From positions 23,373,016 to 23,437,015 of the forward strand of contig NC_052475.1 of NCBI RefSeq assembly GCF_009730915.1: 64,000 nucleotides of DNA, given 5' to 3'. The position numbers and the translations under genes are program-made. The notes below the pieces were generated by a model that did not search any database, was not told the DNA's origin, and saw only the letters and a list, made by a program, of their open reading frames with translations. Shown here piece after piece: positions 1 to 64,000 of the stretch. This DNA comes from Dioscorea cayenensis subsp. rotundata (lineage: Eukaryota; Streptophyta; Magnoliopsida; Dioscoreales; Dioscoreaceae). Within the stretch, counting starts at the first letter, position 1. Every line of letters starts with the position of its first letter.

Positions 1-727
1 AATTTGGGTTGGAACTTTCTTCATAGCCTGGTGGTTGCCTCATATAGATCTCCTCCTTCTAAACACCATGAAGAAACACGTTCTGCACATCTAGCTGGCG
101 AAGTCTCCATCCTCTAGATATTGTAATGGATAAAACAACTCTGATAGTAGCTGCCTTAACTACTGGACTGAAAGTATCTTCATAGTCTAGGCCATACCTC
201 TGCTTAAAACTTTTAGCAACTAGGCGAGCTTTATATCTATCTAGACTTCCATCTGACTTTCTTTTTATGTTATACACCCACTTACAATCTATAATATTTC
301 TTCCTTTCTGTGGTGGAACTAAGTGCCAAGTGTTATTTTTCATTAAAGCCATACATTTTATATCCATATCAGCTTTCCAATTTATATCTGCTAAAGCTTC
401 TTCTAGATTTTGAGGTTCACCAGTTAAAGTCAAGAAACCATATTTGCCATACCGAATTGTGTCATCTATATATACCTTTTCCTTGTGTATCCCACTTTGT
501 AGACGTGTTCTTGGCCATGACATAGGTGGCGACGTGTCCAACCGTGACCGGCTTGGAGATCCGCCTGCGTAGGTTGTGTCGCGTGAGAATAGGCTGGTCA
601 CCAACTGCTTGGGGCCATCAGCGCCAGGTGCATCTTCGATTGGTGTAGGCTCAGATTCTGGAGTGGATTCATCCCCTGACGTGACAGTTGATGCTCCAGC
701 TATTACTTTCATTAGTTGATGCTTCAT
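1..727 (-). pseudogene. copia reverse transcriptase, N-terminal part
   Basis: The minus-strand reading contains the classical copia RT entry: W-x-L-V-P-P, then [20 protein letters not shown], then [19 protein letters not shown] and [13 protein letters not shown]. In the family this is the start of the RNA-dependent DNA polymerase domain. A stop codon at 56-58 interrupts it right after FLHGV, at a place where active elements read on, and similar sequence (EEIYMRQPPGYEE) continues after the stop to base 1. The YVDD catalytic box would lie outside the window. Confidence 0.9.
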
Positions 728-1244
728 GTTCCAAATCTTTAGCTATTACTTCATTATTGGATGCTTTATGTTCCTGATTTACTGCCATATTCTCATAAAA
801 AAGATTAGTTCCCAAGTTAGTATCATTAATCAATTGACCACCTACATGTTCATCCTCATTATCAAAAGTATTGGAATTCAAGAGTGTAGGTAAAAGAAGA
901 AGAATCTCATAACGTAACCTAGCACCAGTGTTTGAATGTAGTTGTGAGAAGGGAAAAACATTCTCATCAAAGATAACATCTCTAGAAATATAAACATGAC
1001 CAGAAGAGATGCCAAGGCATTTGAATCCTTTATGTAAGTTGCTATAACCAAGGAAAGCGCACTGTTTGGAACAGAACTGAAGTTTACGTGTATTATAAGG
1101 ACGAAGATTAGGCCAACATGTACACCCAAAAACTCGTAAGGAAGAATGGTCGGGTTTTTCCTAAAACAAATGCTCTAGAGGAGTAGCATACTGGATAACT
1201 TTGCTAGGTGTACTATTGATCAAATATATGGCAGCAAGGAACGC
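728..1244 (-). pseudogene. copia integrase C-terminal / linker region, frame-broken
   Basis: Translating all minus frames recovers fragments typical of the copia region after the integrase core: a VFGCTCWPNLRPYN-like segment, FLGYSNLHKGFKCL and a VYISRDVIFDE-like segment. They are not joined to the upstream integrase frame because of a stop near 1242 and at least one more before the VFGC motif. This places the piece firmly in a dead copia polyprotein. Confidence 0.8.
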
Positions 1245-2477
1245 CTAGTCCCAATATTTTAGAGGCATTGAGGCTTGAGCAAGAAGAGCAAGACCAACCT
1301 CCACAATATGGCAATGCTTCCGTTCAGCAAATCCATTTTGTTGATGTGCGTGGGGACATGACACATGATGAGTGATGCCAACTTTGTTGAAAAAGGAATG
1401 CAACTTTTCATACTCACCACCCCAGTCAATTTGCATAGTGATAATCTTACGGTTAAAGAGTTCCTCAACAAGATTTTGAAACTCACGAAATTTCTGAAAC
1501 ACTTCAGACTTGGATTTAAGAAGATATATCCAAGTAAATTTACTGAAATCATCTATAAAACTGACATAATATTTTCTGCCCCTAACAGAGTCAGGTGCAG
1601 GTCCCCACACATCTGAAAACACAAGCTCTAAGGGAAAACTTGAAACACTGGAAGATTTAGGATATGGTAATTGGTGGCTCTTGGCCTTTTGGCAAGCATC
1701 ACAAACTTCCTCATTATTGGACTCTGCTAAACATGGAAGATTATTGTCACTAATAATTTTTTGAACAATAGATAATGAAGGATGTCCTAAACGACTATGC
1801 CATCTTGAAAAAGAAGGCTTGACAAGTTCAAAAGCCTGTTTTGATGGTGACGCAAGAGGAAGACGGTACAATCCATTGTGACATCGTCCTCTAAGAAGTG
1901 TGCTCTTTGTTGGTTGATCCTTTATCAAGAAGAAATTAGGGTGAAATTGTAGATAGGCATGATAATCAGCAGCAAGACGATGAACAGAAACAAGATTTTT
2001 TGTAGCCTTTGGAACATGTAGAACATTATTTAGATGTACATTACGACTAGGGGCATGAACAGTAGTATGGCCACTATAACTAATATCTATACCTGCACCA
2101 CTTGCAGTGTGGATTTGATCTTTACCAATGTACTTGTTGTGGATGGTCAGCTTCTCTAATTCTCCAGTAATGTGGTTAATTGCTCCAATGTCCATATACC
2201 AATTTGTGTCCACCCCATAGGAATTGGTGGCGGCAGCAACACTTTTTCCTTCAGGAACAAAGTTCTCATCAAACCTGTACCAACAATCAACAACAGTATG
2301 ACCTTTATTGTGGCAAAGATGACACACGGGACGCTTGGTGTTGCTGTTGTTGTTGCGGCTGCTATGGTTGTTATCGCGACCACGGCTACCTCTTCCACGG
2401 TTGAAGGCTCCTCGCCCTCCACGTCTTGCCATGTTGGCGGATGAAGAGGACTGTGAACCTCCATGCAGGAGATCCAT
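1245..2477 (-). pseudogene. copia gag zinc knuckle, protease and integrase (open 410-codon stretch)
   Basis: This long minus-strand frame has a Gly/Arg/Asn-rich start, a CCHC knuckle (CHLCHNKGHTVVDC), then the protease region, where the usual D-S/T-G-A motif reads DIGA. Next comes the pre-integrase HHCC domain (LYRLP, WHSRLGHPS, CDAC), then the integrase core with the three acidic positions in SDVWGP, IDWGGEY and QQNGFAERK. The change of the protease Ser/Thr to Ile is expected to damage the enzyme. The frame ends at a stop just after KYWD, where the family normally reads on. Confidence 0.9.
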
Positions 2478-2519
2478 TCTCGTCTCAAAACTTAGAAGCT
2501 GAGCATATAATTCGGAAAC

Positions 2520-2873
2520 TTAGATTGGTTCCACCCTTGAGACAAGGGCGGCAACAAGAGGATTGAAGTCGATGTCAAGGCCAGCGAGGATATACGAAAC
2601 CATCTCTTCGTCATCCAGTGGCTTGCCAGTAGATGCCATCTCATCACCAAGGACCTTCATCTTCTCGATGTACTCCGCAACGTCCGTGTTGCCTTTTTGG
2701 GCCGTTGCCAAAGTAAGGCGCGTGTTCACAACACGTGCACTGATCTGTGAGGCAAACATATCCTCAATGGCTCTCCAAGCTTGAGCTGCAGTCTTCATGG
2801 TGACGACTTGAGTGAGAATCTCCTTAGAGAGAAAGGAGAGGAGGTAGCCGAGGACTTGTTGATCTATAGCCAC
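2520..2873 (-). pseudogene. copia gag polyprotein fragment (UBN2/retrotran_gag type)
   Basis: The reading contains the plant copia gag signature: AIDQQVLGYLLSFLSKEI, AQAWRAIEDMF, the LTLATAQKGNTDVAEYIEKM region, then a glycine/aspartate segment ending near VSRVEPI. In intact elements this capsid-like part runs without interruption into the zinc knuckle. Here a stop separates it from the downstream frame that starts at 2477. More gag N-terminal sequence is readable between 2874 and about 3110, where the frame opens near a likely Met. Confidence 0.85.
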
Positions 2874-3143
2874 CCATTCTTCATAGGCCGGGTTCGGCCC
2901 TTTGATTGTTTTATCACCCTACTTGACATCGATCTTGGCTTCAGGAACCTGATCAGTTGCGCCGGTGAGGTAGCCCTCCATATGTGCACCATGGATGGCG
3001 GAAGATCTGCGCCTTCCACAAGAGGTGGTTGTTCTTGGTCAGTTTTTCGGTGATTGCATAACCGAACAGAGGATTCATGGCAGTAACAGAGGATGAGAAG
3101 CTCGCCATTAGTTGATGAGATCTAGATTAATTGAGGAGAAGAG

Positions 3144-3155
3144 GCTCTTGTACCA
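3144..3155 (-). promoter_or_regulatory. primer-binding site of the copia element
   Basis: On the minus strand this reads TGGTACAAGAGC, matching 10 of 12 bases of TGGTATCAGAGC, the sequence complementary to the 3' end of initiator tRNA-Met that plant copia elements use to prime reverse transcription. It sits between the LTR and gag, as expected. Confidence 0.8.
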
Positions 3156-3159
3156 AATC

Positions 3160-3391
3160 AAATAAATTCAGAGATTGGTGGAAACTTCACACCTCCGTAG
3201 AGGCCGAGGTTACGTGTTAATATAGGTCGGGAATAGCCCCATGGCGTGGCTTACAAGATGGAAGTTACAAGCCTTAAGAATCAAGAAATATCAAAACAAT
3301 ACAACCGATCCTATCTATAGGATCACTATTTCTATCTATTATATTCTTTGAGAATCAAGAAAATCTATAGGATCTATTTCTATCTTTAACA
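3160..3391 (-). repeat. 5' LTR of the copia element (about 230 bp)
   Basis: The minus-strand outer end starts TGTTAAAGATAG at 3391, and the segment stops next to the primer-binding site. The inner boundary is uncertain because I do not see a clean CA end. The partner LTR is outside the window, so the pair cannot be aligned here. Confidence 0.65.
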
Positions 3392-3889
3392 AAAAAACTC
3401 ATTGGATACTATAACAATTAACAACTACACCTATTGCACTACAGTCCATAAAAAGAGTTTAATGTCTATTGAGTGTTTGGTGGCCACCAAAGCTCAATAG
3501 GTTTTAAATTAAAAAATGGATGGGGCCCATTCTTTTAAATAATTTTTTAATTTAATTTTTAATTTTTATTTTTATAATCACAAATTAATTCTCTTTCAAA
3601 ATAATATAATTATTATTCATATATTTTAATTATTTATTTTGTAATATATTTTTAAAATATATATTATTTAATTATTTAATTAATAATATTTAAATTTTAT
3701 TAAATAAATATAGTATGTGAGATATTTTAATGGGTTGATCGTGGGTCCTATTTTATAGTATAATTATTATGAAAGATAGTTTAATAGATAAGAGTTTAAT
3801 CGATTGATGAGATGATATATGCATAAAACTCTATGATAGTTCAATTATAAAAATTATCATAAAATATTGAGCCCAAAATTATTAAAACT
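3392..3889. other. AT-rich intergenic DNA, no gene seen
   Basis: There is no coding signal. One compact palindrome lies near 3464-3500 (TTTGGTGG facing CCACCAAA, flanked by TATTGAG and CTCAATA) and may be the centre of an old foldback element. The rest is A/T homopolymer-rich. Confidence 0.6.
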
Positions 3890-4165
3890 ATTATATATAT
3901 GAGGACCAATCCTCTATGGAAGTCCATAGATAAGAAATCTATGGATGTCCATTATCAGCCGTTGGATCTCGATCCAACAGCTAACATTGAAGAACAGTAG
4001 ATACTACAATAATATGAACAGTAATTACTATCCAGAACAGTATAATGAACAGTGATATTGTTCATCAATGTCAGATCCAACGGCTGATAATTGGACGTCC
4101 ATAGATTTCTTATTTATGCACGTCCATAGGGGATGTAAATTCTATATATATATATATATATATAT
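3890..4165. mobile_element. Foldback MITE sitting in a (TA)n tract (Micron-like)
   Basis: The two ends are inverted copies of each other. The left arm (about 3901-3990: CTCTATGGAAGTCCATAG, AAGAAATCTATGGATGTCC, ATCAGCCGTTGGATCT) is the reverse complement of the right arm (about 4055-4138). Both outer ends run into TA repeats, the right one being a (TA)n run at 4142-4168. The middle holds several direct repeats of GAACAGT. A related element lies at 29319-29585. Micron-type MITEs of rice are also found inside TA microsatellites; family membership is inference. Confidence 0.7.
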
Positions 4166-4169
4166 ATTT

Positions 4170-6250
4170 ATGTTTCCGTTCCAATTGTTGCACCAATGTG
4201 ATTTCCGCACTGAGTCTACCAAAATTGTATGATGCAGAAAATGTAAATAAATGAACTAGGCTACCCCTCCAAATTAGAGAGGCATCTTTGCAATGATATT
4301 CCTGAACCTACTTTGCGGGCATGCTTTGAAATTAATTAACCCAGATTTCTTTTTGAAAGTTAATATGTTTGTAGTGGCTGACTAAGCCTTGCCAATGCTT
4401 GATAGTACCACAGCAAACCATGCGAGCATATATAAATATACACCCAATACCCTCTAATGATCTACGTATGTTTTCACCATAGGACAATGAACTCTAATGA
4501 TCATCTATTCCTACATACATATTGCTCATTTGCTTCATGCATATGGAATCACTTTGGCCGCAATTTTAGAATTTTACAATTCCCGGTCTCCATATTAGAG
4601 GTCTAAATCTCATGGATCACCAACCTAAAATCTTAGCAATATGCTTATACGGGCCTCCTTAGAGCTATTATGAGGAATTAATATTTAGCTATGCAGAAAT
4701 AACCATATTTTTATCATGTTCTCTCCTACCAATTTTACTTGATATTAAAATTGAACATATGTTATATTTTGGCCTTCTCAGAAAGATTTACAAAAGAATG
4801 CATTAGGGGGTGTGAGTTCACTATATATTAAGTGCAATCTTTATTTTTTTGTGCACCTTCCATTGCAAATTAAGAAGGATCTCCGCCAACCCCTCAATTT
4901 GTCCTAATGAGTGATTCTAGTTGATTGCACCTAGAGGATAGCTGACTTTGATAAATTTATTCCAACGTCATCTTAGTATATTTTACTCATTTTTATATCT
5001 CACTTCGTATGACTTGCCTGTAAAGATGCCTAATCATTCTTTGTGGTTACCTTATGATTTTGCTTTTCCTTTTCCATCCCTCTTATTATTATATACCCAC
5101 ATTCTCCTTTTATTTTGATAAAATTGTGATTATCCATTTTTTAAAAAAAAAATGTGAACACTCATGATGAATATATATATATATACATGAACTTACCAAC
5201 TAAGGAAATCACGAAGGATATATGGTCTTCTATCTATTATCAAGAAAAATCTAGAAGTATTTGCTAAACAAGTTAATTACATGCATATAGGTCCAAAAAT
5301 AATTAAGAGCTATTGGTAAGTGAAAGAATTATTGTATGATATGAATTTGATTTTTAAGTATGTTTTTTTTTTAAAAAATGGATAAACCACATTCATTGAA
5401 AAGGAGATTAATTTCTGAGTGGGTGCATGTCTTAAAAAAACCAACATTATAATTTAGTTTATTTATTGATTTCCCAGTATATAATTCTGCATTATAATAC
5501 GTGGAGATTGTTATAAAAAAAGGGAATTATCTAAACATAGTGATCGTTGAAATTGAATATGTGTGTGTTATTTTAGAAACAACAAATCATAATTTTGGTG
5601 TTTCAATTCTTTGATCATGATTTCATTTGGGGTTGTTGGTTGTGGTCCAAAGAAAAAATGATTGGAATCAAATTAATCTATGATTTAATTTCAATATTGT
5701 ATTCTATTTTAGGCAATGAAATTGTCACTATTCAATCTTTTTTGTTTTTTAAATGAATAAAAGCAGATCAACCACTACCAAACATAACTAATAGAAAATA
5801 CTTCGGATACTTTCTTCTGCAATTATTTCTTCTTCTTTTTCCTTTTTTTAAAAAAAAATCTTCACTCTTTATCACTCTAGGCCACTTCTAAAATCAATCA
5901 ATTAAATGCATGGACATCAATTTGCTCCATTGCTTAAGTCCTACTCTTTTGTTTGCTTTGATCAATATATAGCTTATTTCTTTCTTTCTGTTAGGATGTT
6001 CCATTCCGGAGGAGCGCCACAAGGACCGCAACAGACTTGAGTTGCTGTTACAAGCAATCGATCATCAATTTGCCCTATTTATAAGCTGTACCATCCAATC
6101 TACCAGCTTTGACATTAGTGTCACATACTTCACACATTCTTGACTCTTGAGTCATACTTACTATTTCAAAAGGTTTTCCCAAGAAAGGTCAAATGCACAT
6201 AGATCCATGCATCCACAAGCTCAAAATTAACGAAGTTGGTGGCTTAGCAT
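4170..6250. other. Intergenic DNA upstream of the dirigent gene
   Basis: I see no open frame, exon-like segment, RNA gene or clear transposon end here. It is AT-rich with scattered poly(A)/poly(T) runs, for example near 5140-5150, 5368-5376 and 5845-5858. The last few hundred bases presumably hold the promoter of the dirigent gene. Confidence 0.55.
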
Positions 6251-6252
6251 TC

Positions 6253-6260
6253 TATATAAA
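6253..6260 (+). promoter_or_regulatory. TATA box of the dirigent gene
   Basis: TATATAAA lies about 72 bases before the ATG at 6332. That leaves a short 5' leader of roughly 40-50 bases if transcription starts about 30 bases downstream of it. Confidence 0.7.
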
Positions 6261-6325
6261 GCAGTGACATACTTTGAAACCTAAATATATCTCACCATAA
6301 ACTAGTTGTATAACCAAGTAACTAG

Positions 6326-6913
<588 letters not shown>

Positions 6914-8284
6914 CTTGCAATTGTATGGAATACGTATATATGTTACGTAGAACCATGAAGAGAGCAGAGATGCTTATAATTACTTGCTTGCTGATTTTTA
7001 TCTTTTTTATAAAAAGTTCTTGCTTGCTGATTTGAATAATGTATTTCTTTATTAATGTTACTTTCGATTTCTTATGAATCAATAATATATATGAAGCTTA
7101 TTTATCCACCATTTCCAACAAAAAAAAAACCAAGAAAAAAAGAACTTATTAGCTTCAGGTTTGTTTTACTCCAAAGTTTTAAGTGTTCTGAGGCTTTTTT
7201 TTGGTTGAAGTGTGGTTTCCAAGTCACCTTACAACAACCTTCGCTAGCTTTCTCACCTGAAAACAAATATGATAAATATTTTTTTTTTTATTCTACATGT
7301 TTCGGAAAAATAATTGCATACACATATTCGTGAGTCTCTCAATTTTTTTTTAGTTTTTGAGAATATGGACAAAATTTAACCATCTATTGGTACATGTATA
7401 CTGCACGTCTATTGGTATTAAATCTTTTGCGTAAGGTATTCATATCTTTATCGAGAAAACAGATATGAACTTCAATTTACACAAAATAAGGACATAGATA
7501 TATTGAAGTGTGACGTTGGTATATATCCCTTATCTTTGGAAGCTCAAGCGGAGGCTCGTTTACTTATGTTTTCCCATATGAATCTCTTGTCTCCGGCTAT
7601 TGGAGATCCCATCTCCGTACCAACCCAAGATATTGACTTGACTTGTTAACATTTCATCAATATATATATACATATATATATATAAACCAAAACATAGGTC
7701 AAGCTTCTGACTTCTGAATAAAGGAAAAAAATAAAATACTAACTCTCTTATTGAAAGATATTTTTATTTCGTTTTATTAAATTTTATGGTTAGATTTTAA
7801 GTTATTTTTCTAATCTCTTATTTAAATAAAAATATTATCATATATTGGTATTAATCTACAGTGATAGTCAAAATTATAAATTATTTATATTAACAAAAAA
7901 TTAAAATTATTAAAATAAATATGAGATATATACTGATATATATTCATTTGCTGGTATTTTTTTATTTTATTGAAAAACAATATAATTTGCTAGCAATGTT
8001 TTTGTGGCTGGAATAAACAACCCCATATATGACTTACAATATAACAATACAATTTTAAAGGTTGCTATAGTGTTAATTCAAAGATCCATTAGGAATAATC
8101 AAGTATTAGAACAAATCTTCTGGTCTTACAGTCAAGTATTAAAACAATTTTTTATAAATTAATAAAAAAATCAATTAATGAATTATAACAAAATATGTTT
8201 ATAAGCACATATTAATATAATTAAAATGTCATTTCATGGATTATTATGTTATACACATAGAAGTCTCAATGTTTTTAGAGCTGT
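6914..8284. other. Intergenic DNA after the dirigent gene
   Basis: The first roughly 150 bases are probably the 3' UTR of the dirigent gene (AATAAT-like signals near 7035 and 7081). The remainder is AT-rich without a recognisable gene. A (TA)n run lies at 7663-7684. Confidence 0.55.
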
Positions 8285-9685
8285 TGTTATGTCTGATGTC
8301 ATGGATTGACATTATATGACAAATAGAGTAATGACATGGCACAAGAAAAGTGATATGGCATTGAAGACTCAGCAAAGAAAATAATGACTAAGATGATGAT
8401 GTGGCAAAATGATGATGTCATGACATGTGAAAATACAAGGGTTAGAAGATCAAGATGAAAATTATGTTTAAATGATATTCTTCTCAATGGAGTCATGTGA
8501 TGATAAACTATTTTTTGAAAGTGCATCAAGCCTTAAGGATCTCTTCAATGAAAGGCAAGTTTTATTTAAAGTATGTTTATCTATCCTTGGTAAGATTCGG
8601 GATGATAAATCATATCTTTGATAGAGCTCTTTTTTAGAAAGATCTATTTTAAAGAGAGAGAGGAATATTCTATCATTGGCAAGAATTCAAGATCGTGAAG
8701 ATTGCATGGAGCTTAGTTTGGTGTGAAGCTATTTGAAGACACAAACTAAGTTAGGAAAAAACAAGCCAATGAGATTATCAAGACCATATTTAGTAACAAC
8801 AATTTGAAGGAAAATCTAAGAGCTAATTATGGGCGGAGCTATTCAAGGAGTCTAATCATATGTGGAGATAGATTGAAGATTACATGAGATATAATTAGAG
8901 ATTTGAAAATCCAAACATGGATGATTGAAGATCATGCTTGAAGATATTGAGGGCTAAACTTGGATCTAAGTTTAGTAATGATATTCCATGAGTCAAACGA
9001 AGATTATTTAGGAAGACAGAACTTGGGCCAAGTTTGGAAAGAAGATCGGGAGATCTTCGGTAACCATCTTTGATGAGATGGTTGCGTGTGCCTTGGTGGG
9101 CACGTCCCTCGAGAGAGGGAGACCTACTAAAGTGACAAGAGAAAGAAAGCAGCTGCAGGCAGGAGACTGCTGCGAGGCGGAGTGAAGGAACCGGAAAGGT
9201 TGAAGGTCACAGATTCAGGTGCATCTGACTAGAACTCAGTCATGTTCAGTAAGGTGGGCCATGTTGCAACTGGGTGTTGCAACATTTAACTTTTAAAAAG
9301 TGTCCAAGTTAGGAAGTCGCGGAGAATTCTAAAAAGGTAACTTTATTGGACGTCGATGCGTCTATATAAGAGATATTGCTTGAAGATTTAGGATGAGCCA
9401 ATAAGTGAGAGACTCTTCGGTGAGAGTTGAGTGTGTGGCCATCGGGCAATCTAGAGAGGATATTCTTTGTGTTGAGAGAGTGAGAGAGTGTTGTACTCTT
9501 TGTTCTTAAATCTCTTTTAGTGGATTGTTTCTCCGGGCCTGGCCCATAGATGTAGGCAAAGTTGTGCCGAACTGGGTTACCAATTTGTTTGTCTCCCTTC
9601 TCTTATTTTAATTATGTGTGTATGTTTATTCCTTGAGTGAGTTTTTGAGTGAATTAGTACATCACACCACCCACCGGAACCATCA
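8285..9685 (+). mobile_element. Solo LTR, about 1.4 kb, LTR retrotransposon
   Basis: It starts TGTTATG and ends ACCATCA (TG...CA), flanked by GCTGT (8280-8284) and GTTGT (9686-9690), a 5-bp target-site duplication with one mismatch. Inside are an LTR-type promoter (TCTATATAAGAG at about 9360-9371) and a conserved 3' section (CTTTTAGTGGATTGTTTCTC, then CCATAGATGTAGGC) that also occurs in the solo LTR at 27562-28715. No internal retrotransposon sequence is attached on either side, so this is a recombination remnant. Confidence 0.82.
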
Positions 9686-9690
9686 GTTGT

Positions 9691-11490
9691 CATTGTAAAT
9701 CTTATAGTCTCTTTTTTTTTTTTAAAAAAAATTGTTTATATTTTTTAGTATTTTTACAAAAGGGATATCTATTTTCATATTTTATAAATAAATCATAAAA
9801 TTTCTTCAGCTTCAAATAATTATCAATTGCAATAAATTTTTTTTAAAATTTGGTTCTCAACATCTTTCTGTTTTTTTTGAATAACTGCTCAGCATCTTAT
9901 TAGTTGATTATTAATAACTTAATATTTATTCCTTATTTTAATAAATTTTAACATAAAATCTTAGCATAATGTTTTAGCCTTTTTCTACTGAAACAAACCT
10001 TTTCTTTTAATATTAAAAAGATTTAAATGTCATTTTATGGTTTATTGAGGGTTATCACTGTAAATTCGTCTTCAAGGTTGTCACCTCCCAGCCAACCCTA
10101 ATAAAACCCAAATCTCTCTCTCTCTCTCTCTCACTCTCTCGACCGTCTTGATTCACAGCCGCCGCCGCTTGCCGCCGCCGTTTGCCGGCCTGCCGAGCCC
10201 GGCTTGCCAAGAAAATATAGACCATCGGAGGTTTAGCCTGCCTCACCGTGTTCAACTTTGGGAACTTGAAACCCTACTTATCTCGTCTCTCCCGATCAAT
10301 TTCTCGGCTTCCTCAGGATCGAGATTTAAAAGGTTTATAGCTTCGTATTCCTTCTCTGATCTTCTTATATTTTCATTAATCACCTCTTTTGTCATTGCAT
10401 TGATCACCTCTCTCTCTATTCTTTTTATTGATCCAATATTTATTTATACACTCATGATCAACATTCAATCATAATCATTTATTATTCTCAAAGCATAAAC
10501 TAGGGTTTTTATTATATAATTAAGCATAGAAACACTCTTAGCATATTTATGCTTGCAAGAGTCGATGCTAAATTGGACATAATATGATTTAAATTTGAAA
10601 AGGTTTAATTAATTGACAATTTTATATCTTTGTGACCTGATTTTAAAATTATAGAATGCAATAGCAATGCACTCTTGCTTTACTATGATCATTGGTATTA
10701 TATGTATGGTTATAAGTTTTCCCTGTGTAATGTTTTTATTTGTTGTTGTTGTTCTCTGTCACGGAGTATATAATTGTAATTAATATAAAGTCAATAGCTT
10801 TTCGTGAGGATCATGAAGAATTAACTCAGGTAGAGCCATACTTAGAGAGCTGATGGGAAGTCATTCTTTAACAAGAGACAGAGAGAACGAGATGCCTCAG
10901 AGTGACTAACTTGGTTGGGCAACATAAAGTATAATATATAATGAACCTGATATGCATGTATGATCGAACAATTGAAACAAAAATATGTTTCACCTTTCAT
11001 TATTAGTGTAATCTAAAGAATATTTGTGTAGATAAGTGTTAGAGAAGATTGGTCCCAAACACTTTGGTCTCAAAATTGCCATGGTGGTGGATTATGGAGA
11101 ACCTCATAGGAATAAATCTATTTAACTGTTGAAAGATACTGATATTGAATGATGTCTACAGTCTTAATGGTTAAAATATATTTAAGTATTTAGTTATTGT
11201 CTAATTATTTAACAAATTCCTGTTGCTAATGAAGGGTTATAATAAGTAATTAATTTAAAAGAACCCAGATTTGAATCGCAGGTTCAATATTCATTTAAGA
11301 GAATAAAGAGTCCCATGATTGGACTAAACTATTCTCTTATTACTTTAGTCTATTTCTTACCTTTAAGAATTATTATATATATAAAGGGTTTTGTAAGCAT
11401 TCTTTGTTTTAGAAAGTTACCATTATTCAGATAACAACAAAATTGGTAGTGTTGCAATATTTATCATTATAACTAGTAATTTCTTTATAA
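9691..11490. other. Intergenic DNA with a 5'-UTR-like CT/GC-rich patch
   Basis: Bases 10060-10340 differ from their surroundings. There is a (CT)n run at about 10113-10140, a GCC-rich stretch after it and a possible splice donor near 10331. This looks like a plant 5' leader or first non-coding exon on the plus strand, but I could not find a coding exon that follows. The rest is AT-rich and unassigned. Confidence 0.4.
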
Positions 11491-11494
11491 ATAA

Positions 11495-11500
11495 GGCCCA
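11495..11500 (+). promoter_or_regulatory. Site II-type element (GGCCCA) upstream of FCF1
   Basis: GGCCCA lies about 140 bases before the FCF1 ATG and close to a telo-box. The pair is a known combination in promoters of plant ribosome-biogenesis and ribosomal-protein genes, bound by TCP-family factors; here it is inferred from sequence only. Confidence 0.5.
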
Positions 11501-11602
11501 CTGAGTTGTGTCAGAGTTTTGCTTTGATATAATTTTTAAAATATGAAGGGTCTTCTTCATAAAAACGATCACCACTGAGCCGGCATCTTAAACCCCAAAT
11601 TC

Positions 11603-11610
11603 TAGGGTTT
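11603..11610 (+). promoter_or_regulatory. Telo-box (TAGGGTTT) in the FCF1 leader
   Basis: TAGGGTTT, the complement of AAACCCTA, sits about 32 bases before the start codon. Telo-boxes are enriched near the transcription start of plant translation and rRNA-processing genes, which fits the gene that follows. Confidence 0.55.
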
Positions 11611-11641
11611 GTGATTTGAAGAACAAGCTAGGTTTTGCAAT

Positions 11642-14600
11642 ATGGGGAAGGCAAAGAAAGGCCCCAAATTCGCAAACATGAAGAGGATCATCAGCTCCAA
11701 AACCATTAAGAAGTGAGTTTTTCCTTTTAATTTCTATCTTGTCCTTGCTCTTCTCCCAAAAATTATCAATATTTTTGAGCCACTTGGATTCCACAGATAC
11801 AAAGAGGAGGTTTTGAACCCTAATAAGAAGGATCTTGAAAAGGAGAAGCTTCCCCGCAACGTGTGAGTGGTCAATGGATTCTCTTTGGTGTTTTTTATCT
11901 CGAAGTTGGTTTTATTCGAGGTATATTCTGATTTGTGTTCGTTGATTGATGGTTTGAAGGCCGGCAATTTCTTCGGCATTGTTTTTCAAGTATAACACTG
12001 CACTGGGGCCACCATATCGGGTGATCGTAGATACCAACTTCATCAATTTCTCCATCCAGAACAAGGTGCAGTTTTTTTCCATGTAAATCTTTGTTTTTTT
12101 CCTGGAATTTATCATCTTTTTAGTTTTGTTGCTTTCAGAAGTGTTTTTTTCTCTCTTTGTAGAAGTCATCTAGTTTTGATTTATTCACTACTTGTTCTTT
12201 GCTTTGTACTTGAATTTCAAGCTTTGTGCCTAGTCAAAACTTTGTTTAATCCTACAATATCTCGTTCAGAGGTTAGCATTGTTCATCTTCTTTGTCTTTC
12301 CTGGTTAACCATGTGGCACATTAAAGTAAACAGTACTTTGAATAGATTTTCCTAATAGTTGGAAATTAATTGTGATGTGAGAGGTATGAGATCTATTGAT
12401 GTCATATAGTGTTACCATGTTATGTTCCAAGTGTATTTAGAGGTTTCTGAGACAATTTCTTTTGTGGCAAGGTGAGATGTGCCTGATGAGGGCACGATTA
12501 TTGAGTGGTGCTTTCTATTTGGACCCTATGATGGTACTTGACAACTGTTTTATAAATATTGGCAGACATTTGATTGAAATATTAGTCCGTTCAAGCTGAA
12601 GTTTTGTATGGTGAATAGTTTAGTGACTGGGATTTGGTTTATTGTTTAAGAATCTGGTTTTATGATAAAAATCCTATCTTGACATTCGCTGGAAGTATGT
12701 GCAATTCTGGTGGCCGGAGAACCATTTGGATATTGTAAATGCGAAAGCTTTTAAATGCATGCATGTAAAAACTGAAGAAGGGGCTGCTGTGAAAAGATGC
12801 ACATATGGGGGGAGCATTGGGAATAGTTTCATAATTTAATGGAAGTTATGCACTGCCTTAAAATTTTAAAAAAGAATATACATCTAACCTTGTAAATGTG
12901 AATGATCATTCTGAAACCAGATGTGCATACAAGGAACAGAATTTATTGGGTGTGTTCGTTATTCACTGGATCACAAAGGGGCAAGGATACTCCCTTATTA
13001 TTGATCAAGAGTATGTAGGCTTGTAATTATAAATTGCTTTGTTTTGAACTTCCCCTTCTTTTGTGTTTTATGCAGCTTGATTTGGAAAAAGGAATGATGG
13101 ACTGCCTTTATGCAAAATGTAAGTTGAGTGATAACCTTCTCATGTTCACATTATTCCCTTATTCAAATTACATTTTTTTTTTGAATTGGTTCTTGTTATG
13201 TGACTGTCTCAGGCACTCCTTGTATTACTGACTGTGTCATGGCTGAGCTTGAAAAATTGGGACAGAAGTATCGCGTGGCTTTAAGGTAACTCCATTTATG
13301 TCTGGCCTCTCCCCTTGGCAAGTTCACTGCATTGAAATTTTTTAACCATGAAACTCTGTTTCAGGATTGCCAAGGATCCTCGGTTTGAAAGGCTACCATG
13401 CATACATAAGGGAACATATGCTGATGATTGCATTGTTGATAGGGTCACTCAGGTATTCTAAGATATGCCTGTTCCCTCTTGTTGTGATTACAATTACTTG
13501 TCTGATCATGTTATGGAAAAGTAGATTCTATTTCCTTTTTGTTATTAAACAAGTGTAGGCTGTATTATTGTTTCTCTTGTCCCTCTGTATTTTTTATTTT
13601 TTTGGCTATCTACAGATAGCGATTAATCTGAAACTTAAATATGTATTACCTATTCAAATAACAACTGAGAGTTTATCATTAAAGCACGCAGGGCAGTATG
13701 AGAGATATCATTTCATTTCAGGCTTTACTACAACTTAGATAGTGTAGCTGTTATTACTTGTTATTTATTCTCTTATTATTTCATAAATTATGGCTCTCAT
13801 GTTTTCGTTGATTGGCAAAACTGCCATCTTTTTAAAGGGCATAGGAAAAAAAGATGAAGTTCACAAAAATGAAAATCTATTATTCATGCTGATAGAGTGA
13901 TATAGGCTTATAGCATAGACCAGTGTGTTATTTGTCGTAATAGATATAATAGCATTTACTTATTATCTAATTGAAAAGGTGCAAAGCCACTTCTTACCTC
14001 CTTTCTTTTCACAGCCTATGATTTTTTTTTATCCATTCAAATCAGTCACGATTACCTCTGACATTTTACTTGCTGTTCATGAATTTGTTTTTCATAGATC
14101 TAGTAATTAAAAAGAAAAACAGCAGAAAAAGTATATGGAAAGCAAGGGTAACATGAACTGCTGTACTATGCTTGGTGTCAGCATCTCTAACAAAAGCCCT
14201 TTTAATGTTTGCCTTTTACGAAGAGGAAAAGGATAGAATGTGAAAGATTAAATATGTTTTAACTTTGATAGCTGGAAAGTGTGCTGCTTATAGTAAATAA
14301 CATTTATCAGGCTGCCTCCAATTATTGATTTTGGAAAGATTAAGTGAGGCCTGAAGTTTTTTGATTATATGTTTGTCTACCGTTGATGTGCTTTCAGCCT
14401 TTAGAGATGCTACATAGTCACGTAATTGTTTGGTGCGTGTGGATTGTAAGATTGCAAGATCTTATACCGTGCTTAATTATGTTCATGCTAGATTGAAATA
14501 ATGGGCAATATGTATATGCTCAATATGCTCAAATCTTGATGTATTATCCTAGATTCTCTCATATCACACGGTTAACAAATTTTACTTCATGTCAAAACAA

Positions 14601-15158
14601 GTTTTTTCTTTCATTTTTTTTAGTTGAATTCTTTTCTTTTTATATAAATGTCATTGTGGTATTTTATGTCTGGTTTCAATTCTCTACTAAGCTGTTTTGG
14701 AGAACAGTATTTACTAGTTATCATTTTGCATCTTCATTTTCTTTACAAAGTTTGTCGTTTTGTGATACAGCACAAGTGCTACATTGTTGCAACATGTGAT
14801 AGAGATCTGAAGAGAAGAATACGCAAGGTATTGTTAGATTACTGCTGTTCATAATTTATCATCTTCCTGCATAAGCAAATCGATGGAATTATTAATTCTT
14901 TCTATGCTGGACAGATCCCTGGTGTGCCTATTATGTATATAACACGACATAGGTATTCCATTGAGCGTCTACCTGAAGCAACTATGGGCGGAGGTAGGAT
15001 ATTTTTTTTGTATCGTACTACTTATATATACCCATTGATCTAATTAGGTGAATGCCTAATTCTAAGTCAGTAATATTTACTGTATCCTTGTCACAAAGAA
15101 AATTGATTAAAATAAAAACTTATGCTATGCTTGTTAAATTGCAGCGCCGAGGATCTAG
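11642..15158 (+). CDS. FCF1: rRNA-processing endonuclease FCF1/UTP24 homologue (198 aa)
   Basis: FCF1 (UTP24) is the PIN-domain nuclease of the small-subunit processome that cuts pre-rRNA around the 5' end of 18S rRNA in the nucleolus. Nine exons join in frame with GT-AG borders: 11642-11712, 11797-11862, 11960-12065, 13076-13118, 13213-13285, 13365-13452, 14771-14827, 14915-14993 and 15145-15158, giving 597 nt. The product starts [16 protein letters not shown] (basic tail), continues [18 protein letters not shown] and has the PIN acidic positions in VIVDTNF (D70), CVMAELEK (E107), YADDCIVD (D140/D141) and VATCDRD (D159/D161). It ends in [18 protein letters not shown]. Length equals the usual plant length of about 198 aa. 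No breaks seen; it looks functional. Telo-box and site II elements lie just upstream. Confidence 0.97.
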
Positions 15159-15493
15159 GTACCAGGTTTTGTTTACCGCTATGAAAGAGTGAGGTCTTTC
15201 AAGGTTGATTTCTTCCTTTGAGGCGGGGTTGGCTATCTTAATTGAGGGCTTAAAAATTTTGTAATTGAGATTCTCAAGAGTGTGTTAAGCAAATTTTTGC
15301 CGTGCTCTCATGTATCACTTTTTAAGGGAATGATTGAAAGCGAACTGCACAATGTTGTTTACTCTCAGTTTTACATTCTTCAAAAAAAAAATTAAAAAAA
15401 AGAAAATAAACTAAATGAATGTTGCAGATTTGTTTCTTTTAAGTTTGAACAGCTTCTTACAACCAGATAACTCCTCTCAAGGAGCTTTTGTTA
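15159..15493 (+). other. FCF1 3' UTR and flank
   Basis: Probable 3' UTR and polyadenylation zone of FCF1, with an A-rich run at 15382-15410. No other feature is seen. Confidence 0.5.
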
Positions 15494-15509
15494 ATGAATG
15501 TTTATCATT

Positions 15510-15734
15510 GCCAACGTCCTTTTGAGTCCCATCGGGTGACACGGTCGTCGATAAAAGCTTTTCACCGAAAGTGGTGAGAGTTCGATTCTACTGAGCAGAC
15601 GTTTCGGGAGTTAGTGAATAGTGAGTGTGTGTGGGTGGTTTCAGCACCCACGTGAACGCAGACTTGCTCCACTGCTCCACGGCGCTCGTGCACGTCCCCC
15701 TGGGTTTTAGTGGGTCTTTGCGTTTTTTTTCCCC
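15510..15734 (+). mobile_element. SINE with poly(T) 3' end, 225 bp
   Basis: It is flanked by 16-bp direct repeats, 15494-15509 and 15735-15750, which differ at one base (ATGAATGTTTATCATT against ATGAATGTTTGTCATT). Inside, GTTCGATTC at 15590-15598 fits a pol III B box, in the first third of the element as in tRNA-derived SINEs. The element ends in T8 and a few C. Plant SINE families ending in poly(T), such as Au, are known; I cannot name this family. Confidence 0.82.
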
Positions 15735-15750
15735 ATGAATGTTTGTCATT

Positions 15751-17880
15751 ATATTTATAGTTATCGGCTATTTTATTTCATCCATTATAAAGAAAGGTGG
15801 TATTCAATAAAATCAACTTTGAAGTTGAGAAAACCCCATGGCTTGGCTCACAGTGGCCACTTAAATACTCTAAGGGTGCTGGGGGAGTTTTAGCTCCTCA
15901 ACAGAACGAACTAAGCGATCAACAACCACCGCATTCATAATCAACAATCGAGACGAACATTCAACCTGATAATAGATTTGCCAGACTTAGCATCAAGTAA
16001 AAATAAATGCTATACAAATCAGACCCCGTACATATGTTCCCATTCCTTTCCAACTCTTATAAATTTCAAACGGCTCAAGAATGGAACTGATCAAATGAAA
16101 CCTTTTTTTGCATGGAAGACACTCGCACAGTGAGGTGAAATTTGGCTCATAAGATTAATTGCTAGCACATTATATAAAATAAGATCTGCCTACAAGGTTG
16201 GGGATTGACAGACCTAATATATATTTGGAGACATCAACAGAAGAATGATTAAAAACAAAAAAAACAAAAAGTTTCCTTTTAGTGCACAGAGAAGAAAACT
16301 CCAAGAATTTTCATTGTGATAATAGTTCTGCTCTACATAAAACAATGAGGCAGAAGCTGATTGAAATCTGAGGCACAAACATAGAATGCCAAGGAGATTG
16401 GGAATAATCCTTTGGAGCTCTGCAGCAGGAACTGCACAATGACGGTTCCAAAACTATCCTTTTTTTCTCCCGACTCAATAGGAAAAACAAATTGGTTACC
16501 CCTATTGGTGTTTCAGACCTAGACAAAAAAGAGAGTTGGCTTGGACAAAAAAGATAAGTGATTACGACAAAAAGAAACAAAGTGACGTAGACAAATCTTT
16601 TGACGATAGCCTCAGACCAATCGATCGGATATTGATGAATACATAATCGATGGAGAATGGATCAAGGACTGCTATGATAAGAACATTTGTAATAAATTTA
16701 AGTTACTAAACAGAGATTCATACAATGCAGACACTGAGGTTTCTAGATAGACTTGATAGTCATCACTAATTACACACTGAACGAACAGCTATTCTTAGAA
16801 ACAAAAAAAGGAGGTTTATAACTCATTAACTTGAAAAACTATTCATGCAGTTGTTCCTGCGCTTGATCCTAACAAGCTCTAACTTGCTTAAGGCATTATT
16901 AGTTTATAACTATTGTTGATACAATAATTTTTTTCACAAAGAAAAAAACACTCAAATCGATTGGTATAACTGTAAGCTTAAAAAAACACTCAAATTGATT
17001 GGTATAACTAGGCTCGTATATCATGTCTCAACACACATAGGCAAATCAAAATACATCACACAGGCAGCATATAATCAACCAAATAATTTTTTCACTAATT
17101 GTCTACTTCTCTTACATGTTTCAATCAAATTTGAGCTTTTTTCCCACAGCTTTCACACTTAGTTTCCAAAGGCAAGTTGCTCTTGCTCTCTCCTTTCAAT
17201 TCTCTTTAGGGTCAAGTATCAGGTCTCAAAATGCAACCATAAAACACATCACATAGGCTGCGTATACTTAACCAAATAATCTTTTCTCTAATTGTATAGT
17301 AAATTCTCCTACATGATCTTATTCCCTCCTTTCGATTCTCAGATCATATCCATAACACTACATAAAACTTGTCATAAGGCTAAAACAAGCATAGTATTGG
17401 GTTAGAAGAAATTAAGCAAGTTGGTATAATGAATAAGGTGAATAAGTTGTGCAAGTCTTACACAAAAGGAATAAAAAAATTAATCTCACACTTCTTTGCT
17501 ACCCAAACATAGTAATAATGGACAATTTGTACCCATCATCAAAAAGCAAAATTTAGGGCTTTTATATTAACAATAATGAAGAACATAAAGCTGCAGTAAA
17601 TCTTTGTGTATGTGTGTGTATTCTCAAGCTCGCGTGCAGGCAGATTAATGGAAGATAATTAAAGTAAAAAGATAAAATTTTCTCCAATTCCTCTAATTTC
17701 CTATCAATTCAAACATAGCCTTGAAAAAAAGTAAAGCAGGGCATCAAACCACATAAACAAAACCATAATCTAAAAATTATCATAAAAATTTATATAAATC
17801 CTGGAAATCACTAAATATTCCAGAAAACATTCATAATAACTAAGAGTAGGAAAATTCACTTCAGAACCAAAGTCACCGCA
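15751..17880. other. Intergenic DNA between FCF1 and TOM9
   Basis: No gene recognised. Bases near 16930-17010 carry a short direct repeat (ACTCAAATCGATTGGTATAA, then a near copy about 50 bases on), and a looser repeat is seen between about 17050 and 17290 (AACCAAATAATTTTTTCAC-like segments). Part of this may be 3' untranslated sequence of the minus-strand TOM9 transcript. Confidence 0.45.
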
Positions 17881-17982
17881 AAGCAAACACAAAACCCTAA
17901 ATCTTCACGGAACGCCACGAAACCAAAGCCCTAGAAATAGGGGGGGGAAGTGTTGCAGACCTTTGGATCAACTGATCCGCGA

Positions 17983-18264
17983 TCACTTGGGTGGCGGGGT
18001 GCCAAGGATGCTGGCCTGTTGGAGCTCGAGCTCGTTCAGCTGTTGCTCGCGATCCATCTCGATGATGAGCGGAACGATGAGGACTAGGAAAGTCGTGCCA
18101 GCGATCCACGCAGCGCGGCCCGTGCTCCAGAGAAGCTTCTTCCCCACCGTCGCCGCTTCCCCTGCCGCCTTCTTGCTGCGGTACACCACCGGCGAGTTCG
18201 CAATCGAGCTAGAGACCCGAGAGAGGATTCCCTGGCCGTCGCTGCCGTGCTTCCAAGCAGACAT
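17983..18264 (-). CDS. TOM9-2: Mitochondrial import receptor subunit TOM9 (plant TOM22), 93 aa
   Basis: TOM9 is the short plant form of TOM22, a tail-region-anchored subunit of the outer-membrane TOM translocase that holds the complex together. The protein has the plant hallmarks: an N-terminal SDGQGILSRVSSSI segment, the conserved KKLLWSTGRAAWIAGTTF block leading into one membrane span (about residues 51-68), then the short intermembrane tail IIEMDREQQLNELELQQAS and a Pro-rich end. I chose the ATG at 18262-18264 (MSAWKHG). A Met eight codons upstream (18288) is in frame but adds residues not typical of the family. Intronless, as in other plants, and intact. The cytosolic acidic receptor part of animal and fungal TOM22 is absent, which is normal for plants. 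Confidence 0.95.
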   Translation of the reverse strand: MSAWKHGSDGQGILSRVSSSIANSPVVYRSKKAAGEAATVGKKLLWSTGRAAWIAGTTFLVLIVPLIIEMDREQQLNELELQQASILGTPPPK

Positions 18265-18329
18265 CGTGGCCGTCTCGAGAAATCGCAAGCAGAGCTTTTT
18301 AGGGTCGAAGTCATTGATATATATACTAA

Positions 18330-18388
18330 AAAAGTAAAAATCCTGCGATAACGGGTCGGATTCCTAGTGGAATTTGAACCCGATCCGC

Positions 18389-18419
<31 letters not shown>

Positions 18420-18857
18420 CATTGGATATATTTTTATTTTGATAAAAAAAAACTGGTTTTTTTGGGGGGAAAGTTTGGGCTCTATGGAGAACAACGTTTT
18501 ATTAGTTGTAGTATCAAATGTACCCATTAATTTTTAAAATAGTGGCATCATATTTAGATAATATTATAATTTAAAGTTGTTGGAGAATATATAAATATGC
18601 GGTGATCTATCATAGATAATCATCTCTCTTTTGTTTAACATAGATATTTATTTCATTTATATTAGATATTTAATGTTTTTATTAAATATTGATGGGATTC
18701 AAATCTTGATGAAATAAGATAATCATACATAACAAGTAGTTCGAATATATATATATATATATATTATAAATTTTTGAGAAATCAGTGTATAATCAATTAA
18801 AATATTTAAATAAAGATACTAGAAAACATATAAAGTATGAAATATAACTAACTAAAG
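18330..18857. other. AT-rich intergenic DNA upstream of TOM9
   Basis: It holds (TA)n runs at 18388-18412 and 18748-18765, and no gene. The TOM9 promoter and leader should lie in the first few hundred bases (minus strand). Confidence 0.5.
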
Positions 18858-19655
18858 CTGTGTTTGATTGGCAACATGGAAAATGGGTGGCAAAAAAAAT
18901 TCCCATGTAAAGATTTTACATGGAAAATGAAAAATAGGTATTATTTTCTAGCTAGAAAATCAAAAAATTTCTATGAAAAATTCAGATTTTGTTGTTTGAT
19001 TACTTTTATTTTCCATGGAAAATGTTTCAACCTCATTTGTTATTTGATTGCATCAATTTTTCCTGGAAAAAGTCACATTTTCCATGAATTTTTTTTTAAA
19101 ATTATAAACATCGCTACGTGGAATTGAATATTAGCGCTATGTGAATCTTACCATCAAACCGCCGCGAGATCTGTTCACTGATCTGAATAAATTTATTTAA
19201 AATATTATTAAGTTATATAATTTATCTATTTTTAAAAGAAAAGTTATTTTAAAATTATAAACAGCACTACGTGGAATTGAATTTTACCATCAAAACATCG
19301 CGAGATCTGTTCACTGATATGATATGAATAAATTTATTTAAGATATTATCAAATTATATAATTTATCTTTTTAAAAAAAATTAAAAGAATTTTTTTTTAT
19401 AAATTTTAAAAAAAAGTCATTTTAAATATTTCAATCACAAGCTAATTTTGCACATAACCCCTTATGTTTTCTCTGGAAAATTTTTCCCAGAGTGGAAGTA
19501 GGAAAAATTTTTCACTGGTTTGAGGGAAAATAGGATCACATGATAGAGTTTGTGGAAAAAAATTTTACGGAAAATTTTGACAAACAAACAATTTATTTAG
19601 CTGAAAAATGACCCATAAAAAATTTTTCCAGGGAAAAAAAGGCAATCAAACACAG
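18858..19655. mobile_element. Non-autonomous DNA transposon with TIR CTGTGTTTGATTG, about 800 bp
   Basis: The left end CTGTGTTTGATTGGC (18858) is matched by the right end GGCAATCAAACACAG (19641-19655) in inverted orientation. The arms beyond the termini are also complementary: many TGGAAAA/TTTTCCA blocks on both sides. The core holds a direct repeat of about 110 bp (about 19107-19228 and 19262-19366) sharing CTACGTGGAATTGAA and CGCGAGATCTGTTCACTGAT. No transposase is present. I could not see a convincing target-site duplication, so the superfamily is open. Confidence 0.75.
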
Positions 19656-20845
19656 GAGAAGAAGGGTTGCCATCTCAAGTCATGGCAATGACTCCTTTGC
19701 TGTTGGTGTTAGGTGGAGGCGTTTGGTTGTTTTTCTCAGGTTTCTTACCCTTTTATTAGGGTGCCTGTGCTTCTCCTACGTTGCTTTTTACAGGGGAGAT
19801 GCAGTAGGGCCGGTGAGGGGTTTGGGCCCCGCAGCCGCACTGGTAATGGGCCGATGACGAGTCGGACGTTGAATTTTTCTAAATTTTTTATTATAAATAA
19901 TTAACAATAGGTCATGGGTTGGAGGAAATCAAACTCGGTTCACAATTCTAAAGCTCAAAACCAAGTCTGTTCCATATTGTTGGCAAACATTATTAAAAAC
20001 AATTTCATCATTCAATACACCTTGTTGATATTATTTTAAATGAATAAAAATTATACCAAATTATAATTTAGAAAACAATATTATATATACAAAGTAACAT
20101 AATTTTGAACCTATCAAATGCACATTTGCATATTACTGAACATAAGATCCATTTGTGTAAATATCAGCATAAAACAGTAATATATACTCATGAATTATAA
20201 TTCTTACAAGGTGATAATAAGCTAGCAAATATGGTATTTATGTCGATTCTAAGCACTATGCACTTTTCTAAAGATATTTATATAATAATAATAATTTTAT
20301 TAAATAATTATGCATTAAATTATAATGATTTTATTTGAATAAATGTGTTAAAACTTTAAACAATAAAAATGCTATGTCTATCTTTTGTTTTTAAATTTTT
20401 ATCACCGCAATAAGAACTGCAGTGTTGATGCCATGGATATATATATATATATATATATATAATTTTTATTTATTTATTTAATTTTCTTTTATGGTTCTTA
20501 TGTTGACAACCCTGTCCTTAAGCTGTCTCAATTCTAACCAAGAATTCTCAAAGCAGATAAAAAACAAACATGTCAATGTGATACAGAGAAGCAAATCAAT
20601 AGAGAATGGATTGAAAATCATGAACATCAAAACAACTGATTACAACCAAATTGCCGGAAAAAATAAGATACACTTCATATAACAAAACCGGAATGCCACT
20701 TATTATTACAGGAACAATGAGAGAACTGAAAAAAAAGGTTACACAAAGAGGATGAAAGTTCATTCCCATCATCAAACATTGATTAGGGAGATTACGACCA
20801 AATGGTGTAGATGACAATGTTACATGTAACCCAAATTTTCAGCTT
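19656..20845. other. Intergenic DNA downstream of HEME1
   Basis: No gene found. A (TA)n run lies at 20437-20461. The last 200-300 bases before 20846 are probably the 3' UTR of the minus-strand uroporphyrinogen decarboxylase gene. Confidence 0.5.
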
Positions 20846-23729
20846 TTAAGCCACTGGCTTTAACTCTCCAGTTAAACTCTCTGCAAACAGAGAGTCATAT
20901 CTCAAACCTCTCACAACATCAAAGAAATGCGCGACGGCTTCTTCTGGTGTCTTCACAAGAACACCATGACCTAAGTTAAGGATGTGTCCTCTTCTCCCAG
21001 CACATCTAACAACCCTGGAAAATAAAATAATATCAGTAGATGGTGTGATATCAACAGCTAGATTTATTGGAGTACAGAGAAATTACAACGGTTCTATAAT
21101 CAAAAGCAAACGCATCGACAATGATATTTCACATGAGTGATTGACCTGTGGATTTCATCAGTCAAGACTGGCAATGGGGAAAAGAGATAGGCAGGGTCAA
21201 CATTTCCCTGCACACTGATCTCACTGCCAAGCCGCCTCCCTTCCATCGGCCATATCTACTGTCCAGTCTAGCCCAATAACATCAACTCCGATACCTGTCA
21301 TGCGCTCTAGAAGTCCACCGTTGCCATTTATGTACAAAACCAGAGGTATTTCAGGGTATTTTTTCTTTACAGCACTCACTATCTGTAAGAACATGATAAC
21401 GGAAGAAGTTACAACAAATAACAATGTTCAGACACACATGCTTTCATATTCATGTTCAGATGCAAATCAATGAAATCATGAGAAGCAACTATGATCACAA
21501 ATGAAGAAAAATTTACAAAAAAAAAAAAATTCAACTTACAACAGTTTATACCTCCTCGATATATGGTTTTGACCACTGTTCCCACACAGTAGGAGGCAGT
21601 TGTCCTCCCCATGAATCAAATATTTGTATACACTGTGCACCGGATTTTATTTGGAAAATAATATATTCAGAAATTGCCCTCGTTAAATGAGAGAGAAGAG
21701 CCCTCAGGACATGTGGTGCAGTATGACACATGCGTTTTATGGTGGTGTATGTTCGGGTTGTGCCCCCTTCCACAATATAAGTTGCAATTGTCCATGGTGC
21801 ACCAACAAAGCCTAGAACTGCAGCACTGTCTCCAACCTGGAAAATAAACATAACTAAGATAAGCAAAATAACATAATTATATAAGCAGTCATTAGTATCA
21901 AGCCAATGTATTAAGCCTGCAGCCAGGTGTGTAGGAGATGGTCATCCTGATCATCATGGGGGGCTTGGCCTAGTGTTGCCTATATATCAGCCTTCCCTAA
22001 ACAAGTATAATTTAGTTTTCTTTAGGTATACCAAACAATACTAAACTCACTTGATGCATGGCACGTTGATAGAAGTACCAAGACTGAACAGAGTAGGCGA
22101 TTTATGCATTTTAAAGGATAAAAAACTTCTGACAATTTCTGGTGCTCAGGTGTTATTTCTTAAGTTAGGACACTTTATAAAAATTAATGCATCAATCATG
22201 CAAAGTTCTTCTCTCTTTTTTTCCCTCACTATATATCAAGTAACAAGACCAAATTTATAAATATGATTATTGAAAAGTCTAAAAAGCTCACAAATGGCTA
22301 CATTTAGTATTGAACTGCACAAAAAAGTAAAGGCCAATATTCATACCTCCTGGCGCAAGATTTTTAATGAATCCCCAACAAAATTCAGCTTCTCAAAGTC
22401 AATAGGGTGCAATGCCTTTAACCCTTCTTCAGAGCAAATAGGGGACTGGATAATTGGACCTTTAACTTCCTCTATCTCAAAGGGAACACCAAATGCTGGT
22501 AGTGGAGTAAGTATGTCTGAGAATATTATAACTCCATCAGGACCAAAGGCTCTCCAAGGCTGCAAAGAAATTTCCACAATGAGATCGACTGTCTCTGACC
22601 TCTCTCTGAAGGATGGATGTTTCTCTGCAAGCTTTCTGTAAGCAGCCATATACCTTCCTGCTTGCCGCATCATCCATGCCGGTGGCCTACTGACAGGATT
22701 TCCCCTAGCAGCCTGAACCAAGAGAGGATCTAGTAGCAAAATCTTAGTGATTATAGATAATGGAAAAAAATGTAGGGTTCCACCCTAACCAAACTGCCAC
22801 ACACACCCACACAACCACACACCAAAGATAAAAGATATTCTTCCATAAAATGAGATCACACCTCAAAGGTTACTTATTTCTTAGAGAAGACAAAAGAAAT
22901 CAATAGATATAGCAAACATAGTTTTTTTGCTTAACTAACTCAGAATGTTCATGTTGGCTCAAAACCTAAATGTAGAGCTGCATAATTGTAAATTTGCTCG
23001 AAAAATCTCAGAGAGAATGAACCGGAGTGAGAAAAAACTATTGATTTTTCACTAATCAAATATCTGTCACCAGGTACAAACAAGGGTAATCATATTTTTA
23101 AATTGAGGTTTCATATTGGAATGGAAACTTGAAAAAAGCACACATAGATAATTCATTTTATACAATGCTTGCGACAACAACAGGAACTTCTCCGAATAAA
23201 AGCCCAAGTAACTGGATTAACTCCAATTTTCACATTAGTCCAACAAAACAATCCCTCTGTTATTTGTGTGTGTGTGTGTCAAAAGATTTCTCTTGATTCA
23301 AGAAAACAAGGAAGAGCTACCCTGATTTAACACCCACACAGAATACCACCACAAGCTGGTTTAAACCAAATTCACGAAAAAATCTCCACACAAAAAATAA
23401 TAATCATAAAATAAACAAAAAGGAATTTTGACATTATCCCCTGAAGCAATGAAACACTGGAAACCAAATAAAAATAATAATAATCTCTTCAGCAACGAAA
23501 ATGGATTGATACTACATTTCCAATCATAAAAATCAAGAATTCTCTTCAAGAAACAAAGGGATTCCACAGGAGAAAAAAAAAATATATACATACCAGAGGC
23601 GGCGCTGGCCCGCGGGAGGAGCGGCTTCCTTCTTGGAGGGGGGAATCTACGGCCAAGACCGCTGCCATTTTCACGGGCGAAACCAACCTGAAGAAACGAG
23701 CTGGAAAAGGATAAAGAGTTAGGATTCAT
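20846..23729 (-). CDS. HEME1: Uroporphyrinogen decarboxylase, plastid HEME1 type, with a 1-base frameshift in exon 4
   Basis: This enzyme removes four acetate carboxyls from uroporphyrinogen III to give coproporphyrinogen III, in chlorophyll and heme synthesis in plastids. Minus-strand exons: 23729-23594, 22729-22347, 21836-21552, 21382-21146 and 21014-20846, all with GT-AG borders. Exon 1 encodes a Ser/Arg-rich transit peptide ([16 protein letters not shown]...). The mature part has [82 protein letters not shown] and ILNLGHGV, best matching HEME1 rather than HEME2. Exon 4 has one extra base: 237 nt where the splice phases require 236. The surplus C lies in the CCC at 21238-21240 and brings a TGA soon after MADGR. 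Without it the frame would give 402 aa. It may be an assembly error or a true null allele. Confidence 0.93.
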
Positions 23730-23900
23730 CAATGCTTTTCAAAACAATCAATCACCACGAATAAAAGAGGAAGAGGAGGAGAAGGGCTTGCAGAACTTCA
23801 CCTGCCACAAGGGATCGTGCTCGTGTGCATTTGCTAGCCGGGAGTGAGAGAGAGAGAGAGCTGCGCAGAGGTGGAGAACGAGCGAAGGAACGGTAGGCGA
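23730..23900 (-). promoter_or_regulatory. HEME1 5' leader and (CT)n tract
   Basis: On the minus strand a CT-rich leader (CTCTCTCTCTC at about 23846-23861 in the complement) precedes the start codon, as in many highly expressed plant genes. A CTTGCAG-like acceptor lies within it only on the opposite strand, so I see no support for a leader intron. Confidence 0.4.
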
Positions 23901-24746
23901 CTCCTTATCTATCTATTGCACTCTCACATTACATTAGAATATACAAACAGCACAAGGAAATTTACTCACATGTCCCTCTCCGTATTTTCTCTAATTTCTA
24001 AATTTCCTCTAATTTATTTATTTTCTTATTTAAAAAAAAAACCATCCAAAATCTTTAATTTGAGCATAAATAATATAAATATGCTCACCGGAGCTGGAGT
24101 AGTAGTCGTGCTACATTTCTTTGGACCACACTTTCATTATGGATGTTTATTTATATATATATATATACCTTCCAAAAGTCCTTGTCAATTTTAGGTGTTA
24201 TTTTGAAGTAATTTGAACAGGATGCAGAATTGATGAAATGAAAAAGAAGTAAGAAGAAAGTTTGAGTGATCATTTGAGGCTTGTACAAGATGTTTTATAA
24301 TGAGGCACCAATCCTGTGTCATTAACAAGGGTAGAAAATAACTCAGTGCTAAACCAGTGCTTAATGGTATTCTTGTGTTTAAGAGTAGATATCACATTTA
24401 CCTGTCATGTTGTCAATCTTACAAGTTAAATAAAAACTAAGGAAAATTAATTAGCTAATTTCACAGCAAACGTGAGAAATTGATGATCAAACGGAGTGAA
24501 AGCTAGACAATACAATACAAAAATTTCTGCGACATATTCAACCAAAACAAAATTGTCCTCCAAGAGAGAGTATTTGGAAAAGCAATGCATGGTAAGCTAA
24601 TGCATCATGTATGAACGAAACATATGCATCAAAATTATGTCACTAGTAGTTGATTAAAGAGTCTTGTTAGTTCTTTTTTATCACAATGCAGATGACACCA
24701 TCAGCATAATTAAACGATCATAAGAGTTCCTGAGAAACTTGGAAAT
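23901..24746. other. Intergenic DNA, no gene seen
   Basis: AT-rich DNA upstream of HEME1, with a (TA)n run at 24151-24166. I see no exon-like sequence and no transposon ends. Confidence 0.5.
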
Positions 24747-24794
24747 TCAAGCGCCAAAATATTCCTCAGGGACATAAAACTTTAATCCAATCGC
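24747..24794 (-). CDS. Possible terminal exon of an unidentified gene
   Basis: After a plausible minus-strand acceptor (TTTGTAG at 24795-24801) the frame reads AIGLKFYVPEEYFGA and stops at TGA (24747-24749). Codon use and composition look protein-like in AT-rich surroundings. It may belong to the same gene as the exon at 25099-25208 as an alternative end. I do not recognise the protein. Confidence 0.35.
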   Translation of the reverse strand, partial: AIGLKFYVPEEYFGA

Positions 24795-25098
24795 CTACAA
24801 ACACCAAGCAGACAAAAACAGAAGAAACATCAGTATACGATCAAACTTCAATATAGTATAGACACATTAAAAGAAATATAAGAATTTGCACTATCAGAAT
24901 AATTTGTTATATTTTCAAATTGAGCAAAAAAAGTATATATCAGGGGATTTTAAATATAAACTACAGGTTATTTATATTCAAATATATCATTCCATGCATC
25001 ATATCCTATCAGGAAAAAACAAAATGTATCCACTGACAATTCCAAGAAAAATGATGCCACAGTTTTCATAAGAGTTGCATCCATTTTACAATCAGTTG

Positions 25099-25208
25099 TC
25101 TGATCCTTTCTTCAAATTCCATTCATTTTCCACAAGGCCTTCCCTTCCAATCTGAAAATATTCTAAGATAAATTCCAGAGCATCTCCTGGTAAGTTTTTT
25201 AAAGATGC
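25099..25208 (-). CDS. Partial C-terminal exon of an unidentified gene, cut by the N gap
   Basis: From the gap edge the minus strand reads ASLKNLPGDALEFILEYFQ, then IGREGLVENEWNLKKGSDN, and stops at TGA (25099-25101). The amphipathic, charged composition is protein-like. An acceptor-like CCAG near 25191 means the exon could start inside the visible part. The 5' side is lost in the assembly gap. Family not recognised. Confidence 0.4.
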
Positions 25209-26208
25209 NNNNNNNNNNNNNNNNNNNNNNNNNNNNNNNNNNNNNNNNNNNNNNNNNNNNNNNNNNNNNNNNNNNNNNNNNNNNNNNNNNNNNNNNNNNN
25301 NNNNNNNNNNNNNNNNNNNNNNNNNNNNNNNNNNNNNNNNNNNNNNNNNNNNNNNNNNNNNNNNNNNNNNNNNNNNNNNNNNNNNNNNNNNNNNNNNNNN
25401 NNNNNNNNNNNNNNNNNNNNNNNNNNNNNNNNNNNNNNNNNNNNNNNNNNNNNNNNNNNNNNNNNNNNNNNNNNNNNNNNNNNNNNNNNNNNNNNNNNNN
25501 NNNNNNNNNNNNNNNNNNNNNNNNNNNNNNNNNNNNNNNNNNNNNNNNNNNNNNNNNNNNNNNNNNNNNNNNNNNNNNNNNNNNNNNNNNNNNNNNNNNN
25601 NNNNNNNNNNNNNNNNNNNNNNNNNNNNNNNNNNNNNNNNNNNNNNNNNNNNNNNNNNNNNNNNNNNNNNNNNNNNNNNNNNNNNNNNNNNNNNNNNNNN
25701 NNNNNNNNNNNNNNNNNNNNNNNNNNNNNNNNNNNNNNNNNNNNNNNNNNNNNNNNNNNNNNNNNNNNNNNNNNNNNNNNNNNNNNNNNNNNNNNNNNNN
25801 NNNNNNNNNNNNNNNNNNNNNNNNNNNNNNNNNNNNNNNNNNNNNNNNNNNNNNNNNNNNNNNNNNNNNNNNNNNNNNNNNNNNNNNNNNNNNNNNNNNN
25901 NNNNNNNNNNNNNNNNNNNNNNNNNNNNNNNNNNNNNNNNNNNNNNNNNNNNNNNNNNNNNNNNNNNNNNNNNNNNNNNNNNNNNNNNNNNNNNNNNNNN
26001 NNNNNNNNNNNNNNNNNNNNNNNNNNNNNNNNNNNNNNNNNNNNNNNNNNNNNNNNNNNNNNNNNNNNNNNNNNNNNNNNNNNNNNNNNNNNNNNNNNNN
26101 NNNNNNNNNNNNNNNNNNNNNNNNNNNNNNNNNNNNNNNNNNNNNNNNNNNNNNNNNNNNNNNNNNNNNNNNNNNNNNNNNNNNNNNNNNNNNNNNNNNN
26201 NNNNNNNN
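25209..26208. other. Assembly gap, 1000 N
   Basis: Exactly 1000 undetermined bases, probably a scaffold-gap placeholder, so the true length is unknown. Open frames spanning it are artefacts. Confidence 0.99.
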
Positions 26209-26334
26209 TCACATGTTGAAGGGCCATTGGCTCATCACTAATATTCGTTTAATTATTAGTAGTTTGGATTTTTGTTCAATTTTTATATAAATATGGATAA
26301 TATATATATCTATATATAACATTTTAATTAAATA

Positions 26335-26502
26335 TTTAATATTTTGGGTCTGGCCTGGGCGGAGAGGGTATTCTCCCACCCCGCGACGGGGAATTATAAT
26401 TTTTTTCACATCTCAGCCCTGACCCCAAAAAATTGTCCCCCTTTTCAATCCGGACTGGATGGGGAATTGGGTTCTCCCCCCTGGGCCAATTGACAACCTT
26501 AG
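26335..26502. mobile_element. 3' part of a GC-rich hAT-like MITE
   Basis: It has blocks of GGGGAATT and TTCTCCCCCC type and a terminal segment whose complement reads TAAGGTTGTCAATTGGCCC. It resembles the elements at 30019-30625 and 60596-61094. The left end is unclear and may lie in the N gap. Confidence 0.5.
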
Positions 26503-26712
26503 AGATGAAGAGAAAATCTTAACCTTTGAGGATAGTCTGTTCACTTTGCATGTAAATTTTAACATTTGACCTCTCGATTTAGTTTCTTTTCCATTCTTTT
26601 CAATAGTATATTTTAAGTTCATTTGAAATTAATAAAATGACACCTTTTTTCTGTAATTTTGTGATCCTGTGGTATGGTGCTTGTTATTTCTCTCAGGGGT
26701 TGTGTTACTTTA

Positions 26713-28806
26713 TGGGGCGTTTGGATGCGATGCTTGGAATGGAAATGGGCTCTCAATGGACCTAATCCTTTGTTTGGGTGTGCATGCATGCATGGGATTG
26801 AGAGAGGCATGAGCAAAGAGTGAAAACATGTGTCATGGATAATCACAATCCTTCCAACTTTGAGAGGATTCTCATTACTAGATGATAACTTGATGCTAAA
26901 ATGGCATTTTTACCCTTGCATTAGCATTTCCATGAGGGCAAACTCTGTTACCTATCTCCCTTCCTCTCGCCTTCATATCTCTCCATTCTCTCTTCTCCTC
27001 GGATTCCGGCGAGCTCCGGTGGTGGAGGAGCTTGTTGAGGTTGGATTTTGGGTGCTCAATTGAGATTGCTGTTAATATGGAGGAACATATATTTTCTTGT
27101 GATTAATTTGAGAATTTATTATATTACAGAAATTAATGTTAATATGAGGGAACATGTATTCTATCATACCATTTTTGTAATTTATTATTTTTTTTTACAT
27201 TCATTTTTTAACATTCAATTGTTAAAGTCAAAGTATAAAAAATTATTAAAAAAATAAAAAATTATAATTAGTAATTTAATTTTTATAGAAAGCTCTCCAG
27301 TTTTGATATATGATTAATGTCGATAATTAATAATTAATTAATGATCCAAATGAGCTATTAAAATTAAATATTTATTTATAATAATTAAGTAATTTTAAAA
27401 TTTAAATATTAAAAAAACAATTATCACTTAAAAAACTAATTATTACGTGTATAATATTATTTATTTGTATAAAAGTTGAAAGAGCCATTTAATCATATTT
27501 ATTTATTTATTTTTTTCATTCCCAATGCACTACTCTCCTAATCATTTACAAACAAACATAGTGTTAGTGCAACCGCACTATTTATTGGCATGATTTGACA
27601 CCTAGACCAAGTGACGTGGCAACCAAGGGTGACAAAGCATAATTGATGATGTGCAAAGACATGGTGACATGATGAGAAGACTTGAGTGCAAAGGCAAACA
27701 TCTCGAAGATCTTGGTGGAGCTTATTTTTGAGTAAGTCCTCAACATGGAGCCAAATATCTCGAAGATCACTGGTGAAAGCTATCTTAAAGATCTCGATGG
27801 AGTTATTTTTTGCGATGCATTACAACTCGAAGACAAGATCATATCGAGACCATATTTAGGTGATTTGATCAAGACTAAATATGGTGGAGCTTAATTAAAG
27901 AAAAGATCTATTCATGGTGTGAATAAAAGGAGATATGATTTGATGAGAATCATCAAGTCTATCAAGGCAAGATTTGAGGACCAAACTTGGGTGAATCGAA
28001 GATCAAGTTTGGAGAATCTTTGAAGACCAAACTTGGAAGATTGAAGACTAAGTTTGGCAAGTTTCGTGAAGACGCACAAGGGACGCAGCGCCCTTGCGAG
28101 GGACTGCGTGATGAGGAACCCGAGGAGGTAGGCTAGTTGCCTGCAGTCGGGATCGGGAGATTTGACTGCATCGACTCGGACTAAGCATGACCGGGAGGTT
28201 GATGGGTCTTGAGGTCGTCCGCAACGTAACCGTAACTCGAGTCAGTCGGCGAGTCGTACGTATGTCAAATTCATGTTACAATCGTGAGTCGCAATGACTA
28301 ATTTCTAGCAGTTTTTAAATTAGTAGTCAGCGGAGATTCTAAAAGAGGTATGTGCTATATTTGGGACGTTGAGGCGTCTATATAAGTTACCTCGTCAGAT
28401 CGTAGGTGCGACTCTTGAGTGACTCTTTTGAGAAGAGTGTGTGAGCACCAAACAATCTAGAGAGGGTAGTGATCTTTTATTGTTGAGAGTGTGAGTGACA
28501 AGTGTTTGTACTCATCTATTTTTTACCTCTTTTAGTGGATTGTTTATCTCCCGGGCTTGGCCCCCGGACGTAGGCGAGTGGGACCTGAACCCGGAGTTAT
28601 CAACGCTGTGTGTCTCGCTTGTGTTTGTGTGCTTTTTCTTTATTGGTTTGTGTGAGACTTCTATGAGTGCTTAAGTGTTACTTAATACCCACAAACTACA
28701 CCGGAGGAACTAACACATAGTTTTCGTTTCTATACATTCGTCGTTATTCTTCATTTGCATTAGTCCTCCAATTCCCATCATTTCATTTTTTGCAATCAAA
28801 TCCCTC
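26713..28806. mobile_element. PIF/Harbinger-type (Tourist-like) MITE, carrying a nested solo LTR
   Basis: The left terminus TGGGGCGTTTGGATGC and right terminus (complement GAGGGATTTGATTGC) are imperfect inverted repeats, bounded by TTA on both sides (26710-26712 and 28807-28809). The other RAB7-segment copy (near 48405-48412) lacks this sequence. Without the nested LTR and its duplicated site it is about 935 bp with an AT-rich core and no transposase. Confidence 0.65.
27562..28715 (+). mobile_element. Solo LTR, 1154 bp, with perfect 5-bp target-site duplication
   Basis: It starts TGTTAGTGC and ends GAACTAACA, so the ends are the inverted repeat TGTTAGT/ACTAACA. CATAG is duplicated exactly at 27557-27561 and 28716-28720. 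The promoter-like GTCTATATAAGTT is at about 28376-28388. The 3' section (TTAGTGGATTGTTTATCTCC, then CGGACGTAGGC) is shared with the solo LTR at 8285-9685, so both belong to related families. No internal domain is present. Confidence 0.93.
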
Positions 28807-29245
28807 TTAGTTTTGATTTGATTTTGGAGTCCAAAAAATTTTGAATTGCTGACGACTTTTTTTTGTTTGTGATGGAGAAAAAACAATATTTAAATTTTTA
28901 ACCTGTGTGAAATCTTAATTCTGATAATAGTGAACATTTATTTTCGACTTGCTGTAAATTTGAGATGGAAAAACTGTATCAGCTATCAAGACTATATTAA
29001 CGAAAGATCATGAAGATGATGGATTTACAAGATATGCTAATAAGCCTAATATCTATTAGTATGCATCTAAAATAATATATATTGTAATTTAATACACGTT
29101 GGATTCCAAAGTAATTTAATGTTGAAGTGAAGAGTTTAGATTAGATTTACTAGAACTTGTGTGCTGACTTCATTTGGTGATTGTCTAAGATGCAAGCTGT
29201 CTTCGGCATGATAACGTCATTGATGTTTGAACTTTGTTACAAATG

Positions 29246-29249
<4 letters not shown>

Positions 29250-29318
<69 letters not shown>
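29250..29318. repeat. (TA)n microsatellite
   Basis: A nearly pure TA run of about 68 bases, directly abutting the MITE that follows. Confidence 0.95.
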
Positions 29319-29322
<4 letters not shown>

Positions 29323-29590
29323 ACCCATCATCTAGGGGACGCTCCCAGATTTCAAATCTGAGACGTCCATAAGTAATCATCGGATGAAAAATCGACTGAT
29401 TTCTTATCATTATGAATGTAGAAACCGCGATTCTACAGTGATTGTACATCGATCAGTGAAACGAGTAAAAAAAGTCATGCAGGTGTTTATATAATCAATC
29501 AACCATCGGATGATGATCCAACAACTTAAATTTAAAAACATCCCTAGATTTAAAATATAGGGACGTCCCTAAATGATGTTTTCCCATATA
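29319..29590. mobile_element. Foldback MITE in a (TA)n tract, second member of the 3890-4165 family
   Basis: The left arm (GAACCCATCATCTAGGGGAC, AGACGTCCATAAG, ATCATCGGATGA) is inverted relative to the right arm (ACCATCGGATGATGATCCAA, ATAGGGACGTCCCTAAATGA). TA repeats lie outside both ends (29250-29318 and 29586-29600). It resembles the element at 3890-4165 in layout, in GACGTCC motifs and in TA flanks. Confidence 0.65.
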
Positions 29591-30018
29591 TATATATATA
29601 CTCGAGGTATACAATTGATATTGTTGAGAGGAAAGTTCCATGTGACATCCCAGCAAAACACATATGTACTTGCAATATTATGAAAAAAAAATATTTCTCC
29701 GAGAAAGGATATCTAGCAATGGCAAACCTTCAAACATGAGGAAAATATATTAAATATAGTGTGAATTTTACAAAAACTTAAGGGTGGGATTATATTTAAT
29801 ACACATATGAAAAAAAAAACCCGAATGACTTAATGCATATTTTAGAAATTAAATAAAATTTAAAAATAGAAGCAGTATAAAAAACTTCAATATTATGAAT
29901 TTTATATGATATTTTTTTAATGTATTTAATAAATTAATAATTTATATTTTTTAATCCATTAAATTTTTAAAAAATATTATTTCATATTTAATAAGAATTT
30001 TAATTTAGCAAATTATTT

Positions 30019-30625
30019 TAGGTTGGTAGGAGTGAAAACGGGATGGGGATGGGGAGTGGCTTCCCCATCCCCGCCCCAGCCAAGGACGGTGACGGGGAAT
30101 CCCTGTCCCCGAATTCCCACGAGGGAAAAAAAAAATACTCCTATCCTCGTTCTCACTGGAATTCTTCATGCTAATATACTTATAATTTTTTTTAAAATTA
30201 TTTAATACCAATACACCCATAAAAAACATAAAAATCATTAAACATAAATCTTCACAAAATAATATATAAAAAACTTAAAAATAATATCAAAATATTTTTC
30301 AATATACAACAAACTATAAATATAAAATATATAATTGTATAATTATACAATCTAATACATCAATAAGTTTTTGATTCGTATTTTGAGAATTATTCAATAA
30401 TTATATATATAAATGATTAATTATGAAAAAAAATTTATTTGACGGCATTTGAGAAATATTTCAAAAAACAATAATTTAAAAATTATAATAATAAAAATAT
30501 AAATAATTAAAAAATATTAATCGATGATGAGACCTGTGAGGTGGGAAGAGGACTCCAATCCCCATCCCATTTAAGGAGATGGGGACAAATTGATAGGGTA
30601 TTTTCGGTCCCACTCCCACACTCTC
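30019..30625. mobile_element. Degenerate GC-rich hAT-like MITE
   Basis: It starts TAGGTTGGTAGGAG and has blocks GGGATGGGGATGGGGAG and CCCCATCCCCGCCCC. Near the right side come CCAATCCCCATCCCATTT and GGAGATGGGGACAAATT. Its composition is like the complete element at 60596-61094, but the right boundary and target-site duplication are not clear. Confidence 0.5.
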
Positions 30626-31328
30626 TTTTGTGCCTCACACACACACACTCTCTCTAAAAAAGGAATAATAAAAAAAATTTGATTACATTGTATAAGCAAC
30701 TAATTACTCATCTTCAATATTAATATATATATAAATTCTCATAACTATATTATAAGTATAAAAAAATTAAAAAGCCAGAATATTTATCAAACACTTTTGA
30801 ATATTTATTAATTTATTTCTTCTTCTTTTTTCCTCTTATCTTTTTTTCTTTTTCTCTTCTATAAATTTTACAATATATAAAAGAGATATTTATAGATATT
30901 TAAAGGTTGAATGAACAATCAGGATTGATTCAATCCAACAGTCTAAAATACACTGATAGGTAAAATAGTAATAATACTGATAAATTAACTACTACAGTAT
31001 TATTGCCACAGTTATAAGTATCCATTTATAATATTTATACCAGATTCAAATATAAACCACAACGAAAACTGAATTTTTATTGAGTAATTTAGGAGGGTTG
31101 CTCTCTAGAGAAAATGAAAAGCTTGAAGGCTTTTTGAATGGTCAATGGAGAATCCGGGAGGTAGTGCCTACAACAACCAGAAAACAACAAAGTTCCATTT
31201 TGTGGAACCCACTCCAATGAATACAAAATATTAATTTTAACACGTTTAACAGGAGAGAGAGGGAAGCAATTTATTGATAAACAAATAGTTGGCCAACTCG
31301 AACTCGATCGCGTTTATTTGTGAAAAAG

Positions 31329-34300
31329 ATGTCTTTGTCCGGTCAAGCGGTTGCTGGGATCGTGGTCGGCGTTGTCGCTTTGTTGATCCTGCTTCTTCTC
31401 TACTGGAGCTGTAGGTGCCCGTCGGAACGTACAAGAACGCCTCAACATCGTAGAAGTACCATCTTTTCTTGTTTCTCCGATTTTCACTAGTTTTATACCT
31501 GGAATGGAGATCTGGTTAATAGAGCAATAGAGCTAAGTTTTGTTTTAAAAGAAAATGGCATTTTGGTGATGGAGCTCCTTTGGATGAAGTGAAGTTGGAA
31601 TGTAGCCTGAATTTTAGAAAGTAACATTCAACTCATGCATTTTTAACCGGGATGAAAAATTTGGGTTGCAAACCCGCACTCACAGCTAGTGATTTATTAC
31701 CAGTATTACTTGTAACGAGTCTTTAACTCGACACCTTTTGATGACCCTGAATTTTTTAACTTTGACTTGGGAAAATCTCTTCTTTTATGGCTTAATTGTA
31801 TATGAAATGAAATTAAGAAGTCAAACTATAATATTTGGACAAATTCCTTGCCTTTTCTGACAATAATTTTGGAAAATCTGGTTCTATCTGAAGGCTTTTG
31901 ATGATTATAGGATTATTCAATAATTCTATTTGTTTCGTATAATTACCACTTTACCAGCAGACATGGTTTTTTTTTTTCCTGCTTATGTTGATTATCATTA
32001 CTGCTAATTTGATATACAACCAAGTTTCGTTAAGTTTTACTACAAAACTTTATCTGCATCTCAGAATGCTTTTGATAATTATAGAATTATACAAGAGTTG
32101 TATTTGTTTAGTGTAATTTCTATCAGAACTTACGGTTTTTGTTGTTCATTTTCATTATCAATACTGCTAATTTACTGTAACGGCAAGTTTTACTATAATA
32201 TCTGGCAGGCATTGCCGAATTTGACAGATGAATTGGCTTGAATTTTATTTTCATTGATCTGAGTGTTCTTGCAGATACATCGCGTGGTGGGCAGGCTCAG
32301 AATAAGCAGAAAAATTCTCTATCTCTGCCTCGTCGTAAAGGTACTACCTTTACTTGTTTCTCTAATTTCCCCTAGTTTATACCTAGACTGGAGATTTGGT
32401 TGATAGCACCAGGGTTTCAAAAAAAATTTCTTTTGGTTTTAGGGCTCTGTTTGATGAACTGAAGTTGAATGGAGCTTGAATTTTTTAGTCTTAATTGGAG
32501 AAATCTCTTATTTTGTGGCTTACATATGAAATGAAATTAAGTTGATCAAACTATGACATTTGCACAAATTACTTGGCTTTTCTCACAATCATTTTGTTAA
32601 ATCTGGTTCTATCTGCATCTCACAAGGCTTTTGATGGCTATAGAATTATTCAATAATTGCGTTTGTGTTGTATGATTACCAGCAGAATTTGCTTTCTTTG
32701 CTGTTTATTTTCAATATTACTACTACTAATTTGATATATAGCCAAGTTTCATTAAGTTTTACTACAAAATTTAACTTTATCTGCATCTTAGAATGCTTTT
32801 CATAATTATAGAATTATACAATAGTTGTGTTTGTTCATTATAATTTCTATCAGAACTTGCGGTTTTTCTTGTTCATTTTCATTATCACTACTACTGATTC
32901 GATACACCAGCAAGTTTTACTATAATATCTGTTAGGCATTGCTGGATTCGACAAATGAACTGACTAGACTTTTATTTTCATTGATCTGAGTGTTTATCCA
33001 GATGAATTGCATGGTGGACAGGCTCAGAATGGGCAGCAGAATGCTCCACCTCTGCCTCATCGTAAAGGTATACCTTTACTTGTTTCTTTAATTTTCCCTT
33101 GTTTTATTCCTGGGCTAGAGATCTGGTTGATAGCACTAGGGTTTCAAAAGAAAATGGTTTTTTGGTGTTAGAGCTACTTTGGATGAACTGAAGTTGAATG
33201 GAGCTTGATTTTCTTAGCCTTAACTGCAGAAATCTCTTCTTTTATGGCTTACATATGAAACGAAATTAAGAAGCTCAAACTATGATATTTGGACAAATTC
33301 CTTGGCTTTTCTCGCAATCAGTTTGGAAAATCTGGTTCTATCTGCATCTCACAAGGGTTTTGATGATTATAAGTTAAAAATTGGCGTTGATGAAGGCAGA
33401 GAAACGGGTTGACTGAGGCGTACCGATGCACTAACCTTAAGAACAAATTCGCCTCCTTTTTCAGTGCAACAGGATCAAATGGCGATGTTCTCCCAGGATA
33501 CAACAGTCTTCTTTTCTCTTGGTCTTGCACCAGGACAGAGAAAATATTGAGTGCTCAGTTTGCGGGGAAAGAGAAGTGAAGAAAAGCAGATGAAGGAGAT
33601 GTTGTATGAAACCGGTTCTGGGTTTGCAATTCATCTGGCTCAAACTATGATATTTGCACAAATTACTTGGCTTTTCTCACAATCATTTTAGAAAATTTGG
33701 TTCTATCTGCATCTCACAAGGCTTTTGATGACCATAGCATAATTCATTAATTGTATTTATTTTGTATGAATACCAGCAGAATTTGCATTCTTTGTTGTTC
33801 ATTTTCATTATCATTTACTGCTAATTTGATATACAGCCAAGTTTTTCATTAATTTTTACTACAAAATTTAACTTTATCCGCATCTCAGAATGCTTTTGTT
33901 AATTATAGAATTATACAATAGCTGTATTTGTTTAGTGTAATTTCTATCAGAAATTATGGTTTTTGTTGTTCATTTTCATTATCAATACAGCTAATTTGTT
34001 GCACAAGCAAGTTTTACTACAATATCAGGCAAGCATTGCCGGATTTGACAAATGAATTGACTTGACTTTTATTTTCATTGATCTGAGCATTCTTGTAGAT
34101 GAATTGCAAGGTGGACAGTCTCAGAATGGGCACCAGAGTGCTCCACCTCCGCCTCCTAGTAAAGGTACAACTTTTACTTCTTTCTCCAATTTCCCCTAGT
34201 TTTATACTTGGACCAGAGATCTGGTTGATCACCAAAAGAAAATGGTCTTTTGGTGTTAGAGCTCGTCCTTCGGATGAATCGAAGTTTAATGGAGCTTGAG

Positions 34301-37300
34301 TTTTTTGGCCTTAACTGGAGAAATCTTTTCTTTTATGGCTTACATATGAAACGAAATTAAGGAGCTCAAACTATGATATTTGCACAAATTACTTGGCTTT
34401 TCTCACAATAATTTTGGAAAATATTGTTCTATCTGCAACTCACAAGGCTTTTGATGACTATAGAATTATTCAATAATTGTATTTGTTTCGTATAATTACC
34501 AGCAGAATTTGCTTTCTTTGTTGTTTATTTTCATTATTGTTACTACGAATTTGAAATACAGCCAAGTTTCGTTAAGTTTTACAACAATAACCTAACTTTA
34601 CCTGCATCTCAGAATGCTTCTGATAATTATATTATCATGCAAGAGTTGTATTTGTCAAGTGTAATTTCTATCAGAATTGATGGTTTTTGTTGTTCATTTT
34701 CATTATCAGTGCCGCTAATTTTTGTTGTACTAGCAAGTTTTATGATAATATCTGGCAATCATTGCCGAATTCGATAGATGAAATGACTTGACTTTTATTT
34801 TCATTGATCTGAGTGTTTTTGCAGATGAATTGCAAGGTGGGCAGGCTCAGAACGGCCAGCAGAGTGCCCCACCTCCACCTTGTCTTAATGGTACCTCCTT
34901 TACTTATTTCTCCAATTTTCCCTAGCTTTATACCTGGACTGGAGATTTGGTTGATAGCACTAGGGTTTAAAAAAAAAGTGTCTTTTGGTGTTAAAGCTCC
35001 GTTTGATGAATTGAAGGTAAATGGAGCTTGATTTTTTTAGCCTTAACTGAAGAAATCTCTTCTTTTTGGCCTACATATGAAACAAAATTAAGTTGCTCAA
35101 ACTATCATATTTGCACGAATTACTCTGCTTTTCTCACAATCATTTTGTTGAATCTGGTTATATCTGCATCTCACAAGGCTTTTGATGACTATAGAATTAT
35201 TCATTAATTGTATTTCTTTTGTATAATTACCAGCAGAATTTGCATTCCTTGTTGTTCATTCTTTGTTATTCATTTTCATTATCACTACTGCTAATTCGAT
35301 GCACCAACAAGTTTTACGAGAATATCTGGTAGGCATTGCCGAATTGGACCTATAAACTAACTTGACTTTTATTTTCATTGAACTGAGTGTTCTTGCAGAT
35401 GAATTGCATGGTGGACAGGCTCAGAGTGGGCAGCAGAATGCTCCAGCTCCGCCTTGTCGTAAGGGTACTACCTTCACTTGTTTCTTCAATTTCCCCTAGT
35501 AATATACCTTGACCGAGATTTAGTTGATGACAATAGGGTTTCAAAAGATAATGGTCTTTTGGTGTTAGAGCTGCTTTGGATGAACCGAAGTTGAATAGAG
35601 GTTTAAGTTTTTAGCCTTAACTGCAGAGATCTCTTCTTTTATGGCTTACATGTGAAACGAAATTTAGAAGCTCAAACTATGATACTTGGCTTTTCTCACA
35701 ATCATTTTTGTTGAATCTGGTTCTATTTGCACCTGACGAGGCTTTTGATAAATATAGAATTATTCATTAATTGTATTTCTTTTGTATGATTACCAGCAGA
35801 ATTAGCATTCTATGTTGTTCATTTTCATTATCATTACAGCTAATTTGATATACAGCCAAGTTTCGTTAAGTTTTACTACAAAATCTAACTTCATCCGCAT
35901 CTCAGAATGCTTTTGATAATTACAGAATCATACAAGAGTTGTGTTTGTTTAGTGAAATTTCTATCCAACTTAGGGCTTTTGTTGTTCATTTTCATTATCA
36001 ATACTGCTAATTCGTTGCACCAGCAAGTTTTACTATAATATCCGGCAGGCATTGCCAGATTTAAGAGATGAATTGACTGGACTTTTATTTTCATTGATGT
36101 GAGTGTTCTTGCAGATGAATTGCAAGGTGGACAGGCTCAGAACGGTCTGCAAAATACTCCACCTCCGCCTCGTTGTGAAGGTACTACCATTACTTGTTTC
36201 TCTAATTTCCCTTAGTTTTATACCTGGACTGGAGATTTGGTTGATAGCACTAGGATTTAAAAAAAAAATGGTCTTTTAGTGTTAGAGCTCCGTTTGATGA
36301 ACCGATGTTGAATGGAGCTTGAATTTTTTAGCCTTAACTGGAGAAATCTCTTCTTTTATGGCTTACATATGAAATGAAATTAAGTTGCTCAAAATATGAT
36401 ATTTGCACAAATTACTTGGCTTTTCTCACAATCATTTTGTTGAAGATCTGGTTCTATCTGCATCTCACAAGGCTTTTGATGACTATAGAATTATTCAAAA
36501 ATTTTGTTTATTTTGTATGATTACCAGCAGAATTTGCATTCTTGTTGTTCATTTTCATTTTCATGACAGCTAATTTGATGTACAGCCAAGTTTCATTAAG
36601 TTTTACTACAAAATCTAACTTTATCCGCATCTTAGAATGCTTTTGATAATTATAGAATTATACAAGACTTGTATTTTTTTGGTGCAATTTCTATCAGAAC
36701 TAATGGTTTTTGTTGTGCATTTTCATTATCAATACTGCTAATTCGTTGCACCAGCAAGTTTTCCTATAATATCTGGCAGCATTGCCGGATTCGACAAATG
36801 AATTGACTTTACTTTTATTTTTATTGATCTTGTTGGAATATAGTACTACATCGGTTGTGTGATAGAAGTGTAATAGGTTTATATATAGGTATAGGGGTTG
36901 AGCCATTAAGTCTTGAGACTTTTTGATGTAAGACTCCTAAACCCATATAGAGCCCATATAGAGCCCACATAGAGCCCACTAGTACCAAAATATAAAATCT
37001 AACATTGCATCAGAGAAATATAGTGGAGCCCAATATATGTTTACACAAGTGGTGTACAAGTCCATGTGTGTAGGACCTCTGAGGCACAAGTAGTGTACAA
37101 GTCCATATGTGTAGGACCTCCGAAACACAAAGTAGTGTACAAGTCCTGGTAAATAGACCTTTGGTGTATAAGTCTGAGCAACTTCGACCGAGTTGAACTT
37201 GAGGGAAGATGTTGGAAATATAGTACCACATCGGTTGTGTGATAGAAGTGTAATGGGTTTATATATAGGTATAAGGGTTGAGCCATTAAGTCTTGAGACT

Positions 37301-40300
37301 TTTTGGTGTGAAACTCCTAAGCCCATATAGAGCCCATATAGGGCCCACTGGTACTAAAATATAAAATCTAACAAATCTGAGTGTTTTTGCATATGAATTG
37401 CAAGGTGAACAGGCTCAGAACGGGCAGCAAAATGCTCCACCTCCGCCTCGTCATAAAGGTATTACCTTTACTTGTCCCCCAAATTTCCCCTCGTTTTTTA
37501 CCTGAATTGGAGACCTGGTTGATGGCACTAGGGTTTTAAAAGAAAATGGTCTTTTGGTGTTAGAGCTCCTTTAAATGAACCAAAGTTGAATGGAGCTTGA
37601 ATTTTTTAGCCTTAACTCGAGAAATCTCTTCTTTTATGGCTTACATATGAAACGATTAGGAGCGCAAACTATGATATTTGCACAGATTACTTGGCTTTCC
37701 TCAGTCATTTTGTTGAATCTGGTTCTATCTGCATCTCACAAGGCTTTTGATGACTATAGAATTATTCAATAATTGTATTTGTTTCGTGTGATTACCAGCA
37801 TAATTTGCTTCCTTTGTTGTTCATTTTCATTATCGTTACTACTTATTTGATATACAGCCAAGTTTCGTTAAGTTCTACTACAAAATCTAACTTTATCCGC
37901 ATCTTAGAATGCTTTTGATAATTATAAAATTATGCAAGAGTTTCATTTGTTTAGTGTAATTTCTATCAAAACTTACGGTTTTGTTGTTCATTTCCAATAT
38001 CATTACCGCTACATTGATGCACCAGCAAGTTTTACTATAATATCTGGTAGGCATTGCCGGATTCGAAATATGAACTGACTTGACTTTTATTTTCATTGAT
38101 CTGAGTGTTTTTGCAGACATATTGCAAGGTGGACAGGCTCAGGATGGGCAGCAGAATGCTCCGTCTCCCCCTCATCGTAAAGGTACTACCTTTACTTGTT
38201 TCTCCAATTTCCCCTAGTTTTTAACCTTGACCAGAGATCAAGGTAGTCAAATCGAGATTCGAATCGTGAATCGAAATTCTAAATTTGTGAATCGAGTATC
38301 GTGAATCGAATCGAATCTTAAGATTCGGTTCAACATTTCAAAGTCATATATATATATATATAACATGATTATATAAAAAATAAAAAAATAAAAATTCTAA
38401 GCCATGAATTAAATATAAACTAGTTTGGAAGACATTTTCTTAGTTTGAGATCCTGTTTTGAGCTTAGAAGACATTTTCAAGTATTAAGCAAACCTATATA
38501 TATTTAAAAAAAACATTAGTTATTTCAAAAATAGTTCAGATTTAAAAATCAATATAATAATCACAAAAAGATTAAATTATGTTAAAGATTAGTTTTTAAA
38601 TTAAAAAGATTTCTTTTCATAACAAGAGTTTTAAGATAACAAATTAATTTGATATTAAAATTTAAAAAAAAACATTATCTTTTAATTAATCTTTGAATTT
38701 GTTTTTGGATAACAAATTTAAAGATTAATTAAATAATCACTAATTTAAAAAAACTTTTTATAATAATTAAAAATAGTTGATCGCATGCATTATAATAAAA
38801 GAATTTAAAAAGTAAAAGAGAAGAATGTCGAGAAAGATGAAGAGATGGTATAAAAATGCCTATGTTGAGGATGTTGGAATAAAACAACAAAAATTTCTCC
38901 TTCCTCCTATGTTTCTTACTCTTTTTTTATTCTTCCTTTTTCTTTTGATTTTTCTAATTCAAAACTTGTATTAACTAGGAATCGTTGATCTTCTCGATTC
39001 ATATCGATTCGACCGATTCGAGACAGATTCAAACGATTCATTCACGATTCTAGATCAATTTCGATTCTTTTATTAGATTCGAACCGTTACGGATGAAAAA
39101 CGATATGAATCGTAAGATTCGTATCGAGAACCGTACGATTCTAACTACACTGGTTGGTAGCGATAGGGTTTCCAAAGAAAATGGTCTTTTGGTGTTAGAG
39201 CTCCTTTGGATGAGCCCAAGTTGAATAGAGTTTTAATTTTTTAGCCTTTAACTCTCTTCTTTTATGGCTTAAATGTGAAATGAAATCAAGAAGCTCAAAC
39301 TATGATATTTGCACAAATTGGTTGGCTTTTCTCACAATCATTTTGTTAAATCTGGTTCTATCTGCATCTCACAAGACATTTGCTTACTATAGAATTATTC
39401 AAAAATTGCATTTGTTTTGTATGATTTCAAGTAGAATTTGCATTCTTTGTTGTTCATTTTCACTACCATTACTGCTAATTTGATATACAACCATGTTTCT
39501 TTAATTTTAACTACAAAATCTAACTTTATCTGCATCTCAGTATGCTTTTGATAATTATAGAATTATACAAGAGTTGTATTTATTTGTTTAGTGTAATTTC
39601 TATCAGAACTTATGGTGCGTTTTTCATTATTAATACTGCTAATTCGTTGCACTAGCAAGTTTTACTATAATATCTGGCAGGCATTGCTGGAGTCGAGAAA
39701 TGAATTGACTTGACTTTATTTTCATTGATCTGAGTGTTCTAGTAGATGAATTGCACGGTGGACAGGCTCAGAATGGCCAGCAAAATGCTCCACCTTCGCC
39801 TCATTGTGAAGGTATTACCATTATTTGTTTCTCCAATTTCTCCTGGTTTTATACCTGGACTGGAGTTTGGGTTTATAGCACTAGGGTTTCAAAAAAAAAA
39901 AAAAATGGTCTTTTGGTGTTAGAGCTCCTTTGGTTGAACCGAAGTTGAATGGAGCTTGAATTTTTAAGCCTTAACTGGAGAATCTCTTCTTTTATGGCTT
40001 ACATATGAAGCAAAATTAAGGAGCTCAAACTATGATATTTGCACAAATTACTTGGCTTTTCTCACAATCATTTTGGAGAATCTGGTTCTGTCTGCATCTC
40101 ACAAGGCTTTTGATGACTATAGAATTATTCAATAATTGTATTTGTTTCGTGTAATTACCAGCAGAATTTGCTTTCTTCATTTTCATTATCGTTACTACGT
40201 ATTTGATATACAGCCAAGTTTTGTTAAGTTTAAGTGCAAAATCTAACTTTATCTGCATCTAAGAATGTTTTTGATAATTATAGAATTATACAAGAGTTGC

Positions 40301-43300
40301 ATTTGTATAGTGTAATTTCTATCAAAACTTACAGTTTTTGTTGTTCAGTTTGCAAGTTTTACTATCATATCTGGTAGGCATTGCCGGATTCGACAATCGA
40401 ATTGACTCGGCTTTATTTTCATTGATCTGAGTGTTCTTGCAGATGAATTGCACAGTGGACAGGCTCAGAATGGGCAGCAGAATGCTCCACCACCTTCTGA
40501 TCATGGTTTTGAAATACCGCCGCATCCTCCTTGCCCTCCTCCGGGACCATTTGTTCCCTATCATCCATTTCCACCACCTCACCCCCCACCCCCTCCTCCT
40601 CCACCGCCACCGCCACCGCCACCTGCCTTCTTTAGCAACAATGGAGGAATAGGGTCCAGCTATTCAGGTCCTGATAATTCTTTACCTCCTCCACCTCCTG
40701 GAATTTCCCTTGGTTTCTCGCAAAGTACCTTTACTTATCAAGAGCTAGCAAGGGCAACAGATGGGTTCTCTGTTGCTAATCTGCTCGGGGAGGGTGGTTT
40801 TGGCTATGTGCATAGAGGAGTGCTTCCAAATGGTAAAAAGATTGCGGTCAAGCAATTGAAATCTGTAGGTGTGCAGAAGAAGCGCGAGTTTCAGGCAGAG
40901 GTTGAGATTATTAGTCGTGTGCATCACAGACATTTGGTCTCATTGGTTGGATATTGCATTTCTGAAGAACGGAGACTGCTTGTCTGTGAGTTTGTTCCAA
41001 ACGGCACATTGCATTTCCATTTGCACGGTAATACTTTCAAATTTATGATTGTTTTCTTAATTAATTCATGGGTGCAATGAATAAACCGATCGAGACCGAG
41101 TAAAATTCTTGTTAGTGTGTGTTTGACATGCATCTATTATCAACTGTGCAATGAATAAACCTGATCAGTTAAGTTCTTGTTAGAGTGTGTTTGCCAGAAC
41201 TGCTACCGACTTCACCAACCATGATTACGAAGCATCTCTAATTTATTCAGTACTAGCTAGCAAGGAAACTACGAAATAAATTGAAGAGCTTAATTAGATG
41301 TTTGTTTATAGTTTCTAGCATTCACTTCATCATTTACATTTAATGAATTATTATTTGGGTTTTTGCAGGGGAAGGTCGACCAACTATGGATTGGCCTACG
41401 AGATCAAAAATTGCTTTAGGATCTGCTAAAGGATTAGCCTATTTGCATGAGGATTGTGAGTAACTGTTGCTTTTCTTTTCCTTATTAAACAGCTGATATT
41501 TTCAATATATGCATTTGTTAATTGTAGCTGTTGAGAGCAACATAACATTCTCTTGATTTTTTTTTTCATCGTTCTGTTTATAGGTAATCCTAGGATTATT
41601 CATCGTGATATTAAGCCGGCCAATATTCTTCTTGATTCCAACTTTGAGGTGAAGGTGAGAAAGTTTTAATTATCTTTTCTTTCTTATCATTATTTTTTGT
41701 TCTAATATGCCTTAACATACGTACTGTATAAAGAAGTAGATGAACAAAAATAATATAAATAAAAGTCTCAAAGTTGACTAAAGTATAATTTTGGTTGATG
41801 GATTTGTTGCTAAAATTTAAAATTTTCACTATCCAACTTAGTAAAGCAAAGGTAATACACCAAATGACCAAGAAAAAATGAAATTCTTTCTGTTTTCTTT
41901 TGGTCCTGATTTTAATGAGAATTATTATCTTCCATCCATGTTAGTCCTTGTTTGAATTTAGACAATGAGAATTTCATTGCTTTGATAGGATGGTTCAACC
42001 ATCTCATTAAGGGGATTCTCATTACCCCCTTTAATTGGGAGAATGATAGAGGGGTAATGGATGATCCCCTCTCTTCACATTTATTTATTATTTAAAATTA
42101 ATTTACATATCTAATTAATATATTTAAAAATTAATTAATTAAAATTAAAATTTATAATAATTAAAGTAAATTTGATATTCAAGTTATTTTATAATTGTGT
42201 GTTTTTTTTATTTTAAACACTTAAAATATTGCAATTAAATTAGTTGGTGACGTGGAAATTACAATAATTGAACTATAATTATTTAATGAAAATATTTAAT
42301 TAAAATAATTTAATAAGCAAATAAATGTTAAAGTAAATTATTTCCTTGAAATATTTAATTATAATAAATTTAAGTAAATAATTATTTTTTTAACTATTTA
42401 ATAATAAATAATGTTAAATATTTATTGTTAAACATAATTTATTAGATACCATCACGTAATTTCATCATCTCTCTAAACCTTTCTATTCCCGATCCTCATT
42501 CCCTCTAATCAGTTTTTATTATCCTCTCCATTCCTCATTCTCATTCCTTTCTTTTTCCCATTCCTTTGTTCTCATTCCCATTTTGCAATCCAAATATGAA
42601 GTAATAGCATATCCTTCAGTGTTATGTACCATGCCAGTGATTTCAGTAACTTCAACCTGCTTTTGTAGCTAAAATTTTTTCACGGAACTAAAATTTATCC
42701 AAAGAACAGATGCTTTCTAAGTATTATATCCGTTGTTGATTCATAGCCAACATTTTCATTTAATGAACATGTAGCTATTTGCAGATTGCAGATTTTGGAC
42801 TTGCAAAAGTTGTACCTGATAACAACACTCATGTTTCAACCAGAATCATGGGTACTCTTGGGTAACTGAAATTTGTCATTCCCTTCTCTCAGTTCTAATT
42901 TTAACAAAATATGTTACTACTGAAAAGTCCAGATTGTTCAAATGATATTCCTGTTACGCAGTAATTGTTATTCTTGTGTTTTATGAAAGAACTTTTGTTT
43001 TGTTTTGTTTTGTTTTTTGTTTTGTGGGTAACCTTGCAGCATCTGGGGCCAGTGTCTTATTATTGTTTGCCCTGTAAGTAACACAAACTCTTCTTCTGTT
43101 TTACTAACCTGTCAATTTCTCCAGGTATTTGGCACCGGAGTATTTACTTTTCAGGAGGCTAACAGATAAAGCAGATGTTTACGCCTTTGGGGTCATGCTT
43201 CTGGAGTTGATCACAGGAAGGCTGCCCGGTGGCAGCCACGCTTCCAGTTATAGCTTGGCTGTTTTGGTCAGTCTCTTGCATGTGGCAATTCAATATCTTC

Positions 43301-43857
43301 ACTGCTTTTGCAGTGACAAATTTGACTGCTTAATTGTTACTGTAGGCAAGGCCGTCGCTCACACATGCTTTAGAGGAAGGCAATTATGAGCCTCTCGTCG
43401 ATCCAAGGTTGGGGAATAATTATAATCCTAGTGAGATGAACCGGATGGTCGCTTGTGCTGCTGCTTGTGTACATATTTCTGCAAATCGTCGACCTCGAAT
43501 GAGTCAGGTACTCTTTCCACTTCATAAAAATTGCTCAATATATATATATATATATACACATTTCATGAAGTTGCAATGAATAAGTTCTGATCCAGCTGTG
43601 AATTTAAAAAAAGTATCATTAATTTTATTAGGAAGTTTCTCTACTTTTGATTGTCTTCCATACCGACTTCAAGATGTTCAAACTTGATTTCATTTTTGAA
43701 TGAGAAAACTGAGCAGGTGGTTCTAGTATTGCAAGGACATGTATCCCTTGAAGATTTGAACAATGGTGTTCCCCCCGGCCAAAGTAGGAACTACGTCTCT
43801 CGCGGAAATGAGGACCTGGAGAACTTAAGAAGAAGGGCGTTAGGGCCGTTTAGTTAA
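31329..43857 (+). CDS. Membrane-anchored receptor-like kinase A (PERK-like kinase domain) with tandem-exon linker
   Basis: Predicted Ser/Thr kinase of the RLK/Pelle group, closest in motifs to PERK kinases. Exons: 31329-31455; nine 66-nt repeat exons (32275, 33002, 34099, 34825, 35399, 36115, 37393, 38117 and 39746 are their starts); then 40443-41027, 41369-41455, 41584-41654, 42785-42861, 43125-43266, 43346-43507 and 43717-43857. The total is 1986 nt, 661 aa with every exon, or 639 aa if 37393-37458, whose acceptor is destroyed, is skipped. Residues 9-26 are one membrane span after only eight residues. The linker is a 22-residue repeat ([17 protein letters not shown] type), then a run of about 15 Pro. 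The kinase has GEGGFG (about 356), AVK Lys (about 377), HRDIKPAN (Asp about 473), DFG (about 491) and APEY, all intact. RLK specificity and ligand are unknown. Confidence 0.9.
33372..33638 (-). other. Foreign 267-bp patch inside one array unit
   Basis: Between two array landmarks this stretch has no counterpart in any other unit. Read on the minus strand it looks exon-like: a CT-rich start, the in-frame string [20 protein letters not shown] followed by ANLF, then a GTTAGT donor-like site. It is followed by a second copy of the roughly 110-bp landmark block that also precedes it. This may be a captured gene fragment; I do not recognise the source. Confidence 0.45.
36831..37373 (+). mobile_element. 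TRIM (terminal-repeat retrotransposon in miniature), 543 bp
   Basis: Two direct terminal repeats, 36831-37004 (174 bp) and 37210-37373 (164 bp), both start TGTTGGAA and end AAAATCTAACA. After the first comes TTGCATCAGAG (37005-37015), close to the initiator tRNA-Met primer site. Before the second is a purine tract GAGGGAAGA (37201-37209). The flanks are GATCT (36826-36830) and AATCT (37374-37378), a 5-bp duplication with one mismatch; sister introns show the uninterrupted site TTGATCTGAGTG. The inside has no coding capacity and about 2.5 tandem copies of a roughly 50-bp unit with GTGTACAAGTCC. This is a textbook TRIM. Confidence 0.92.
37393..37458 (+). pseudogene. Seventh repeat exon of kinase A with destroyed splice acceptor
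   Basis: The 66-nt exon body is intact and would encode the standard repeat ([17 protein letters not shown]). The acceptor, read as GCAG in sister units, is GCAT here (AT at 37391-37392), so no AG precedes the exon. The TRIM ends only 19 bases upstream. Because the exon is symmetric, skipping it keeps the reading frame. Confidence 0.8.
38240..39150. mobile_element. 911-bp insertion with ATTCG-rich inverted ends in an array intron
   Basis: Sister introns read GAGATCTGGTTGATAGC without a break; here 911 bp sit between GAGATC and TGGTTGG. The left end (AAGGTAGTCAAATCGAGATTC) and right end (complement GTGTAGTTAGAATCGTACGG) are imperfect inverted repeats, with many ATCGAATC/GATTCG motifs next to both. 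The core is AT-rich without coding sequence. It is probably a non-autonomous DNA transposon; no clear target-site duplication. Confidence 0.7.
40555..40628 (+). repeat. Poly-proline codon run in the kinase A linker
   Basis: CCA/CCT/CCG codons encode a Phe/His-interrupted and then uninterrupted run of about 15 Pro right before AFFSNN. It is the kind of Pro-rich segment that PERK kinases carry outside the cell. Here it lies after the only membrane span, so it should face the cytosol. Confidence 0.8.
41941..42595. mobile_element. Old AT-rich foldback element shared by both kinase paralogues (copy in A)
   Basis: This stretch in the intron before the DFG exon starts with CCTTGTTTGAATTTAGAC and ends TTTTGCAATCCAAATATG (an inverted motif). 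It has paired ATTCTCATT/AATGAGAAT blocks. A diverged counterpart occupies the same intron of kinase B (about 61105-61790), so it was inserted before the gene duplication. Confidence 0.55.
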
Positions 43858-43942
43858 CATTCGCACATGCCATTGGTATCAAGCTAAAGGTCAGGACACG
43901 AGTGAGACGGAGATGCATAACACGAACAATTTCGTTTAAATT

Positions 43943-43945
<3 letters not shown>

Positions 43946-43985
<40 letters not shown>
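43946..43985. repeat. (CT)n microsatellite in the kinase A 3' region
   Basis: About 20 CT units lie shortly after the stop codon of kinase A; they are absent from kinase B. Confidence 0.95.
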
Positions 43986-43988
<3 letters not shown>

Positions 43989-44085
43989 AGTGTGTGTGTG
44001 TTTTGCAGCAATATGAAACTTTTTCTAGTGTTTAATTGCAAAATTTTCCCCCGTCTGTTGTAGCAATGTGAAACTTTTTTTAGTG

Positions 44086-45277
44086 TGTCACGCCCTGAAC
44101 CTGGCTCGGCGGCGGACAAACGGCCGTGAACCCACAGGATAGAAACCCATTAGGCACGCAAAGCCTAAAAACTTGCTTCAAGCAAATAATCTAACAAAGT
44201 CATGATTTACCGATAACAAAATACATCAATTTCCAAATACAACTTCAAGGACTACGACAAGGTAGAAAATATAACTCAAATACACTGGAGAAAAAAATAC
44301 TCAATAGCCCGTTAAACTACAATCCCGAACTTTCTTCTGACCTGAAAAGAATTAAGAACAACTTAATGAGCTTGGGAGCCCAGTAAGCAACCACTAAAAA
44401 ATATCGGGATTGCAAATTGTTCAATAATCTTTAAAAACATAAAAAATGTAACATAATGGAATAATATCAAAATAAACCCATAAATCAGAAATAATTCAAA
44501 ACAGATTTGATTTACCAAAATATCGAGTATATAAGTCCCCCAAATAACTAATGCCAAAACAAAACTTCAGAACTAATTTATTTAAACTCGGTGATCCGAG
44601 TTAGATTTCAGAACTCATAAGTTTACCCTCGGTGACCTGAGCCAGAATATCAGAAGCCGTTATTCTTCACCAACGGAACGGTGCAAAATTATAGTTTTCA
44701 TGTCAGAAATATGTATCGACACGGTCAGTGTTTAACCTCCAGTGACTACGAGTTTTTATAGCAAAAATATGTGTGTCTAAAATTATCATCAAAGTAATAA
44801 TACTGAAATTCATTGATCCCGTTTCTAACAAAAATAATTCCAATTATATCAAATAAACTAATGCCAATATGTGATAACATCAATTAACATAAATAACCAA
44901 TACTGTTCACATAAATAAGATTTATATATATATATAAAATCTCTGAAACAATTAAACACTCAACAGCAGGTTTGTTTCTTTTCTTTAAATAATTTGATAA
45001 GTAAAAATAATAATAATAATAAAAAAAAACAATAAACAACCAAATGAATAGGTAATGTCAGGTTAACATTTAAATAATCTGTACTATGCTAATATAGCAT
45101 AAATCAATTAAATAACATCATTATGCAAAATATCAATAATCACTAAATAATTAATAAATATTACTAAATTCTGAAAATGATTTTGTGAACAGTATAGGAA
45201 TGGTTTTTATTTTCTAAGCAATAAAATCCAAATTAACAAAATAATTATATAAGCCATTATAAAAAATTAGAAATTTG

Positions 45278-45310
<33 letters not shown>

Positions 45311-45655
45311 GTGGTTTATTTATCTGTCAATCGCTCAAAACCCCCAAAATCCTATGATAGGTCAAATTTCTTCGGTGGAACCTCACAACGTAAGTGACAC
45401 AAAATTTTTGACGAAGAGACTTATTCCCGTCCTCGCCGCTGGTACCACACACCAAAACAAAAAAAGGAGAAGAGGGGGAAAAAAAAAAGCTAGATCTCTC
45501 CCTCTTCTTAATCCAAACCAATATCTATAACGGGAGAAACAAAGAGACGACGGCTAGGGTTTTGAAACCTAAATAAAATATAAAAATAAATAAATAAAAT
45601 TCTGTAACTGTCATGCATGCACAATTAAATAAAAATAAAAACGCATGGGACCACA
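44086..45655. mobile_element. Solo LTR, 1570 bp, inserted in the kinase A 3' flank
   Basis: It starts TGTCACGCCCTGAACC and ends GGGACCACA (TG...CA). TAGTG is duplicated exactly at 44081-44085 and 45656-45660. The homologous 3' flank of kinase B reads TTTTTTAGTGTTTAGTTG without a break (about 63302-63319), which is the empty site. TGTCACGCCC starts are common in plant gypsy-type LTRs, but the family and orientation are inference. There is a (TA)n run at 45278-45303 inside. Confidence 0.92.
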
Positions 45656-45914
45656 TAGTGTTTAATTGTAAAATCCCTTGTTTTTATACTATGATTATTA
45701 AAGCCACTATGGCCATATTTTTCAAAAGTTTTGGATCTGGCTTCACTATTGTTGCATAATTTTTTTATTTTTATTTATGAAAGTGACAAAACACTATACA
45801 ATGTGGGTTGGGAAATTATCGTTCATCCTTCATATTTTCACTCAATTATATCCAATAAGAATAGAACTTGAGAACTCTTAAATGTTTTACATTTGTTTTT
45901 CATAATGGGATTAA

Positions 45915-47356
45915 GGCCACTTCCAATCTACAACTCTAAATTTCTACCCCAAATCTCAAATTTGGTTATGCTATAGTAAATTATACTTCAACCATCAACC
46001 CTTAATTTTATCTATAAAAACATATTCACAAAATATTCCTTCCACTTCTTTTTTTAATATTATTATTACTATTCAATAAAAAAAATACTTGAAATTAATA
46101 ATTTTTAACAATAATTTAATTAAATATTAATTACAATTTTAGCAACATGAAAATTGCTTTAATTAGATATTTTACAATGAAAATCATAGACAATCATACA
46201 ACAAATATTTAATATTACAACATAATATTATAAAGGAACATAGTCTCATTGGTTTGAATAATTTTCTGAATTAGTATATTGCTCTCACAAGTGCTCTATC
46301 AAACCATTGCGAAGTGCAATGTGAGCTTCTTTGTCTTTAATTTGATTATATCAAGCCACAAACTTTTCAAATCGAGCATTTTTATCTTTGATGACTTCTA
46401 CAGTTGGTCCAAGCACTGTCAATTCTACAATCGGCGCGCCGAGGTCTCTCTCATCCTCAACTATCATGTTATGCATGATAATACAAGCTTTCATTATGTC
46501 ACCCAACACATCCATACTCCATAAACGTATAGTAACAACAACAATTGCAAATTTTGCTTGTAGAGTTCCGAACGCACGTTCCATATCTTTTCTGCATGAT
46601 TCTTGTCTCATGACAAGTATGTGCACGTGGCTCGTAAAATAGTTTGCACAATAGTTGACCATTTAGGATATATGTTATCAGCTAAATAATATCCCATGTT
46701 ATATTCTTTGCTTTGAATAACACCTGAACCTCAATTTACAGCATCCCCTGTATTGTAATAATTTTCAATTAACCTAGATGATGATAGTGGTGAAAACTCT
46801 TCCCAATGTCCAATCGGTATGAAAAAGGCTAAATTGAAGAAAAAGAATGAAACTGATCTTATATCTACAATGGGCAAATTGTAAGAAGATAGCCGATAAC
46901 TTATGGAGATACTGAAGAAGAAAAATGCAGATAAAATAGTTATGAAATTAGTTTTTGCATTGTATTAGCTTTTATTAAGGTTATTTTTCAATAAAATTTT
47001 AACTATTCAAGTTTCATAAATTTGATCATAAATTAATTTAATTAATGATTTTATTATTAATTAAGTAATTAATTGCACAAAAATTAATATTATAGATATA
47101 TAATGACTAGTTATAATTATATTAATGAATTATTAATTTTATAATTTTAATTACAATAATTATAAAAATAAAAAAATGATTAAAAAATTAATATTCTTGT
47201 GGACCCCAAATTTGGGGTTACAATAATGTGATCCTAAATTTGGGGTCATCCTATTTCAAACCCCAAATTTGGGGTCAAATTTAAGTGTGGGTTGGAGCAA
47301 CCCACACCCAAATATGATACTAAATTTGGGATTTGGGTCATCCATTGGAGATGACC
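45915..47356. mobile_element. PIF/Harbinger transposon relic, 1442 bp, TAA target site
   Basis: The left end GGCCACTTCCAATC and right end (complement GGTCATCTCCAATG) are inverted repeats, flanked by TAA at 45912-45914 and 47357-47359, the usual three-base target of this superfamily. Subterminal CCCCAAATTTGGGG-type palindromes occur near the right end. It includes a transposase remnant at 46351-46662 on the minus strand. Confidence 0.85.
46351..46662 (-). pseudogene. Harbinger-type transposase, C-terminal fragment
   Basis: The minus-strand reading has the block RQESCRKDMERAFGTLQAKF, followed by DIMKACIIMHNMIVEDERD. This is the last part of the DDE_Tnp_4 (HARBI1/ALP1-like) nuclease domain, with the final catalytic Glu in the MERAFG segment. 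Upstream domains are not readable as one frame, so it is a dead fragment inside the transposon relic. Confidence 0.88.
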
Positions 47357-47859
47357 TAATATCATTAGGCTATAAACCCTTAGTTTTATTGTAGAAGTTA
47401 TATGTATTATTTTTTTTTTTTTACAAACAAGTACCATAGAATATAATTGATTGAATGTGTTTTCTCTTCCAAATTGGAAATGATAATATTTAGCATATCT
47501 TTTTGGATGAAATTTAAGTCTTTTTAATGGCATGTTACACAATTCAAATTCCAAACTACTGTATTTAGAGTTTTTAAAATTATTTTGCATTAAAAATATT
47601 ATTTATTAAATGAATCCACATAATTTTTATTCCAGCATGCACCAGAAAAACTCAAATATAAAGTCAATGCAATTTAAAAACATTTTAAATATATGCAAAA
47701 AAAAAAAAGAGAGGAATTTTTCTTATTTCCCCAAATTAGGGATCCAATCTTCTTCAATTTGTGGTTTACTAAAGAGAAGAAGAGAAAAACGTAACCTTTA
47801 TTAGATCATTTGGGTTTGCAAAGTCTCGATCTGCTTCTCCGATAGATTTCTAGTATTCC

Positions 47860-48240
47860 ATGGCGTCCTGGAGGCAAATGCTTCTAAAAGTCATCGTCCT
47901 TGGTGACAGTGGGTGAGCTTCCCTTGATTGCCTCCTGATCTGATGTTGTTTCTCGGTATCTTTCTCATATTTCTTTTGGCTTCCCCCTAATCCTTTGGTT
48001 TTCCTTTCCCTAGGGTTGGGAAGATGTCTCTGATGAATCAGTAATCCCTTTGAATTCGTTCCTCCTTGATTTTATTTATTTATTTATTTTTGGTTGGTAT
48101 GTGGGTGATCTTTGCATTTTATTTTTCATTCTAAATTTAGATATGTGAATAAGAATTTTAGCAATTAGTATAAAGCGACGATTGGAGCTGATTTCTTGTC
48201 GAAAAAGGTCCAATTTGACGATAGACTGTTCACTTTGCAT
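47860..48240 (+). pseudogene. RAB7 (RABG3-type) small GTPase pseudogene, first three exons
   Basis: RAB7 proteins control vacuole and late-endosome trafficking. Exons 47860-47912, 48014-48040 and 48141-about 48239 encode MASWRQMLLKVIVLGDSG, VGKMSLMNQ, YVNKNFSN and, after a stop, YKATIGADFLSKKVQFDD. Three faults mark it as dead: the P-loop GKT/S reads GKM, TAG at 48166-48168 replaces the Gln of SNQYKA, and the last exon ends CATGTA, losing the splice donor. No later exons (DTAGQE, NKxD) follow. A partial sister copy lies at 26510-29680. Confidence 0.9.
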
Positions 48241-48731
48241 GTATTTTTTAGCATTTCACCGCTCAATTTAATTTTTTTTTCCATTCTTTTAAATAGTGTA
48301 TTTCAAGTTCATTTGAAATTAATAAAATGGCACTTTTTCTCTATCATTTGGTGATCCTGTTATGAAGAACTTGTTATTTCTCTTTGGGTTTGTGTTGTTT
48401 TGGTTTAGATTTGATTTTGGAGTCTAGAAAGTTTTGAAGTGTTGACAACTTTTTCTTTGTCTAGATCAATATTAAAACATTGTTTTTGTTTGTGATGGAG
48501 AAAAAAAAATATTAAAATTTTTAATCCATCTGAAATCTTAATTGTGATAATAGTGAACATTTGTTTTGAACTTACTGTAAATTTGAGGTGTTGGAGAAAA
48601 CACTATCAGCTATCAAGACTATACTAAGGATGATGGAGATGATGGATTTATAGGATAAGCTAACATCTACTATGCATCTTGAATAATATATATATAATAA
48701 TTTAATACATCTTAGATTTCAAAGTAATTTA

Positions 48732-49142
48732 GGTGGCGTTTGGTTAGATGTAATTTTAAATGCAGTGAATTTTCAGTTACAATGTAACTAAAAATACTTG
48801 GTTTTTAAAATACAGTACAGTCAAATCTTGTGTTTGGTTGGGTGTAATTGGAATTAGTATATTATAAGATTTTTTATTTATTTGGAAAAATTTGTAAATC
48901 TGTAATTGAAAACACGTGTATAAATGTATGTATATGTGTGTATATATGCACATCTATGTAAATATATATATCAGTATATGTATATATGTGTATATATGAA
49001 TATATACATATATATATACATATATGTATATGAGTATATGTATATGTATTGTATACATGTGTGTATTTGCATATATGCATATGTATATATGTATATGTAA
49101 ACATACCTATGTATGTTTATATAAAATATATATGTATGTGTG

Positions 49143-49194
<52 letters not shown>

Positions 49195-49253
49195 AGTATA
49201 TGTGTATGTATATGTGTATATATATATATGTGTGTGTGTGTATATGTATATGT

Positions 49254-49324
<71 letters not shown>

Positions 49325-49512
49325 CATCACATAAGGATTTTGAACTCCCGGGATTTGGACTTACGCCCAATTTGGAAGTAAAATCAAATCTTTAATTGGA
49401 TGTAATATGAGTTACATGAGTTTTTAAAATCTTGTGAAACAAACACTGGATTTCTAAAAACCAAGTTACTCAAGTTAATTGTAACTCCAAATGCCCCCAA
49501 ACAAATACTACC
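48732..49512. mobile_element. Tourist-like MITE with TTA target-site duplication, 781 bp
   Basis: The left end is GGTGGCGTTTGG and the right end, read in complement, is GGTAGTATTTG. TTA is duplicated at 48729-48731 and 49513-49515. The other RAB7-segment copy reads AAGTAATTTAATGTTGAAG at this place (about 29111-29129), the undisturbed site. The arms carry further inverted blocks (AGTTACAATGTAACT, CTTGGTTTTTAAAA). The middle is filled by a long compound microsatellite. Confidence 0.85.
48900..49325. repeat. Compound TA/TG/CA microsatellite with mirror layout
   Basis: A long stretch of ATATGT-type units is followed by (TG)n at about 49149-49192, mixed TA/TG, then (CA)n at about 49262-49303 and (TA)n at 49303-49323. 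Open frames here encode only alternating Cys/Val, His/Thr and Tyr/Ile and are artefacts. Confidence 0.95.
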
Positions 49513-49948
49513 TTAATGTAAAGGTGAAGAGTTTAAGATAGATTTACTTGAACTTGCGTGCTGACTCCATTAGGTGATTTGTCTATGATGCAAGCTATTT
49601 TAATTCAGCATGTTAACACCGTAGATGTTTGAACTTTCTTATAATTGATATTGTTCAAAGGATAGTTCCATATGAAATCCCGTTGAAGCACATATGTACT
49701 TCCATTAATTGTATATCCGTGTTCCCTTTTGGATATGACAGTGTTACTACAGTGTCAGGATCCTAAAAAGCTTTTTTTGAGACCGATTTTTTTTTTTTTC
49801 CAAATGCGTTCTAGAGCTCGCTTTGGTTTTTTTGAGGCCTGTAACACAAATAAAATTAATTAAAACACAAAATGGCATCGATTCATTAAAACGAATATAA
49901 AATAGTACATGAATTATAATATGTACATTTAGACACTTATCAACCTTG

Positions 49949-51449
49949 TAGAAAGCTTGTCAACTGTCGCTGGGTGGTAGATTAACCTTAATGAACTCAG
50001 TTTTATATGTCATTCCAACATATTGGATGTCTATTTTTCATCTACTGAGCCGGGTCATTGAGGATATTGACAAAAAGTAGAAGGGACTTTCTCTGGTACG
50101 GTCCTAACATTGATAACCCTAAATGCCAGTTAGTCTGTTGGAAGATTATCTGCCGACCACGCAAGTTAGGACAGTGGGGTATCCTGGACTTGAATGATTT
50201 CAATCTTGCTTTCCTTGGGAAGTGGTTATGGAAGTTGACAACAGATGTGAATTAGTGTGGTTGGTCGATCGTGCGCTACAATTATGGTGCTTCTGATTGA
50301 AATTTGTTCATTCGACGTCCAGGTCGGGTCTCCTTTTTTGGAGTAACATCTTCATCTATTTGTCGCCTCTATGGGGCGTATCAATCAAATTATTCAGAAT
50401 GGATCTCAGTCGTTATTTTGGCAGGACAAATGGTTATTTGGATGTGCTCCAATGAAGATTTGGCCTGATGCGTTTCGTGAGATGGCTTGTATTGTCAGCA
50501 CTGTTAGGAAGCTTATCCACTTGTTAGAACAAGCACCGTTTAGGGAGGATTCGGAGGTGGAGCATTTCTTAGAATGCTTTGTTCTGCGTGAGGGTGATCA
50601 AGAGGGAGATAAGAAATGGTGGAATTTAACTCTTAATTGGCTTTTTACTGTCAAATCCCTTTATTCCTTCCCGATTAATGGGGGGTTCGATGTCTGATAT
50701 CCAAGGCCATTTGGAACTCTTTGAGCTCGCGAAAGATCAATATCTTTAATTGGCTTGTTTGGAGGAATAAGATCATTTCTCTAGAAAATTTAGCCATAAG
50801 AAGATGTAACAAGCTCCCTACCACTACGTGTGTTCTTTGTCATTTTGATAGCGAATCTATAGATCATCTCTTTCGTCATTGTCAATTTGTGAAACCAGTC
50901 TGGTATCTTTTCTTGCAGCCTTTTGGGTTACATGAACCCTAGTTGTCAATGGAGGATATGTGGGCTCCTGGTGGTTTAGGCTTAGATGCTCGTCGAGTTC
51001 TAGGTGGCATCAATGTTAAAGCTATTGTGTGGATTATTTCTCTTACTAGGAATTACTGTATTTTTAATGCTATCTCTTTGTCTTCTCAATCAGCTATTTT
51101 GAAAGTGACACATGTAATAATCTCGTGGTTTTGTGCATCTCCTGCATTACAGCAGGTGAAGTTTGAGGAGCATATATCCACAATCCGTCGCAGCAGGGCT
51201 TCGTGATGATTCCACCAGTGGAGTAGCTCCCGGTGATGGGCCATCTAATCAGTGTATGGGCTAGTTTCTTTGAGGGTTGTTGTTCGTAGTCAGTTGTCTC
51301 GGCTTTTGGGTTTGGTGGTTTATTTTGTACCCACGTCTAGTGGGTTTGTTTTATCTGTTGTTAGTCTGTCCATTAGTTCTGGCAAGTGTTGTGTCTTTTT
51401 TTGTTTTAATGAATGTGATTTATTTATTTTTTTAAATAAAAATAAAAAA
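49949..51449 (+). mobile_element. LINE (L1-type) 3' fragment, dead
   Basis: Plus-strand fragments read CQLSLGGRLTLMNSVL, IPTYWMS, a FLWYGP segment and WKIICRPRKLGQWGILDLND. Further on comes a zinc-binding RT end with CVLCHFDSESIDHLFRHC and KPVW. These belong to the C-terminal third of plant L1 ORF2. Frameshifts and stops (for example after the IEDIDK segment and at 50253) break it. The 3' end is an A-rich tail at about 51434-51449. Confidence 0.88.
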
Positions 51450-52419
51450 TGGGACAAGCAAAAAAGAGTAATGCTATTTGCAAAAAAAAGGTTACATAAA
51501 TTTTCCACACAATTCACTGGCTGCCACCTCACTACCTCATTTCTCTCTCCTATTCAACCTAATAAGTCAGATTAGATAAAGAAACTTATGCCCTAATTTA
51601 TCTTCTCACTCTCACAACTCGCCGCCCACCAAACCCCACACCTCACGCCTCTCGCCGGTAACCCACTGCGTCACCGAACCTTCCGCCCGTGGCCACTGTC
51701 GTTATCATGTTTGCGACCATCCCATTCCACCAAACCTCGCGCCCATCACTTGTCGCCCATCGCTTATCACCCAGCACCCGTAGCGATCATTGTGGGCCAA
51801 GAGATGAGGTTTCAATTAGGCATTCCGTCGATCAGTTTCCATGCGTGGCAGAGATGACCAAATTTTAAATACCCTGAGAGGAGAAGGTTTGCTACAAAAA
51901 CATTTAATCGGAAGCCAGAGGTGATGGACAGGGCATGGATTGTTTGAAGATGCCGGTGGTGAGCTTTGACAGTGATACATGACTACAAAAGATCGAAGAG
52001 TCTTTGCTTCATCGGAGATGAAGCAAAACTAATGCTAAGTGCAACGTTCGTAGAATCAGCTTCATGAACAACTCCACAAAATTTACTTATTCTAAAATAA
52101 ATAATTCCTTGTAATATCTTTCAAACAAAGTTGCAAACCAAACATATACATAAGAAAGGTAAGCTTCCTTTTTAATTCGAAAAACAAATTAAGATATCTT
52201 AGATGTTACTAATTTAATTCTCAAATTTCTTAAAAATCTAAATTAATGGTTGAACACTTACTTGAGTTAGCCGACCACATGAAGAAATAATATGATGTGT
52301 GTTTTAAACTCACAGAGGCCATTTACAAGTTGAACTTCAAGCTTAGAATCAAAGTGAAAGATAACAAAACGATAAGTTGTTTAATTATCTATAGGTATTC
52401 AATAAACTACAACACTAAT

Positions 52420-52663
52420 CTGTCGACGTGCGATAGGCGACGGGCACTGAGCGGTGGGGGTGGGGTTCGATGGCCTAGGATGGTCGTGAGCATGATAACA
52501 GTGATGGCGACGGGCGGAGGGATCTGTGGCGCGGCACTAATCTGTCGACGTGCGATAGGCGACGGGCACTGAGCGGTGGGGGTGGGGTTAGATGGCCTAG
52601 GATGGTCGTGAGCATGATAACAGTGATGACGACGGGAGGAGGGATCTGTGGCGCGGCAGGTGA
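52420..52663. repeat. Tandem duplication of a 122-bp GC-rich unit
   Basis: The unit starting CTGTCGACGTGCGATAGGCG occurs at 52420 and again at 52542, nearly identical, including CGGTGGGGGTGGGG and GGCCTAGGATGGTCGTGAGC. It sits in the core of the long-inverted-repeat transposon. Confidence 0.93.
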
Positions 52664-52771
52664 CAAGCGAGAGGCGCGAGGCATGGGGTTCGATGGTCAC
52701 CGGGCAGTGGGATGTGAGAGAAAAGATGAATTAGGGTATAAGTTTCTTTATCTAATATGACTTTTTTTATA

Positions 52772-53087
52772 CTCTCGTTGTTCCTTTTTAGTTGTCACAT
52801 TTAACTAATTCACACCGATTAAGAAAAGTTGGTTAAAATTAGTTGATTACCTATATCTTATAAAAAAATTATTATTTTCCAAAACTACCCCTATTTAAAA
52901 CCCCACTAGTGGAGAATATAATTTAATGTTAGTTGATTTTGATTTATTGAAAATTGTACAATTACATTAAATTAAAGGGTTAATTTGAAAAAAAAATTAT
53001 TTGATACTGCATAAAGTTTCTAATGTGACAAGTAAAAAAGAATAGAAAAAACTCCAAAACATGACGACTAAAAAAGAACGGAGGGAG
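52772..53087. mobile_element. Stowaway-type MITE (Tc1/mariner), TA target
   Basis: The right end reads GAACGGAGGGAG, the hallmark CTCCCTCCGTTC terminus in complement. The left end CTCTCGTTGTTCCTTTTTAG is a diverged copy. TA flanks both sides (52770-52771 and 53088-53089). The inner arms are inverted (TTTTTAGTTGTCA and TGACGACTAAAAA). It is nested in the transposon 51464-53197. Confidence 0.85.
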
Positions 53088-53197
53088 TAAAAAACATTTT
53101 AGCTAAATAAGAGCTAGAAATGGGACAGTGAGGTGGCAGCCACGTGAGTCATGTAGAAAATTCATATAACTTCTTCGTTGCATATAACATTACTCTT

Positions 53198-53771
53198 AAA
53201 ATAATTAAATTTTAATAATTTTTTTTAATATAAAAAAATTGATATCCCCTGTGATGGACAGTGTTGGAGGCTTGGAGCATTGCCATGTTTCCTTAATTAT
53301 TGACATGGACATTGCAGCTGTTAAGTCAAACATGAAGTCTAAATTAAATTACCACGTGCTGATTCTATGGCAGCTATTTGACATGATTTGGACAGTGTGT
53401 CGCACAAGAGATAGAGACTAGTAGTAGTTATTTTTCCATTTTTAATGACCCCACCTACCTATTTTATTCATGTCCGACATTTTCATAACAGTAACATCAA
53501 CAAGCCCATGCTGAAAAGTCTTTGATTCTGCAAAAAAAAAAAAAACATAATAAATAATTAAATCAACAAAGAGTTTGTCTTGCAGTATTTATATTTATTA
53601 TTATATTTATTATAAAATAATATTTATGTAAATATTAATATGCCTAATCTTCGACCATATAATTTTTTTTTAGCTCCGGATCAAATGATATTGGAAGAAA
53701 GGATTTACCTGAATAACTCTAAATAATTGAAACTAAGATTGTTGTAGTATTATATTTATTACAAAAAGATG
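53198..53771. other. AT-rich intergenic DNA
   Basis: No gene recognised; a poly(A) run lies at 53530-53545. Confidence 0.5.
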
Positions 53772-55290
53772 TATGCTAAACTCGGTCCTATCTGCTATTC
53801 CTACCTACTGGATGTCTATTTTCAAGCTTTCTGGATGGGTTATCAAAAGCATTGATAGAATTAGAAGGGACTTCTTGTGGTCTGGCCCTGATCTCCAGCA
53901 TCCCAAAATCAGATTGGTTAAGTGGGATAGGCTTTGTCGTCCTAGGGAGCAGGGGGGTTGGGGTATTCTTAATCTGGCTACTTTCAACAAGGCCCTTCTC
54001 GGTAAGTGGTGGTGGAAGCTGATGTCTGGTAACAACTGGTGTGGGGGGTTGGTCTTCCATGCTAACTATTTCGATAGGATCCCTCACCGAATCGCTCCAT
54101 AAGCAACCTTCTCACGATCCTTCTTTTGAATGGAATTCTTCACCCTCGCTGCGCTTAGGATGAATTTGATTACCACCGTGAATGATGGTTCCACTCACAC
54201 TTTTTCTCGGTCGGACAATTGGCTTGAGGGTCATGCTCCCCGCCAACATTTGGCCACATCGCTTTTTAACTTGTCCTCGCACAAAGATGGCACGAGTTGA
54301 GGGATTTGGTGGGTAGTGCCGCTGTCGCCACCGGAGGATTATCCTCTTTGCGATCTTTACTTGATAACTTACAAAACCCCACGTAGTTCGGGCAGATGAT
54401 CGAAAGCTGCTGGGCCCTGCCCCCCAATGGTCGCTTTCTCTATTAAAATCCTTCTATTCCTTCCCTCATTGATGGGGGATTCGTTGTCCTCGATCGCCCA
54501 TTATCTTAAGGGTAGCTGCCCCTAGGAAAGTCAACCCTCTTCAACTGGGTCGGCTTTGGGAGGATAAGATTCTCTCGATGGAAAAATTTGGCACTTAGAA
54601 GATGCAATTTTGTTTCTTCAACTACTTGTGTCATGTGCCATCGTCGATGTTGAATCTGATCGATCACCTCCTCACTCAAATGCACCGTTGCTTTCGCGAT
54701 GTTTGGAACTCTTCTGGACGATTGTTCAAGTTCGATTTGGTCCTTCATCCATGCGAGATCTGTGGGGAAACTGGCGTAATAACTTCAAGAGGCCGTTATC
54801 CTTCTTTTGGGATCTCTTAGCTAGAGCCATTACTTGGAATATCTGGATTGAACGAAATGCTCGCATTTTTTCATCTTCATGTGCTTCGATTGCTTCTCTT
54901 ATTGTGAAGATTATTCATATATTTCTCATATGGCTGAGTGCAGCTCCTGACTCTAAAAGAGCAAAGTTGGAAGAACCGATTAAGAAGATCAAGCGGAGCC
55001 TGGAGTTCATTTCTGCTAGGGATGTGGGGCACCATAGTTCCCTCCCGGAGGATAGTTCTTACCCCGGGAGATGTGTAGTGTTGTTGTCTTTTATTGGGGT
55101 TGCCCGCTTCTCTTGATTGGGCTTCCTCTTTTGTGGTCACTGAGTCCTGTGTGTCATCTGGGTCCTCCCACTTGTGGGTCTGCTTTTCCTCTTGTAGATT
55201 TTGTCTTCGCTTTTCTTTTGCATGAATGCGTTTATCCATCTTTTATCAAAAATTATATAAGAATAAAAAGTAAAAATAAAATAGAGAAGT
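53772..55290 (+). mobile_element. Second LINE (L1-type) 3' fragment, dead
   Basis: It starts abruptly in the same ORF2 region as the first LINE relic: MLNSVLSAIPTYWMSIF, RRDFLWSGPD, then REQGGWGILNLATF and LGKWWWKL. The zinc-binding RT end follows in broken frames (TTCVMC near 54625). The 3' end is an A-rich tail with TAAAAAGTAAAAATAAAAT at about 55260-55290. Stops and frameshifts, such as the stop at 54100-54102, kill the frame. It is a separate insertion from 49949-51449. Confidence 0.87.
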
Positions 55291-55858
55291 AAAATAAAAT
55301 AGATAATTTAAATTTTAAAAGATATGGGGATATCCATGGAAGTAGAGCATGTTGATGAATTAAATCATGTGCATTAATGAGAAAGGATTTGGTGAGACGT
55401 GACAAGAGAAGATCGTGCGACATTAACAGCAAATGTTTGTGGCTAGGCAAAGAAGAAGTAGCCAAATTGTCCACCAACTGCTATTTGCTAAGGATGACGA
55501 CTTTTAGTCACTTGCTATGAGTACGTTTGAAAAAAAAAAAAATATATATATATATATTGACCTGTATATTAATAATGCTTATAATATTAATATTTATGTG
55601 TTTAAATTTTCTATATTAATATATAATTAAATATATAATGAGCAACACATGGATAATAATACACAATATTAATTACTATTAATGAACGGTCATTAATTTG
55701 GCATAGACTATATATATCATTGTGCGTAGTTAACTCAAATGTTACACTGTCTTACCCCGGCCACCAATCTTATTACTAGAGCTGCATATACTTCCTTCAA
55801 ATGTAACCAAAGGTAAATGAATGTAGATGACATAAAGTTTTAATATGAAAAAAACACT
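55291..55858. other. AT-rich intergenic DNA
   Basis: No gene seen; a poly(A)/(TA)n tract lies at 55528-55557. Confidence 0.5.
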
Positions 55859-56521
55859 AAGGGCTTGTTTAGATTAGCTTTTGGAAAACCCAAAAGTGTT
55901 TTTTTTATGCTTTAAGACTTACGAGCTCAAAAAACATGATTTATATCGATTTTTTCTCAAAAGCGTAAGTTGTAAATAAAAAGTTCGAAAAATAGTCTAG
56001 TCGTCACTGCAAACCTTTCCTGATAGTTCGCTTTTTAACTTATTTTTACAGATTCGCTTTTACGTAAAAGTCTATCACAAACACAAAATATAAAAACGCT
56101 CAACTTACTCTAGTGAAAACACTTTTTCCGTAAGACTCTTTAGGCCCTTGTTTGGGGCTGCCTCAAAAAGTACTTTTTCAAAGTTTAGTAGAAGTGCTTC
56201 TGGAAAAAAGTGTTTTCCAAAGTAAGTTAAGCATTTTTATATTTTCGTGTTTGCAGATAGCTTTTTCAGAAAAGCAGTGTCAGAAAAATAAGCTAAAAAA
56301 ATAGTTTTTTGTAGTCGCTCACGACTAGCTTTTGAAAAACCTGCTTTTTCACCTTTTTACGCTTTTTAGTAGAAAAATCAATACAAACAATTTTTTTTGA
56401 ACCCAGAAGTGCTTAACTTATAAAAAAACACTTTTGGGTTTTCCCAAAGATGATCCAAACAAGCTCCTGCTAAACTAAAAAAAAACACACTTTTTTTATA
56501 AGCAAATCCAAACAAGGCCTA
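55859..56521. mobile_element. Interlocked foldback (MITE-like) elements
   Basis: One pair of inverted ends is GGGCTTGTTTAGATTAGCTT with AAAACCCAAAAGTGTTTTTT (55860) against CACTTTTGGGTTTTCCCAAA and GATCCAAACAAGCTCC (to about 56467). A second pair is GGCCCTTGTTTGGGGC (about 56151) against AAATCCAAACAAGGCC (to about 56519). The order left1, left2, right1, right2 is interlocked rather than nested. Both are full of AAAAGC/GCTTTT blocks. Confidence 0.6.
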
Positions 56522-56706
56522 AATATCATACACCAAAAATCCCAAGCTATAGTAGACTGTTACAGTCTCATAGAAGGTATATAAAGATTTTAAAGAGATA
56601 AAAGAAAATATTCAATATTTTCACATAACTATCTAAACTATTTAAAATAAATAATAATCCAAACAATTAGGTTCGCATAAATTATTTTAATATAACTATG
56701 CATGTG

Positions 56707-56743
<37 letters not shown>

Positions 56744-57433
56744 CTGTATATCATACCATAATACAAGCATATATGGTATATTTATATTTGATATAATACC
56801 CGAAATAGTCCCTCTATTTTTCTCTCTTTTTCCTTTTGGTCTTTTTACTCATAAATGCACCCCACTAATCTCTTTACTCTTGAAAATAGCCCAATTTAAT
56901 TCATCTACCCTTAATCTCTTTCTATCTAGTCCCTTTACTCTTAAAAATACAATTACTAACTGGTCCATTTTAGAGTAGAAGAAATTAAGTAGAATTATTT
57001 TCAAGAAAGAAAGATCAGCTGAGAGACATTTCAAAAAATCAAAAAAAGCAGTAGAAAAGTAGGCGAACCAATTCAGAAATTATACCATTTATATTTCCGC
57101 GTGCTATCACCGCCAACCAGCCCACACTCTCTCTTGTGCTTCAGTCTCTGTTTTGGAAGATGATAAAAGGAGAGATATTTTTTATTCAAATATAAACCAA
57201 GAGGTCCAAAAATGAAGCCTGAATATTATTGAGCTTCTAGAGATAATTATGAGAAAGCTTTTAAGTCTTTTTTATTAGTCAATGGACAATATTCTTGGAG
57301 GAAGGTTCCTTATTCCTTACAACCTGCAGAAAACAACAAAGATTGTGGAACCCACGATCCAATGAATGCAAAATTAATATCAATTTTGATAGGATTAATG
57401 CGAAAGAGAGTGGGAATTAACGTACTTCTACTG
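56522..57433. other. Upstream region of kinase B
   Basis: It carries a (TA)n run at 56708-56741. From about 57120 on (CACACTCTCTCTTGTGCTTC, AGAAAACAACAAAG, TGGAACCCAC) it matches the upstream region of kinase A (about 30618-31215), so both genes share an ancestral promoter region. Confidence 0.65.
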
Positions 57434-57442
57434 CTATATATA
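57434..57442 (+). promoter_or_regulatory. Candidate TATA box of kinase B
   Basis: CTATATATAC lies about 65 bases before the ATG at 57506, at a normal distance for a short leader. The matching place in kinase A lacks a clear TATA box. Confidence 0.5.
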
Positions 57443-57505
57443 CAACAGATAATTAATTGGCCAAATTAAACTCGATCTCAATCTTGTTTAATTACTTGTG
57501 AAGAA

Positions 57506-58723
57506 ATGTCTGATCAAGAGCTTGCTGCGATCATCGTGGGAGTGGTGGTTTTGTTGGTACTGCTTTTTCTCTACTGGAACTGTATGTGCCAGTCGGAACC
57601 TACAAGTACGCCTCGAGAGCGTCAAGGTACGTACTATCTTTATTCCTCCTTGTGTCACCCATTTTCACTGGTTTCATTTATACCTGGAATAAATTAAGAT
57701 CTGGTTGATAGAGAGCTTATAAGGTTTCAAGAGCTAATGGCATTTTGGTGTTGAAGCTCCTTTGGTTGATAGAGAGCTTATAAGTGGAATCGAGATTGAA
57801 TTTTTTTTATCGTTAACTGGGGAAAATCTCTTTCTTTTATGACTTACATATGAAACGAAATTAAGAAGCTCAAACTATGATATTTGCACAATTTACTTAG
57901 CATTTCTCACAATCATTTTGCAAAATATGGTTCTGTCTGCATCTTAAATGGCTTTTGAAAATTATAGAATTATTCAGTAGTTGTATTAGTTTTGTATAAT
58001 TATGAGCAGAATTTGCTTTCTTTGTTAATAAAAATATTTCGTGGATTTTTGTTTACTCTTTGCAACTCTTAAGTTTAAGTGTGATGTTTTGCTTTCTTTG
58101 TTGTTCTTTTTAATTATTATTGGTGCTAATTTGATATTTAACCAGGTTTAGTTCAGTTTTACGGGAAAGAATCTAACTTTATTTGCATCTCAAAATGCTT
58201 ATGATAGTTATTTAATGATACAAGAGTAATTTCTATCTAAACTTACGTTTTGTTCATTTTCAATATCATTGCTGCTAATTTGATGCAGTAGCAAGTTTTA
58301 GTACCAAGGGCCAAGGGGTGTGAATCGGGAAAGCTCTTAGGTCATAGGTCAATGGTTGAAGCGGGGTTGATCCGGTTATAAATAATATATATATATATAT
58401 ATATAATTGCTAAGAATTTGAAAAATAATAATATAAAAATATAAAAAAACACAAATATTTTTTTTTGTAAATTATAGATACCAAAAAAAAACAAAATTAC
58501 TCTTGACAAATTTAATGTTTTTTTAATAGCATATAATAAATCAGTATAACTTATAAGCATAACGATTAGTATGTATATGAATGAGGTAAATCATAAACAT
58601 ATATTTGCTAACTTTATAAAACAAAATAGTGTCAAATGTAAACTTAGATTTAAGATTGATTCCAATAATATGATTCGGTTTTTAAAAATTTAGTATTAAT
58701 TAATATTTAATTAGATGATACAT

Positions 58724-58764
<41 letters not shown>

Positions 58765-61700
58765 AAAGGTGGATAAAGAGGAGCATGAATTTATGTTTTT
58801 GAAATATAAGAAAATACAAAGGTTTATTATAAAACAAATTTATATACAAAAACATGCTTATTTTAAGATTTGAACCATGAGTTCACTTTTGCTAGAAAAA
58901 TGACCGCCTTAGCTAATAGCTATGATAGGTTACATATATTTAAAAATCTGAAAAATTTAAAATAATATTTATTATTTATAAACGGCATGTGACTTTACTG
59001 GGTCTGGTTGAACAGGGTCCACTCGGCAGAACCAACCCGGGTTTCAAAACATTGAGTTTTACAGTTTTACTTTTACTATGATATCCGGTAGACATCGACG
59101 GATTGAACAGATGAACCTACTTGACTTTTATGTTCATTGATCTGAGTGTTCTTGCAGATAAACTGAATAATGCACAGGCTCCGAATGTGCCTCGAAATTA
59201 TCCACCACCATCTGCTAATGTTGTCGAAAAAGGATCCAGCTCTGCAGGTCCTGATGATTCTTTACCTCCTGCCCGTCCTGGCATTGCCTTTACTTATGAA
59301 GAACTAAAAAAGGCTACAAATTCGTTCTCTCCCAATAATTTTCTTGGAGAGGGTGGTTTTGGCCCTGTGCATAAGGGAGTGGTTACAATTGATAAAAAGG
59401 GAGTGCTTCCATTCGATGAAGAGGGAGTGCTTCCAATTGATATAGAGATTGCAGTCAAGCAATTGAAACCTGGAGCTCGGCAAGGGCAGTGTGAGTTTGA
59501 GGCAGAGGTTAACATTATTAGTCGTGTCCATCACAAACATTTGGTCTCATTGGTTGGATATTGCATTTCTGAAGAGCGGAGACTACTTGTTTACGAGTTT
59601 GTTCCTAACAACACATTGCATTTCCATTTGCACGGTAATACTTTCAAATTTTTTTTGTTTTCTTAATTCATGGGTGCAATGAATAAACCGAGACCGAGTA
59701 AAATTCTTGTTATAGTGTGTGTTTGACATGCATCTATTATCAACTGTGCAATGAGTAAACCTGATCAGTTAAATTCTGGTTTGAGTGTGTTTGGCAGATC
59801 TGCTACCAACTTCACCAACCATGATTGCCAAAGTTTCTAGCATTGACTTCTTCATTTAAATCTAATGAATTATTTGGGTTTTTGCAGGGGAAGGTCGACC
59901 AACTATGGATTGGTCTACAAGATTAAAAATTGCTTTAGGATCTGCGAAAGGATTGGCCTATTTGCATGAGGATTGTGAGTAATTGGTTCTTTTGCTATTC
60001 CTGATTGAACACTTCGATAATTTTTTGATATGCGTGTGCTAATTGTAGCTGTTGAGAGCAACATAACATTCTCTTAATTTTTTTCATCGTTCTGTTTATA
60101 GGCAATCCTAGGATTATTCATCGTGATATTAAAGCGGCCAATATTCTTCTTGATTCCCAATTTGAGGTGAAGGTGAGATAATCTTTTATTTTTTGTCATT
60201 ATTTTTTTTTTCTATATGCCTTGACATACATGCTATATAAAGAAACATATGACTCCAAAAATAAAAAGTCTCAAGGGTGATTAAATAATAATCTTGGTTG
60301 AACCAAAGAGTTTGTAGCCCAACGGTACCTCGGGTCTTCTCATTGGGAAAGAGACGAATTTGATTCCTTTTGACAGCACTCCCCAGTTTAAAGAGGGTAA
60401 GAACATTGTGGGGCAATCCCTGGCCACGTACGCCTCTGAGGGTTGGTGCTTATCACCCTACTTCAAAATAATAATAATAATAATATTAATCTTGGTTGAT
60501 AGATTTGTTGCTAAAATACAAAATTTTTACTATCCATCACAACAAAGCAAAGATATTATCTATAAAAAAAACTTTCATTTTGTTTTCCTTCAGTCTAGGG
60601 CTGGTAATGAGGCGGGAAATCCCCGATCCCCGCGAGGACCCGACCCAACGGGGGCGGGAATTCCTCGGTTCATTCCCCCTGTGGGGGTGGGGACGGGGGC
60701 CAACGCGTCCCCGTTTGTTAAACGGGGCGGGGGCGGGAGGTCCCCGGACCCGGTTAAAAATAATATATATATAAATTTTTAATTTAAATTATTTACAATT
60801 TTGCAATTTTTATAAATTATCTCATTAAATTTCGTTTTGCTTAAACATTTGGAGTATTTTGTTTTTGTAAATTTTGTTTTGTTGGTTTGTTGAGTTTTAT
60901 TTTGAATGATTTTTATGTTTATCATGTGTGTTAGTGTGTATTAGTATTAGATTTTTTTTAAAATCAAACAAAACTTATAGGTATATGGGGATCCCTGGGA
61001 ACGGGGACGGGGACGGGGACGGGGAGATAACTTCCCCCGTCGTGGAGTCGGGGATGGGGATTCCCCGTCCCCGCCCCGGCCGTTACCAGCCCTACTTCAA
61101 TCCTTGTTTTTTCAAAGAATATGAATCATTATCTCCTATCTATATTAACTCTTATTTGAATTGGGCCAATAGAATCCCATTGCTTCAAAAGAGATTCCCA
61201 TTATTCAAAATTGGGGGAATTGAGGGTAAAGTTGTATAATGCCTATATTACATCTCTCATCACATTTATTTATTAATTTAAATTAATATAATTAATTTAT
61301 ATATTTAATTATACTGATTAAAATTAAAAATAATTAGAGTGAATATGATATTAAAATTATTTTATTATGAAAGTTTTATTTTTTTTTATTTTAAACATTT
61401 TGAATATCACAATTAGATTAGTTAGCGATGCTAAAATTACAATAATTGAACTATAATTATTTAATGGAAATATTTAATTAATATAATTTAATAAGCAAAT
61501 AACTGTTAAAGTAAATTGTTTACTTGAAATATTTAATTATAATAGATTAAACTAAATAATTATATTTTAAGTATTTAATAATAAAAATAGTATTTAAATA
61601 TTTATTATTAAATATAATCTATTATCTTATACAATATCATCTCATTTACACAAAAAAATAAAAATAAAAATAAATAAATGTAATTTTATTATCGCTTATA

Positions 61701-63149
61701 TTTTCGATTCTAACCAACATTATTTTTATTACCATCTTAATTCCCTCATTCTCATTCTCATTCCGTAATTTAGGCGGATGTTAATAGTTATATGAAGTAA
61801 TAGCATATTCTTCACTACCATGTACCAAGTCAACAATTTCAATACTTTCAGTCAACTTTTGCAGCTAAAATTTTTTTACGGAACTAAAATTTATCAAAGA
61901 ACTTATGCTTTCTTAGTGTTATGTCTGTTGTTGATTCATAGCCAACATTTTTATTTAATAAGTAGGTAGCTATTTGCAGGTTGCAGATTTTGGACTAGCG
62001 AGATTCGCATATGATTACAAGACTCATATTTCAACCAACCATCTCAAGGGAACTTTTGGGTAACTTAAATTTGTCATTCCCTCCTTATAGTATTAATTTT
62101 AACAAAATATGTTTCTACTGAGAAATCTGTTAAAGACGCAATGGCTCAGGACCATATTGTCTCACATCACCTGTGGGAGTCAATCCCCTTAGTCTTATAT
62201 ATCTATACCAAACTTTCTCTGTAACTCGAGTTATAGCCTCTATATTAACAAAATCCTGGTAGTTGAAGTGGTATTTCTATTTCATAGTATTGTTATTCTT
62301 GTTTTTTTTAATGAAAGAACATGTTTTTTTGGTGGATAACTAAGCTTGCATCTTGGGCGAGTGTCTTGTTATCGGTGTATCATCTAATTCTAAAACTTGA
62401 CACTACTTTACTCCCTGACACCCTGTAAGTAACACAAACTCTTCTTCTGTAATACTAGTCTGTCAATTCCTCCAGGTATTTTGCACCGGAATATGCTTCT
62501 TCTGGCAAGCTATCAGATAAATCAGATGTCTACGCCTCCGGGGTCATGCTTCTGGAGTTGATCACAGGAAGGCTGCCTGTTGACAAGAGCCCTTCCAATG
62601 ATAGCTGGGTAGCCTTATTTAATTGGGTCAGTCTCCTGCATGGGTCAAATTTGATCATATATCTTCACAGCTTTTGCGGTGAGAAATTTGACTGCTTGTT
62701 ACTGTAGGCAAGCCCCTTGCTCGCAGATGCTTTAAAAGGCAATTATGAACCCCTCGTCGATCCAAGGTTGGGGAAGAACTATAATCCTAATGAGATGGCA
62801 CGGATGGTCGCTTGTGCTGCTGCTTGTGTTCGTCACTCTGCAAATCATCGACCTCGAATGAGTCTGGTAATCTTTCCACTTCATAAAAATTGCTCAATAT
62901 ATATATATATACATTTCATGAAGTTGCAATCAATAAGTTCTCCAGCTGTGAATTTAAAAAAGTATCATTTCATTACGAACTTTCACTACTTTTAATATAT
63001 TGTCTTCCAAACCAACTTCAAGATGTTCAAACTTGATTTTATTTTTGATTAATGGGGAAATTAAGCAGGTGGTGAAAGTATTGGAAGGAGATGTATCCCC
63101 TGAAAATTTGAACGATGGTGTTCCACCAATGAGGACCGGTAGAACTTAA
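57506..63149 (+). CDS. Membrane-anchored receptor-like kinase B (PERK-like), paralogue of kinase A
   Basis: Exons 57506-57626, 59158-59634, 59888-59974, 60102-60172, 61980-62059, 62476-62626, 62708-62866 and 63069-63149 join in frame (1227 nt, 408 aa). Residues 7-24 are one membrane span after a six-residue start. A short linker ([18 protein letters not shown]) replaces the repeat array of kinase A. The kinase domain has GEGGFG (about 105), AVK Lys (141), HRDIKAAN (Asp 237), DFG (255) and APEY. Oddities: a triplicated KGV-x-P-x-D-type segment between strands 2 and 3, NHLKG in the activation loop where A has RIMG, VYASGV where A has VYAFGV, and a shortened C-terminus caused by a deletion that shifts frame relative to A. 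The catalytic residues are present, so activity is possible but uncertain. Confidence 0.87.
58301..59068. mobile_element. Insertion of about 770 bp in intron 1 of kinase B
   Basis: The intron matches the kinase A array introns up to GCAAGTTTTA and again from about TTTTACTATGATATCCGG. Between them lies unrelated DNA whose ends look like a MITE (left GGTTGAAGCGGGGTTGATCC, right AACCAACCCGGGTTTCAAAA). It contains (TA)n runs at 58387-58404 and 58731-58761. Boundaries are good to about 10 bases. Confidence 0.65.
60302..60486 (+). mobile_element. SINE, 185 bp, with 13-bp target-site duplication, in intron 4 of kinase B
   Basis: TAATCTTGGTTGA is duplicated exactly at 60289-60301 and 60487-60499. 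The element has an A-box-like TAGCCCAACGG near its start, a B-box-like TTTGATTCC about 40 bases later and an (AAT)n tail, the layout of a tRNA-derived SINE. Kinase A has the empty site TATAATTTTGGTTGATGG at about 41784-41801. Confidence 0.9.
60596..61094. mobile_element. GC-rich hAT-type MITE, 499 bp, in intron 4 of kinase B
   Basis: The ends are TAGGGCTGGTAATGAGGCGG and, in complement, TAGGGCTGGTAACGGCCGGG. The flanks CTTCAGTC (60588-60595) and CTTCAATC (61095-61102) are an 8-bp duplication with one mismatch, the hAT size. The subterminal parts are extreme GGGGACGGGGA/TCCCCGTCCCC repeats and the core is AT-rich. Kinase A lacks it at the homologous place (about 41897). Confidence 0.9.
61105..61790. 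mobile_element. Old AT-rich foldback element shared with kinase A (copy in B)
   Basis: Counterpart of 41941-42595 at the same intron position, with the same order of AT-rich blocks (ATTTAATTAATATAATTTAAT, CTTGAAATATTTAATTATAA) but clearly diverged. It therefore predates the kinase duplication. Confidence 0.55.
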
Positions 63150-63448
63150 GAAGAATGGCATTTGAGCCGGAAAGTTAACATTCTCATATGCCATTGGTAT
63201 CAAGCAATAGAGGTCAGGAGACGAGTGAGACGGAGATGCAGAACTTGAAGAATTTCATTTAAACTATGTTTTTTCCTTTCTGTTGCAGCAGTTGTGAAAC
63301 TTTTTTAGTGTTTAGTTGTAAAATTTTCCCAACCCCACTTTTATAGACTATGATTAAGTCACAGTATTTTTATTTTATACTATAGTTATTAAAGGTTTTG
63401 AAGATACATCTAGCAACTGCATTATAGGGTGGGACAAGGTAAAACCAG

Positions 63449-63486
63449 ACCCCACCACCCCACCCCACCCCACCCCACCCCACCCC
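63449..63486. repeat. (CACCC)n microsatellite
   Basis: About seven CACCC units, a GC-rich run in otherwise AT-rich DNA after kinase B. Confidence 0.93.
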
Positions 63487-63670
63487 ATCTCATCCCTTTT
63501 TACAACAGTTGAGATAAAAAAAAATAAAAAATTTCACTATTTTTAGTTCATTAATACGTAAAATATATAGCTATCATAACTGAATGAATATAATTTTATT
63601 TATTTTGATTTATAAAGTGTGAAAATTTAAAATTATATATATATTTGAGTATATTTGCACATTTTTAACG

Positions 63671-64000
63671 GGGGTGATTGGGTCAGAAACCGCCCAATTT
63701 TCAACAAAAAAAAAAACCATCTCATTTAAGATGGATCGGGTCAGAACCTACGGGTCAATTCGACTTTTGTAAAATCGTCCCATTTAAGATGAATCAGGTC
63801 AGAAACCCCCCAATTTTCAACCAAAAAAATGTCCCATTTAAAATGGATCGGATCAGAAACCACGGATCAATTCGATTTTTGCCATAAAAAAACCTCCCAT
63901 TTAGGACGAATCGGGTCAGAAACCCCCCAATTTTCAACCAAAAATCATTCCATTTAAGATGGATCGAGTCGAAACCACGAATTCAATTCGATTTTTCTGA
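63671..64000. repeat. Tandem minisatellite with two alternating monomers, continues past the window
   Basis: The CATTTAAGATGGATCGG-like core recurs at 63723, 63781, 63835, 63898 and 63951, and a partial unit precedes them. Units alternate between one holding CCCCCCAATTTTCAACC (about 53-54 bp) and one holding GGTCAATTCGA followed by TTTTTG (about 58-63 bp). The true repeat is thus a dimer of about 112-117 bp, seen three times. Confidence 0.9.

Follow-up and report, generated by a model that had tools for sequence, protein, structure and literature searches.

The window analysed here (64,000 nucleotides of Dioscorea cayenensis subsp. rotundata) probably carries, on its forward strand, an ectodomain-less receptor kinase gene derived from the PERK family (gene A), in which an array of coding exons has lengthened the juxtamembrane linker; we give this sequence-based reading a probability of roughly two in three. 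Inclusion of the repeat exons is likely, and constitutive splicing of the intact copies (eight of nine) is the most likely form that it would take. The intact copies would then encode a long Gly/Gln/Asn/Pro-rich cytosolic tether, probably disordered, that runs from the membrane to the kinase. That the length of this tether has a role is a guess on our part.

Architecture of gene A and its repeat exons

Predicted splicing gives an uninterrupted 17-exon receptor-kinase reading frame of 661 codons plus stop in the window, composed of exon 1 (31329..31455), nine repeat exons, kinase exon k1 (40443..41027) and six more exons, k2 to k7, which were predicted from the continuous frame across 41369..43857 (41369-41455, 41584-41654, 42785-42861, 43125-43266, 43346-43507 and 43717-43857, the last with the stop), all on the plus strand. 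Exon 1 encodes a short N-terminus without a proline-rich ectodomain, a membrane segment read from the sequence as [20 protein letters not shown] and an Arg-rich tail; it ends in phase 1 and its frame runs on into the later exons. By the positive-inside rule the product of the array is predicted to be on the cytosolic side. The first-pass annotation had allowed that the real first exon might lie elsewhere, but this was rejected and exon 1 supported by the ATG and the bases immediately 5′ of it, which by eye are similar in gene A and in paralogues B, C, D, X and Y. Exon k1 opens at 40443 with a tenth copy of the repeated motif, fused to the kinase exon as had been proposed, and continues through a cytosolic proline-rich stretch into the kinase N-lobe; its identity is 89% to paralogue D and 69% to gene E. 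The assignment to the receptor-like kinases is supported by Pfam domains on the predicted spliced protein (Pkinase, 1.3e-46; PK_Tyr_Ser-Thr, 1.2e-45), in which HRD, DFG and APE motifs can be read, and dN/dS for the kinase segment between A and D is 0.31.

The repeat exons, all on the plus strand, are r1 (32275..32340), r2 (33002..33067), r3 (34099..34164), r4 (34825..34890), r5 (35399..35464), r6 (36115..36180), r7 (37393..37458), r8 (38117..38182) and r9 (39746..39811). All nine are 66 nt long and free of stops and indels. The claim of nine 66-nt exons thus stands, but their description as near-identical does not, since their mean pairwise identity is only 82% (84% without r1). The motif [17 protein letters not shown] is exact in copies 2 and 9. 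Exon r1, which is open in phase 1 between AG and GT, is the copy most unlike the kinase-exon head (33/46 to the D kinase exon), and the last 20 nt of r2 match the exon-1 tail of D at 19/20. Donors are GT in all nine copies and acceptors AG in eight; the exception is r7, whose frame is open but whose acceptor is AT, and which is probably skipped. The base at donor +5, where G is usual, is T, A or C. Donor and acceptor sequences vary between copies, and 16–20 of 20 positions in their acceptor regions agree with the kinase-exon acceptor region. Every one of the ten junctions that lead from exon 1 to the kinase exon is in phase 1, in agreement with the phase 1 boundaries first noted for the repeats.

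Exons and introns align across the array, so that it consists of adjacent homologous exon plus intron units, as in tandem exon duplication; each repeat exon does have its homologous intron, as the first pass had it. The unit length of about 725 bp given there describes five of the nine units (start-to-start spacing 697–727 bp), and fails for the other four, in which the intron alignment finds insertions of about 365, 548 and 911 bp and a deletion of 154 bp. The 548-bp intron insertion (36831..37373, no strand assigned) stops about 20 nt upstream of r7 and has in self-BLAST two direct terminal repeats (174 and 164 nt, 87% identical); it looks like a small LTR-type element.

Origin of the unit and copy number among paralogues

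In the 22-residue unit an exon-1-like tail follows the juxtamembrane motif, of which PERKs D and E of this genome have a single copy each. Over their first 46 nt the nine copies agree with the D kinase exon at 33–43 positions and with the D exon-1 tail at 9–12; over their last 20 nt they agree with the D exon-1 tail at 13–19 positions and with the aligned kinase exon at 7–10, and the best of 20,000 shuffled tails scored 14. The tails of r4 and r5 reach just 13 and 14 of 20 against D exon 1, inside the shuffle range, and that of r4 has a better ungapped site (15) inside the D kinase exon. Against exon 1 of gene A itself the repeat-exon tails score only 9–12. In our reading the repeat exon is a probable chimera of exon 1 and kinase-exon edges, which would have arisen by a duplication of intron 1 that took in the adjoining exon edges.

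The anatomy suggests that the unit could have been born by misaligned recombination or slippage between two stretches of proline codons, those that end exon 1 and those that follow the GGQ..NAPP motif opening the kinase exon, with the outcome that intron 1 was tandemly duplicated along with both exon edges. The joint would have become a new 66-nt exon with the kinase-exon motif as its head and the exon-1 tail as its tail, and the introns on either side of it would be copies of one phase-1 intron. Because they are, the phases are symmetric and the gain, loss or skipping of a copy would keep the frame. Phase symmetry was therefore rejected as a sign of selection, as it follows automatically from intron duplication, and it need not be a designed property. 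Later unequal exchange would have altered the copy number, probably separately in A and in a neighbouring paralogue.

Paralogue B, on the plus strand of the window, has an exon 1 without ectodomain (57506..57626) and a kinase exon (59158..59634) with its sole, diverged motif copy; a fuzzy search allowing up to 9 mismatches in 33 gave no separate repeat exon in B, which bears out the earlier statement that only a fused copy is present there. Paralogue D also has no separate repeat exon. Paralogue C, about 51 kb downstream of array A, has a second array of nine exons, mostly in 244-bp units and eight of them lysine-rich, which are in frame, have AG and GT in 9/9 and are 66, 69 or 72 nt long. Shifts of three units match at 95–96% within array C, and a single unit and exon of this kind is present in X, a near relative of C (92.9% identical over 1.9 kb); unequal exchange, which the first-pass annotation had proposed as the driver of unit number, is thus likely. 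Among the matches listed, array units occur only in this gene cluster and on one unplaced contig. An unplaced 56-kb contig carries paralogues. That contig C818 is simply a second haplotype of the same locus was rejected, as its best match reaches 92.9% over 1.9 kb and its best matches are not in collinear order; it is possibly a diverged haplotype.

Coding constraint and competing explanations

The chief competitor to the coding-array reading is that the array is decayed or unused, that is, tandem intron repeats grown by unequal exchange whose small exons are decoys, mostly skipped, with exon 1 joined to the kinase exon as in B and D. Exon divergence (0.181, or 0.159 without r1) is not lower than intron divergence (0.143, or 0.135 without intron 1), repeat-exon dN (0.150 without r1) is about at the intron level, the acceptor of copy 7 is gone, B and D do without a separate repeat exon, and array C by itself is compatible with neutral evolution (joint P 0.20, 7 copies simulated). 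Against this, all 18 exons of arrays A and C are open and of frame-preserving length, and the splice sites are copies of the ones with which B and D would have to remove intron 1. For array A, neutral simulations on the intron tree (5000 runs) gave a joint probability of 0.009 for an absence of stops together with no more than one broken splice site, and zero indels in 9 × 66 nt compares with 3.4 expected at the intron rate (P 0.033; 0.052 for frame-breaking indels only and 0.17 for indels >1 bp only). Variation in the motif core (nt 1–50, eight copies, r1 omitted) is 0.092, 0.084 and 0.208 at codon positions 1, 2 and 3 (permutation P 0.017); the same test on whole exons of all nine copies gives P 0.32. 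Coding constraint on array A is moderate, and constraint on some paralogues is doubtful because dN/dS between C and X is 1.42. The decoy explanation is unlikely in our estimation.

Regulated combinatorial splicing, in which tissue or condition would pick subsets of exons and so set linker length, might be favoured by the 1-1 phase of all copies, which puts any subset in frame, and by the variation in donors and acceptors; yet symmetry that is automatic from intron duplication is no argument for regulated skipping, and a 2009 study assigns plant alternative splicing a limited part in functional proteome expansion (PMC2674458). We consider such regulation distinctly improbable. That misassembly made the tandem copies is barely credible: the genome (584 Mb) is in 2249 contigs and there are the paralogues on the unplaced contig, but the array A introns are about 13–14% apart with private insertions, as separate sequences would be, and seven array-C introns are about 7% apart. 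A bolder version of the coding-array reading is that, once the ectodomain was lost, nine-exon arrays arose from one chimeric exon separately in two paralogues, one Gly/Gln/Asn/Pro-rich and one Lys-rich, and that these would be heritable, labile linkers whose array length or subset splicing tunes signalling; this larger scenario we regard as quite unlikely.

Gene A among PERKs and other exon arrays

A single recombination across an intron could produce a frame-safe exon that then multiplies, and a nearly step-by-step route is suggested by the series held in one genome: PERKs D and E with a proline-rich domain, single-copy B, one-exon X, and nine-exon A and C. Use of the copies would lengthen the flexible region that links the membrane to the kinase, and this natural length series of receptor-kinase linkers makes the relation of juxtamembrane length to signalling testable. 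The GGQ..NAPP motif is present in Arabidopsis PERKs. PERK hallmarks are an extensin-like, proline-rich domain at the extracellular N-terminus (PMC4769139, PMC4265151) and a transmembrane segment with positive residues after it (PMC4265151). Gene A lacks the former, as few residues precede the membrane segment in exon 1, whereas D and E have a proline-rich stretch ahead of theirs; it has the latter, together with a PERK-type cytosolic kinase and, after intron 1, the GGQ..N(W)..NAPP motif that it has in common with D and E. The difference is that A repeats this juxtamembrane motif ten times, nine of them on separate exons, where D and E have it once. Cotton PERK genes have no introns (PMC6479967) and wheat PERK genes have 3–23, with up to 24 exons (PMC8880425). 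No description of a PERK with an exon array was found in the accessible parts of the literature searched, in which subscription journals are largely missing.

Gene A resembles the Dscam arrays (PMC1397879) in that exon plus intron are copied in tandem with symmetric phases; Dscam exons are spliced mutually exclusively, while in array A all copies can join in frame. Array A also differs from Dscam in that its product looks disordered and its first copy was apparently pieced together from the edges of two exons. Tandem exon duplication was reportedly treated by Kondrashov and Koonin in 2001. The animal genes for titin (PEVK region), elastin and collagen are repetitive and built of symmetric exons, and like array A they use many short in-frame exons for a flexible or repetitive protein; here, however, the repeats are in a plant receptor kinase, adjoining the membrane on its kinase side, and neighbouring paralogues differ in copy number. 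The LRR receptor kinases are likewise plant receptor kinases with one symmetric exon, of 72 nt, per repeat, but their repeats form a folded extracellular solenoid, whereas array A is predicted to be cytosolic and is so narrowly distributed among the matches listed.

The repeat-exon array of gene A and the predicted linker

Gene A, the receptor-kinase gene of the window, has a short exon 1 (31329–31455), nine separate repeat exons (r1–r9, 32275 to 39811) that are all 66 nt long (9/9), with GT after 9/9 and AG before 8/9, and seven kinase exons (k1–k7); splicing of all of these gives one open frame of 661 codons plus a stop. The first-pass annotation, which had described nine such exons, was right. 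Both strands of the window were searched with a 33 nt motif query, tolerating ≤9 mismatches; ten copies lie at 32289–40457 and one diverged copy lies in paralogue B at 59172, with none on the minus strand. This agrees with that annotation's statements that a tenth copy is fused to the kinase exon (k1, at 40443) and that B has only the fused copy. The array introns are 508 to 1563 nt long, and about 650 nt where there is no large insertion or deletion. Intron 9 carries an AT-rich 911-bp insertion (about 38240–39150) whose ends look partly inverted by eye, and intron 3 carries one of ~365 bp (placed by eye near 33370–33640).

By the positive-inside rule the array would lie on the kinase side of the membrane, and its composition suggests that its product is disordered. 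Counted on the predicted spliced protein with Pfam kinase bounds, the membrane-to-kinase stretch is ~320 residues long with all nine exons and ~125 with none. The main inference of the earlier proposal, that unequal crossing-over may set the length of this linker, is plausible; alternative splicing, which it also put forward, might add isoforms.

The acceptor of r7 (37393) is AT, not AG. An element-like insertion at 36831–37373, with direct terminal repeats of 174 and 164 nt that are 87% identical, ends ~20 nt upstream of r7 and would shift the likely branch-point region farther away; the frame of gene A stays open with r7 skipped. This broken seventh copy goes beyond the first-pass annotation, as do the second array in a paralogue, the PERK origin and missing ectodomain of gene A and the probable chimeric origin of the repeat exon (below).

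Elsewhere in the window, Pfam matches mark pieces of a Copia-type retrotransposon (59–2477, minus strand; RVT_2, gag_pre-integrs and Pol_BBD above cut-off, rve below it) and a 193-aa ORF (6332–6913, plus strand) that covers nearly the entire dirigent profile (PF03018, 4e-39). Two overlapping long ORFs on opposite strands at 25199–26290 (342 and 361 aa) have no Pfam matches, and a GC-rich 122-bp unit is tandemly duplicated (97% match) at 52413–52658.

Coding tests on the arrays

Each repeat exon is flanked by duplicates of the same two splice sites with which B and gene D, an in-genome PERK, must splice out their own intron 1, so inclusion of the repeat exons is favoured a priori. The following tests were run after the copies had already been seen intact. 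Array A exons have 0 indels in 594 bases where 3.4 are expected (P 0.033; 0.052 for frame-breaking indels alone and 0.17 for those over 1 bp alone), and in neutral simulations on the intron tree the joint P for no stop and no more than one broken splice site is 0.009 (0.075 and 0.15, respectively, taken alone). The motif core without r1 varies by 0.092 and 0.084 at positions 1 and 2 versus 0.208 at position 3 (P 0.017). Against coding, however, the codon-position test on whole exons of all nine copies gave P 0.32, divergence is higher in exons (0.181, or 0.159 without r1) than in introns (0.143, or 0.135 without intron 1), the last 16 nt without r1 vary by 0.25 compared with 0.135 for introns, and neutrality is not rejected for array C, that of paralogue C, alone (joint P 0.20, 7 of 9 exons simulated). 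The motif core appears to be moderately constrained and the tail free. Kinase segments of 303–351 nt gave dN/dS values of 0.31 (A-D), 0.40 (B-C), 0.62 (A-B), 0.88 (A-C) and 1.42 (C-X, the latter a paralogue on the unplaced contig C818).

A second array and copy number in the cluster

The ATG of paralogue C is at 23455471 of contig C5, ~51 kb away from the ATG of A. Besides homologues of the six exons k2–k7, C has nine separate repeat exons, of which one is 66 nt long, seven are 69 nt and one is 72 nt. All are open and in phase 1 with AG and GT in 9/9, and in eight of them the encoded motif is lysine-rich (VKTDGGQALKEKKNDPSPSQKDK and variants). Its eight inner introns are 174–180 nt long and the outer two 770 and 1051 nt. 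Self-comparison of this array at two- and three-unit shifts gave 95–96% identity at three units (three comparisons) and ~93% at two (two comparisons), which points to change by unequal exchange in multi-unit steps.

Paralogue X, which shares 92.9% identity with C across 1.9 kb, has one lysine-rich repeat exon and, by eye, a shortened remnant of the first, and B, D and E (a second in-genome PERK) have no separate repeat exons. When the genome (584 Mb, 2249 contigs; a plant, judging by its genes) was searched with part of array A, the 35 matches listed were all in the C5 cluster or on C818; just 11 candidate places were scored and very common words skipped, so distant or weaker copies could be missed. 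Trees built from short intron ends place the inner C introns together, with X introns and apart from A introns; the long branches of A intron 9 in one tree and A intron 7 in the other are probably due to insertions. The two expansions look separate, and a first copy common to both arrays is possible.

On the minus strand of C818, at about 42 kb and about 51 kb, lie two further paralogues in which proline-rich stretches precede the kinase and the juxtamembrane motif is degraded or lost. In B, C and X the kinase exon contains an in-frame insert ahead of the catalytic lysine strand (in B, window about 59374–59423); this insert, in which a GVLP-like motif is repeated, is missing in A, D and E.

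Origin of the repeat exon and identity of gene A

Gene D lies on the opposite strand ~93 kb from A, and the k1 exons of the two genes are 89% identical. Over their first 46 nt, r1–r9 agree with the beginning of the D kinase exon at 33 to 43 positions but with the right-aligned D exon-1 tail at just 9 to 12, whereas the last 20 nt match the D exon-1 tail at 13 to 19 of 20 and the aligned D kinase exon at 7 to 10; the joint falls within proline codons common to both parents. None of 20,000 shuffled tails exceeded 14 matches to the D exon-1 tail, but the r4 (13) and r5 (14) tails are inside the range attained by shuffles. When slid along the D kinase exon, the tails also reach 11 to 15 matches at some places, which beats the exon-1 tail in one of nine cases (r4, 15 versus 13). 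Furthermore, against the exon 1 that A has today the repeat tails score just 9 to 12 matches, so the case for a chimera depends on D being the better-preserved ancestor. The simplest account of a chimeric repeat exon would be tandem duplication of intron 1 plus its exon edges; every array intron would then be a copy of one phase-1 intron, and any exon subset would automatically join in frame.

Pfam finds a kinase domain in gene A, and the two best-matching solved chains both belong to BAK1, a receptor-like kinase of plants. The k1 exon of gene E (contig C20) shares 69% identity with the A exon. In A, B, C and a further paralogue, Y, exon 1 is short with a hydrophobic segment almost at its start, and by eye the exon-1 ATG and the bases just 5' of it are similar across A, B, C, D, X and Y. 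From the likeness of its k1 to those of D and E, and its short exon 1 without a proline-rich stretch, gene A is best regarded as an ectodomain-less kinase derived from a PERK. Exon 1 of D (461 nt) leaves a remainder of 2 rather than 1, which breaks the frame at the exon-1 junction, and D may be a pseudogene or hold an assembly error. Both D and E have a single motif copy directly after intron 1 (DELYGGQAQNWKQNAPP and DDFYGGQVHNWQHNAPP, respectively), and in both, as read from the sequence, a proline-rich stretch precedes the hydrophobic segment, the same arrangement as in published PERKs (PMC4769139, PMC4265151).
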